Positions 1-38,135 of a stretch of DNA of 38,135 bases are shown one piece after another. How positions within the stretch are numbered: position 1 is the first letter of the stretch; the number at the start of each line of letters is the position of its first letter. The position numbers were made by a program, and so were the translations under genes. Source of the stretch: a virus; the IMG/VR virus record IMGVR_UViG_3300025131_000151, positions 1-38,135 of that record; one strand, written 5' to 3'. The notes below the pieces were generated by a model. That model did no database searches. It was not told where the DNA came from and saw only the letters and a program-made list of their open reading frames with translations.

Positions 1-2706
1 TTCTGGCTCTTTGTCGAGAAACGCTGCAATCCAGCACTCAGGGTAATAATTTAGTAACCAAGCACACTGAAAAGATAGAATACTATAGGCAACAGCATGA
101 GACTTATTAAACCCATATCCGCTAAAGTATTCGAAGTTTCTCCATAGTGCATCGGCTGCTTCTCTATCGATTGACTTATCAGCACAGCCTTCAATAAATC
201 TCTGTCTGATATCTTCTTTCTCTTCCACACCTTTGTCTGTTCCTTTCTTCGTTAAGAGCTTTCGTAGTTTGTTGCCCTCCTCCAGAGATACGTTTCTTCC
301 CAGCTTGTGAGCCAAGAGCGCGATCTGTTCCTGGAAGATTAGAAAGCCCGCTGTTTCTTTCGTAACTTCCTCAATGATGTCATTGAGATAGCTTACATTC
401 TTTGAATCATTTTTAGCTTTGACATAAGACTTATCAACTCCGGCACTTAAAGGGCCCGGTCTGTAAATAGATGTAATTGCTGAAATGTCAATAATGTCTT
501 TTGGTTTGGCTCTGCGAGCTAGCCTCTGCGCTCCAGTATTTGTGAACTGAAAGACCCCTACAAACTTGCCCTTTTGAAAGATGTTCTTGTAAACTTTGCT
601 GTCATTAAGATCGATCTTATCTGGGTGTAGATATTTATCATAGTAGTTTTTGACGTCTTTAAACGTTGGGTTCTCGACTCCGTGATGGCGCTTGAGTACA
701 TGCCCAACTGCAGATTGGATCATTGCCAAGGTTGACAGACCCAAGAGGTCAAACTTGATGAAACCTAGCGGTTCAAGGTGCCTAACGTTCATGCCTTCAG
801 ACCACGGGGTCTGAACCACACCACCTGAGCAAATCAAGGGCATGTACTTGTCTAAGTTCTCGCCAATAACAACGCCGCCTGCATGCCGACTGGTCGAGCG
901 GACCTGGCCAACAAGTGCTTCGATGTGTGTTTTGACGTGTGGGTACTTTGTCAAAAACCGGTTGAGTGATTCTGAATATTCCATCACCTCTTCGAAAGTT
1001 GGCGCATATACACCAGCACGAATGCCGTGCTTGGCTTTCGCCTTTGGTGTGGCTTCCTTAACCATGCGGCTTGTAACCGGGTTGACTTCTTTAAAGTCGA
1101 TCTTGTAAAACTTGCTAACGTCTTTGATCACAGAGCGAAGTTGCAGCGTGTTGAAGTTGGAAATAGGAACAACTGTAGTCTTCCCCCACTTCTCGGCTAG
1201 GATCTCCTTGAGGCCGAACGCGTCGCTAACATCATAGTCAATGTCTGGGTAATCCTTTGCGTCTGAGCGCAAGAATCTGCTGAACAGTAGCCCATATTTG
1301 ATGGGGTCGACCTGCGTGATTCCCAGCACATATGAAACTAAAGATCCCGCAGCTGATCCGCGACCCGGGCCGGCCAACATATGTTCATTTGCCATATCTG
1401 ATACGGCTTTCATGGTAAGAAAGTATTTACTGAAGCCTCTATCGTTGATGACGGTAAGTTCATGTTTAAGCCTATCAACGTATTCTTGATTTTCGGTCAA
1501 GCCTAACTTTCTTAAGCCGGCGATAGACTCTTTGATTAAAGCTTGCTCACCTGTCACCCCCTCGGGTACAACAAATCCAGGCAGACGAACTGTGTCATCT
1601 GGCATAAAGTCCTCGACAAGCTCGTGGGCAATCCAGTGTGTTTTGACCAGAGAGTCGTACACAATATCGTCGTCGTAAGAGACCCCGCACTCCTTAGAAT
1701 AGGTTTGATAAGACTGCCACATCTGATCACCGTTTTTGGGATAAAGCTCCATACCCATTTCCTCAATGCCATCAGGCAATTCAGACTTAAGGTAGTCTGG
1801 GGCTGTCTTTGCGTTTAGCCAAGCAAGACGTTTGTAAAGCTCCCTGTCTTTCCAGGCGTCAGGATCCGGGTAGTGACTGTCGGCGGTAGAGATTAGTTCA
1901 ATCCCAAACTCCTCGTGCATCTGGATCACGTATTCATTCAGTCTGTGCTGTTCTGGTACATTGTTCCACTGAAGTTCTCCGAACCAACGATCACCCAAGA
2001 CACGAATCATTTCCTTGGTTGTTTTCCGCATGGCGTTTAAGATCGCTTCTTCGTCTTCCCCGATCTTTCTCGGCTTCGTGTCCCCCTTCTCATTGACATA
2101 ATCTTCATAAATGCAATTATCCCAGTAGTCTCCAGCATATACGCCGCCGAGACACGCAGAAGAGGCGATGATACCTTCGCCATATTTTTCGAGCATGTCA
2201 TAATCTAGTCGCGGATAGCGATAGAAGTTGTCACCTTGGTGTGAGTCAGATACAAGCTTATAGATATTGCTTAAGCCTGTTTGATTAAGTGCAACCAAAA
2301 CAATATGACGTCGGGCATTAATCTTGTTTTTTGATCTGCGCTTTGAATCGCCTTCGTCTTCAGACGAAACCTTGTCTGTCTTTGACGCCATCTTCTTTGC
2401 GGCCTTCTTGTCTTCGCGAACACGATCGTATTCTTCTCTCCACTCTTTGATGGACGGTACAAAATACGCCTCGACGCCAAAGATCGGCTTAAACTGTTTG
2501 CCAGAAGCCTTCATCTTTTTGGCGTGAAGCACTTGATAGGACAAGCCGTTCATGTTGCCATGGTCTGTCAGTGCTAGAGCTTGCATGCCGTTCTTATATG
2601 CAAAGTCCATATGTTCTTGCGGGTAACCAAATCCGTCAAAAGCGGATCCAGCGACGCTGTGAGCATGTAAGCCCACAAAAGGAATCTTGGGTTGTGCCCG
2701 TTCCAT
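1..2706 (-). CDS. dnaE: DNA polymerase III alpha subunit (DnaE-like, family C), 3' end outside window
   Basis: Replicative DNA polymerase of bacterial family C. The frame is open from ATG at 2706 to the window edge (902 codons, no stop), so the C-terminal part is missing. The N-terminal PHP domain is recognisable by HAHS (residues 14-17) and TDHGNM (47-52). The polymerase core shows GPGRGS near residue 445, the catalytic PDIDYD at 487-492 (aspartates 488 and 490) and FDLLGL with the third aspartate at 653. Spacing and motifs match DnaE, not the family B enzyme of T4. AAGGAG stands 5 nt before the ATG. It is the last gene visible in the replication direction. A short family A polymerase is also encoded at 14746-15915, so the division of labour is unclear. 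Confidence 0.95.
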   Translation of the reverse strand, partial: MERAQPKIPFVGLHAHSVAGSAFDGFGYPQEHMDFAYKNGMQALALTDHGNMNGLSYQVLHAKKMKASGKQFKPIFGVEAYFVPSIKEWREEYDRVREDKKAAKKMASKTDKVSSEDEGDSKRRSKNKINARRHIVLVALNQTGLSNIYKLVSDSHQGDNFYRYPRLDYDMLEKYGEGIIASSACLGGVYAGDYWDNCIYEDYVNEKGDTKPRKIGEDEEAILNAMRKTTKEMIRVLGDRWFGELQWNNVPEQHRLNEYVIQMHEEFGIELISTADSHYPDPDAWKDRELYKRLAWLNAKTAPDYLKSELPDGIEEMGMELYPKNGDQMWQSYQTYSKECGVSYDDDIVYDSLVKTHWIAHELVEDFMPDDTVRLPGFVVPEGVTGEQALIKESIAGLRKLGLTENQEYVDRLKHELTVINDRGFSKYFLTMKAVSDMANEHMLAGPGRGSAAGSLVSYVLGITQVDPIKYGLLFSRFLRSDAKDYPDIDYDVSDAFGLKEILAEKWGKTTVVPISNFNTLQLRSVIKDVSKFYKIDFKEVNPVTSRMVKEATPKAKAKHGIRAGVYAPTFEEVMEYSESLNRFLTKYPHVKTHIEALVGQVRSTSRHAGGVVIGENLDKYMPLICSGGVVQTPWSEGMNVRHLEPLGFIKFDLLGLSTLAMIQSAVGHVLKRHHGVENPTFKDVKNYYDKYLHPDKIDLNDSKVYKNIFQKGKFVGVFQFTNTGAQRLARRAKPKDIIDISAITSIYRPGPLSAGVDKSYVKAKNDSKNVSYLNDIIEEVTKETAGFLIFQEQIALLAHKLGRNVSLEEGNKLRKLLTKKGTDKGVEEKEDIRQRFIEGCADKSIDREAADALWRNFEYFSGYGFNKSHAVAYSILSFQCAWLLNYYPECWIAAFLDKEPE

Positions 2707-2724
2707 GTGTTCTCCTTGATTATT

Positions 2725-2754
2725 ACTATATGAATGTAGTAATGATAATGTTAA
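2725..2754 (-). promoter_or_regulatory. Possible sigma70-like promoter ahead of dnaE
   Basis: On the minus strand TTAACA is followed after 18 bp by TATAGT, in the gap between the DUF6356-like gene and dnaE. Each hexamer matches the sigma70 consensus at five of six positions, but the gap is AT-rich and a chance match is possible. Confidence 0.35.
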
Positions 2755-2760
2755 AGTAAA

Positions 2761-2973
2761 CTACAGAGTATCATGATTTTTTTTAATCAGAAACTGAATA
2801 GTCATCTCTAAATTTAAGAACTTAGGTATCGGAATAAAAGGAAAAACCGCATGCGTGCTAAAAACACAGGTGGCAACCGCCATTCTTAAAGCGATCGACG
2901 CCGCAAAGAAAAGATGAGAAAAGAAGCCTGAGTGGCCGTTCTCCTTTGGGTGCTTGGTAAATATATTATTCAT
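2761..2973 (-). CDS. Small DUF6356-like protein
   Basis: A 70-residue protein with the N-terminal pattern IFTKHP, then a HSGFFSHLFFAASIALRM stretch and a hydrophobic middle. This resembles from memory the DUF6356 family (HP motif, then E/H-x-F-x-H and an alanine-rich helix), whose function is unknown. The hydrophobic stretch at about residues 17-50 could associate with membrane. It overlaps the 3' end of the upstream nucleotidyltransferase-like gene by 8 nt, so translation is probably coupled. The family assignment rests on pattern recognition only. Confidence 0.65.
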   Translation of the reverse strand: MNNIFTKHPKENGHSGFFSHLFFAASIALRMAVATCVFSTHAVFPFIPIPKFLNLEMTIQFLIKKNHDTL

Positions 2974-3823
2974 GGTCCACTCCTATTTCGTTCCACTCTG
3001 AATATTTCAAAAGTTTAGGTTTTCTGATCTCGGGATTGTTTGAGATAAATTCACAATAACTAGACCAGCAGTCGATTGTTGCATATTTTTCAATTTCAAT
3101 CATAGTGTAATTAGAGAGATCTAAACTATTAAAGACTTTTTTTAAATCATAATCACGGTAAGAGTAGCGCTCTTCTGTAGACAATTTTTCTTTTTTTTCG
3201 CCATTTTGAGTCCAAAGACCAGACGAAGTCGTGACCGATTCTCTAACAAGCTGGTCAATCTGTTCCGATGTTAAAGTAAACGATAAGTATTTGTTGTCTT
3301 TAACACTCTGGCCCTTGTGCACAACAGCAATTTGATTTTCTAATAAAGTTTTTCTATGGTCCCTCATAACCCATGGATCACAGTAGCCGTACGGCCAAGC
3401 TACAAAGAACTTGTCGGGCTTTAAGTGCGCGCTCAAAGAACCTAGAACGCTGCTAGCAGTTCGTGCTCCGAATATAGCTGACCATGCTAAGTTATCTCGC
3501 TTGTTGATATCTTTTATCGCTAAGGGGACATAATAAATACGAATTGGTTTTTTGACAGCGTTCTTATCAAACTCATAGTAGCGATAATTATAAACAGGAT
3601 CCTGAATCTTCTCTCCGATCTGATACCTGATTAAAGGTGAAACGGAGTCACTACAGACAATCCATACACTGTCGCAACCAGCGTACGCACATTCTGCGAC
3701 TGCCCTTTCGACCGCAAGATAGTTTGGCCCAATTGGCATTAGGCTTTCATGCCATGGCATATTGAAATCAGTTTTTAAACCAGACACAGGAATTATCCCT
3801 GCTATGTGTTTTTTTAAAGACAT
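2966..3823 (-). CDS. Nucleotidyltransferase-like protein (GT-A type fold suspected)
   Basis: A 285-residue protein whose first 60 residues (GIIPVSGLKTDF, then PWHESLMPIG, then a helix and DSVWIVCSD) follow the layout of sugar-1-phosphate nucleotidyltransferases: a glycine-rich nucleotide loop, a substrate loop and a beta strand. The usual GxGTR loop is altered to SGLKTDF, lacking the normal arginine. It may therefore be a divergent enzyme or a non-catalytic relative. A PYGYCDPW segment near residue 145 fits the mid-domain. It overlaps both neighbours by about 10 nt, forming a tight cassette with an unknown protein upstream. A role in surface or nucleotide-sugar chemistry is inference. Confidence 0.55.
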   Translation of the reverse strand: MSLKKHIAGIIPVSGLKTDFNMPWHESLMPIGPNYLAVERAVAECAYAGCDSVWIVCSDSVSPLIRYQIGEKIQDPVYNYRYYEFDKNAVKKPIRIYYVPLAIKDINKRDNLAWSAIFGARTASSVLGSLSAHLKPDKFFVAWPYGYCDPWVMRDHRKTLLENQIAVVHKGQSVKDNKYLSFTLTSEQIDQLVRESVTTSSGLWTQNGEKKEKLSTEERYSYRDYDLKKVFNSLDLSNYTMIEIEKYATIDCWSSYCEFISNNPEIRKPKLLKYSEWNEIGVDHE

Positions 3824-4473
3824 GTATAAATTGGATATATATCCCGTTTCCAGGAGACCATGGAAACATCTTTCCCGAGGCGCCTCTTTAGCAGATCTGT
3901 TACTTTGAACCTGGCCATCGTATCGCTATAATCAAAGTTTTTTAACTGATCTTCGGTTAAAAACGACTCACACAATAGATCCAAGTACTTTTGGTCACCG
4001 TCGATGCGCAGCGTCTTAAAAAGCTTGATTTTGTTAACAAATTTATCTTCAGTTGTCAACTCTTCAAACTCTACATCGTAGAGTCCTTTGCAGTCAAACC
4101 AGTCAACCACTCGATAGTGTTGCAGCTCTCTTTGCATAGACACTCCAGCAACGTTCTCTGTGTCAAACACGTGCAGAGTTTCATACTGAATGGCGAAGAC
4201 GGCGTTTTGTGTCATAACTTTTATGAGCTTCTCTTCCGGGGTCACTCTTATATTCGAGACTTTATCTACGAAAGGTGCTAGACCTAGGTTGTAAAGCTCA
4301 TAAGATTTTTCTGCCCAAACAGTTTCTATGCCTTCGTACGAGTGGTGATAAGGTGCACGATTTTTAATTAGAAAAAAGCCATTGTCGCTGGCAAACTCGA
4401 CTGCGTCTAAATCTGCCCCGATAACAACATCTTTCCATTTAAAATCAGCATCCACAATCACCTTTTGAGTCAC
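3814..4473 (-). CDS. Hypothetical protein, partner of nucleotidyltransferase-like gene
   Basis: A 219-residue soluble protein with no motif I can assign. It is rich in aromatic and acidic residues and has no signal peptide or membrane segment. The reported start is GTG at 4473, inside the 3' end of the lytic transglycosylase-like gene. A second GTG at 4455 has AAGG 5 nt upstream and is equally likely. The 10-nt overlap with the next gene suggests that the two products are made together and may act together. I do not recognise its function. Confidence 0.75.
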   Translation of the reverse strand: MTQKVIVDADFKWKDVVIGADLDAVEFASDNGFFLIKNRAPYHHSYEGIETVWAEKSYELYNLGLAPFVDKVSNIRVTPEEKLIKVMTQNAVFAIQYETLHVFDTENVAGVSMQRELQHYRVVDWFDCKGLYDVEFEELTTEDKFVNKIKLFKTLRIDGDQKYLDLLCESFLTEDQLKNFDYSDTMARFKVTDLLKRRLGKDVSMVSWKRDIYPIYTCL

Positions 4474-5152
4474 AAGTTAATTTAGTATCTCTGTTTTTCT
4501 TTATGACCCTGTGCCACTTTTTTAATAAACGATAATGTTTAGGAAACTCATTGCAACGGCCGCCGTCTTTCTTATAACGGATACCAGTGACCCACGCAGC
4601 AATCCAGATCTTTCTGTTCGTCGTGTACCTGCACTGTTTTTTAACCTTTGGTATTTGTTTGACAATGTGCCCCATCCAGCTCAGAGCCGCTGACTCTGGG
4701 TTGGTCCTGTCGGTACCATAGCTTTTTTCATAAACAGGCCACTGTTGTAAGACGCCGATGGCCATTGGGGTCTTTTTGTTCTTGCTGAATTTTCTATCAC
4801 CCTTGGCTAGCGGATTAAACCCAGATTCCATGCAGGCCGCGGCTAAAACCATGCCCCTCATGGAAGGGGGCGGGTTAAACAGCTGTTCTACCTTTATTAA
4901 AGTGTCGATTACTTTAACAGATGGATTGCTGTTAAATCTGCAGTTGTGCCTAGCTTGATACTTAAGCTCTTCGTAAGACACTTCTCCATCAGAAATTTGA
5001 CGGAATTCTGGTATGTCAAGAGAAGTTGACAGATTAATCAAGTTCTCATATCTTGTCCCTTCTGGGTTGACGTTGACGGGCTTGTAAAAAGCCGGGTCGG
5101 GGGCATGCATTGCCAGGCTGGCGGCTACTAAAGTAGCGAAAATATTCAACAT
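4445..5152 (-). CDS. Secreted lytic transglycosylase-like protein
   Basis: Probable peptidoglycan-cleaving enzyme of the SLT/goose-lysozyme fold. I place the start at the internal ATG at 5152, giving 235 aa. GAGG lies 8 nt upstream and the product then begins with a short hydrophobic signal-like segment (MLNIFATLVAASLAMHA). The open frame reaches back to a GTG at 5194 without a good ribosome site. The ESGFNPLAKGD segment places the catalytic glutamate at residue 109, followed by a GVLQQW stretch in the place of the usual GLMQ. The C-terminus carries a cysteine-rich tail (three Cys in the last nine residues). It could be the endolysin or a periplasm-acting lysis factor; no holin is seen next to it. 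Confidence 0.7.
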   Translation of the reverse strand: MLNIFATLVAASLAMHAPDPAFYKPVNVNPEGTRYENLINLSTSLDIPEFRQISDGEVSYEELKYQARHNCRFNSNPSVKVIDTLIKVEQLFNPPPSMRGMVLAAACMESGFNPLAKGDRKFSKNKKTPMAIGVLQQWPVYEKSYGTDRTNPESAALSWMGHIVKQIPKVKKQCRYTTNRKIWIAAWVTGIRYKKDGGRCNEFPKHYRLLKKWHRVIKKNRDTKLTCDSKGDCGC

Positions 5153-5177
5153 TTTATAAACCTCATAATTAACGTAA

Positions 5178-5441
5178 TTAGTTATCAAATACACCTACGA
5201 CATGATTTTCTAGCACTATGTAGTGTTTTTCACCAAATATTTCTAGTTCTTCTATCATGTGAGTGGGTACCACTAGTTTGGTACCAGATCGAAATTCAGA
5301 ATTGGCTCCGGATTTCAACAATGTTACCAAGGAGTAAGCGGACATATCTTGTTTGTAGTCTTCGGGTACCAGAATGCCAGATTCCTTCTTTTGTTCTACC
5401 ACGATCTCCACCACTAGGTGTCTGTTGACAGGGCAAAGCAT
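5178..5441 (-). CDS. GroES-like co-chaperonin
   Basis: An 87-residue protein with the beta-barrel pattern of GroES: PVNRHLVVE at the N-terminus, SGILVPEDY (the strand after the mobile-loop base), a central GTKLVVPTHM and a C-terminal YIVLENHVVGVF. Bacterial GroES has about 95 residues. T4 supplies gp31 as a substitute that lets host GroEL fold its capsid protein, so a similar role in folding the 619-residue capsid protein is plausible. The ATG directly follows the upstream TAG with no gap, so translation is coupled. Confidence 0.75.
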   Translation of the reverse strand: MLCPVNRHLVVEIVVEQKKESGILVPEDYKQDMSAYSLVTLLKSGANSEFRSGTKLVVPTHMIEELEIFGEKHYIVLENHVVGVFDN

Positions 5442-5690
5442 CTATACCCCCGTCACGCTTTTTCTAATCTTCTCAAAGTAGTCTGTAAACTGGCCGATGT
5501 CGTCATCTTTTGCCAACATCCTGTATGCGCGTACAGCCTGCCTCAACTCGTCCCCGGTTAACCATCCGTTCTGGACGTAGTTCTTTCTCAGATCTCTTTT
5601 GTGTTCTTTGTAGGGCTCCATTTCGTCTTCGATAGCCTTGAAGGCCTTGATAAAATCGACAACATAATCTTCTTTGCTTTGGTCACTCAT
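5442..5690 (-). CDS. Small charged helical protein, possibly GapR/DUF2312-like
   Basis: An 82-residue, highly charged, alpha-helical protein. The order of a long helix (residues 8-38), a GWLTGDELRQAVRAYR segment and a final helix recalls GapR/DUF2312 DNA-binding proteins, which bind overtwisted DNA. I see no diagnostic motif and rate that resemblance as weak. It has AAGGAG 5 nt before its ATG and starts the unit containing the GroES-like gene. A DNA-binding or host-takeover role would be inference only. Confidence 0.75.
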   Translation of the reverse strand: MSDQSKEDYVVDFIKAFKAIEDEMEPYKEHKRDLRKNYVQNGWLTGDELRQAVRAYRMLAKDDDIGQFTDYFEKIRKSVTGV

Positions 5691-5716
5691 GTTTTCTCCT
5701 TGTGAGTATTTAATAT

Positions 5717-5744
5717 ACTATAATAACGATAGCACGTTTATAAA
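5717..5744 (-). promoter_or_regulatory. Weak promoter-like site in the gap after the reductase gene
   Basis: On the minus strand TTTATA, a 16-bp spacer and TATAGT precede the 5690 start. The 67-bp gap between 5691 and 5757 is AT-rich, and only the -10 is convincing. Confidence 0.3.
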
Positions 5745-5757
5745 GTGGATTTAAATT

Positions 5758-7614
5758 CTAAGTTATCTCACAAGAGCCTCCGGAACATGCTAACTCGCCA
5801 GATAAGTTTGTGTCATCGTCTAACTCTACAATCTTTTTCAAGTCGACATCTTGCAGCGCCTCGAAAAGCACTTGGTACTTCTCCGGCGAACAGTCTTCGA
5901 AGGGTGCCTGTATGTAACTACCGCCGTCAGAAGGGAGAACACTGAGGCCGTTATAGTAATCTCTATTTTCCCACATCCATTCTCCGACATCAGTCCATTC
6001 ACTATCGCGAATCGAGACAGTCGCAGATACATTGTGCGTATTTTGTCCACTTCTGTGGCCAAACTTTATCCACTGGTTTGACACTTCCTTCAGTCTACGA
6101 AGCAGCTGCAATGCACTTTCCTGTCTCGTGATCGCTCCATCAGGTGCCTTCTGTGGCACACCGATAACAGCTGTATCGTGCGGTCTGAAGTATTCGTCTT
6201 CTATCAGCTCAGGGTGATTTATATAAAGATATAGATATATCGACTCATTCTTACCAACCCTTAGCCGTCGGATGTAATGCTCATTATGCCACGCGTGGAT
6301 ACCAGAACTAGTCCCCAAAGTTAGCGATGTTGTACCAGCAGGCTTTACACACGTGGTTCTAGCTGCTTGTCTCACACCAATGAGGTTGGCAACTCTCTTA
6401 TTCTCTTCTTTAACAACTTTCGCAGCAGACTTCATGTCCAAATCTAAAACTCTTCCGGACGCGATCCCCGTCATCGAGACTCCGATGAGCGCGTCTTTCT
6501 CTGTATTTCTTTTCCATATGTCTCTGAGATAATGAAAATCTGTATACCCTGCTTGTAAAGTTGCGATAAAAGAGGCGGCACGTGTGCGTGCTTCATATTC
6601 TTCTTGTGATTCTACATCTGACACGTTAACCTCTGACAGATTGCAGAACTGGTAAGGCCTTAGCGCTATCTCACAACAAGGGTTTGTTCCCCAGTCTTTA
6701 TCGTTTGTAAAATAGAATCCGGGCTCACCTGAACCGCTGATTTTTACCCTTTCCCAAATCTCGTCAAAGAATTCTTTAGTAATAAGATGTCTCATTAAGA
6801 CAACAGAATTGTTGGCCCGTCCTCTTTGCGGGTTTGCCTCCCACCAATTTGCTGTCTTCGCTGCCAACATTTCTTTATCGTTGGCTGAAAACAACGATAT
6901 AAGAGCAGCGCGGCGAATGCCCCCGGCAAGAACAGCATCAGCAATATAACAAATAATGTCATGAACTTCGATAGGCTCAAGCTTATCTCCTTCTTCTTTC
7001 TCACAAAGAATTCCATCGACCTTCAGAAGGCACTCCTTCAAAGGCTGTGGGCCGGGAGCTTTGCCCCCGCTAGTAACTAGTGTGCTTCCTTTCGCACGGA
7101 TATCAGAAAAGTCAAATTTTATCTTCGATCCGCCTTTAAAGTAGGATCGCACCAAGACTTTTACTGAATCTGACCAACCCTCAATAGAGTCACCTATCAA
7201 ATATCTTCTAGTTCTCTTTGAGTTTGGCTTTCTAATTTCCGGTAATTTTTCTACGTGGTGACCTTGGACAGAAAACCCGACACCAGTTCCCCCAAGTAAG
7301 AGAAACATGCACTCACTAAAAGCATCGACATGATCAATAGGCATAAAGGCACAATTATAAATCCTGTTAGGTGCCACTTCAATCGGCTTCCCACCGAACT
7401 GCATTGATCGCATAGAGGGTAGGACTTTCTTTTCGTAGACATATTTATAATTTTCCTCGATCTCTCCTTTGAGATCTGGGTACTTCTTAATGTGCATTTT
7501 CTTGTTTCGTGTAACTAGTTCTTTCCAGGTCTCTCTCCTTTTTTTGTTTGGGAGGTACCTCGCGTATTTCATATGCACGGTTATGTCGGATAGGATCTTG
7601 TTGGATAGTAACAT
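5758..7614 (-). CDS. nrdJ: Class II (adenosylcobalamin-dependent) ribonucleotide reductase
   Basis: Reduces ribonucleotides to deoxyribonucleotides for phage DNA synthesis. Recognisable landmarks are RIYNCAF with the first redox cysteine at 88, NPCCEIAL with the radical cysteine at 313 and glutamate at 315, the paired redox cysteine at 324 (FCNLSEVN), KPAGTTS in the barrel, and a C-terminal swinging-arm pair C610/C615 (CxxxxC) near the end of the 618-residue chain. The pattern matches the monomeric cobalamin-dependent enzyme. The Lactobacillus enzyme is over 700 residues, so this is a compact version. The residue after the radical cysteine is Cys where Gly is usual. AAGGA lies 8 nt before the ATG, and the gene lies 10 nt after the helicase stop. 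Confidence 0.93.
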   Translation of the reverse strand: MLLSNKILSDITVHMKYARYLPNKKRRETWKELVTRNKKMHIKKYPDLKGEIEENYKYVYEKKVLPSMRSMQFGGKPIEVAPNRIYNCAFMPIDHVDAFSECMFLLLGGTGVGFSVQGHHVEKLPEIRKPNSKRTRRYLIGDSIEGWSDSVKVLVRSYFKGGSKIKFDFSDIRAKGSTLVTSGGKAPGPQPLKECLLKVDGILCEKEEGDKLEPIEVHDIICYIADAVLAGGIRRAALISLFSANDKEMLAAKTANWWEANPQRGRANNSVVLMRHLITKEFFDEIWERVKISGSGEPGFYFTNDKDWGTNPCCEIALRPYQFCNLSEVNVSDVESQEEYEARTRAASFIATLQAGYTDFHYLRDIWKRNTEKDALIGVSMTGIASGRVLDLDMKSAAKVVKEENKRVANLIGVRQAARTTCVKPAGTTSLTLGTSSGIHAWHNEHYIRRLRVGKNESIYLYLYINHPELIEDEYFRPHDTAVIGVPQKAPDGAITRQESALQLLRRLKEVSNQWIKFGHRSGQNTHNVSATVSIRDSEWTDVGEWMWENRDYYNGLSVLPSDGGSYIQAPFEDCSPEKYQVLFEALQDVDLKKIVELDDDTNLSGELACSGGSCEIT

Positions 7615-7624
7615 TTATTTTTCC

Positions 7625-8977
7625 TTATTTGTTTTGTCTGTGTTTCTTATATTTCTCTCTCAGGGAAGCAGCAAGGTCACCTGGCGTCGCAGGCTCAAGC
7701 TTCGGCGCTTCGGCGTCAGCTAAAACCTTTAGTTGCACCGTGCTAGTGTCAATAAACATCGGAAAAACCAAGCCATCGGGCCCGATTCTATTCTTTGCAA
7801 TGAAAAGCCTGGCTGTATTAGCGTTTTTGTCTTTAATTGTTCTAGAAATGGAACAGATGAAGTCTGCCACAAAACACTTGTTAAAGGCTTCTGATATCGA
7901 TTCCATTGTAACGACTTCTGCATTTAATCCTGTTCTATTAGTTTGCGATGCTGTCCACAAAGGACATTTGTTTTCCTGAGCAATTGCACGGAGATCTTCA
8001 TAAATAGAACCGAGTTCATCTCTTTTCTCTCTAAAGTTTGAAGTGGGTCTTAGCAAATCAGCGTAATCCACTATAATCATATCGATTTTTTGATTTCTCT
8101 TTTTTAATTTTTCTATGTGGCTTTTTAACGTATTGCAGCTAGCCGTCTTAGTTGGGTACTCTTTTATAATCAGACTACCTTCCAAATCACTGATACTCTC
8201 AAGCACCTCCTCCTTTCTGGCGAATAGTGTGGAAAGTGGAACGGAACTTAAGCAACTATCATATCTTTGTCCTGTCACAGCTTCAGAAAGCTCCAGGGTG
8301 TAGTGTACCACATTCTTGCCTGCCTTGACGGCATGCGCGCCCAAGTGAGCTAGAGCCATGGACTTGCCGGCGCCTGTCGGAGCAATGACCACACCTAGCT
8401 CTCCGGAGCCTAGGCCTTTCTTCATAATGCTATCAACTTTTGGCCAGCCGGTTGTAATTGGGCCGCGAGCTTTAATCTCGTACCTCAGCTCAAAGTCTTT
8501 TAAAAATTCATGACCGAAGTTATTGTCGGTGCCTAGATTTAGGGCATTATCGATTACGCGTCGAACTTCGTCATAAGACGAATTCTGTATTAGATCAACC
8601 GAAGTCATTAGAGCTTCTTTAAGCTTTTGCTTTTTGCAGAAATCTAAAGAAGTTTCTCTAATATATTTTTCGTCCTGCACACTGCTGATACAAATTCTAG
8701 CAAAATAGTCTCTTACCTGTTTCTGTAAAGCTTCGTTGTGGCTTTCCAGCTCTGTTCTCAGAACTGCAGCTAGGATTTTATTTGTCGGATGAACGTTGTA
8801 CTTTTTGCGATAATTAAATAATTTTGTTACGAAGACGCGCAAGTATTTTAGTTCAAAAAACGACGTATCGAGTACCTCTTCTATCTGGTCAGCGAATGGG
8901 CGATCTTCCATAATCATTTGTGCTAGAGATTCTTGAAATTGCTTTCCATACTTAGAAAAGCCAACATTGGTTTTCAT
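7625..8977 (-). CDS. Replicative DNA helicase (DnaB/gp41-like)
   Basis: Hexameric RecA-fold helicase that unwinds DNA at the fork. Numbering from the ATG at 8977 (450 aa), the N-terminal domain covers about residues 1-150. Walker A (APTGAGKS) lies at 199-206, and Walker B (IIVDYADLL) has its acidic residues at 304 and 307. A TASQTNR segment follows in the position of the H3 motif. The frame can be extended to a GTG at 9001, but AAGGA placed 7 nt before the 8977 ATG decides for the shorter form. No primase gene is visible nearby. A promoter-like site (9005-9032) lies between it and the upstream nuclease gene. Confidence 0.92.
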   Translation of the reverse strand: MKTNVGFSKYGKQFQESLAQMIMEDRPFADQIEEVLDTSFFELKYLRVFVTKLFNYRKKYNVHPTNKILAAVLRTELESHNEALQKQVRDYFARICISSVQDEKYIRETSLDFCKKQKLKEALMTSVDLIQNSSYDEVRRVIDNALNLGTDNNFGHEFLKDFELRYEIKARGPITTGWPKVDSIMKKGLGSGELGVVIAPTGAGKSMALAHLGAHAVKAGKNVVHYTLELSEAVTGQRYDSCLSSVPLSTLFARKEEVLESISDLEGSLIIKEYPTKTASCNTLKSHIEKLKKRNQKIDMIIVDYADLLRPTSNFREKRDELGSIYEDLRAIAQENKCPLWTASQTNRTGLNAEVVTMESISEAFNKCFVADFICSISRTIKDKNANTARLFIAKNRIGPDGLVFPMFIDTSTVQLKVLADAEAPKLEPATPGDLAASLREKYKKHRQNK

Positions 8978-9004
8978 GTGTGTGTCCTTATATACTACCA
9001 CTTA

Positions 9005-9032
9005 AAAATAAGAATAGTTTATCGATTGTCTA
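9005..9032 (-). promoter_or_regulatory. Promoter of the TTGAC-16-TATWTT family, ahead of helicase
   Basis: On the minus strand: TAGACA at 9032-9027, a 16-bp spacer ending in ATTCT, then TATTTT at 9010-9005. The -35 lies inside the end of the nuclease gene. It shares the exact spacing and TTCT-TATWTT core with three other sites in this window. Confidence 0.6.
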
Positions 9033-9990
9033 GAGCAATCTTGTTGAAATGCCGGAAAAGTTCAGCAAAGTTAATCTCTCCAAATCCGTCCTTCATCATC
9101 ATTTTAATTAGTTCGGTCTTGTTAAAGGTTTGATCTGGGTCTTGTAGAGTCGCATTAACCAAATTTTTAGCGTCTATACTCAGCAGCGGAGCATAAAGCT
9201 GCATCATCTGATAGTTTCTTTTCAGCTTTTCCTCAGACTCTAAAATGTTTCTGTATGCTTTGATCTCGCTGTTTTCTAATTCTTTTTTACAGTGAGTTAG
9301 AACATCAGAAAAGGTCTTGGTCTTTTCTTCTTTTAAGAATGGGAACCTTCGCGAAATAGTCTTCAAGCCTACACCGGGGATCCCCTCAATGTTATCAGAC
9401 TTATCTCCAGCCATTGCACGCGCCATGGCGAAATTTGTAGGATGAATCTCAAACTTATCAACGATATTTTTCTTGTTTAAGATTTCTTTCTGAATTGGCC
9501 TGTATAAAACAGTCTTGTTGTCAAGAAGCTGGAAAAAGTCCTTGTCACTCGATAGAATTATCTTGTCATAGTCTTGTAAGAACTTATGTTGCGCAACATA
9601 CGCAATAATATCGTCAGCTTCCGTCGACTCAAACATGAACTGAATAACAGGAATCTGGTTATAGTAATCAACCAATCTGGATTGTTGCCAAATCTTGTTG
9701 TCAGCCTCTTCATCGTCTGACATATTTCTAATCGCACGGTTCAGCCTGATTGGCTTTCTTCCGGCCTTGTAATCTTTCTTGATTAACTTTCTCTTTTTGG
9801 ATCCACCCGCGCCATCCCAACAAATAATGATCATATCGGGCTTTGACTCTCTAACGACTTTCTGCAAACTTTGTATGCAACCTCGCAGGCCTCCGATCGG
9901 CGCGCCGTCGGTAGACATACTGGGGTTGACAATGTAGTTGCGAAAGAAAAGATTTAGCTGATCAACAATTAAAACTCTTTTACCTGACAA
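9019..9990 (-). CDS. 5'-3' exonuclease / flap endonuclease (T4 RNase H-like)
   Basis: Metal-dependent FEN-family nuclease, expected to remove RNA primers or flaps behind the fork. Aspartate D10 lies in VDQLNLFFR, followed by EADDII (124-129), SSDKDFFQLL (147-156) and the helix-three-turn-helix region GDKSDN (195-200) plus GIPGVGLKT (203-211). The start codon is TTG at 9990, supported by AGAGG 5 nt upstream and by the need for the N-terminal strand with D10; the next Met is at residue 25. At 323 aa it is close to T4 RNase H in size. It fits a role as the separate 5'-nuclease partner of the short polymerase at 14746-15915, which lacks this domain. Confidence 0.9.
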   Translation of the reverse strand: MSGKRVLIVDQLNLFFRNYIVNPSMSTDGAPIGGLRGCIQSLQKVVRESKPDMIIICWDGAGGSKKRKLIKKDYKAGRKPIRLNRAIRNMSDDEEADNKIWQQSRLVDYYNQIPVIQFMFESTEADDIIAYVAQHKFLQDYDKIILSSDKDFFQLLDNKTVLYRPIQKEILNKKNIVDKFEIHPTNFAMARAMAGDKSDNIEGIPGVGLKTISRRFPFLKEEKTKTFSDVLTHCKKELENSEIKAYRNILESEEKLKRNYQMMQLYAPLLSIDAKNLVNATLQDPDQTFNKTELIKMMMKDGFGEINFAELFRHFNKIALDNR

Positions 9991-10006
9991 AACTTCCTCT
10001 CTGTGT

Positions 10007-10342
10007 TTAGTTTCTATAAATTCTGCTTACTACTTTTTTGGCGCTATAAGGTATAAATGATATTACTCCATCTATTTTTCTAGCGTCGATGGCCATCTTT
10101 TTTATCTGTCTTTCTAGAGTAGCTTCCATCTGAAAGAATTTTACTTTCAGATAAGTTTTTTCTACGGCATCTGAAATTGGCTGGGATGGACCGAGGACAG
10201 TACAGACGGTTATTCCGCAGACACCACGTAAATTATCCGTGACGATTGTTAATTTTTTGTCGCGTGACGACTTCATAATAATCTCCGCCTCGTATAAGGT
10301 GTCTTTAAAATATTCTTTGATCAGGTCTTTAATAGAGTGCAT
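10007..10342 (-). CDS. Small protein with ferredoxin-like two-domain pattern, unknown function
   Basis: A 111-residue protein starting at ATG 10342, which has GGAGG 7 nt upstream. The frame extends to 10387, but that longer form would overlap the deaminase gene and lacks a ribosome site. The order of a short helix, TIVTDNLRGVCGITVCTVL, YLKVKFFQME, a helix, then ARKIDGVISF suggests a beta-alpha-beta ferredoxin-like fold. From memory, similar small proteins with a 'GVT' turn and 'LKVKF' strand occur in other myoviruses, with no assigned role. It sits between deaminase and nuclease genes. Confidence 0.75.
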   Translation of the reverse strand: MHSIKDLIKEYFKDTLYEAEIIMKSSRDKKLTIVTDNLRGVCGITVCTVLGPSQPISDAVEKTYLKVKFFQMEATLERQIKKMAIDARKIDGVISFIPYSAKKVVSRIYRN

Positions 10343-10367
10343 GTTGTTCCTCCACCTAATAATTAGT

Positions 10368-10805
10368 TCAAAGTTTATACATTTCAACGGTATTATCGTT
10401 AGTTGTATAATACACTCTCTTCACACCAACATGTTTTAGTGCCGCATGGCACATTGAGCAAGGCTTGCTAAACCTGAACTCTCCCTTCCTATTGATCCTA
10501 CAAACGTAAAGATCCGTTCCCGAAGTTACATCACGTGGCAAACCTAGAATACAGCCTAATTCAGCATGCACAGTCGCATGGCCACGAGATGGACTTCGAA
10601 AGCGTCTGCCAAAAGAAGAGTAGTTTTCTTTGTTAAAAGAGGCGTTTATGACTGATCCTCCTTTTACAAGGAGGGCCCCGTGACGAATTTTTCCGTACGG
10701 GCTGTTGCTTGCTATGTTTTTTGCCAAAGCAAAACATCTGTCAAGTTTTTTTGACCTGTTTACTTCTTTGCCAACTGCATCTGTTCTTGCCTTGTAAGAC
10801 TTCAT
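10368..10805 (-). CDS. Deoxycytidylate/cytidine deaminase family protein
   Basis: Zinc-dependent deaminase fold, probably converting dCMP to dUMP for the thymidylate supply. The zinc ligands are HAE at residues 80-82 and PCSMC at 115-119 (Cys 116 and 119), in the expected spacing. At 145 aa it is slightly shorter than T4 dCMP deaminase. Substrate (dCMP, cytidine or a modified base) cannot be fixed from sequence. GGAGG lies 6 nt before the ATG. No thymidylate synthase is seen in this window, so the partner enzyme must be elsewhere or from the host. Confidence 0.88.
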   Translation of the reverse strand: MKSYKARTDAVGKEVNRSKKLDRCFALAKNIASNSPYGKIRHGALLVKGGSVINASFNKENYSSFGRRFRSPSRGHATVHAELGCILGLPRDVTSGTDLYVCRINRKGEFRFSKPCSMCHAALKHVGVKRVYYTTNDNTVEMYKL

Positions 10806-10823
10806 CTGTAGCCTCCATAAAAC

Positions 10824-10851
10824 AATATAAGAACGACACTACAAAGATAAA
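10824..10851 (-). promoter_or_regulatory. Promoter of the TTGAC-16-TATWTT family (weak -35), ahead of deaminase
   Basis: On the minus strand: TTTATC at 10851-10846, a 16-bp spacer ending in GTTCT, then TATATT at 10829-10824. The -10 part is identical to the site at 12501-12506; the -35 is poor. Confidence 0.45.
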
Positions 10852-11994
10852 CTATTCAGCGTCAGAATCAACGTCGTAAAAGTCTTCAGCCTTTCCTTCT
10901 TTGTTTTCAAACCTCATAATGATTTCCTCATCCATGAGTTGCATGACACGGGCTCTAAATTTCTCATTTTTCAGTTTTTCAGTCCATCCGGACGCTTGAA
11001 ATTTCTCTGTTGTACCGTCTTCGTGCACTAGACTGTACCAAGCTCCTGAGCTTTGCAAAGAATCTGAAATCTTTACTGCCTCAAACCAACTTTCTTCGTC
11101 TTGGATGCATGCATCTTCTGAACCCCAAAGAATCTTAAACGTGCATTGCCGGCCTTGAGTGCCAAACCTACTCTTTTTCAAAGTAACCTTGACCTCAGAG
11201 CCGACCCTAAAGCCATTTTCGTCAGTAACAAAAGAAGCCTTAGCTTTCCTAGATGTCAACCACATTCTTAACGAGTAAGTATAAGGCAGCGACTTGCCGC
11301 CGGGCGTGAACCACGGGGTTGTCATTGCTTCCGCAACGTTACTTGTAATGTTGGTTTTTAATTGGTTTAACACCAGAAGGGTAGATTGCGTGTTTGCGAT
11401 AGGCTGTGTCAGTTTTTGTACGCCTTTCGACAAAATTCTAGGCTTTACGGCCATTGAGGATTGTGGGTTGAAGTCTCCTGCGATATCAGTCTCACATGGA
11501 GTTTGTGCAACAGAGTCCCAAACAAAAAGCATAGAGTTTTCATTTGTTCCAAGCATCTCTTCAATAGTTTCCAGAACAGTTTCGACACTGTGTGCCTGTG
11601 TATACAAAAACCACCCCATGCCTTCTGGAGGCTCTTCCTCCAAACAACAACCGACTCTTTCTAAAAACACACTATCAATAGCAGATTCTGAGTCAAAATA
11701 AACTACGTCGATTCCCATTTTTTGAGCGTTAGCTGCAATTTGCGCGGCCATGTAAGATTTACCAGTGCTTTCTTGGCCCGCAATTTCAACAACTTTGCCC
11801 ATAGGAACACCAGCTAGTTTGCCTTTGCAGACAATACTGTCTAGCCAGCGAGACCCCGTAGGAATCCACTTTCGTACATCAGTTGGGTTTTCGCCTGCTA
11901 GCGAATACGCAATCTCTGTACCGGCCTTTTTGTTAACCAAGTTCCTCATCTCTTTGAGGTTTAGTCTTCCTAGTTTATTTGCTTTCTTTGCCAT
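10852..11994 (-). CDS. uvsX: RecA/UvsX-like recombinase
   Basis: Strand-exchange ATPase used for recombination-dependent replication and repair. Walker A is GQESTGKS at residues 73-80, with a LFVWD Walker B strand at 156-160. A FDSES segment (100-104) and TPWFTPGGK near 225-235 match the RecA/UvsX DNA-binding loop region. The length of 380 aa lies between RecA and T4 UvsX (391). The acidic C-terminus (EDFYDVDSDAE) resembles the regulatory tails of these recombinases. AAGGA lies 7 nt before the ATG, overlapping the stop region of the isomerase gene. Confidence 0.93.
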   Translation of the reverse strand: MAKKANKLGRLNLKEMRNLVNKKAGTEIAYSLAGENPTDVRKWIPTGSRWLDSIVCKGKLAGVPMGKVVEIAGQESTGKSYMAAQIAANAQKMGIDVVYFDSESAIDSVFLERVGCCLEEEPPEGMGWFLYTQAHSVETVLETIEEMLGTNENSMLFVWDSVAQTPCETDIAGDFNPQSSMAVKPRILSKGVQKLTQPIANTQSTLLVLNQLKTNITSNVAEAMTTPWFTPGGKSLPYTYSLRMWLTSRKAKASFVTDENGFRVGSEVKVTLKKSRFGTQGRQCTFKILWGSEDACIQDEESWFEAVKISDSLQSSGAWYSLVHEDGTTEKFQASGWTEKLKNEKFRARVMQLMDEEIIMRFENKEGKAEDFYDVDSDAE

Positions 11995-12004
11995 TGATTT
12001 GTCC

Positions 12005-12442
12005 TTAAGATTTTTCTACTTCTATTAGCTCAACTTGAAAATTTAAATCCTTGCCAGCTAGCGGGTGGTTATGATCCAAAAACACTTCTTCTTCTTCAAC
12101 TGATAAAATAGTTGCGCGAAGTTGCTGCCCCTGCTCATTTTTACCCTGCACCATATTGCCTACCGACAAATCACTTCCGTCAGGAAAATAAGCCAAAGGC
12201 ACACCCACCACTGCCTCTGGATCATGCTCGCCATATGCTTCAGCGCAACCAAGCTTAAACTCTTTTGTTTGACCGGTTTTCATTCCAATGATTTCTTTCT
12301 CAAATCCAGGTATCATGTTGCCTGAACCTAATTCAAAATCCAACGTCGCGTCGCGGTTGCGAGAATTGTCGAATTCGGTACCATCATCTAGCGTTCCTCG
12401 ATAGTGTATCTTAACATTGTTTCCATTTTTTGCTGTATTCAT
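12005..12442 (-). CDS. FKBP-type peptidyl-prolyl isomerase, SlyD-like
   Basis: Proline isomerase and chaperone. NNVKIHYRGTLDDGTEFDNS (residues 8-27) is the classic FKBP start, and the PGFEKEIIGMKTGQTKEF segment is also typical. An insert-in-flap domain at about residues 70-120 contains DHNHPLAGKDL, the SlyD signature. SlyD's metal-binding C-terminal tail is absent. Phage-encoded SlyD-like proteins are unusual. It may assist folding of virion proteins or replication factors; that role is inference. The start is preceded by AAGGA and, further up, by a terminator-like hairpin. Confidence 0.92.
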   Translation of the reverse strand: MNTAKNGNNVKIHYRGTLDDGTEFDNSRNRDATLDFELGSGNMIPGFEKEIIGMKTGQTKEFKLGCAEAYGEHDPEAVVGVPLAYFPDGSDLSVGNMVQGKNEQGQQLRATILSVEEEEVFLDHNHPLAGKDLNFQVELIEVEKS

Positions 12443-12460
12443 TTTTTTTCCTTTAGTGTA

Positions 12461-12490
12461 AAAATTGAGGCACCTGTAAGCCTGTGCCTC
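12461..12490 (-). terminator. Terminator-like hairpin between acidic gene and isomerase gene
   Basis: On the minus strand GAGGCAC, a 10-nt loop, GTGCCTC and then AATTTTTAC. The stem is 7 bp and perfect. A near copy lies at 13031-13060. The promoter at 12501-12528 sits upstream, so this hairpin may act as an attenuator or processing site. Confidence 0.65.
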
Positions 12491-12500
12491 CCCGTGGCTT

Positions 12501-12528
12501 AATATAAGAACAAAGTCTTATACGTCAA
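12501..12528 (-). promoter_or_regulatory. Promoter of the TTGAC-16-TATWTT family, ahead of isomerase
   Basis: On the minus strand: TTGACG at 12528-12523, a 16-bp spacer ending in TTTGTTCT, then TATATT at 12506-12501. The -35 overlaps the last codons of the acidic gene. It is a good sigma70-type match. Confidence 0.65.
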
Positions 12529-13003
12529 ACGACAAAGTGCCCTTTGGAGTCTCTAGATGTGCTGTCCACCCGGAAAGCGGATTAAGCCCAAAGTAATAAG
12601 GGCGCGGTGTGAAGTTTTTCAACTCGGCCACCGTGGTATTTACCTCTGCGCGCAGAGTTGTGAAGCCTCTCTTATGGTCGTATGTTTCAGTCGATTCCTC
12701 AAGATAATTGGACATTTCCCAAAAATTTTCTTTCAGAACACCTGCAACAAACTCTGTAAAACACTCATCGCCACGATTATAATCCTCTAAAAGATCCTCG
12801 TCACGCATGTCGTCTAGTGGGCTGCCATCAACAGCAAGGCCAGAGGTGATTACCTCGGCAAAACGTTCTACCGTGCTTGTTTCCTCTAGTGCTGTTTGGA
12901 CGTGGGTCTCATTAAAATGAAACGTATCCGTTCCCTCTTCGTACACGAACTTAACGACGGTATCGTCGTCGTACTCGCTAAACTTATTATTAAACGTAGA
13001 CAT
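12518..13003 (-). CDS. Acidic hypothetical protein flanked by twin terminators
   Basis: A 161-residue, strongly acidic, soluble protein (for example FSEYDDDT and DDMRDEDLLEDY). I do not recognise a family. There is no signal peptide, membrane segment or obvious catalytic motif. A C-terminal beta-rich part (residues 110-161) ends in LETPKGTLSFDV. AGGAG lies 6 nt before the ATG. It stands alone between two near-identical terminator-like hairpins in the replication region, which suggests separate control of its dosage. Acidic small phage proteins often act as inhibitors or DNA mimics, but nothing here shows that directly. Confidence 0.8.
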   Translation of the reverse strand: MSTFNNKFSEYDDDTVVKFVYEEGTDTFHFNETHVQTALEETSTVERFAEVITSGLAVDGSPLDDMRDEDLLEDYNRGDECFTEFVAGVLKENFWEMSNYLEESTETYDHKRGFTTLRAEVNTTVAELKNFTPRPYYFGLNPLSGWTAHLETPKGTLSFDV

Positions 13004-13030
13004 TTTTTTCTCCTGTTTTGTTATGTCTTT

Positions 13031-13060
13031 AAAAATGAGGCACCTGTAAACCCGTGCCTC
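13031..13060 (-). terminator. Terminator-like hairpin between SSB gene and acidic gene
   Basis: On the minus strand GAGGCAC, a 10-nt loop, GTGCCTC and then ATTTTTAAAG. Stem bases are identical to the hairpin at 12461-12490, and the loop differs at a few positions (GGGTTTACAG against AGGCTTACAG). Confidence 0.65.
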
Positions 13061-13080
13061 CCTGCGGTTGCGGTCTCGGA

Positions 13081-13830
13081 CTATGAACCCAAAAGCTCTG
13101 CAAAAGCCTGATCGACATTGCTGCTAGGAGCAGCACTTTGATACTTGTTGGTCTCTGTTGAGACATCTTCTGCATCTTCTTCACCCAATAGATACTCATC
13201 TAGCATCTGTTGAATCTCGCTTGGCGTCTTACGAGCGGACTCGAAAACGTCATCGAAGCTTGGGATTGAATCAAGCATAACAGCTGCCTTGTCAGCGTTC
13301 TCTGCCAACGGCGAAGACTTACGTCGTGGGACGATCGTCGTCTGAGGGAACTGAGCACCCGGCGGCTTGCCATAGTTGATTACCAAGTCAGTGCCTTGGT
13401 CAACATCTGTGATATCACCGTAGTCCGGATTAAGCACAAGGTTCAAAAGCTCCTTGTAGGCCGTCTTTCCAAAGCCCCAGATACGGACGCCTTCCTCTTC
13501 TTGGCCTCGAACGAGAACCGGCGAAAAGAAACGTTGACGTGCGCTAAGGTCCTTAGCCATCTTGACACTCTCGTCAGAACCCTCCTTGTACAGCTGACGT
13601 ACAAAGTCATTGAGTGGATCATCCTCTCCAAAGTTCTTCTTCGGGCTCAAAAACCCAGGATTCTTTCCTAAGTTATAATGAAACCAAAACTCTTTGAACG
13701 GATCTCCGTCAGAAGTTGGTAGAATACGGATAACCGTCTCTCCATCATCTGGACGCCAGAAAGCGTTCTTCCCTCCGCGATTTTCTAAGGCATCGCGCTT
13801 CGCCTTCATTTTTGCTAAATCAATACTCAT
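13081..13830 (-). CDS. Single-stranded DNA-binding protein, gp32-like, lacking zinc cysteines
   Basis: Binds ssDNA at the fork and should cooperate with the UvsX-like recombinase and helicase. The pattern matches gp32: a basic N-terminus (LAKMKAKRD), AFWRPDDGETVIRILPT, an FWFHY segment, and a negatively charged C-terminal third (EYLLGEEDAEDVSTE) ending in DQAFAELLGS. T4 gp32 binds zinc with one His and three Cys. Here H51 remains, but the positions expected to hold cysteine carry S62, D71 and N74. The 249-aa length compares with 301 in T4. AGGAG lies upstream of the ATG, and a 7-bp hairpin sits in the leader. Confidence 0.88.
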   Translation of the reverse strand: MSIDLAKMKAKRDALENRGGKNAFWRPDDGETVIRILPTSDGDPFKEFWFHYNLGKNPGFLSPKKNFGEDDPLNDFVRQLYKEGSDESVKMAKDLSARQRFFSPVLVRGQEEEGVRIWGFGKTAYKELLNLVLNPDYGDITDVDQGTDLVINYGKPPGAQFPQTTIVPRRKSSPLAENADKAAVMLDSIPSFDDVFESARKTPSEIQQMLDEYLLGEEDAEDVSTETNKYQSAAPSSNVDQAFAELLGS

Positions 13831-13862
13831 AGTATTTCTCCTTTTTGCTTTTAGCTATAGTA

Positions 13863-13884
13863 CGACCAGCTAATATCCTGGTCG
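13863..13884 (-). promoter_or_regulatory. Hairpin in the SSB mRNA leader
   Basis: On the minus strand CGACCAG, an 8-nt loop GATATTAG, then CTGGTCG: a perfect 7-bp stem between the promoter at 13896-13923 and the SSB start at 13830. No U-run follows, so it is not an ordinary terminator. In T4, gp32 represses its own translation through a leader structure; a similar role here is inference. Confidence 0.45.
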
Positions 13885-13895
13885 GCTCAATTAAT

Positions 13896-13923
13896 AAAAT
13901 AAGAACAAAATTTTAAGAGTCAA
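13896..13923 (-). promoter_or_regulatory. Promoter of the TTGAC-16-TATWTT family, ahead of SSB
   Basis: On the minus strand: TTGACT at 13923-13918, a 16-bp spacer ending in TTTGTTCT, then TATTTT at 13901-13896. It overlaps the last codons of the tubulin-like gene. Confidence 0.65.
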
Positions 13924-14749
13924 GGTTTTGTTCTTGAATTAGTGACGCATACTGGACGACATAAGCGTAGTTTTGTTCGTAATCCGTAGAATATATTGCG
14001 AAGCATGCGGTACATTTTTCCTCTGACTTGTCTTTAACGTAAGATCTTATCTTCTGGAGTAAATCTCTTTCCTCGTTTAGAGTTTTTTCTGTTACTCCAA
14101 AGAAATATTTTTTTAAGCGTGGCTTTTGCAGGTCATAGAAAATCTTCTCATCTAAATTGTTGAAAGCAACAACTCCAAATGTTGCGATTCTGCTGGTTTC
14201 TTTTGGGTCGGCCAGGGTCGAAAGAAGAGGCTCGGTGTTGTCAAACACATTTAGCATGTGATAGGTGCTTGAGATTATTGTGTTTAGGTTTTTCCAGTAG
14301 TCTACGATAGAAACATTATCTAATACCGACTCGGCAACCGCGTTTGAAACCACAAATAATCTAGATAACAAGTTTGACCTCGCATACTCCTGCAAAACAC
14401 CAAAAACCATGTTCTCTCTTAGCACAACATCTTCGCGCGCTGTCGACATGTCAGGTCTGATATATAGCACAGTTAGCTTGTGGTCTTTTAATTGTTCCAA
14501 GAGTCTCAACAAGATTCCGCTTATATTTCCAGAACCAGTTGTTATCAAGGTCGTTTCACCTATGATGCTCTGTGTGTTAATTTGTTTGTAGGCGGCCTCG
14601 TAATCCTCGTGTGTCTCTTGCCGCTCCACTTTGAAAAAGTTTTCACGGCCTTCTTTGTCGGTGTCGATAAAATATGTTTTATACTGAGGGTATATTTCAA
14701 AATGTTTGGCCAGGCTGCAGCCGGCACCGCCTAAGCCTATTACATTCAT
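13913..14749 (-). CDS. Divergent tubulin/FtsZ-like GTPase homologue
   Basis: A 278-residue protein whose order of motifs follows FtsZ. A glycine-rich first loop (GLGGAGCSLAKHF, 5-17) is followed by strand and turn FIDTD (27-31). Next come a strand plus glycine loop TTGSGNISG (70-78) in the place of the tubulin signature GGGTGTG, then TVLYIRPD (93-100), a helix, FVVSNAVAE (132-140), and VDYWKNLN (149-156) at the start of the central helix. The catalytic T7-loop residues of FtsZ are not evident, so GTP hydrolysis or ordinary polymerisation may be lost. The alternative is another dinucleotide-fold protein. Its ATG overlaps the stop of the polymerase gene (ATGA), and the SSB gene follows, placing it in the replication cluster. 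Confidence 0.6.
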   Translation of the reverse strand: MNVIGLGGAGCSLAKHFEIYPQYKTYFIDTDKEGRENFFKVERQETHEDYEAAYKQINTQSIIGETTLITTGSGNISGILLRLLEQLKDHKLTVLYIRPDMSTAREDVVLRENMVFGVLQEYARSNLLSRLFVVSNAVAESVLDNVSIVDYWKNLNTIISSTYHMLNVFDNTEPLLSTLADPKETSRIATFGVVAFNNLDEKIFYDLQKPRLKKYFFGVTEKTLNEERDLLQKIRSYVKDKSEEKCTACFAIYSTDYEQNYAYVVQYASLIQEQNLDS

Positions 14750-15915
14750 AGTATTTTTTTCATACTCCCGAAGTCTTTACCTAGACTCAGGTTAACCTTG
14801 AGTTCGCCGAACGATGTTTTAGAAAACTCGTCCTTTAGTGCTTCGACCATATCTTTATCTTCTAAAGAAAGATCCAAGACAATACTATCATGGATACAAA
14901 AGCTTACAAAAGATTTTTTGTGGGCTAAGGCTTGGTCAACTTTCATAGCAGAAGCCAATAGCATATCGCTAGAAGTGCTTTGAATTAGATAGTTTACTGC
15001 TTTGTCCCTTGACACCTCTATCGTTCGGCCAAAGGGGGTGTGCACCTTGTCATCAAAGTAGTATTGCTCATATAGCTTGTCACGATCCAAGTGCTGATTT
15101 AGTTTTTTATTACGAGAATTAGGGTTGTAGAGCCAAGCAAATACCTTTTTCTTGACTTCTTCTCTGTTAAACTTATCTTCAAACACATTCTTGCCTAACC
15201 ACGCATGCATGTCCTCTTCTGGCTGTTTTTCCCCCAAAAGACCCAGAAGGACGCGTAATTCGGCAGCATTAAAATCGAGTTCCATAAAGACATCGTTTTG
15301 TGGCTTAATACAACCCCTTAATCCTTTATTAAGTGTTAGGATCGGAAAACTATTTTTGTTCGTGGTTAGACGACCTGTCACAGTGCCCCATGGGTTATAA
15401 GAAATTTTATCGCTGCAATCTTTTAATCTAGCGGCGCCGTCTTTTGGAGCATAATCAGATAACTTAAGGTCTAGATTAAGTGGCCTTTCCTCTATTCTCT
15501 TCAAAAAGAAAAGCAGGTTCTTAACAAACTCATAGTTTTTTGGTTTTTGGTAATTCTCAAAAACAAAACGAGTGATATCGTTTTTTGCCTCATAAAAGTC
15601 CAATAAAAACTTTTCAGGCACTAAGTCGTAAAAACATACATCTTGCAAATTTATTTTTGCGTTATAGAAGGTGCGCAAATATGTTTTGGCTTTTTCGTTA
15701 ACTACGCTGAAACGTTGTTTAATGTGATCTGGGCAAACTTCTGACAGGCTTTTTCCGTCGCACCATATCTGCGCATATTCTATATTCTTATCTAACAGCT
15801 GTGAAGACGGAGCCCACGTGTGAGAAAGATTGTCGTTTTTGTAGTCGCTGTATAGCTGACCCTCACAAAATATTTTATAGCATTCTTGCTTGTTGTCTAA
15901 AAACTGAAATAACAA
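14746..15915 (-). CDS. Short family A DNA polymerase (polymerase domain only)
   Basis: Pol I-type polymerase of only 389 aa. It has GTVTGRLT (177-184), motif A ELDFNAAELRVL with catalytic D214, and motif B R251-K255-F259-Y263 in exact Pol I spacing. HTPFGR (292-297) and motif C IHDSI (341-345), with catalytic D343 followed by Ser instead of Glu, complete the set. No 3'-5' proofreading or 5'-nuclease domain is present; the first 150 residues are unassigned. The start is TTG at 15915, 7 nt after the upstream stop; I see no better start in frame. With DnaE at 1-2706, the phage carries two polymerase families. A primer-synthesis, gap-filling or repair role is possible. Confidence 0.88.
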   Translation of the reverse strand: MLFQFLDNKQECYKIFCEGQLYSDYKNDNLSHTWAPSSQLLDKNIEYAQIWCDGKSLSEVCPDHIKQRFSVVNEKAKTYLRTFYNAKINLQDVCFYDLVPEKFLLDFYEAKNDITRFVFENYQKPKNYEFVKNLLFFLKRIEERPLNLDLKLSDYAPKDGAARLKDCSDKISYNPWGTVTGRLTTNKNSFPILTLNKGLRGCIKPQNDVFMELDFNAAELRVLLGLLGEKQPEEDMHAWLGKNVFEDKFNREEVKKKVFAWLYNPNSRNKKLNQHLDRDKLYEQYYFDDKVHTPFGRTIEVSRDKAVNYLIQSTSSDMLLASAMKVDQALAHKKSFVSFCIHDSIVLDLSLEDKDMVEALKDEFSKTSFGELKVNLSLGKDFGSMKKIL

Positions 15916-15922
15916 TCTTTTC

Positions 15923-17242
15923 TCATTTAGTGTTTCCGGTACCGGTTATAGCATAGTTTACCGAAGAAGGTTCTAACACGATTTTCATCGCTTCGACTTT
16001 TCTTTGCTCGTATTCTTTCTCGGTTATCCCATGCCAATAGGCACCTTTACTAAGAAAGTTAGTAACCTCGTGACCCTTTGTCAAGTCATTTATGTGTTTT
16101 AGCGCTGTATCAATATCAAAAAGTCTGTACCGGGACACGACTTTTTTAGCATGCGAATCAAAAAAAGCTATATCTTGATTTTCTCCTGTCTCGGCTAAGC
16201 GGAGCTTAAGCAGAAGCTTGAGCCAGTACTCGTCTTCTTCTTTTGTTTCTAATATCATTGGCGGTGGCTCCCTGTCTTTTCTTTCGCTGGTCAGCTTAAC
16301 TGCGTTGCAACGACCGGTGCTATCCGTAATATATTTTAATGACTCATACGTGTTAAACTGTAGATAAAAAGATTGATAAAGGGAGTAAAATTTATTTTTT
16401 AAATTTGAATATTCGTCTAAATAAGCTTTGCGATAATATGTTTCAAAAATGTTTTCATAGCTGACCGCGGACCGGTCCATATAAAGTTGCCCTCCCGTTA
16501 GGCGCCCTTCGTCTTTTTTGTCTTTCAGCCCGGAGGCTAGGTTGAACACCAGTCTCCATGGGGCGTTTTTGTCTACCATAAAACCAAATTTCTTTACCTC
16601 ATTAACAAAAAAAGCAAAACTTTGATCATTTACATAATCTAGAATCCTAGCATTGTTTTGTAAACCATGGCTTTCCTCAGCTACTTCAATCATTAATCCA
16701 GACACAAAAGGAGAACAGTGCAGAGAGGTTATAAAACCAGTCTTCGTTATGGGAAAATATTCTGTTGTCCGGAGTGCAAACTTTAAAAACTCTTTTACGA
16801 ACCCCTTGTAGTTTTTAATTTTCTCGCCTCTTCTATCAACTGATAAATATGAGTCAACAAATGTTGTATATAGCTTATTTAAATACTGGTTGTACCTGTA
16901 CTCTAGATCACCATTTGACCAAGATTTAAATGCTCTAAGGTTTGTAGGGTATAGTCCATCTTTTGAGATAAAGCCACTGTTGGCTGCAGATCTTATGTTT
17001 TTTCTCAGATCTGAAAAAGCGTTGCAGACAAAGTCGACGGCGAGTTGTGTTTCCGCTGATCCTCCATGAAGCGCTTTGAGGTTGCTATCGTCTAAATAAA
17101 CCGCATCGCCGTCCTTATCTATCCTGCCGTATAGAAGATGCTTCTTGTGTAAATCAAATGTTTTCACTCCAGGAAATTGCGGGAACATATCATTTAAGTT
17201 TTGTTTTGAGTTAAAAGCTGATTCAACAATGTTTTGTGCCAT
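15923..17242 (-). CDS. Hypothetical protein, probably virion-associated
   Basis: A 439-residue soluble protein with many aromatic residues and no motif that I can assign. It has no signal peptide or membrane segment. Its start (ATG 17242) touches the stop of the 947-residue structural gene, and it ends 8 nt before the family A polymerase start, so it bridges tail and replication clusters. Its C-terminus (SSVNYAITGTGNTK) resembles termini of some tail proteins, but this is weak. Co-transcription with baseplate genes is the only argument for a virion role. Confidence 0.7.
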   Translation of the reverse strand: MAQNIVESAFNSKQNLNDMFPQFPGVKTFDLHKKHLLYGRIDKDGDAVYLDDSNLKALHGGSAETQLAVDFVCNAFSDLRKNIRSAANSGFISKDGLYPTNLRAFKSWSNGDLEYRYNQYLNKLYTTFVDSYLSVDRRGEKIKNYKGFVKEFLKFALRTTEYFPITKTGFITSLHCSPFVSGLMIEVAEESHGLQNNARILDYVNDQSFAFFVNEVKKFGFMVDKNAPWRLVFNLASGLKDKKDEGRLTGGQLYMDRSAVSYENIFETYYRKAYLDEYSNLKNKFYSLYQSFYLQFNTYESLKYITDSTGRCNAVKLTSERKDREPPPMILETKEEDEYWLKLLLKLRLAETGENQDIAFFDSHAKKVVSRYRLFDIDTALKHINDLTKGHEVTNFLSKGAYWHGITEKEYEQRKVEAMKIVLEPSSVNYAITGTGNTK

Positions 17243-17243
17243 T

Positions 17244-20087
17244 TTATCTTACTCCAAATATTCCGAGTTGTGTACCGTTGATGGTTGTTTCGTAATCCTC
17301 TGATGTTACAGTGGTAGTGACCGTGTTTACACTATGATAGCCTCCTAAAAACATTCTGTTTGCCAATGAACTAGGGTCCTCTAAGCGGCCTAGGCCAGTC
17401 AAAGTTGGATTAACGTAATAGAACATCCCTGGTATAAAAAGCGGATTGCCAACAAGAACTAGGTCTGTGTTGAAAGGAATTCGCAATTGCTGCAGCGAAT
17501 CATTTTTTTCAATCGCTTGATAAATAAGAATGTTTTTCAAAGGCCGGATCATGTTTTTGGTAAACTTCATTCTTTTTAACAGACCAACATCCGAACCAAT
17601 GTTGAAGTGATATATCCCGACTTTTGAATCCTCAAGCGCGTCGCCCTTTCTATCCGAAACGCCAACATTTGCTGTTGTTGTCTGTATCAAAAGATAATCA
17701 AAAGAGGTTTTTATAGAGCTTTCTTGAGATATGCCACTTAAAACTGATGAGTAATTCTCCTTAAAATAGGAGCTGTTAACATCAAGCGTCTGCCTCATGG
17801 GCAGAGCTTCTTTAAAGTTTCCTAAGCTTCTGCCGCAAGCTCGGTATTCAGTGCCGCCAGATTTAACTTGCTTGCCTGGCAAAGACAGAGACACAACGTT
17901 TATTCCTGTGTCTGGGGCCCTAAAATTTTCAGACATTTCTGCTGACAGGCTGGGTAAGACCAAGTCGCTCAACAACAAACTTATAAACTTGGCTAGTGGC
18001 ATGTTCGCTTTGCGAGGCCGTATCACCTTGTTTAGAAACCAAGATCTAAAAGAATTAAAAGAAATTGGAAACTGGGCGAGATTAATTCTTTTCACGCGGT
18101 TATCCACATCCTTGTACTCCATTGGGCCAAGTAAAATCCTAGTGTTCTTTAGCGGATATCCAAGAGCGGTATTGTTATCATCCTCTGGAAAATAAGACTC
18201 CTCGTTAAAAATTGAAAACCCTTCGTTACGTAAGCTTGAATCCGACTCTAGATTTAGTTTTGCGACGCCTGCGTTTTTGCAAGCTAGCTCGATAATATCA
18301 CCCAGGTAAACAAAATAGAATTTATAGTTTTTTTCAGAAAAGTCTCTTACGGATGCCCGGGCTGGGTCGACATGGTCACGGGCGCCGGCTGATTCTTTGG
18401 AACTAGATTCTGCCTCCAGCGCAGCCGTTATCTCTTGCGCTGCTTCGTTTCTGACTGTCGGGTTAATCGGATTAACTAAGTGACATCTATCTATTTTGAC
18501 ACCACTGTCTCCTTTGGCTACAGCGGTCGTTGTTGATTGTTCCGCGTCACTAGTTTCTATTTTCGAAACCTCAGCACCGGGCGTTTGATCCGTGTCCGCC
18601 AATACAACGCCAAGTGCTTTTTCCACTTCTTTTTCGCCGGCGTTCATACAAAACAAACGCGTGCCAGGCGCCAATGGGCTCTCGTCATTACCAACAATCA
18701 ACTGATCGACAAAGCTCTTGTACACGTCTTTTTCATAAAGACCAACTTTTCTCTTTACAAGCGCTACTATCTTTTTCATATTATCTGTGGTCCGGAAGAA
18801 AGAATACATTAAATTACCGCTGCCTTTAATTTTTATGTCTCCCTTTCCATCGATGAAGAGCCCAGTGCGTCGGTCTAGTTTTCCAGCAGTCATGAAGCCT
18901 TCTTTTAGAACAGTTGCAAACATCTTGTCTGCTTCTATCAAATGTCGTAAAAGCCTTCTTTCTTTGCACGTTTCGTCCTTGCACCCTGGGTCTGCTAAAT
19001 TATTACTTATAGCCTGCAGACTAGTCATTAGTCTAATGACATTTGAGATATTGTGTTCCGCGTTAACCTTTCTTGATATAGTTACCGCTCCGCCCTCCTG
19101 TACTCTAAAACTATTTTGAAATATGTTAACTGCATTTGAGGACAACAAAATTTCCATGCTTCCTCTATAATCCATCGTCAAGACAACTTGTCCGTTTTCT
19201 TTAATATCAAACTCATAATCTTGTAGGTTTAGAGATAATATGCTGTTTAATTTTTCTATATTTGAAATTGTATCAATCTCGGTCTCTGTCAAATTAAGTC
19301 CGCGCAATTGTTCTCTTGTCGGTTGTGTGTAGCCTAGCATTACTTTTATTTGATAATGCTTGGGGGTTGAGGTGTCGCCTCCGCCGCTGGCGGCTTGGTT
19401 GCCTAGTGGCCAAGTAACCAGATCTGCATATCTAAGGCCTCCCTTTTCTGGAGGTGGTTCTCCGGGCGGTGATGCTTGTAGATCTTTCAAACCCTTGAAT
19501 GTCAAAACTAATCTACAGGTCAGATCATTTTGAAGGGCCGCGGCTTTCTTCCCATTGTATGTAAAATCAAAACTTTTTAAGCCTACGTTTCTCCAGTTTG
19601 GTTTTGTGCTTTCATATTTTAAATATTCTTGGGCGCTAGCAGCAGTCTCCGTGCCGAAATTATCTGAAAATTTAAATTCTTTATAACAAGGCTGCTTTAA
19701 GGCGACTAGTTTTCTTCGGTCCGGAAGGCCGCTTTCATCGTCGACGACCTCTTCATGGCTAACCTTATAGATTCTTACTTTGGGGCGTAACAAACTAAGC
19801 ACGGAGGGTTTTATTCTATAAAAAGCTTCTAGATCGTCAATGCCGCGAAGTTTATTTATTATCTGGGCGCCGTTCCCCTGCATCTGCCTAAAAGTCCTGT
19901 AGTTGAATAGATCCTTGTTTGCGATAAAATAGCCCACCGCTTTGTTCAGGTTTCTGGTAAGAAGCTGTTGCTCGATATTACTATTTTTAACAGTATCGTT
20001 GGTAAGCTTCTTTTTTGCATGTAGATCTTTTTCAGCAGAGTCGACTGTCTGTCCGGTAGCGCCTGGGGTTGTAATATCTGCGGACAT
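17244..20087 (-). CDS. Large baseplate/tail structural protein, hub candidate
   Basis: A 947-residue protein in the baseplate cluster directly after the gp53-like gene, 2 nt apart. The N-terminal third has charged helices. The middle holds beta-rich segments (for example HYQIKVMLGYTQP and LQDYEFDIKENGQVVLTMDY) and a CKDETCKERR insert. The C-terminal 120 residues read as a compact beta domain (LRIPFNTDLVLVGNPLFIPGMF, split by turns, ending TTINGTQLGIFGVR), a pattern seen in myovirus hub proteins. A low-complexity Ser/Ala/Glu linker lies at about residues 500-590. I cannot name the T4 counterpart with confidence; gp27-like hub is a guess. Confidence 0.6.
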   Translation of the reverse strand: MSADITTPGATGQTVDSAEKDLHAKKKLTNDTVKNSNIEQQLLTRNLNKAVGYFIANKDLFNYRTFRQMQGNGAQIINKLRGIDDLEAFYRIKPSVLSLLRPKVRIYKVSHEEVVDDESGLPDRRKLVALKQPCYKEFKFSDNFGTETAASAQEYLKYESTKPNWRNVGLKSFDFTYNGKKAAALQNDLTCRLVLTFKGLKDLQASPPGEPPPEKGGLRYADLVTWPLGNQAASGGGDTSTPKHYQIKVMLGYTQPTREQLRGLNLTETEIDTISNIEKLNSILSLNLQDYEFDIKENGQVVLTMDYRGSMEILLSSNAVNIFQNSFRVQEGGAVTISRKVNAEHNISNVIRLMTSLQAISNNLADPGCKDETCKERRLLRHLIEADKMFATVLKEGFMTAGKLDRRTGLFIDGKGDIKIKGSGNLMYSFFRTTDNMKKIVALVKRKVGLYEKDVYKSFVDQLIVGNDESPLAPGTRLFCMNAGEKEVEKALGVVLADTDQTPGAEVSKIETSDAEQSTTTAVAKGDSGVKIDRCHLVNPINPTVRNEAAQEITAALEAESSSKESAGARDHVDPARASVRDFSEKNYKFYFVYLGDIIELACKNAGVAKLNLESDSSLRNEGFSIFNEESYFPEDDNNTALGYPLKNTRILLGPMEYKDVDNRVKRINLAQFPISFNSFRSWFLNKVIRPRKANMPLAKFISLLLSDLVLPSLSAEMSENFRAPDTGINVVSLSLPGKQVKSGGTEYRACGRSLGNFKEALPMRQTLDVNSSYFKENYSSVLSGISQESSIKTSFDYLLIQTTTANVGVSDRKGDALEDSKVGIYHFNIGSDVGLLKRMKFTKNMIRPLKNILIYQAIEKNDSLQQLRIPFNTDLVLVGNPLFIPGMFYYVNPTLTGLGRLEDPSSLANRMFLGGYHSVNTVTTTVTSEDYETTINGTQLGIFGVR

Positions 20088-20088
20088 A

Positions 20089-20424
20089 TTAGTATCCTAT
20101 GTATAACAGTACACTTTCTAGAGGTGTTGGTATATATATAACATCTCCGAGTTTTAAGTGAAATTCTGTCGGTTTTTGGTTATAAAGCGCGATCACCCAC
20201 CAAAGCTCTGGGTTGTCATAATATTCGTTAGCTAATTTAAAATACCTGTCCCCAGTGCCCCATATATGACTTATCACGTTTAGTTTTGATATGTCTTCAA
20301 CGGATGGGTGACGAAAAGTAGGAGTGTCGTACTGCTTAATTTTGTCAATTCCTCTCGTTTTTTTTAAATATCTTTTGTAAGCGTCTCTCATATTGACAAA
20401 AACTTCTTGATTCTTATATCTCAT
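20089..20424 (-). CDS. Baseplate wedge protein, gp53/LysM-like
   Basis: A 111-residue protein with the gp53 pattern: IWGTGDRYFKLANEYYDNPELWWVIA, split across residues 54-79, then N-x-x-P and a final GDVIYIPTPLE. This is the LysM-like fold found in T4 gp53, which joins wedges in the baseplate. AGGAG lies 5 nt before the ATG, and the next gene starts 2 nt after its stop, so it is co-translated with the 947-residue structural protein. Confidence 0.8.
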   Translation of the reverse strand: MRYKNQEVFVNMRDAYKRYLKKTRGIDKIKQYDTPTFRHPSVEDISKLNVISHIWGTGDRYFKLANEYYDNPELWWVIALYNQKPTEFHLKLGDVIYIPTPLESVLLYIGY

Positions 20425-20433
20425 TTTTTTCTC

Positions 20434-21372
20434 CTATTCGTCGCCGGTGACTTCAACTAGTGGAGCTGGATCTGTATCACCTAATACTAATTTACCGGCA
20501 GCTTTAGTTTGAGAGTCGTTTATGTCGCCTTCCACTGCTCCAGTAGAAGTGGGAGACGGATCCTGAAAAACTGTGGCGCCGGCGCTTGGCGTGTCTAATG
20601 TGTCTCGAACTAAACCAAAATCGTATGGGAAGCGAGGGCCGGCAAAACCGCCGCGCCATTGGCCGGTATTGTAATCCCAACCTAGAGCGTGGTCGTGTAC
20701 GACATTCAGTGTAAAGCCTACCGTCATTAATTTAGGTATCAGCAGTTTTTTACCCTCGTTTATGCTACTATCAAAACCAGCCTCCTTGATAAGCTGGCTA
20801 GCCGCGTTAGCTTGAGAAGAGCCCATGTTTTCTGGACTTATGCCAATAAACCCTTCTTTCACAGCGTGTGTGACAGCAACACTCTGGATTACTCCAAGGG
20901 CGCCCTGCCCATCTCTAGTCGATGAACAAATTAAGTTTGAGAAACGCACTCTGAACATAGGGGAAGCCGCTATAGAGGTTGCTGTTTGCGTATCTTTATA
21001 CGTTGGATAAAGCGAAGCGAGAAACCAGCTTAAATTATTAAGGTTGTCTAAAGCAGAAGTAACAGAGGAAGATGGGATATCGAACTTGACTGTAATTGAT
21101 CTTTGATTGCTTTTCCACATGTAATATGGGTCAGGTCGGCCATATGATTGTTCTGACGTTTGTTCTGATTTTATCGTGTCAGACAGATCGGTGACATACG
21201 CTATAAACTGTATGATTGGAGGATTTTTAACGTGCACTGGTATTATTTCTAATATAGTTCCCGCTTCGGCCGGTCTACTGTTGTCAAAGTTATTTTTCTT
21301 GAATTTCACGTTAGAAAAGGTGTTTTTCTCACCTCCATATGCTGCTTTTTCTACTTGAAAGAATTTGGGCAT
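20434..21372 (-). CDS. Baseplate/tail-tube initiator-like structural protein
   Basis: A 312-residue protein between the tape measure and the gp53-like gene. The central region (FIAYVTDLSDTIK, RSITVKFDIP, then a helix with LSWFLASLYPTY, then MFRVRFSNLI) is a beta-sandwich pattern seen in tail-tube-related proteins. Myovirus gene order puts tube initiator or hub-to-tube adaptors here (T4 gp48/gp54 roles). The C-terminal 60 residues are Gly/Ala/Asp-rich and probably flexible. The start overlaps the tape-measure stop region (GAGGAGG upstream). Confidence 0.6.
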   Translation of the reverse strand: MPKFFQVEKAAYGGEKNTFSNVKFKKNNFDNSRPAEAGTILEIIPVHVKNPPIIQFIAYVTDLSDTIKSEQTSEQSYGRPDPYYMWKSNQRSITVKFDIPSSSVTSALDNLNNLSWFLASLYPTYKDTQTATSIAASPMFRVRFSNLICSSTRDGQGALGVIQSVAVTHAVKEGFIGISPENMGSSQANAASQLIKEAGFDSSINEGKKLLIPKLMTVGFTLNVVHDHALGWDYNTGQWRGGFAGPRFPYDFGLVRDTLDTPSAGATVFQDPSPTSTGAVEGDINDSQTKAAGKLVLGDTDPAPLVEVTGDE

Positions 21373-21374
21373 CC

Positions 21375-23420
21375 TTATTGCCTCCTCACCGCGCTAGCCG
21401 GTATCTTCATTGTTTGTCGAGCAATTTCTCGGGAATCTAACTTAACCGGCAAGGTTATGTTTATGCCTTCGCCTCCGCCCTTTAGAGCTTCAGCTAAGTT
21501 TTCAGTCGATTGTGCCTGCGCGCGCGCTGCATCATCTCGCGCGGTGGTTGTTGGAGCGTTAGTAGTAGTAAGAGTGGGTGCGCCAAAAGCAACTCCAGCG
21601 GCGCCTCCGGCGGCTGCCCCAAGGGCGGCGCCAACACCAGCGACGACCACGGGGCCGACAACAGGAACGGCTGCAGCTGCAGATATAAACTCAGGCAGGG
21701 CGCCCATGAATCCCCCAATTGCGCCGGCACCAAAATTTAATGTCTCTATCGCCCCAGCCATGCCTAAATATGCGGTGGTGGATTCTTTTGTCAATTCTAA
21801 AGGCTTAGTAAACATTTGCTCTATTATCTCGGAATATGCGGTGGCGCCTGGCCTAATTGATTCAGCCAACTTAGACGCAGATAAACCAAGATCAGAAAAA
21901 GACTTGACTTGCAATTGCGCCGCGGTCATGCCTCTTTCAATTACAGCTGTAGTTTCATCAATTCCTTTAGGAATTTGATTTAAAGCCCGGGCTTGAGTAT
22001 CGATGTCGCCCACATTTAAGATCTGCCTTCTTATATCCGCGCCGGTCATCCCATTTATGGACTCGGCAATTGCATCAATTTGATACTGTACGGACGGGTC
22101 AGAAAGATCTAAGTTAAGCTCTCTGAATTTGCCAATCAGGTAATCCAGCTTTTCACCAGGTTCGGCGGTCATGACTGCGGTGGTGGACATCACCACACCT
22201 GAGCGCGCGAAGACCGAATTAAACGTTTGCGCAGCTTTAGTAGCTTCGTCGAACCCGGCTAATCCGATCATAGCCGTCCTTAATTTTCCCACGCCTACAC
22301 CTGTGGCGGACGCATTGGCTTGCAGTTTGGCGAATGAATCAGCCGCGCGGTCTCCGTAGCGCGATAGCTCGGGCGCTTCGGACACAAAATTGCTTACGAC
22401 TTTCGACAAGGTCATTCCTGTGCTGTCTGCAACCGATTGCAAAGACCTCATCTGATCAACGGCTTCGTCATTGGACATCCCTATAACATTTGTGGCTATA
22501 TCGAACGCTTGCGCATAACTTGCGTTGGCAACACCCAGTTTCTCGAACGCCATGGCCTGATTGGTTACATAAGAAGTGGTAGCTACGTCTGATTGGTTTA
22601 TAGCCATACGATATTTTGCGGTGTTTTCTATAAGGGCAGTCGTGGCATTGCCGGCATCGGCTGCTGTGCCCCCGAACCTTCTGAACATCTCCGCAGACCT
22701 TTCACCTTCTACTCCCATTCTTTGCATCCCGCTTGGATCAAGAGCAAAAGTTAGGCTGTCCCGCATTTCTTGGCCAGCTTTACCGGTCACACCAACCATA
22801 CCTGTCGCTGCCGTCTCCATGTCTGATGGTAATTTTTTAAATTCCTGCTTAAATTGATTGACACCCTTGCCCATGTTTAGGTACATGTTTGCGAACATTA
22901 AGGTAGCTAGCTCGGGGCCCATTCTAAGAGCCTCCGAAGCGCCGGCTCCTAGACCAGTCATAGTACCTTGAAAGGCTTGGCCGGCCTTCTGCTGAAGGTC
23001 TGAAAAGTTAGCAATTGATTGTTCTCTTGTCCTGGCGGAGATTTCTTCTAGCGACTTTGCTTTATCTAGCTGCGCAGCGTACTGATCTGCGTACTGTTGT
23101 CTTAGGACAGCTGTTTTATCAAGGGCGGCTTGCACCTCGTCTTCCTTCTCTAGCCGAAATTTATAAGACTCTTGATGATGACTAAAAATCTCTTGTTTCC
23201 GTCGTATCTCCTCTGTTGTGGCGCCGGCTGTTGTCTTCACTATAGCTAGTTCATCTCGCGCAGCTTGCAATTTTTGTTCTGACGTTGCCAAAACTTGTCT
23301 CAGGGTTGCGTGATATCTAACCAGCTCTGCTTGCTGGGATTTCTGCAGCTCTTCGCCTGCAGCAACCTTTGCATTTAGCTCTTCTAGTTTCGCTAATCGT
23401 TCTTCTAGGGTTTTCGCCAT
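21375..23420 (-). CDS. Tail tape measure protein
   Basis: A 681-residue protein that sets tail length and is threaded through the tube. Residues 1-130 form a charged coiled coil (LEERLAKLEELNAKV and similar). The centre is Ala/Thr/Met-rich with phage tape-measure texture. A long hydrophobic glycine/alanine segment (about 560-613, for example VVGPVVVAGVGAALG) could insert in the host membrane during ejection. The position after the tube and gp26-like chaperone supports the call. GAGG lies 9 nt before the ATG, in a gap that also carries an exact TATAAATA on the plus strand. Confidence 0.85.
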   Translation of the reverse strand: MAKTLEERLAKLEELNAKVAAGEELQKSQQAELVRYHATLRQVLATSEQKLQAARDELAIVKTTAGATTEEIRRKQEIFSHHQESYKFRLEKEDEVQAALDKTAVLRQQYADQYAAQLDKAKSLEEISARTREQSIANFSDLQQKAGQAFQGTMTGLGAGASEALRMGPELATLMFANMYLNMGKGVNQFKQEFKKLPSDMETAATGMVGVTGKAGQEMRDSLTFALDPSGMQRMGVEGERSAEMFRRFGGTAADAGNATTALIENTAKYRMAINQSDVATTSYVTNQAMAFEKLGVANASYAQAFDIATNVIGMSNDEAVDQMRSLQSVADSTGMTLSKVVSNFVSEAPELSRYGDRAADSFAKLQANASATGVGVGKLRTAMIGLAGFDEATKAAQTFNSVFARSGVVMSTTAVMTAEPGEKLDYLIGKFRELNLDLSDPSVQYQIDAIAESINGMTGADIRRQILNVGDIDTQARALNQIPKGIDETTAVIERGMTAAQLQVKSFSDLGLSASKLAESIRPGATAYSEIIEQMFTKPLELTKESTTAYLGMAGAIETLNFGAGAIGGFMGALPEFISAAAAVPVVGPVVVAGVGAALGAAAGGAAGVAFGAPTLTTTNAPTTTARDDAARAQAQSTENLAEALKGGGEGINITLPVKLDSREIARQTMKIPASAVRRQ

Positions 23421-23439
23421 CCGGTTTTACCTCATTATA

Positions 23440-23449
23440 TATAAATAGT
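23440..23449. promoter_or_regulatory. Late-region motif copy (ahead of tape measure)
   Basis: The minus strand reads ACTATTTATA, the plus strand TATAAATAGT with an exact T4-type TATAAATA. It lies about 20 bp upstream of the tape-measure ATG. Confidence 0.4.
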
Positions 23450-23477
23450 AACAAAGCGTAAAATAAAAAATGCGGAG

Positions 23478-23639
23478 TTACTTATAGGCGTCTTCGATGG
23501 CGTCCGCTTCTTTTTTTAATTGTTCTAGAAGTTTGTGAACATACCACTTTCTCAGACCAACCGGCAAGTTGTAAGCCTCGATAAAGCTCCAGCCTCCATG
23601 GTACTGCAGGAAAAAGAATTGCTCATAGACATTTTCCAT
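23478..23639 (-). CDS. Small tail-assembly chaperone-like ORF, start or frameshift product
   Basis: A 53-residue ORF starting ATG at 23639 and ending TAA at 23478. The product begins MENVYEQFFFLQYHGGW and carries EAYNLPVGLRKW and a charged C-terminal helix. It starts 4 nt after the TGA of the gp26-like gene, with only a weak ribosome site, so it is either translated by coupled reinitiation or reached by frameshift. Its frame is open upstream through TAT, GAA, AGT, AGC, CTA and GGC into the seven-T tract. The position before the tape measure is where tail-assembly chaperone extensions sit in many phages. The T4 counterpart by order would be gp51, but similarity is not established. Confidence 0.75.
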   Translation of the reverse strand: MENVYEQFFFLQYHGGWSFIEAYNLPVGLRKWYVHKLLEQLKKEADAIEDAYK

Positions 23640-23643
23640 ATAT

Positions 23644-24474
23644 TCACTGCTTAGGCCAAAAAAATCCCGCGGAGAGCGGCACCTCCATTTCCTGTTCGTG
23701 AAAACACTCTTTACATAAAAAATTCTCTACTAACCTAACTTGTGGAACTAGCTTGGGGTATAGATTTCTTAAATACCTTGAATCTTTCACGGGCATGGCC
23801 TCAACAAAATCGTCTATGTATTTTGGATCTGTCTCGTCATTAACTTTTGTTATAAAAGTATTTAACATCGAGGTAATTGCTTTCTCTTTGTCGTTGTTTG
23901 AAAGAAAGCGCTCGGACTCGCCGTCTAATAAACTAAGACCGACTGTTACACCGGATGTGGGAAGTTTAATATCAAATGTTTGTGTATTCTCATTAAAAAA
24001 GACGCCCTCTCTTTTTAAGAAAACAGAATCAAAACATTTATCGTTCAAAGTCGCGTTTTTTAGGTTGTAAGAAATTTCACTTGGAGTAAAACACTCTCGG
24101 CATGTAAGCGTGACATCGTACTGCTCGCCATAGCCAGAAATTCTGGCCGCTATCAAAATAGCGTTTCGATCTCCCACGAACAAAGTACTTGGATCAATAT
24201 CTTCGACCAGCAAGCTTTCTAGAAGCCTGTCCAGGGCAAGACCTTTTTTTAACAATGCATCTGAAGACAAAATGTCTTCGTCTTTGGCAGTCATAAATTT
24301 AATCTCTACCGTTTCTTGTTTGTGAAGCGGGTGACCTTCTAAATAAAACTTTCCCTGGGATGGTAGCTCGACAAACTCAGTTGGCACAGCAAAAGCCATG
24401 CTTGGAGCCGCGGCTGCAGGAGAAGAGGGCTGTGGGCCTTTATTCTGCCCTAAGCGCCTTTGGTTGTTTCTCAT
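23644..24474 (-). CDS. Baseplate hub/tail-assembly chaperone, gp26-like (T4_baseplate family)
   Basis: A 276-residue protein with the pattern of the T4 gp26-related family: ELPSQGKFY near residue 36, MTAKDEDIL (61-69), a helix, GDRNAILIAARISGYGEQY (101-119), and a CxxC pair at 125/128 matched by a second pair at 254/257. The four cysteines could bind zinc. An alanine/proline-rich N-terminal tail precedes residue 30. In T4 this protein helps build the central baseplate hub. The last sense codons contain seven T residues, see the site at 23656-23664. GAGAGG lies upstream of the ATG; the tube gene is 20 nt further upstream. Confidence 0.72.
   Translation of the reverse strand: MRNNQRRLGQNKGPQPSSPAAAAPSMAFAVPTEFVELPSQGKFYLEGHPLHKQETVEIKFMTAKDEDILSSDALLKKGLALDRLLESLLVEDIDPSTLFVGDRNAILIAARISGYGEQYDVTLTCRECFTPSEISYNLKNATLNDKCFDSVFLKREGVFFNENTQTFDIKLPTSGVTVGLSLLDGESERFLSNNDKEKAITSMLNTFITKVNDETDPKYIDDFVEAMPVKDSRYLRNLYPKLVPQVRLVENFLCKECFHEQEMEVPLSAGFFWPKQ
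23656..23664 (-). other. Candidate +1 translational frameshift site
   Basis: On the minus strand the gp26-like frame reads TTT TTT TGG just before CCT AAG CAG TGA. A phenylalanyl-tRNA on the second TTT can slip +1 onto another TTT and then read GGC CTA AGC, entering the frame of the small ORF at 23478-23639. The fused product would be about 331 aa. Confidence 0.45.
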
Positions 24475-24494
24475 CTAAACCTCTCTAAGATAAA

Positions 24495-25085
24495 TTAAGT
24501 TGCCAGCGGAATTTGCTGGGGGTTGTAGGTAGCGTAGTCGAATGTTATAGTAGCTGAGACCGTCACAAGATCTTCTTGGGCATAATCTAAAGCCCCAAAT
24601 TTAACTTGCGTGATAAAAGCATTTTTAAGAGTCCACTCTTCAACTACATTCGTGCTGTCAATAGCTCCTACAACTTCACCAGGATCTGAACCAGCTGGTA
24701 AGATAATGCCACCGCCATCGAGTTGTTTAATTCTAACTTCGCCGATGGTGCTTGTTGTGCCAACCTTAGTAATACCGGTAGTTAGAGCCGCCTCGTTGAC
24801 TGGAGCTACATACCCTGAATTGAGAAGCGCGGCATAAAATTTTGAACCAACATTAGGGTCGACCGCATCAATAAATTCCATCTGCACCGCTTCCCACTTT
24901 ACAATACCCGGAAAATTAAATTGATGGTTCAGAACTTGGTGCGTCTTTGACTCTATTTTATAAGTCGGCTTATCGGTTTTTTTACACATAAAAGTTAAAT
25001 TTCCAAGCTCTGAAAAATTAACCAAGAACCTAAATTGTCTTTTTGGCTGAAAGCCTCCGGGTCCTGTATCTGAAAAGAATGGCAT
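24495..25085 (-). CDS. Tail tube protein, gp19-like
   Basis: A 196-residue protein forming the inner tail tube. The N-terminal beta elements (FRFLVNF, LTFMCKKTDKPTYKIE, HQFNFPGIVKWEAVQMEFID) and C-terminal VSATITFDYA match the tube fold of contractile phages. The gene is immediately downstream of the sheath gene, as usual. AGGAG lies 10 nt before the ATG, and an ATTAGT-type late motif lies at 25111-25123. Confidence 0.88.
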   Translation of the reverse strand: MPFFSDTGPGGFQPKRQFRFLVNFSELGNLTFMCKKTDKPTYKIESKTHQVLNHQFNFPGIVKWEAVQMEFIDAVDPNVGSKFYAALLNSGYVAPVNEAALTTGITKVGTTSTIGEVRIKQLDGGGIILPAGSDPGEVVGAIDSTNVVEEWTLKNAFITQVKFGALDYAQEDLVTVSATITFDYATYNPQQIPLAT

Positions 25086-25110
25086 CTATTTAATCTCCTG
25101 TTACTACACT

Positions 25111-25123
25111 TATAATTAGTGTT
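25111..25123. promoter_or_regulatory. Late-region motif copy (ahead of tail tube)
   Basis: The minus strand reads AACACTAATTATA, the same frame of bases as copies at 28136 and 32149 apart from a T-to-A change. It stands 26 bp before the tube ATG. Confidence 0.4.
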
Positions 25124-25132
25124 TTGTTTATT

Positions 25133-28084
25133 TTAATCGTCAAAAGAAGCTCCACTTCTTGTAATAATAAAGTCTAGAGCGATAAACTCTACGGCTCGTG
25201 CCGGCTTCAAGAAAATCTTGGCGTAAAGAATATTTCTATCAACCAGATCTGGGGTAGTCGTACTATCGTCTAGCACTACTCTAAAGTCTGTTAGGCCTAG
25301 ACCAGCTTGTACTCCCTCTAAGAAGGGAATAATCTGACCGGTAAAGCGATCCCATGTAGACTGTACATTTTGATCGAACAAAACTCTAGAAGCGATTCTG
25401 GAAATCTCCTTCTTTAGGAAAATTAGAAGTCTTCTAACGTTAATCCTGTCCAAAGCAGACTGAGTCACTTGTAGGGTCTTCTGTCCGAAGATTACAATCC
25501 CTTCCGCAGGGAAGGAGGCAATCGGATTGATGTTGGCATCATAAAGTCTGTCTCTCTCGGCAGAAGTCAACCGCTGTCGTACGCCGACAACTGGCAGGCC
25601 TGCTGATCCTTCACTTAAGCCACCTCGCGTGAAGCCGGCCGGTGCAAACCAAACTGCCGACTTGCGCTGGGCGCTAGAGAAGGTACCAAGAGCGACAACA
25701 GAGGGCGGCACGTACAATAGCGCGTTCGTCCCTGTGTCACGAACTTTAACCCATGGGTAGAAAGCACAACCGTAACTCGAATTTATGTTCAAGTCCTTAA
25801 GGTTTGTAACCGTTGTTTCTACTGATCCGATGTTGTCCTCATCATTGCTTGTGTTCTCATGAGGAGGCACATATCCGCCTTCGAGGTCAATAATTGCCAG
25901 TGAGTCTGCTCTTTCTTCACATGCAGTGACTAACCGGCTATTGAGGCTATCGTTCGTGAGGCCGGGTATAGCGGCTACATCGAACTCTGCATAATCCGGA
26001 TCAGCAAGAACATCAATAGCCTTCTTAATGCTATAGTACGTGGAGTTGTTCACTTCTGTAGAAGCATCTCCCATGTACGAGTTTCTAAGCGGATCTTTTT
26101 CGGTAACGTCAAAGCCATCAAAACCACCGAACATAGGCGAAGTAAACTTCTTAAAGCCCACGCCCGACCCGGTTAAGATGAATGTGCTTCCGGACGCTGC
26201 GGTCCAAGAAGTACCTGCGGCGCGGGAGCCAGAAACCCAAACAGAGTGAGATGTGTCCTCTGCTGATGGCTTCACGTCGTCAAGGGTGAAAATCCACGAA
26301 TATTGTCTTTCGCTGTTCGAGCCTAGGCTAGTCGCGTCAAAAGCTGCTGGGCCACCTCGAAGTAGATCAATATTTGCATCATCGAATCTCTTTTTGCCTT
26401 TAATATTTGACTGATATCCAAAATAAGCCTTGGAGGCGATATTCAAGTCTCCCTCTGACGAAGAAGCTCTCAGTCTCGACGTCGGCCACTCTATTGAGGC
26501 CGTTAATGCATGCTTCCGCAGGTTCGGGGATGAGGCCAGGTGGTCGTGAAGAAAAAGCTTACCTGGCGGATGAGCCCGCAGGGAACCATCTGAAGCCCAG
26601 GTACCTTCAGCTAAGATCTCTACTGGAATCGACCCACTGCCGACAGCGTAGTTCAGGCCGGTATCAGTAATCAAGACCTCTTCAGTGATAGGCACTGTAG
26701 GGCCATAAACACCATAGGGGTTCATTCCAGCCGCATTTCCTTCTTTAACAATGGGGCTCATCTCGACTCTAATTATGCTAGAGCGGTTCTCGTCGTTTCC
26801 ATGCTCAAGAATTCTTTTGTTTGTCTCGTCATAGGTGTAATATCTATCACCGATAACACGACCAATGTAGTTCGCGGAAGTCGGGTCTAAGTTGCAGTTC
26901 GAGAATTGCTCTAGAATAACTGGTTTGCTATCTATATCGTAAGCGCTACGAACTTGGACTGTAAACGAACCATATCTATTAAAGTTGTCCGTTGGTACTT
27001 TAATATCTACGATTGATATTTTGTAATCTCTGTTTGCTTGCTCACCGCTATCTAATGCATGAAACTTAAACAGTTTTTCAGTATGACTGATTGGATTAAA
27101 CGCGCCGGCTGCGCTGCCTCTTAAGTCTTGAGAGATAAAGAAGCCAGTTTGGGCGGCCCGTGTGGCCTGCTTGTGATCCGACCAAACAACGCCGTCGTCG
27201 CCGTCTGCACCATTTTTCAAGCCAAGAATCACACCGAATATTGTGTCGGAGTCAGCTAACGGGCCGCTGGCGCCTTTGGACAACTTGCTATTTTCAGCTC
27301 TTTTGACATTGGATTCAAATGTCTCGCCAAGCCAATAGTTCTTGGTAGTTGTTACAACATCTCCATTCGTGGCTGTAGGGTCAGTATTGAATACTTTTCT
27401 AATAAAGGTGTCTGAGTCTCTTTCAAAATCAAATTGTGCGGTGTGCGCAATAGCGCCGGCGCCGTCCAAAACTTTAGCTGTGAACTTCATGCCGGCAGAA
27501 GATTCGATTAGAACCCCTGCTCCTTCTTTTGTCGTATTTCCGGATCCCCCATCAAGAGGCACTCTTGCAGTGCCGGAAAGGGTGACTGCACCTTCTTGGA
27601 CATACCAAATCGCTGCTAGCGTTCCAGTCACAGGGGTGACTGTTGACGCCGAAGGAATAAGAAACAAGCCATATGCTCCGCCGTTGCCGCTGAGCGAGCC
27701 AGTAGCTAGCTCGTTATCAGTGGACCAGCCTGCTTGAGGCGCTGCTCCGGCTGCCGCATTGCTTGCTTTCTCTCCCAATATACGATAAACAGTGCAAGGA
27801 GAATTATTTCTAAGCCAAGCCTTTACCGCATATGCTGCATACGTGGGAGCAGTCATCTCAGCAGTACGCCAAATGTCGCCAGATGCGTTACCGGGGGCCG
27901 GCTCGCCAAAAAGCTTTACAAATTCCTTATAAGAGTCGACTTTTACTGGGCGCATGCCCGGGCCTTTTTTAAAACGGCCTACAACAACAGGACCCATTCT
28001 TTCCGGAAGGGCCGGGATCCCTGATTCATCAATTTCGTCTATGAAGACTCCAGGTGAAACAAATTTAAACTTATCGACTGACAT
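25133..28084 (-). CDS. Tail sheath protein, gp18-like
   Basis: The contractile sheath protein, 983 aa, longer than T4 gp18 (659). The N-terminus (VSPGVFIDEIDESG) and MGPVVVGRFKKGP are typical. The C-terminal domain contains FPAEGIVIFGQKTLQ, split by turns, then INVRRLLIFLKKEISRIA and LVDRNILYAKIFLKPARAVEFI, the conserved region that links subunits. The middle third is Gly/Ser/Thr-rich and probably forms surface insertions on the outside of the tail. AAGGAG lies 9 nt before the ATG. It is the largest virion gene seen. Confidence 0.93.
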   Translation of the reverse strand: MSVDKFKFVSPGVFIDEIDESGIPALPERMGPVVVGRFKKGPGMRPVKVDSYKEFVKLFGEPAPGNASGDIWRTAEMTAPTYAAYAVKAWLRNNSPCTVYRILGEKASNAAAGAAPQAGWSTDNELATGSLSGNGGAYGLFLIPSASTVTPVTGTLAAIWYVQEGAVTLSGTARVPLDGGSGNTTKEGAGVLIESSAGMKFTAKVLDGAGAIAHTAQFDFERDSDTFIRKVFNTDPTATNGDVVTTTKNYWLGETFESNVKRAENSKLSKGASGPLADSDTIFGVILGLKNGADGDDGVVWSDHKQATRAAQTGFFISQDLRGSAAGAFNPISHTEKLFKFHALDSGEQANRDYKISIVDIKVPTDNFNRYGSFTVQVRSAYDIDSKPVILEQFSNCNLDPTSANYIGRVIGDRYYTYDETNKRILEHGNDENRSSIIRVEMSPIVKEGNAAGMNPYGVYGPTVPITEEVLITDTGLNYAVGSGSIPVEILAEGTWASDGSLRAHPPGKLFLHDHLASSPNLRKHALTASIEWPTSRLRASSSEGDLNIASKAYFGYQSNIKGKKRFDDANIDLLRGGPAAFDATSLGSNSERQYSWIFTLDDVKPSAEDTSHSVWVSGSRAAGTSWTAASGSTFILTGSGVGFKKFTSPMFGGFDGFDVTEKDPLRNSYMGDASTEVNNSTYYSIKKAIDVLADPDYAEFDVAAIPGLTNDSLNSRLVTACEERADSLAIIDLEGGYVPPHENTSNDEDNIGSVETTVTNLKDLNINSSYGCAFYPWVKVRDTGTNALLYVPPSVVALGTFSSAQRKSAVWFAPAGFTRGGLSEGSAGLPVVGVRQRLTSAERDRLYDANINPIASFPAEGIVIFGQKTLQVTQSALDRINVRRLLIFLKKEISRIASRVLFDQNVQSTWDRFTGQIIPFLEGVQAGLGLTDFRVVLDDSTTTPDLVDRNILYAKIFLKPARAVEFIALDFIITRSGASFDD

Positions 28085-28135
28085 GCTCGGTGCTCCTTAA
28101 ATATAAGTTAGCTCAAAATTCATGAACTTTTTCTT

Positions 28136-28149
28136 TAATAAATAGTGTT
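28136..28149. promoter_or_regulatory. Late-region motif copy (ahead of sheath)
   Basis: The minus strand reads AACACTATTTATTA, preceded by a perfect 7-bp hairpin at 28147-28163 (GTTTGTA, 3-nt loop, TACAAAC). It lies about 50 bp before the sheath ATG. Confidence 0.45.
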
Positions 28150-28167
28150 TGTAAACTACAAACTCCT

Positions 28168-29025
28168 TTAAAATCTAAATTCTCCATCTTCATCTTGCAC
28201 AACTATTCGTTCACGCGCAAATCGTATCTCAACTGCGTTTTCTCTGCGCACCACACGAGGCTGCTTTTGATTCTTCCCGTCGCCTATCAAATATCCGAAA
28301 ACATCAAGCTTAATTGTTGTTTCATATTTTCTTTCTTCGGTTTTGTAACTTGAAATATTATTTGCTATATTGTACTTTTGACCAATAAAAGCTTCATACT
28401 GGTTTGAGTTGTGTTCTATTAAAACCCGGGTATGAGCATTTGATATTCTTATAAATGGAGCTAGTAAATCATTCATTTGCTCTTGGTACTCTGTCCTCAA
28501 TACAATATCATATCCAACTTTAACATAAATTGGTATTGGGATAGTTATTGTTTCATAAACAATCTTACTGTTTTTCCCTCCTTTTCCTCGATAAAGAGGA
28601 AAATTCTTCTGGCTTCTGCGGCGGTATGAGTCAGCATTGGCAAAATTACGAGTTTTATCCTGCTGTATCACCTTATTTATGGTTAAGAAGCCGCCTTTAA
28701 GGTCGTTGACCGGGTCCAGCTTTGAAAACGGAATTACGCGGCTCTTCTCGTCTTTTTCAACAGAAGTTCTCTCCATTGAAATCACTGGTAAAATTATCAT
28801 TCCGCTAGCGTCTCTATTAATATCGTCATTCTTTATATTGTGTGCCCGTTCAGATCCAGCCCAAATTACTGGTGCTTTCTTGAAACCTTTGTTGGTGGTC
28901 GTGTGCAGGTTCATTGATTCATCGACAAATTTGTAAGCTGCAAAATCAACATCCTCTAAAGTAGAATTAAATCTCGCTACATCTCTAGAAGTTTCTTCTT
29001 CGCTTATCGAGCCTTTATGAGCCAT
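28168..29025 (-). CDS. Tail sheath terminator/stabiliser-like protein (gp15-like)
   Basis: A 285-residue protein directly upstream of the sheath gene. The segment TIPIPIYVKVGYDIVLRTEY, followed by QEQMNDLLAPFIR, resembles the T4 gp15 core, where a beta strand is followed by an R-Y/E motif and the LPYF helix. gp15 caps the sheath and tube at the neck. The N-terminal third is polar and probably extended. It overlaps the gp14-like gene by 11 nt. The T4 match is by pattern and gene order only. Confidence 0.65.
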   Translation of the reverse strand: MAHKGSISEEETSRDVARFNSTLEDVDFAAYKFVDESMNLHTTTNKGFKKAPVIWAGSERAHNIKNDDINRDASGMIILPVISMERTSVEKDEKSRVIPFSKLDPVNDLKGGFLTINKVIQQDKTRNFANADSYRRRSQKNFPLYRGKGGKNSKIVYETITIPIPIYVKVGYDIVLRTEYQEQMNDLLAPFIRISNAHTRVLIEHNSNQYEAFIGQKYNIANNISSYKTEERKYETTIKLDVFGYLIGDGKNQKQPRVVRRENAVEIRFARERIVVQDEDGEFRF

Positions 29026-29509
29026 CGAACATTCCCTCTCTTGCTCTTATGCACTCTGCTGAAATTTCTATTCTGCGATCTGCTTGGCCAAACAACTCTT
29101 TTGGCTCTTTTAAACTAACGATCTCGTAATAGGCTTCTCCGTAAGAAACAAAATCACCTTCTCGGACAAACAAATCTTGGTCTTCGGTAAGGCGCCTTTT
29201 ATGAAAATGAATTGTTAGTTTGGTTGACTTATCAACACCATATTTGTCCGTTGCTGTTTCTTGCCCTTTAAAATCTACTAAAGCGTTAACGCGCACTGGA
29301 GGCAAGAAAGACTTAACCACGGCCTCGTTGTATAGGGGGTGAAAATTTGTGTGCTCCAAATCAACTGGGAAATATGCGATGACCTGGCCTATAACTCTCT
29401 CAATGAGTTCGTCATTAAACTGCTTAACCAAGTTTCTTTCTTTTTCTCCCAAAAACAAAGGAGGAGGAGGAGATTTAGGTTGTGACCATTTATTTTTTTC
29501 GCTAGGCAT
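29015..29509 (-). CDS. Neck / head-completion protein (gp14-like)
   Basis: A 164-residue protein. After a proline-rich N-terminus it has VIAYFPVDLEHTNFHPLYNE, split by turns, then LTIHFHKRRLTEDQDLFVREGDFV and YYEIVSLKEP. This is the beta-rich head-tail connector pattern seen in T4 gp14-type neck proteins. AAGGA lies 9 nt before the ATG and overlaps the end of the gp13-like gene. Gene order between the gp13-like and gp15-like genes supports the call. Confidence 0.6.
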   Translation of the reverse strand: MPSEKNKWSQPKSPPPPLFLGEKERNLVKQFNDELIERVIGQVIAYFPVDLEHTNFHPLYNEAVVKSFLPPVRVNALVDFKGQETATDKYGVDKSTKLTIHFHKRRLTEDQDLFVREGDFVSYGEAYYEIVSLKEPKELFGQADRRIEISAECIRAREGMFDGS

Positions 29510-29515
29510 GTGATA

Positions 29516-30793
29516 TTATCCTTGATAAATAAAGTATGGATAAAGTTTAACGGTATCTTTGGTGTTGTTAACCATATTCTTTTGAATTTCTGTAATTTTT
29601 TCGTATGTTAGCTCGTCTAGGACTTTCTGTAGCTCCTCTCTGAGTGTTTTTTGTTCTGCAGCGGCTTCGCTCAAGAGAGCGGCGCCGTTTAAAGTTACAT
29701 TGTTGCCAGGGATTGGTATAGCGCCAAATTTTGATCTAATCTGACCTAACGTCTCTTTTGCAACAGCTAAAGCAAATCTCCTTATCCATTGTTTGCCTAT
29801 AGAGTTAATATTTTTATACGGAATATTCGCCAGTGGCAAAGTGTTCATGTTATTAACGCCTGCGACACCATTCTTCCTATCAGCTTGTTCGTCCCACGGT
29901 TCTTGTTCCGCTGTAAACTCAATCCACATTGTATCTGGAGAAACAGTGCCAGGTATTGGGTATATTCTTAAATTGTTGTTTTTTATCTCATATGAGTAAT
30001 GTGAGTTTCTAGTATAAATCGCGTCTTCGTAAGCCTGAGCCTGTAATTTGTTTTGCCATGGCGGAATAACTTCAAAAGTTGAATCGTCCGCGAACATACC
30101 ATATGTCGACATATTACCAACAGCATTCATGCCACCATAATACCCATAGAATCTCCACATGGCATGAGGTGTTTTGTAATATACTCTTCGTATTGTTACT
30201 TTGTTGTTGCCAACTTTATTATAGAAAGCTTCGTCAGAATCAGTGGCAGAACTAGAAATGATTGTTTGCAAATCGTAATCTTGCTGAGATTCTACAAGAG
30301 AAAAAGATGCAGAATAAATAGGTACTGTGCCTCCAATACCAGCAACAGTGCTGGCTTGGTCCATAATTCTCTTATTGTAGCCAAACTCAAACTTTGGATA
30401 TTTCAATTCAACCTGGCTTCCAGAGTTTATATCTGTTCTTTGCCCATCAGAGTCAAAAGTTCCGGTTGTAGCACCAAGGGAGCTGTGGAGTATGTTCTTT
30501 GATTGGTGAACATTCACAATGTAAGAGTACTCTAAAACCGCTTCTTCATAAGCAGAATATATATTCTTTTCGTTTAGCTCTATGTCTAAGACGTCTCCGC
30601 CTAACTTACGAAACGTAAAAGTTACTTGTTCTACGGCGCCAGTAACAAAGCTAGCATCGTATAAATCAGAAGAAGTATCAGCATATAAACCGTAGGGGTA
30701 GTTTGATGTTGTACTGGCAACAGAATAAGATCCTGTGGAGTTCAGCACTGATGTTGAAGCCTGAGAACTCGGTGTTAAAGTCGGTGTCGCCAT
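29516..30793 (-). CDS. Neck protein (gp13-like) candidate
   Basis: A 425-residue virion protein. The N-terminal 40 residues are Ser/Thr-rich. The segment FRKLGGDVLDIELNEKNIYS, then AYEEAVLEYSYIVN (about residues 61-95), is characteristic of neck or head-completion proteins next to capsid genes in T4-like marine phages. The beta-rich middle and a C-terminal helical part (LGQIRSKFGAI, then a long EELQKVLDELTYEKITEIQK helix) end in YPYFIYQG. AGGAG lies upstream of the ATG. The precise T4 equivalent is uncertain. Confidence 0.6.
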   Translation of the reverse strand: MATPTLTPSSQASTSVLNSTGSYSVASTTSNYPYGLYADTSSDLYDASFVTGAVEQVTFTFRKLGGDVLDIELNEKNIYSAYEEAVLEYSYIVNVHQSKNILHSSLGATTGTFDSDGQRTDINSGSQVELKYPKFEFGYNKRIMDQASTVAGIGGTVPIYSASFSLVESQQDYDLQTIISSSATDSDEAFYNKVGNNKVTIRRVYYKTPHAMWRFYGYYGGMNAVGNMSTYGMFADDSTFEVIPPWQNKLQAQAYEDAIYTRNSHYSYEIKNNNLRIYPIPGTVSPDTMWIEFTAEQEPWDEQADRKNGVAGVNNMNTLPLANIPYKNINSIGKQWIRRFALAVAKETLGQIRSKFGAIPIPGNNVTLNGAALLSEAAAEQKTLREELQKVLDELTYEKITEIQKNMVNNTKDTVKLYPYFIYQG

Positions 30794-30811
30794 TCATGTG
30801 GTCTCCTGTCA

Positions 30812-30825
30812 CTATAATTAGTTAG
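30812..30825. promoter_or_regulatory. Late-region motif copy with inverted repeat (ahead of gp13-like gene)
   Basis: The minus strand reads CTAACTAATTATAG. It forms one arm of an 8-bp inverted repeat (30815-30822 with 30832-30839). Confidence 0.4.
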
Positions 30826-30843
30826 GAGATGACTAATTAGCCT

Positions 30844-31194
30844 TCAGTCTTTTTTAGACTTACGCCGCGAACTAGTTTTTTTGCCTTTGCTTTTTTCTTC
30901 GGAAGAAGAAATTGCATCTTGGGTTGCCTGTGCCACATCTTCAACGACATCTTCAACAACCTCTGCTACATCTTTAACAACGTCGACGACAGTCTCTACA
31001 ACGGCCTCAACAACCTCTGCGGTGGTTTCAGCGACAGTCTCAACGACCTCTGCGGCTGCTTCGACTACGTCCTCGGCAACATCTGCTACGCTTCCGGCAA
31101 CAACGCCTGCCGCGGCCTTGGCTCTAGCTAGTGGGTGGCTAGCATATTTTCTAGCGTATTTAGTTGAATTAATTATTTTTCGTTTCTTGCCCAT
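30844..31194 (-). CDS. Lysine-flanked amphipathic-helix repeat protein
   Basis: A 116-residue protein of unusual composition. Residues 1-28 are basic (MGKKRKIINSTKYARKYASH). Residues 30-94 are an almost continuous run of Val, Ala, Glu and Asp in a 3-4 residue rhythm (AEVVETVAE, AEVVEAVVE, AEVVEDVVE), predicted to be one long amphipathic helix. The last 20 residues are Lys/Ser/Arg-rich. There is no known family. The design recalls apolipoprotein/synuclein-type or LEA-type helices. It lies between the neck and capsid genes with AGGAG before the ATG, so an internal head protein, a DNA-condensing or a membrane-binding role are all possible. Confidence 0.85.
   Translation of the reverse strand: MGKKRKIINSTKYARKYASHPLARAKAAAGVVAGSVADVAEDVVEAAAEVVETVAETTAEVVEAVVETVVDVVKDVAEVVEDVVEDVAQATQDAISSSEEKSKGKKTSSRRKSKKD
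30905..31107 (-). repeat. Low-complexity coding repeat of the amphipathic helix
   Basis: The DNA shows repeated GAGGTTGTTGAG and GTCGTAGACGTT-like units encoding residues 30-94 of the helix protein. Units are diverged by synonymous changes, which argues for selection on the protein pattern, not recent slippage. Confidence 0.7.
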
Positions 31195-31215
31195 GATGTA
31201 AGTCTCCTATGACTT

Positions 31216-31227
31216 AAGTAAATAGTT
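31216..31227. promoter_or_regulatory. Late-region motif copy (ahead of helix-repeat gene)
   Basis: The minus strand reads AACTATTTACTT, about 20 bp upstream of the ATG at 31194. It is the weakest match to the family because C replaces T in TTTAC. Confidence 0.35.
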
Positions 31228-31286
31228 GTTCATAAAGTTAAAATCTCAAAAATTACCCTCGAAAAAAATTTGAGAATATGCGATTT

Positions 31287-31439
31287 TTAAAGTTCTTCTC
31301 TCTCCGAGAGATCCTTAAAACATTTTATAGTGTTTTCCACAAAATCATAATAATGTGCTCGAAGTTTATTGTGGGCCTCTTGAATTTCTTTAATCTGTAC
31401 TTGAAGCTCTTGAATTTTTATTTCCATCTGATCAGACAT
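31287..31439 (-). CDS. Small coiled-coil protein (50 aa)
   Basis: Starts ATG at 31439 and stops TAA at 31287. AGGAGG lies 5 nt before the ATG, and an extended -10 promoter (31465-31473) lies just above it, so the gene is well supported despite its length. The product begins MSDQMEIKIQELQVQ, a heptad-like helix, and continues to a Tyr/Phe/Cys segment and SEREEL. It has no hydrophobic segment. A role as a capsid or assembly factor is suggested only by its location between the decoration gene and the helix-repeat gene. Confidence 0.8.
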   Translation of the reverse strand: MSDQMEIKIQELQVQIKEIQEAHNKLRAHYYDFVENTIKCFKDLSEREEL

Positions 31440-31464
31440 AATAACCTCCTATCTGGTTAACCAC

Positions 31465-31473
31465 ATTATAACA
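31465..31473 (-). promoter_or_regulatory. Extended -10 promoter for the small coiled-coil gene
   Basis: The minus strand reads TGTTATAAT: TG-N-TATAAT exactly, with a poor -35 (TTTCAA at 17 bp). It is placed just after the terminator at 31501-31523, with an expected start near 31458. Confidence 0.6.
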
Positions 31474-31494
31474 CAACACGCAAGCTTTTGAAAC

Positions 31495-31523
31495 AAAAAA
31501 CCCCCAACCGATTTGGTTGGGGG
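31495..31523 (-). terminator. Intrinsic terminator after the decoration gene
   Basis: Perfect 9-bp stem CCCCCAACC / GGTTGGGGG with a 5-nt loop, followed on the minus strand by TTTTTTG. A plus-strand TTTT also follows, so it may act in both directions. Confidence 0.9.
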
Positions 31524-31561
31524 TTTTGATTAATAGCTTGATAACTATCAGTTATTAAGTA

Positions 31562-32089
31562 TTATGCATCCTCGAATATTGTTTCTAGTGTACCATCACC
31601 CATAAGAACTCCTTCAACAAACCATGTTGTTGTATTCACTCCTGTGAGTCTTAAATACCCGCCAGTTAACCATCCTTGTTCTATCTGACCTAAATCGATA
31701 AAGTCATTAGATGCTGCCGGTTGGCAGTTGAACCTATCCGCGGCGGCGCCGTTAGCACCTGTATCCAGGATTGTTACACTACCTAAAAAGCCATCTGTGC
31801 CATCAGTTGTTGCTGTTCTTATTCGCCCTGCGGTTGTGAAAGTCGTTTCTACAAGAAACGTATAAGTAATACCAGCCGCAGGAGTTGGTAAAGTTACCAC
31901 AAGTCCATCCGCCTTATTGAACCCAAAGACTGTGCCTGAATCTGCTGCTGTTAGTGTCTTGGTAGCTGACTCCAGGGACTCATAGGCCATCTTCTGACCC
32001 TTAAACGAGGTAGTACCGCCCCAGGCAATTTCTCTATCTAAGTTCTCTAAAAGGGTTTCTGTATACCCTAGTCCAATTTTACCTGACAT
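31562..32089 (-). CDS. Probable capsid decoration / virion structural protein
   Basis: A 175-residue Gly/Thr/Ala-rich, beta-rich protein with no signal peptide. Landmarks are LTAADSGTVFGFNKADG, then VVTLPTPAAGITYTFLVE, a pattern I have seen in marine-phage virion proteins near the capsid gene. It lies in its own transcription unit between two strong terminators and with AAGGAG before the ATG, as expected for a highly expressed outer-capsid protein. A fibre-like head protein is the main alternative. Confidence 0.65.
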   Translation of the reverse strand: MSGKIGLGYTETLLENLDREIAWGGTTSFKGQKMAYESLESATKTLTAADSGTVFGFNKADGLVVTLPTPAAGITYTFLVETTFTTAGRIRTATTDGTDGFLGSVTILDTGANGAAADRFNCQPAASNDFIDLGQIEQGWLTGGYLRLTGVNTTTWFVEGVLMGDGTLETIFEDA

Positions 32090-32148
32090 TGTTTTATCTC
32101 CTTGATTTGTTCAATATAGGCTTCACGCCATATTGTTCGGTGTGAATC

Positions 32149-32163
32149 ATAATAAATAGTGTT
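32149..32163. promoter_or_regulatory. Late-region motif copy (ahead of decoration gene)
   Basis: The minus strand reads AACACTATTTATTAT, downstream of the capsid terminator and 60 bp before the ATG at 32089. It must lie in a new unit because the terminator precedes it. I count it the best candidate for a real promoter element. Confidence 0.5.
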
Positions 32164-32183
32164 GTGGATACTAAAGTTCCAAT

Positions 32184-32219
32184 AAAAAAAACCCCGTCTG
32201 GTAAAAATACCAGACGGGG
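32184..32219 (-). terminator. Intrinsic terminator after the major capsid gene
   Basis: Perfect 12-bp stem CCCCGTCTGGTA / TACCAGACGGGG with a 4-nt T loop, followed on the minus strand by eight T residues. It lies 24 bp after the capsid stop. Confidence 0.95.
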
Positions 32220-32243
32220 CCAGACTTAGCAGTCTAACTCAGT

Positions 32244-34103
32244 TTAGCTGGTTGCGCCAGCCTCACCAAGGAGTCCACGTACAACGACAAGGCCGTACAT
32301 ATCAGGTCGAACCATCTTCTTAGCGTAACGAGTCATCACGCCCTTACGAGGCACGAAGTCCTCGGTACCGAAGATCGTCGGAGTGACCTGGAGTGGCACA
32401 TAGGGAGCGTAAACATATCCACTTTCGAGGAAGCTTCCGCCCTTACGACCAACAAGTACCAGGTTTCGCGGGAAGTAGGGGTCTACATAGACGTCCCACT
32501 TTCGAGAAACAGACCCGACATTAACGGCTCCAACTGTCCCCTTATCGGAGTCAGCGGTTACGTTAGCTCGGAACCCAGCAGTAAACTCAAGGATGTTAGC
32601 AACTTCAGGTGAGGTCACCAGGAAGTTAGCTCCACCGCGAAGAGTCTTTCTGTGGATCTGAGCCGACACGTCGTTAATAGTCTCGATAAGAGTCTCATAC
32701 CACTCACTAACCGTGCCAGTGAAGTCCGGAGCCGCTGAAAGCGCCCCAAGCTCAACACCAGTTGTCCGGTTAACGAACAACCCAGGAGAACGCGACCAGT
32801 AGTACGTACCAGCTGACGCGCCCTGGACAAGATCGTTAACAATCTCACGATCGATTTCAAGAGCGATCTGCTCAGAAAGAATCTGAGTAAGTTCGACCTC
32901 TGCATCGAGATTGTGATAAGCATTAAGATCTTGGCCAAGCTCTGGAGACCACTTGGCCTTGAGCTTCTTGGTCTGGGCAGTAACAGCGACTGAATCAACT
33001 TTAATGTCGATTTCTGCAATTACGTTCTTGCCCGTTCCGCTTCCTTCGCGGCCAGTACCAGGATCTGGCTCTTCAAGAGGCCAGTTGTCTTGACCAACGA
33101 CCGAACCGACGGCTCCGCCTGCAGCGAAGTTATCAGAGTAAGGTACGTTTAACGCATGGTTGTTGTTGCCAAGGTTTAGCGTACCCTCATCTGCAACGAA
33201 GTACAGAGTCAAGAACGTATCAGCAACAGAACCAGTAGCTAGACTACCATCTGCCTTACGGAAACCACGCTCAGTCAAACGACGAATTTGAACACCGTTG
33301 GTGAGACCAGTGGTGGCCTCGGCGTTGCTCGTGGTGGTCGTGTGAAGCGTAACGCCTCCAAGCATGTCCTTATTGATTCTAGCATGATCTGCATCAGTGA
33401 GACGACAAACTAAGTTGTAAACCTCTTTGGTGCTAGTATCACCAAGAATATCAGCATCCCAACGAATCGCTTTCTTTTGAGCTTCAGACAGCGAACTAAT
33501 CGCCGTACCTGCAGCCAAGAAAGGCGTACCATTGGTACCAGTGTTGGTAACACCGTCATGACACTCGCCCTTCGCAATTGCTCCGGGGTCATCATCAGTC
33601 GCTTCAGTTAGCGCGGTGAGCGTACCGGTAGCATGCGAGAATGCATTGGCAAGGTTGTAGAATCCGCCACCTTCCTCAGTGAGGTCTGAGACACCACCAG
33701 TAAGTTGCGAACCGACAACGCCGCCACCGTAGATCGAATCTCCGGTATCCATGCCCAATCGACCATCTTCATAAGTAAAGTCTAAGAAGAAGAGCAGACC
33801 GGAAGGAAGGCTCATCGGCTGAACGGACACAAGGTCGTTAGCCAAAAGGCCTCCAAAGACACGGCGAACAATCGGGAATGCCACGGACGCGAAGCCCTCG
33901 ACATCACCAGCTGCCATCGACGAAGCTTCCTTAAGAAGCTGCGAGGCTTGATTCTCTAGTAAGCGGGCCATTCCCGCCTTTTTTTGATCGTTGTCGATAC
34001 CCTCTAAGAGTCCGGTAGCTTCCCACTTATCAAGTAGGGCAGCACCTTCTCTTTGAAGGGATCTTTCAACGATGCCTTCAGTTAATTTTTCTAAAACAGA
34101 CAT
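32244..34103 (-). CDS. Major capsid protein, gp23-like
   Basis: A 619-residue coat protein. The N-terminal region has WEATGLLEGI and MARLLENQASQLLKEAS, then FASVAFPIVRRVFGGLLANDLVSVQPMSLPSG, the hallmark of the gp23/HK97-fold family in T4-like phages. The C-terminal VYVDPYFPRNLVLVGRKG and YAPYVPLQVTPT also match. A T4-type prohead cleavage motif (Leu-Lys-Glu, residues 59-61) sits just before ASSMAAGD; cleavage there is inference. AGGAGG lies upstream of the ATG. It is the gene with the most regular codon use in the window by eye. A terminator follows. Confidence 0.95.
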   Translation of the reverse strand: MSVLEKLTEGIVERSLQREGAALLDKWEATGLLEGIDNDQKKAGMARLLENQASQLLKEASSMAAGDVEGFASVAFPIVRRVFGGLLANDLVSVQPMSLPSGLLFFLDFTYEDGRLGMDTGDSIYGGGVVGSQLTGGVSDLTEEGGGFYNLANAFSHATGTLTALTEATDDDPGAIAKGECHDGVTNTGTNGTPFLAAGTAISSLSEAQKKAIRWDADILGDTSTKEVYNLVCRLTDADHARINKDMLGGVTLHTTTTSNAEATTGLTNGVQIRRLTERGFRKADGSLATGSVADTFLTLYFVADEGTLNLGNNNHALNVPYSDNFAAGGAVGSVVGQDNWPLEEPDPGTGREGSGTGKNVIAEIDIKVDSVAVTAQTKKLKAKWSPELGQDLNAYHNLDAEVELTQILSEQIALEIDREIVNDLVQGASAGTYYWSRSPGLFVNRTTGVELGALSAAPDFTGTVSEWYETLIETINDVSAQIHRKTLRGGANFLVTSPEVANILEFTAGFRANVTADSDKGTVGAVNVGSVSRKWDVYVDPYFPRNLVLVGRKGGSFLESGYVYAPYVPLQVTPTIFGTEDFVPRKGVMTRYAKKMVRPDMYGLVVVRGLLGEAGATS

Positions 34104-34130
34104 TTGAAATCCTCCTATAATATAAATTTG

Positions 34131-35261
34131 CTATTTGTCTATTCCTGCTAGGAATTTCCAACGATTTAACGTTGGGTTTTGATTTTGTCCTCCAGATTTT
34201 TGTTTTCTGGCTGACAGGATTACCGAAGAAGACTTCTGTACCGCTTCACTCAGTGAATTTGGCTGCTGTTTACGAGAGGTGCTGCCCACTGTGTTCTGAA
34301 GTGTTTCAAAAATTACTTTTGCTTCTTCAATAGTTTCGGCATTAGAGACAGCTTCGACAAGCTTTTGCTTTTGTCGCTCATTCAGGGAGTCGCTCTCTAG
34401 TGCCTTGTTCTGATAAAGAAGCTTGGCGTTAACCACGCTAGCTTTATCAAGTTTTTCTTTTAATATCTCAACTGCGTCTTTTAACTCAGCCGTAAATTTA
34501 GTCGACTTCTTTAACGCAGCTGCAAGTTTTGTGTTTTGTTTATTGGTAGACTCACTAACTGCTTGAAGATCCTGAACAGCTTTTCTCATAGCTGCTCTTT
34601 CTTCGCGTATTTTTGAATCTTGTTCTAGTGCCAACAGCTCTTCCTCTGCTAGGCGAATCTCGCCTTCTGGCATACCAGTCCAGCCGGATTTATTTGGGCC
34701 GGCTAGATCCACAGTAAGCTGTTCTTCTAATGTATCTTCGTCAGAAAGATCAGTAACTATCGATGGTTCCCCACCTTCTTCTAAGAAAAAATCATCCTCT
34801 AAAAACAACTCTTCTTCTAGATAATCATCCTCATAAAGACCCTCTTCGAGCAACTCATCATCAAAATCGATCATATTGTGCTCATAAAGTTCTGGATCTC
34901 CAACCACATCGCCATTAAATCGCAAGGCCTGTGTTAGATTTGACACCTCCTCCAGCAATTGGTCTAGCGGGATTTCTACCTGTTCGTTATTTTCTGTTGT
35001 GACAGCTAATGGAATATGCTCCATGACAGAAGACTGTTCTGTCGGCTCTAGAGGCGCCTCGCCTGTATCCGGAGAAGCCATTAAATCATCAGCTAGCTCA
35101 CCGAGACTGTCGGCAGCAGGTTCTTCCTGCTCCAAGAGGCTCTCGACGGCGCCTTTGATTTGGTTTGAATATTTCTCTAATACCAGAGTTTCGGCATTTT
35201 TTGTTGCCGCCTCTCTTAACGCTTCCGCGTCAATGATTGCTTGTTCTAACATGTCAGACAT
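34131..35261 (-). CDS. Prohead core/scaffold protein (gp22-like)
   Basis: A 376-residue acidic protein located immediately upstream of the capsid gene. Residues 1-60 and 205-330 are helical and charged. A strongly acidic block (about 130-190, with repeated LEE/DDYLEE) occupies the centre. The segment LLYQNKALESDSLNERQKQK and VSNAETIEEAKVIFETLQ near the C-terminal part is a pattern I recall from T4-like scaffold proteins. It ends RWKFLAGIDK. No prohead protease gene is seen in this window. AGGAG lies 8 nt before the ATG. Confidence 0.8.
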   Translation of the reverse strand: MSDMLEQAIIDAEALREAATKNAETLVLEKYSNQIKGAVESLLEQEEPAADSLGELADDLMASPDTGEAPLEPTEQSSVMEHIPLAVTTENNEQVEIPLDQLLEEVSNLTQALRFNGDVVGDPELYEHNMIDFDDELLEEGLYEDDYLEEELFLEDDFFLEEGGEPSIVTDLSDEDTLEEQLTVDLAGPNKSGWTGMPEGEIRLAEEELLALEQDSKIREERAAMRKAVQDLQAVSESTNKQNTKLAAALKKSTKFTAELKDAVEILKEKLDKASVVNAKLLYQNKALESDSLNERQKQKLVEAVSNAETIEEAKVIFETLQNTVGSTSRKQQPNSLSEAVQKSSSVILSARKQKSGGQNQNPTLNRWKFLAGIDK

Positions 35262-35290
35262 TTAAATCGCTCCTAGAAGACTATTTGTCA

Positions 35291-35328
35291 TAATAACTAG
35301 TTGTAACGAAGCTAAAATTCCTAGTTAT
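35291..35328. promoter_or_regulatory. Late-region motif copy with inverted repeat (ahead of scaffold)
   Basis: The minus strand reads ACAACTAGTTATTA (35291-35304), and an 8-bp inverted repeat pairs 35293-35300 with 35321-35328. The 93-bp gap 35262-35354 holds nothing else I can name. Confidence 0.4.
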
Positions 35329-35354
35329 AATACAACTGCTTATAAAATAGAAAA

Positions 35355-36512
35355 CTAAACTCCTATTATCTTACTTATGTTCGCTTTAGCTATAGCACCT
35401 ACCTTCGAAATATTCCCGACGGCGATGGCGCCACACTTAGAACCGCCGTCCCAGCCGGAGGCGACGGTAGCATAACAACCTATATTTGGGTTGCTGCCAT
35501 CAAAATCATTTCCGTCGACGTCTTTGCCATCGGAGCCTAGCTCGGCGGCGAGGCCTCGTTGATAAGCTAAACCAGCGGCGTTGATAGTATAATCATCACC
35601 GATGCCGGCGTCGCCAATAGCTGTGAAAATAGTGTTGCCATCCGAGGTTACATCGTTATTATCTTCTAGCTGTGCTGTGACGGTGGGAGAGTCAGTGTTA
35701 TAGAAGCCGTCGTCAATATCTCCAAAAGCAATACAGTTTTTAACTTTATGGGTATCGCTAGCGGACTGGAGTCTAATTCCGTAGTCTACGTCATCGGTGC
35801 CGCCATAGGCAATTGTATTATAGACCTCAACGTTGGTGCCAGACCAATATAGTAAGTACGAAGTAGACTGGTCACTGTCAGCAAGAACCATAGTGCAGTT
35901 TCTCATAATCATGTAACCGCCGGATCCTGCGATGGCCCACTTGTCCCACCCAACAAATAAGCAAGCTTCGATATTAAAAACTTCACCGCTCGCTCCGGTG
36001 CCGTCTTTAATCCCGTATACATCAGAGCCAGTGTCACCACCGTTTACAAGAAACTTTGTTCTTTTAATCGTGCATGCATGCGCATATCTTATTGCCGTCG
36101 GCTTGCAATCAAAAATACAATCTTCTACAGTAAAAGATGCTTTATCACCAGAACCTCCGTTAGCTCCGTATATTCCAGCGTCATTTTGTGTATTGTCAGT
36201 ATTCTGAATAGTTAAATGCTTGAAAACGTTGCCGGTAGAACCTTTCGTGAGTTTGAATGTTGCTCCGCTGCTCTGTGTGATAATAACAGCGGTGCGATCT
36301 TCAGAAGTACTTGTAAACGTACAATTGTCACCAGTATAAGTAACCGTCTCCGTGTAAGTGCCGTCCCCAATAGAGATCGTGTTGGTGGCGATACCTCCAC
36401 CAACGGCAGCGTCTACAAGCGCTTCGGCCGCACCAATGGTGAGCTTTGCTGTACCGGTCGTGGCGCCGTTATTGGTGTCGTTGCCGGATTTAGATACGTA
36501 AAACGTAGCCAT
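35355..36512 (-). CDS. Parallel beta-helix spike-like protein
   Basis: A 385-residue protein. After an FYVSKSGNDTNNG start (a common opening of right-handed beta-helix proteins) come rungs such as IYGANGGSGDKASFTVEDCIFD and MIMRNCTMVLAD, with regular N/C stacks. The C-terminus ends in a repeated ISKVGAIAKANISKIIGV unit. Such folds serve as receptor-binding or polysaccharide-degrading spikes. No catalytic site can be proposed. GAGG precedes the ATG, and the 38131-36515 fibre gene ends 2 bp before it, so the two are co-transcribed. Confidence 0.75.
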   Translation of the reverse strand: MATFYVSKSGNDTNNGATTGTAKLTIGAAEALVDAAVGGGIATNTISIGDGTYTETVTYTGDNCTFTSTSEDRTAVIITQSSGATFKLTKGSTGNVFKHLTIQNTDNTQNDAGIYGANGGSGDKASFTVEDCIFDCKPTAIRYAHACTIKRTKFLVNGGDTGSDVYGIKDGTGASGEVFNIEACLFVGWDKWAIAGSGGYMIMRNCTMVLADSDQSTSYLLYWSGTNVEVYNTIAYGGTDDVDYGIRLQSASDTHKVKNCIAFGDIDDGFYNTDSPTVTAQLEDNNDVTSDGNTIFTAIGDAGIGDDYTINAAGLAYQRGLAAELGSDGKDVDGNDFDGSNPNIGCYATVASGWDGGSKCGAIAVGNISKVGAIAKANISKIIGV

Positions 36513-36514
36513 AT

Positions 36515-38131
36515 TTAAGCAACCTCAATCCACGTCTTGTCCGGATCGAAGTACACCAGTACATCACTGCTGTCGTCATCGACAGCGTACCCAACAATTC
36601 TAACAAAATCTCCTGTTCCAGACGGCGCCGTAAAGTCAAAATGGCCGGCAGTGGTCGAAACATAAACCGGCAATCCATCACACGCGCCGGATCCGGGCAA
36701 GTTCAGTATTTCTGTTGAGGGTATTTTTATAAACCCTTTCGTGTGAACCCCTACTGCTTGTGAGCCGCCGCCTAGGCCGACGCCCAGGAGTTGAGACGCG
36801 CCAGTTGCTACAGCGTCGGCGTCAGTTGAATCCCACGTTCCATCAGTGTGTAGGAAATAAATTTGGCCGGCCGTTAAAGTGTCGTTTGCGCCAGGAGAAT
36901 AAATAAGGCGCTCGCCGCCGCCCTCGCCATCAGCCAGCTGGTTTTCAAACGTTACAGCCTGGAAATTGTTGGTAACACTAAGTGCGACTTTAGGATCAAA
37001 ATCATTTATGCCTACCTTGCCGCCAATCTTTGTGGTAGTTGTAAACATGTTGCGAGTGCCACCAATATTAATATTTGAGCCAGAAAGAACCATGCCGCGG
37101 GAGGAGCCGGAAATAATTAATAGATTTTGATCGTCCTCATCGTATTCAATTGAAGCATCTTTGTTGGTGCCAAGGTGCAGCTTTTTATCATCAATAAGCC
37201 AAGCATCTTGAGAGAACATGACAGCTTCGGACGAATTCGTAGTAATAACAGTTACGTAAGCGTTTGCCTCTTCCATGATCGAAAAGGCGTTGGCAACATT
37301 GTCGGGTAGATCAATGTCGAAGCCGCCGGCCGCACCAGAAATAATCAGCTTGTCTACGCCAGCTTCGTCATATTCTACAGAAGCGTCATTGCCAGTGCCG
37401 AAATAAAGCTTTTTACCATCTTCAACACGTACGTGCTGTGACGCAGTGATAGGCGAGTTAAAATCAAAACCAGAATTGCTCAAGATGAAGGGGTCGCTAT
37501 CGGTGAACGAACCAAAGCCTGACTTTATATGAAGAGTCTCGTCTGAGCCCATATTGCCAATCGACCATTTTGAACTACCATTGCTCATGAAGGTAAACTG
37601 TGTGTCACCGTTCGCCGTGCTATTGTCAATATTGATTCTGCCGTAATCTGAATCTCCAGATTTGAAGGTGGCTATTAGTCCGTTTGTTGTATCGTCAGCA
37701 TCAGCGCTCACAAGAAGAATACCACTAGTCTTCGCGGGGGATGTGTCGACGCCAATGGAGAGCTTGTCGGTAACTCGGATCAACGAACCAGAGAGAGTTG
37801 TGCCGAAAGAAGAACCGGAAATGATGAGCATGTCTTGGCCGGCTTCGTCGTAAAAGATGCTCGCGTCGTTGTTCGAACCAAAGTAAAGGGGTAAATCATC
37901 GTTAACTCTGGCGTCATCGCCGATTACAAATGTCGTGCCGTCGTAGGTTAGATTTGCCTCCGCGTTCAGCGCGTCTGCGCCAGTTGCTGTAACTAAACGA
38001 TTATCCACGCCGTTGGTCAAGAAGTCAGAAACATCAACCGTTAGCTGTCCGCTACTCGCGTCCAAGCCGGTGCTAGCTATACCAGAAACTAAATCTGCGA
38101 TCGACTCTTGCTTTACAACGCCGGAGGGCAT
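36515..38131 (-). CDS. Tail-fibre-like protein with three repeated modules
   Basis: At least 538 residues, beta-rich and Gly/Ser/Asp-rich. Three copies of a 26-28 residue module (LYFGSNNDASIFYDEAG then LIISG) lie at about residues 81-108, 241-266 and 317-343. The C-terminal 130 residues include FVRIVGYAVDDDSSDVLVYF. The visible ATG at 38131 has only 4 bases of upstream sequence in the window and no stop codon in them, so the protein may begin further to the right. This pattern is common in marine-phage fibres. It is co-transcribed with the spike gene. Confidence 0.7.
   Translation of the reverse strand: MPSGVVKQESIADLVSGIASTGLDASSGQLTVDVSDFLTNGVDNRLVTATGADALNAEANLTYDGTTFVIGDDARVNDDLPLYFGSNNDASIFYDEAGQDMLIISGSSFGTTLSGSLIRVTDKLSIGVDTSPAKTSGILLVSADADDTTNGLIATFKSGDSDYGRINIDNSTANGDTQFTFMSNGSSKWSIGNMGSDETLHIKSGFGSFTDSDPFILSNSGFDFNSPITASQHVRVEDGKKLYFGTGNDASVEYDEAGVDKLIISGAAGGFDIDLPDNVANAFSIMEEANAYVTVITTNSSEAVMFSQDAWLIDDKKLHLGTNKDASIEYDEDDQNLLIISGSSRGMVLSGSNINIGGTRNMFTTTTKIGGKVGINDFDPKVALSVTNNFQAVTFENQLADGEGGGERLIYSPGANDTLTAGQIYFLHTDGTWDSTDADAVATGASQLLGVGLGGGSQAVGVHTKGFIKIPSTEILNLPGSGACDGLPVYVSTTAGHFDFTAPSGTGDFVRIVGYAVDDDSSDVLVYFDPDKTWIEVA
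37103..37183 (-). repeat. Fibre module copy 3
   Basis: Encodes the third module (residues 317-343: LHLGTNKDASIEYDEDD, then LIISGSS). Confidence 0.7.
37334..37411 (-). repeat. Fibre module copy 2
   Basis: Encodes the second module (residues 241-266: LYFGTGNDASVEYDEAG, then LIISG). Confidence 0.7.
37808..37891 (-). repeat. Fibre module copy 1
   Basis: Encodes the first LYFGxNxDAS-YDExGxDxLIISG module (residues 81-108). Related to copies at 37334-37411 and 37103-37183, with many synonymous differences. Confidence 0.7.
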
Positions 38132-38135
38132 GTCA

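Follow-up and report, generated by a model that had tools for sequence, protein, structure and literature searches.

What does a protein resembling tubulin or FtsZ do inside the replication operon of a T4-like phage? Proteins with the tubulin fold are known in the form of filaments, which serve in cell division, in DNA segregation or in the positioning of a phage nucleus. Exploring a 38,135-nucleotide stretch of viral DNA (IMG/VR record IMGVR_UViG_3300025131_000151; the window hereafter), we placed the gene in question, here termed tub, on the minus strand by ORF analysis, the plus strand of the region carrying stops throughout (Table 1). The initial annotation, made from the sequence alone, had proposed a tubulin/FtsZ-like product on the basis of several motifs and had named no strand; all of the quoted motifs were found in the product. 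Its claim that tub is ATGA-coupled to a family A polymerase gene and followed by SSB held as well, in that the stop codon of polA shares bases with the start codon of tub (ATACTATGAATGTA) and the gp32-type SSB gene starts 82 bp downstream of tub. The order then runs through gp32, the FKBP-type PPIase, UvsX, a deaminase, the 5'-3' exonuclease, the DnaB-type helicase and ribonucleotide reductase. The term "non-jumbo", used in the same annotation, is not readable from a 38-kb fragment; the contigs of tub-bearing relatives reach 147-204 kb, with completeness unknown.

The window phage is T4-like, carrying gp23, tail sheath, tail tube and baseplate genes, and the closest isolates by gp23 are Flavobacterium phage immuto, Microcystis phage Mel-JY01 and Rhodothermus phage RM378. 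This capsid neighbourhood corresponds to Far-T4 (PMC4360716), and the text of that paper makes no mention of tubulin or FtsZ. Several other genes deserve a remark of their own. The window polA has only 389 aa and no detectable 3'-5' exonuclease domain; and large minus-strand ORFs at 15923-17242, 34131-35261 and 36515-38131 have no database matches of note, the first of them, a 439-aa ORF just upstream of polA, being kept in many relatives at about 22-31% identity. The FKBP-type isomerase between the gp32 gene and uvsX is unusual phage cargo, with a relative in locus L041 (9136-9711, 52% identity).

Table 1. Coordinates of tub, its segments and selected genes of the window (residue numbers refer to the tub product)
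Feature	Position	Strand	Basis
tub, tubulin/FtsZ-fold protein, 278 aa	13913..14749	-	ORF call (ATG at 14749, stop ends 13913); AF2 pLDDT 93.1, pTM 0.91; fold matches
T1-like loop, residues 4-11 (IGLGGAGC; family GLGxAGC)	14717..14740	-	conservation; hhalign pairs it with FtsZ GVGGGGGN
T4-like glycine loop, residues 72-78 (GSGNISG), degenerate	14516..14536	-	motif test
H4 end, residues 119-125 (LQEYARS), family hallmark	14375..14395	-	conservation; Q120, R124, S125 invariant
N136, position of FtsZ guanine-contact Asn	14342..14344	-	N in 87/94; spacing
H7 core helix, residues 151-170; Y151/W152, N156, HMxN (164-167)	14240..14299	-	DSSP of model; conservation
H7-S7 linker, residues 171-187, place of FtsZ T7 and H8	14189..14239	-	model; motif test
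C-terminal (activation-type) domain, residues 188-270	13940..14188	-	full-length match to tubulin-superfamily structures
polA, family A DNA polymerase, 389 aa	14746..15915	-	Pfam DNA_pol_A 1.2e-13; ATGA overlap with tub
gp32-type ssDNA-binding protein	13081..13830	-	Pfam gp32 9.8e-13; PHROG SSB 7.9e-27
FKBP-type peptidyl-prolyl isomerase, 145 aa	12005..12442	-	Pfam FKBP_C 4.7e-21
UvsX/RecA-type recombinase	10852..11994	-	Pfam RecA 2.2e-30
5'-3' exonuclease	9019..9990	-	Pfam 4.8e-27
DnaB-type replicative helicase	7625..9001	-	PHROG 2.1e-76
Ribonucleotide reductase	5758..7614	-	PHROG 3.7e-125
T4-type major capsid protein gp23	32244..34103	-	Pfam Gp23 3.6e-73

Sequence searches of Pfam, PHROGs and the PDB with 1, 3 or 27 tub sequences gave no usable match, and tblastn of the family against GenBank phages (50,697 records) returned neither a match nor PhuZ; PhuZ as a query against phage records retrieved 179 of them. 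The AF2 model, built on a 27-sequence alignment, reached pLDDT 93.1 and pTM 0.91. Foldseek against the PDB returned FtsZ or TubZ for 50 of the 50 best matches (E 3e-13 to 2e-11, 11-15% identity), and VIA-align of the model gave CetZ at Z 24.1 (257 residues), TubZ at Z 23.0 (275 residues) and FtsZ at Z 22.2, the best 50 entries scoring Z 20.9-24.1 across about 260 residues and the matches spanning residues 1-278. Independently of AF2, hhalign gave an in-register alignment with FtsZ across residues 2-165 (P 6e-4) and an alignment with PhuZ across residues 2-94 (P 9e-4); for the negative controls (reversed FtsZ, reversed PhuZ, SSB and two polymerase alignments) P was 0.033-0.26. Given that these P-values are modest, the tubulin claim is carried by the fold evidence. 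Structure prediction, Foldseek, VIA-align and hhalign all support the tubulin/FtsZ-like reading, and the two-domain fold predicted by the model, with its GTPase-type N-domain, H7 and C-terminal domain, makes tub a member of the tubulin/FtsZ superfamily.

Successive rounds of searching IMG/VR raised the number of tub relatives from 3 to 46 and finally to at least 567. The carriers are large, mostly marine T4-like phages. The family profile found nothing in four related phages, cultured or assembled (immuto, Mel-JY01, RM378 and LR756508). One apparent cellular host, a WOR-3 MAG chromosome (CP070664.1; L048, 5505-10864), was rejected: its phage replication genes sit between runs of N, indicating a scaffolding artefact and not a cellular tub. 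Phage genes in such a bacterial "chromosome" could mislead annotation.

How much of the nucleotide site persists was assessed on 94 members, non-redundant at 90%. FtsZ is marked by the GTP-binding motif GGGTG[TS]G and the hydrolysis motif NxDxx[DE] in T7 (PMC12583498); among FtsZ controls for which a sequence was retrieved, the former was present in all and the latter stood at the T7 place in nearly all. Neither motif occurred in any tub member (0/94 each), so that the degenerate glycine signature and the T7 residues described initially as not evident hold family-wide. In most members the heptad reads G[SA]Gx[IV]S[GA]; glycine stands at its fifth position in 0/94, and the H7-S7 linker of the model contains no H8 (pLDDT blocks 94-96) and no conserved acid pair. 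Alignment and model together show that tub lacks a canonical phosphate loop and a conserved T7/H8 catalytic element. The strict NxDxx[DE] was also absent in 6 of 7 PhuZ controls, whose G-box is likewise non-canonical; since PhuZ is a working GTPase that mostly fails the strict motifs, their loss is no proof that tub is inactive. In the window protein two acidic residues, D170 and E173, stand as a pair where H7 ends; across the family an acid is found at 170 in 24/94 and at 173 in 66/94, which leaves a displaced catalytic acid possible. It is unlikely, by inference and without biochemical data, that hydrolysis proceeds in trans by way of a canonical T7.

Other parts of the site are kept. In the T1-like loop, G5, L6, G7, G10 and C11 are present in 89-94 of the 94 members. 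N165 of E. coli FtsZ is a guanine contact, and the 23 residues from R113 to N136 in tub equal those from R142 to N165 in that protein, position 113 being R or K in 75/94. Guanine-contact positions, mapped by hhalign and spacing, are retained at N136 (87/94), Y151 (88/94) and N156 (90/94). The persistence of N136 and N156 suggests that guanine nucleotide may still be bound by tub; this too is inferred, in the absence of biochemical data. The residues invariant in 94/94 are G7, Y23, Q120, R124, S125 and H164.

The association with replication genes, proposed from a single operon, proved far stronger than one sequence could reveal, the gene order being invariant in every testable contig. polA lay upstream of tub in 123/123 relatives with enough upstream DNA, and gp32 downstream in 160/160 with enough downstream DNA. 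A reverse search starting from the polymerase found tub in all 72 loci of the window's clade that hold both polA and gp32; in each of them (72/72) the three genes share a strand and follow the order polA-tub-gp32. Of 142 distinct loci, 32 showed the ATGA overlap and 56 more had polA and tub adjacent; extra sequence separates the two genes in the remaining 54, indicating that the coupling is not obligatory. Inserts of about 0.8-2.5 kb occur at this position in L016, L025, L030, L032, L043-L046, L151, L152, L162 and L216. The divergence of tub follows that of polA (Mantel r 0.70, 0/999 permutations). In the sister polymerase clade (Mel-JY01, immuto, LR756508) tub was found in 0/80 loci, and a conserved 130-150-aa protein of unknown function stood between polA and gp32 in 63/63 loci holding both. 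Given that presence and absence of tub follow one split between two clades, a single evolutionary event is indicated rather than many, with the caveat that similarity searches rank close relatives first. By synteny, tub is a clade-wide core gene whose linkage is old and largely vertical. The sister-clade slot protein, present in 74/80 loci of that clade (for example L130 1346-1801, L132 4867-5256 and L133 6374-6763), had no match of note in Pfam or PHROG, and the idea that it is a fragment or relative of tub was rejected (hhalign P 0.24).

The strictest conservation falls at the ends of H4 and H7, which by topology lie off the nucleotide loops, suggesting a surface for a fixed partner; that the invariant residues of the two ends cluster in space is itself inferred from topology. 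We propose that tub is a non-hydrolysing tubulin-fold replication factor. This function is inferred, and although we prefer it to a PhuZ-like motor filament, we hold it at slightly less than even odds. In the proposed scheme guanine nucleotide would be held by N136, N156 and the aromatic 151/152, either weakly or in a structural role, there would be no polymerisation cycle driven by GTP hydrolysis, and the invariant surface formed by the ends of H4 (QEYARS) and H7 (HMxN) would grip a partner. The simplest candidate for that partner is the polymerase, to which tub is translationally coupled; the alternative is gp32. tub would then act as a replisome clamp, an adaptor or a nucleotide-gated assembly factor. 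Against this stand the lack of biochemical data and of any shown interaction with polA or gp32, and the gene adjacency may reflect operon history only. In a bolder reading, which we doubt slightly more than we believe, tub would be the first tubulin-superfamily member dedicated as a non-hydrolysing subunit to replication, in an abundant T4-like lineage, for example as a processivity or assembly factor of the exonuclease-less family A polymerase. The initial annotation had offered a divergent filament or a nucleotide sensor, both of which remain possible.

The strongest rival, which remains possible, is a cytomotive or scaffold filament of the PhuZ/TubZ kind that places or moves replicating phage DNA, either hydrolysing GTP by a displaced acid or forming a static, non-hydrolysing polymer. 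It is supported by the whole two-domain tubulin fold, C-terminal domain included, by the phage precedents TubZ and PhuZ (PMC7950403), by E/D at 173 in 66/94 members together with the D170/E173 pair of the window protein, and by the finding that hydrolysis-dead PhuZ mutants still form non-dynamic filaments (PMC7950403). However, the T7 motif and H8, which contact the nucleotide of the next subunit, are not conserved or not present, and the chain stops at about the last sheet strand without the long C-terminal helix of the PhuZ type. In addition, no BLAST-level homologue of chimallin, a companion of PhuZ that is not strictly obligatory, was detected on 10 large contigs (111-204 kb, possibly incomplete) in a search that was positive for two PhuZ-phage controls.

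A second rival, which we consider unlikely, holds that tub mimics host FtsZ and, soon after infection begins, caps or poisons the division ring; on this view the replication operon is no more than a place from which genes are expressed early. Inhibition of FtsZ by phages is known, and an FtsZ-like fold without T7 and H8 is what a one-sided capping subunit would be expected to look like; however, a host-takeover gene would not usually be tied so strictly to polA and gp32 as tub is in every testable contig, and apart from the shared fold the hhalign comparison revealed no sequence similarity to a surface of any host FtsZ. The last rival, a Rossmann dehydrogenase, ThiF-type or other nucleotide-binding protein, whose better match to the model had been named at the outset as a refutation, is all but excluded: some members weakly match TrkA_N (best 8.6e-5) and ApbA (best 2.8e-4) in HMM searches, as expected from a GxGxxG N-terminus, but the model, itself of high confidence, fits tubulin-superfamily structures from end to end, the best 50 Foldseek PDB matches are all FtsZ or TubZ, and residues 2-165 align in register with FtsZ.

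The statement that phage tubulins are known mainly from jumbo phages and plasmids needs qualification, as c-st TubZ comes from a genome of 185.7 kb (PMC7950403) and Halocynthia phage JM-2012 has 167 kb, both below 200 kb. Genome size is therefore not what is new; what is new in tub is its core status in a replication operon combined with its lost signatures. If the replication-factor reading is true, the tubulin fold has been reused as a replication part in a large family invisible to sequence tools; alternatively, tub would be a minimal filament that works directly on DNA as it replicates. The family suggests that phage tubulins are no speciality of jumbo phages and that the viral tubulin superfamily is larger than annotation implies, and, by inference, that a cytoskeletal fold may have been recruited into the replication apparatus of a virus.

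Comparison with known systems sets these features in place. PhuZ of phiKZ-type jumbo phages shares with tub a phage tubulin-superfamily fold, a non-canonical G-box and weak profile similarity across T1-T4 (P 9e-4), but there is no BLAST similarity, tub is shorter (278 aa against 312-342), and it differs in its replication-operon site, its unconserved T7 acid pair and the missing long C-terminal helix. TubZ of plasmids and phage c-st shares the fold (Z 23.0 over 275 residues), whereas tub is about 100 residues shorter than the solved chains and has replication genes as neighbours. CetZ is the best structural match and the guanine-contact positions of the CetZ/FtsZ group are kept, yet identity is about 13% and GGGTG[TS]G, NxDxx[DE] and H8 are missing. 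FtsZl1 and FtsZl2 (Makarova and Koonin 2010, PMC2875224) are, like tub, diverged superfamily members, and FtsZl1 is reported not to fit the known S6-T7 region (PMC2875224); unlike tub, however, both are cellular and occur in membrane-remodelling contexts (PMC2875224), and the C-terminal domain of FtsZl1 is reported to be unlike known ones (PMC2875224) whereas that of tub matches the superfamily. The closest viral model is A0A6J5RW92, annotated as "FtsZ Cell division GTPase" from an uncultured Caudovirales phage (TM 0.77 of query, E 4e-13), which differs in its 452 aa and 17% identity. As defined by motifs or sequence, tub stands outside FtsZ, CetZ, TubZ and PhuZ, and by fold it stands inside their superfamily.
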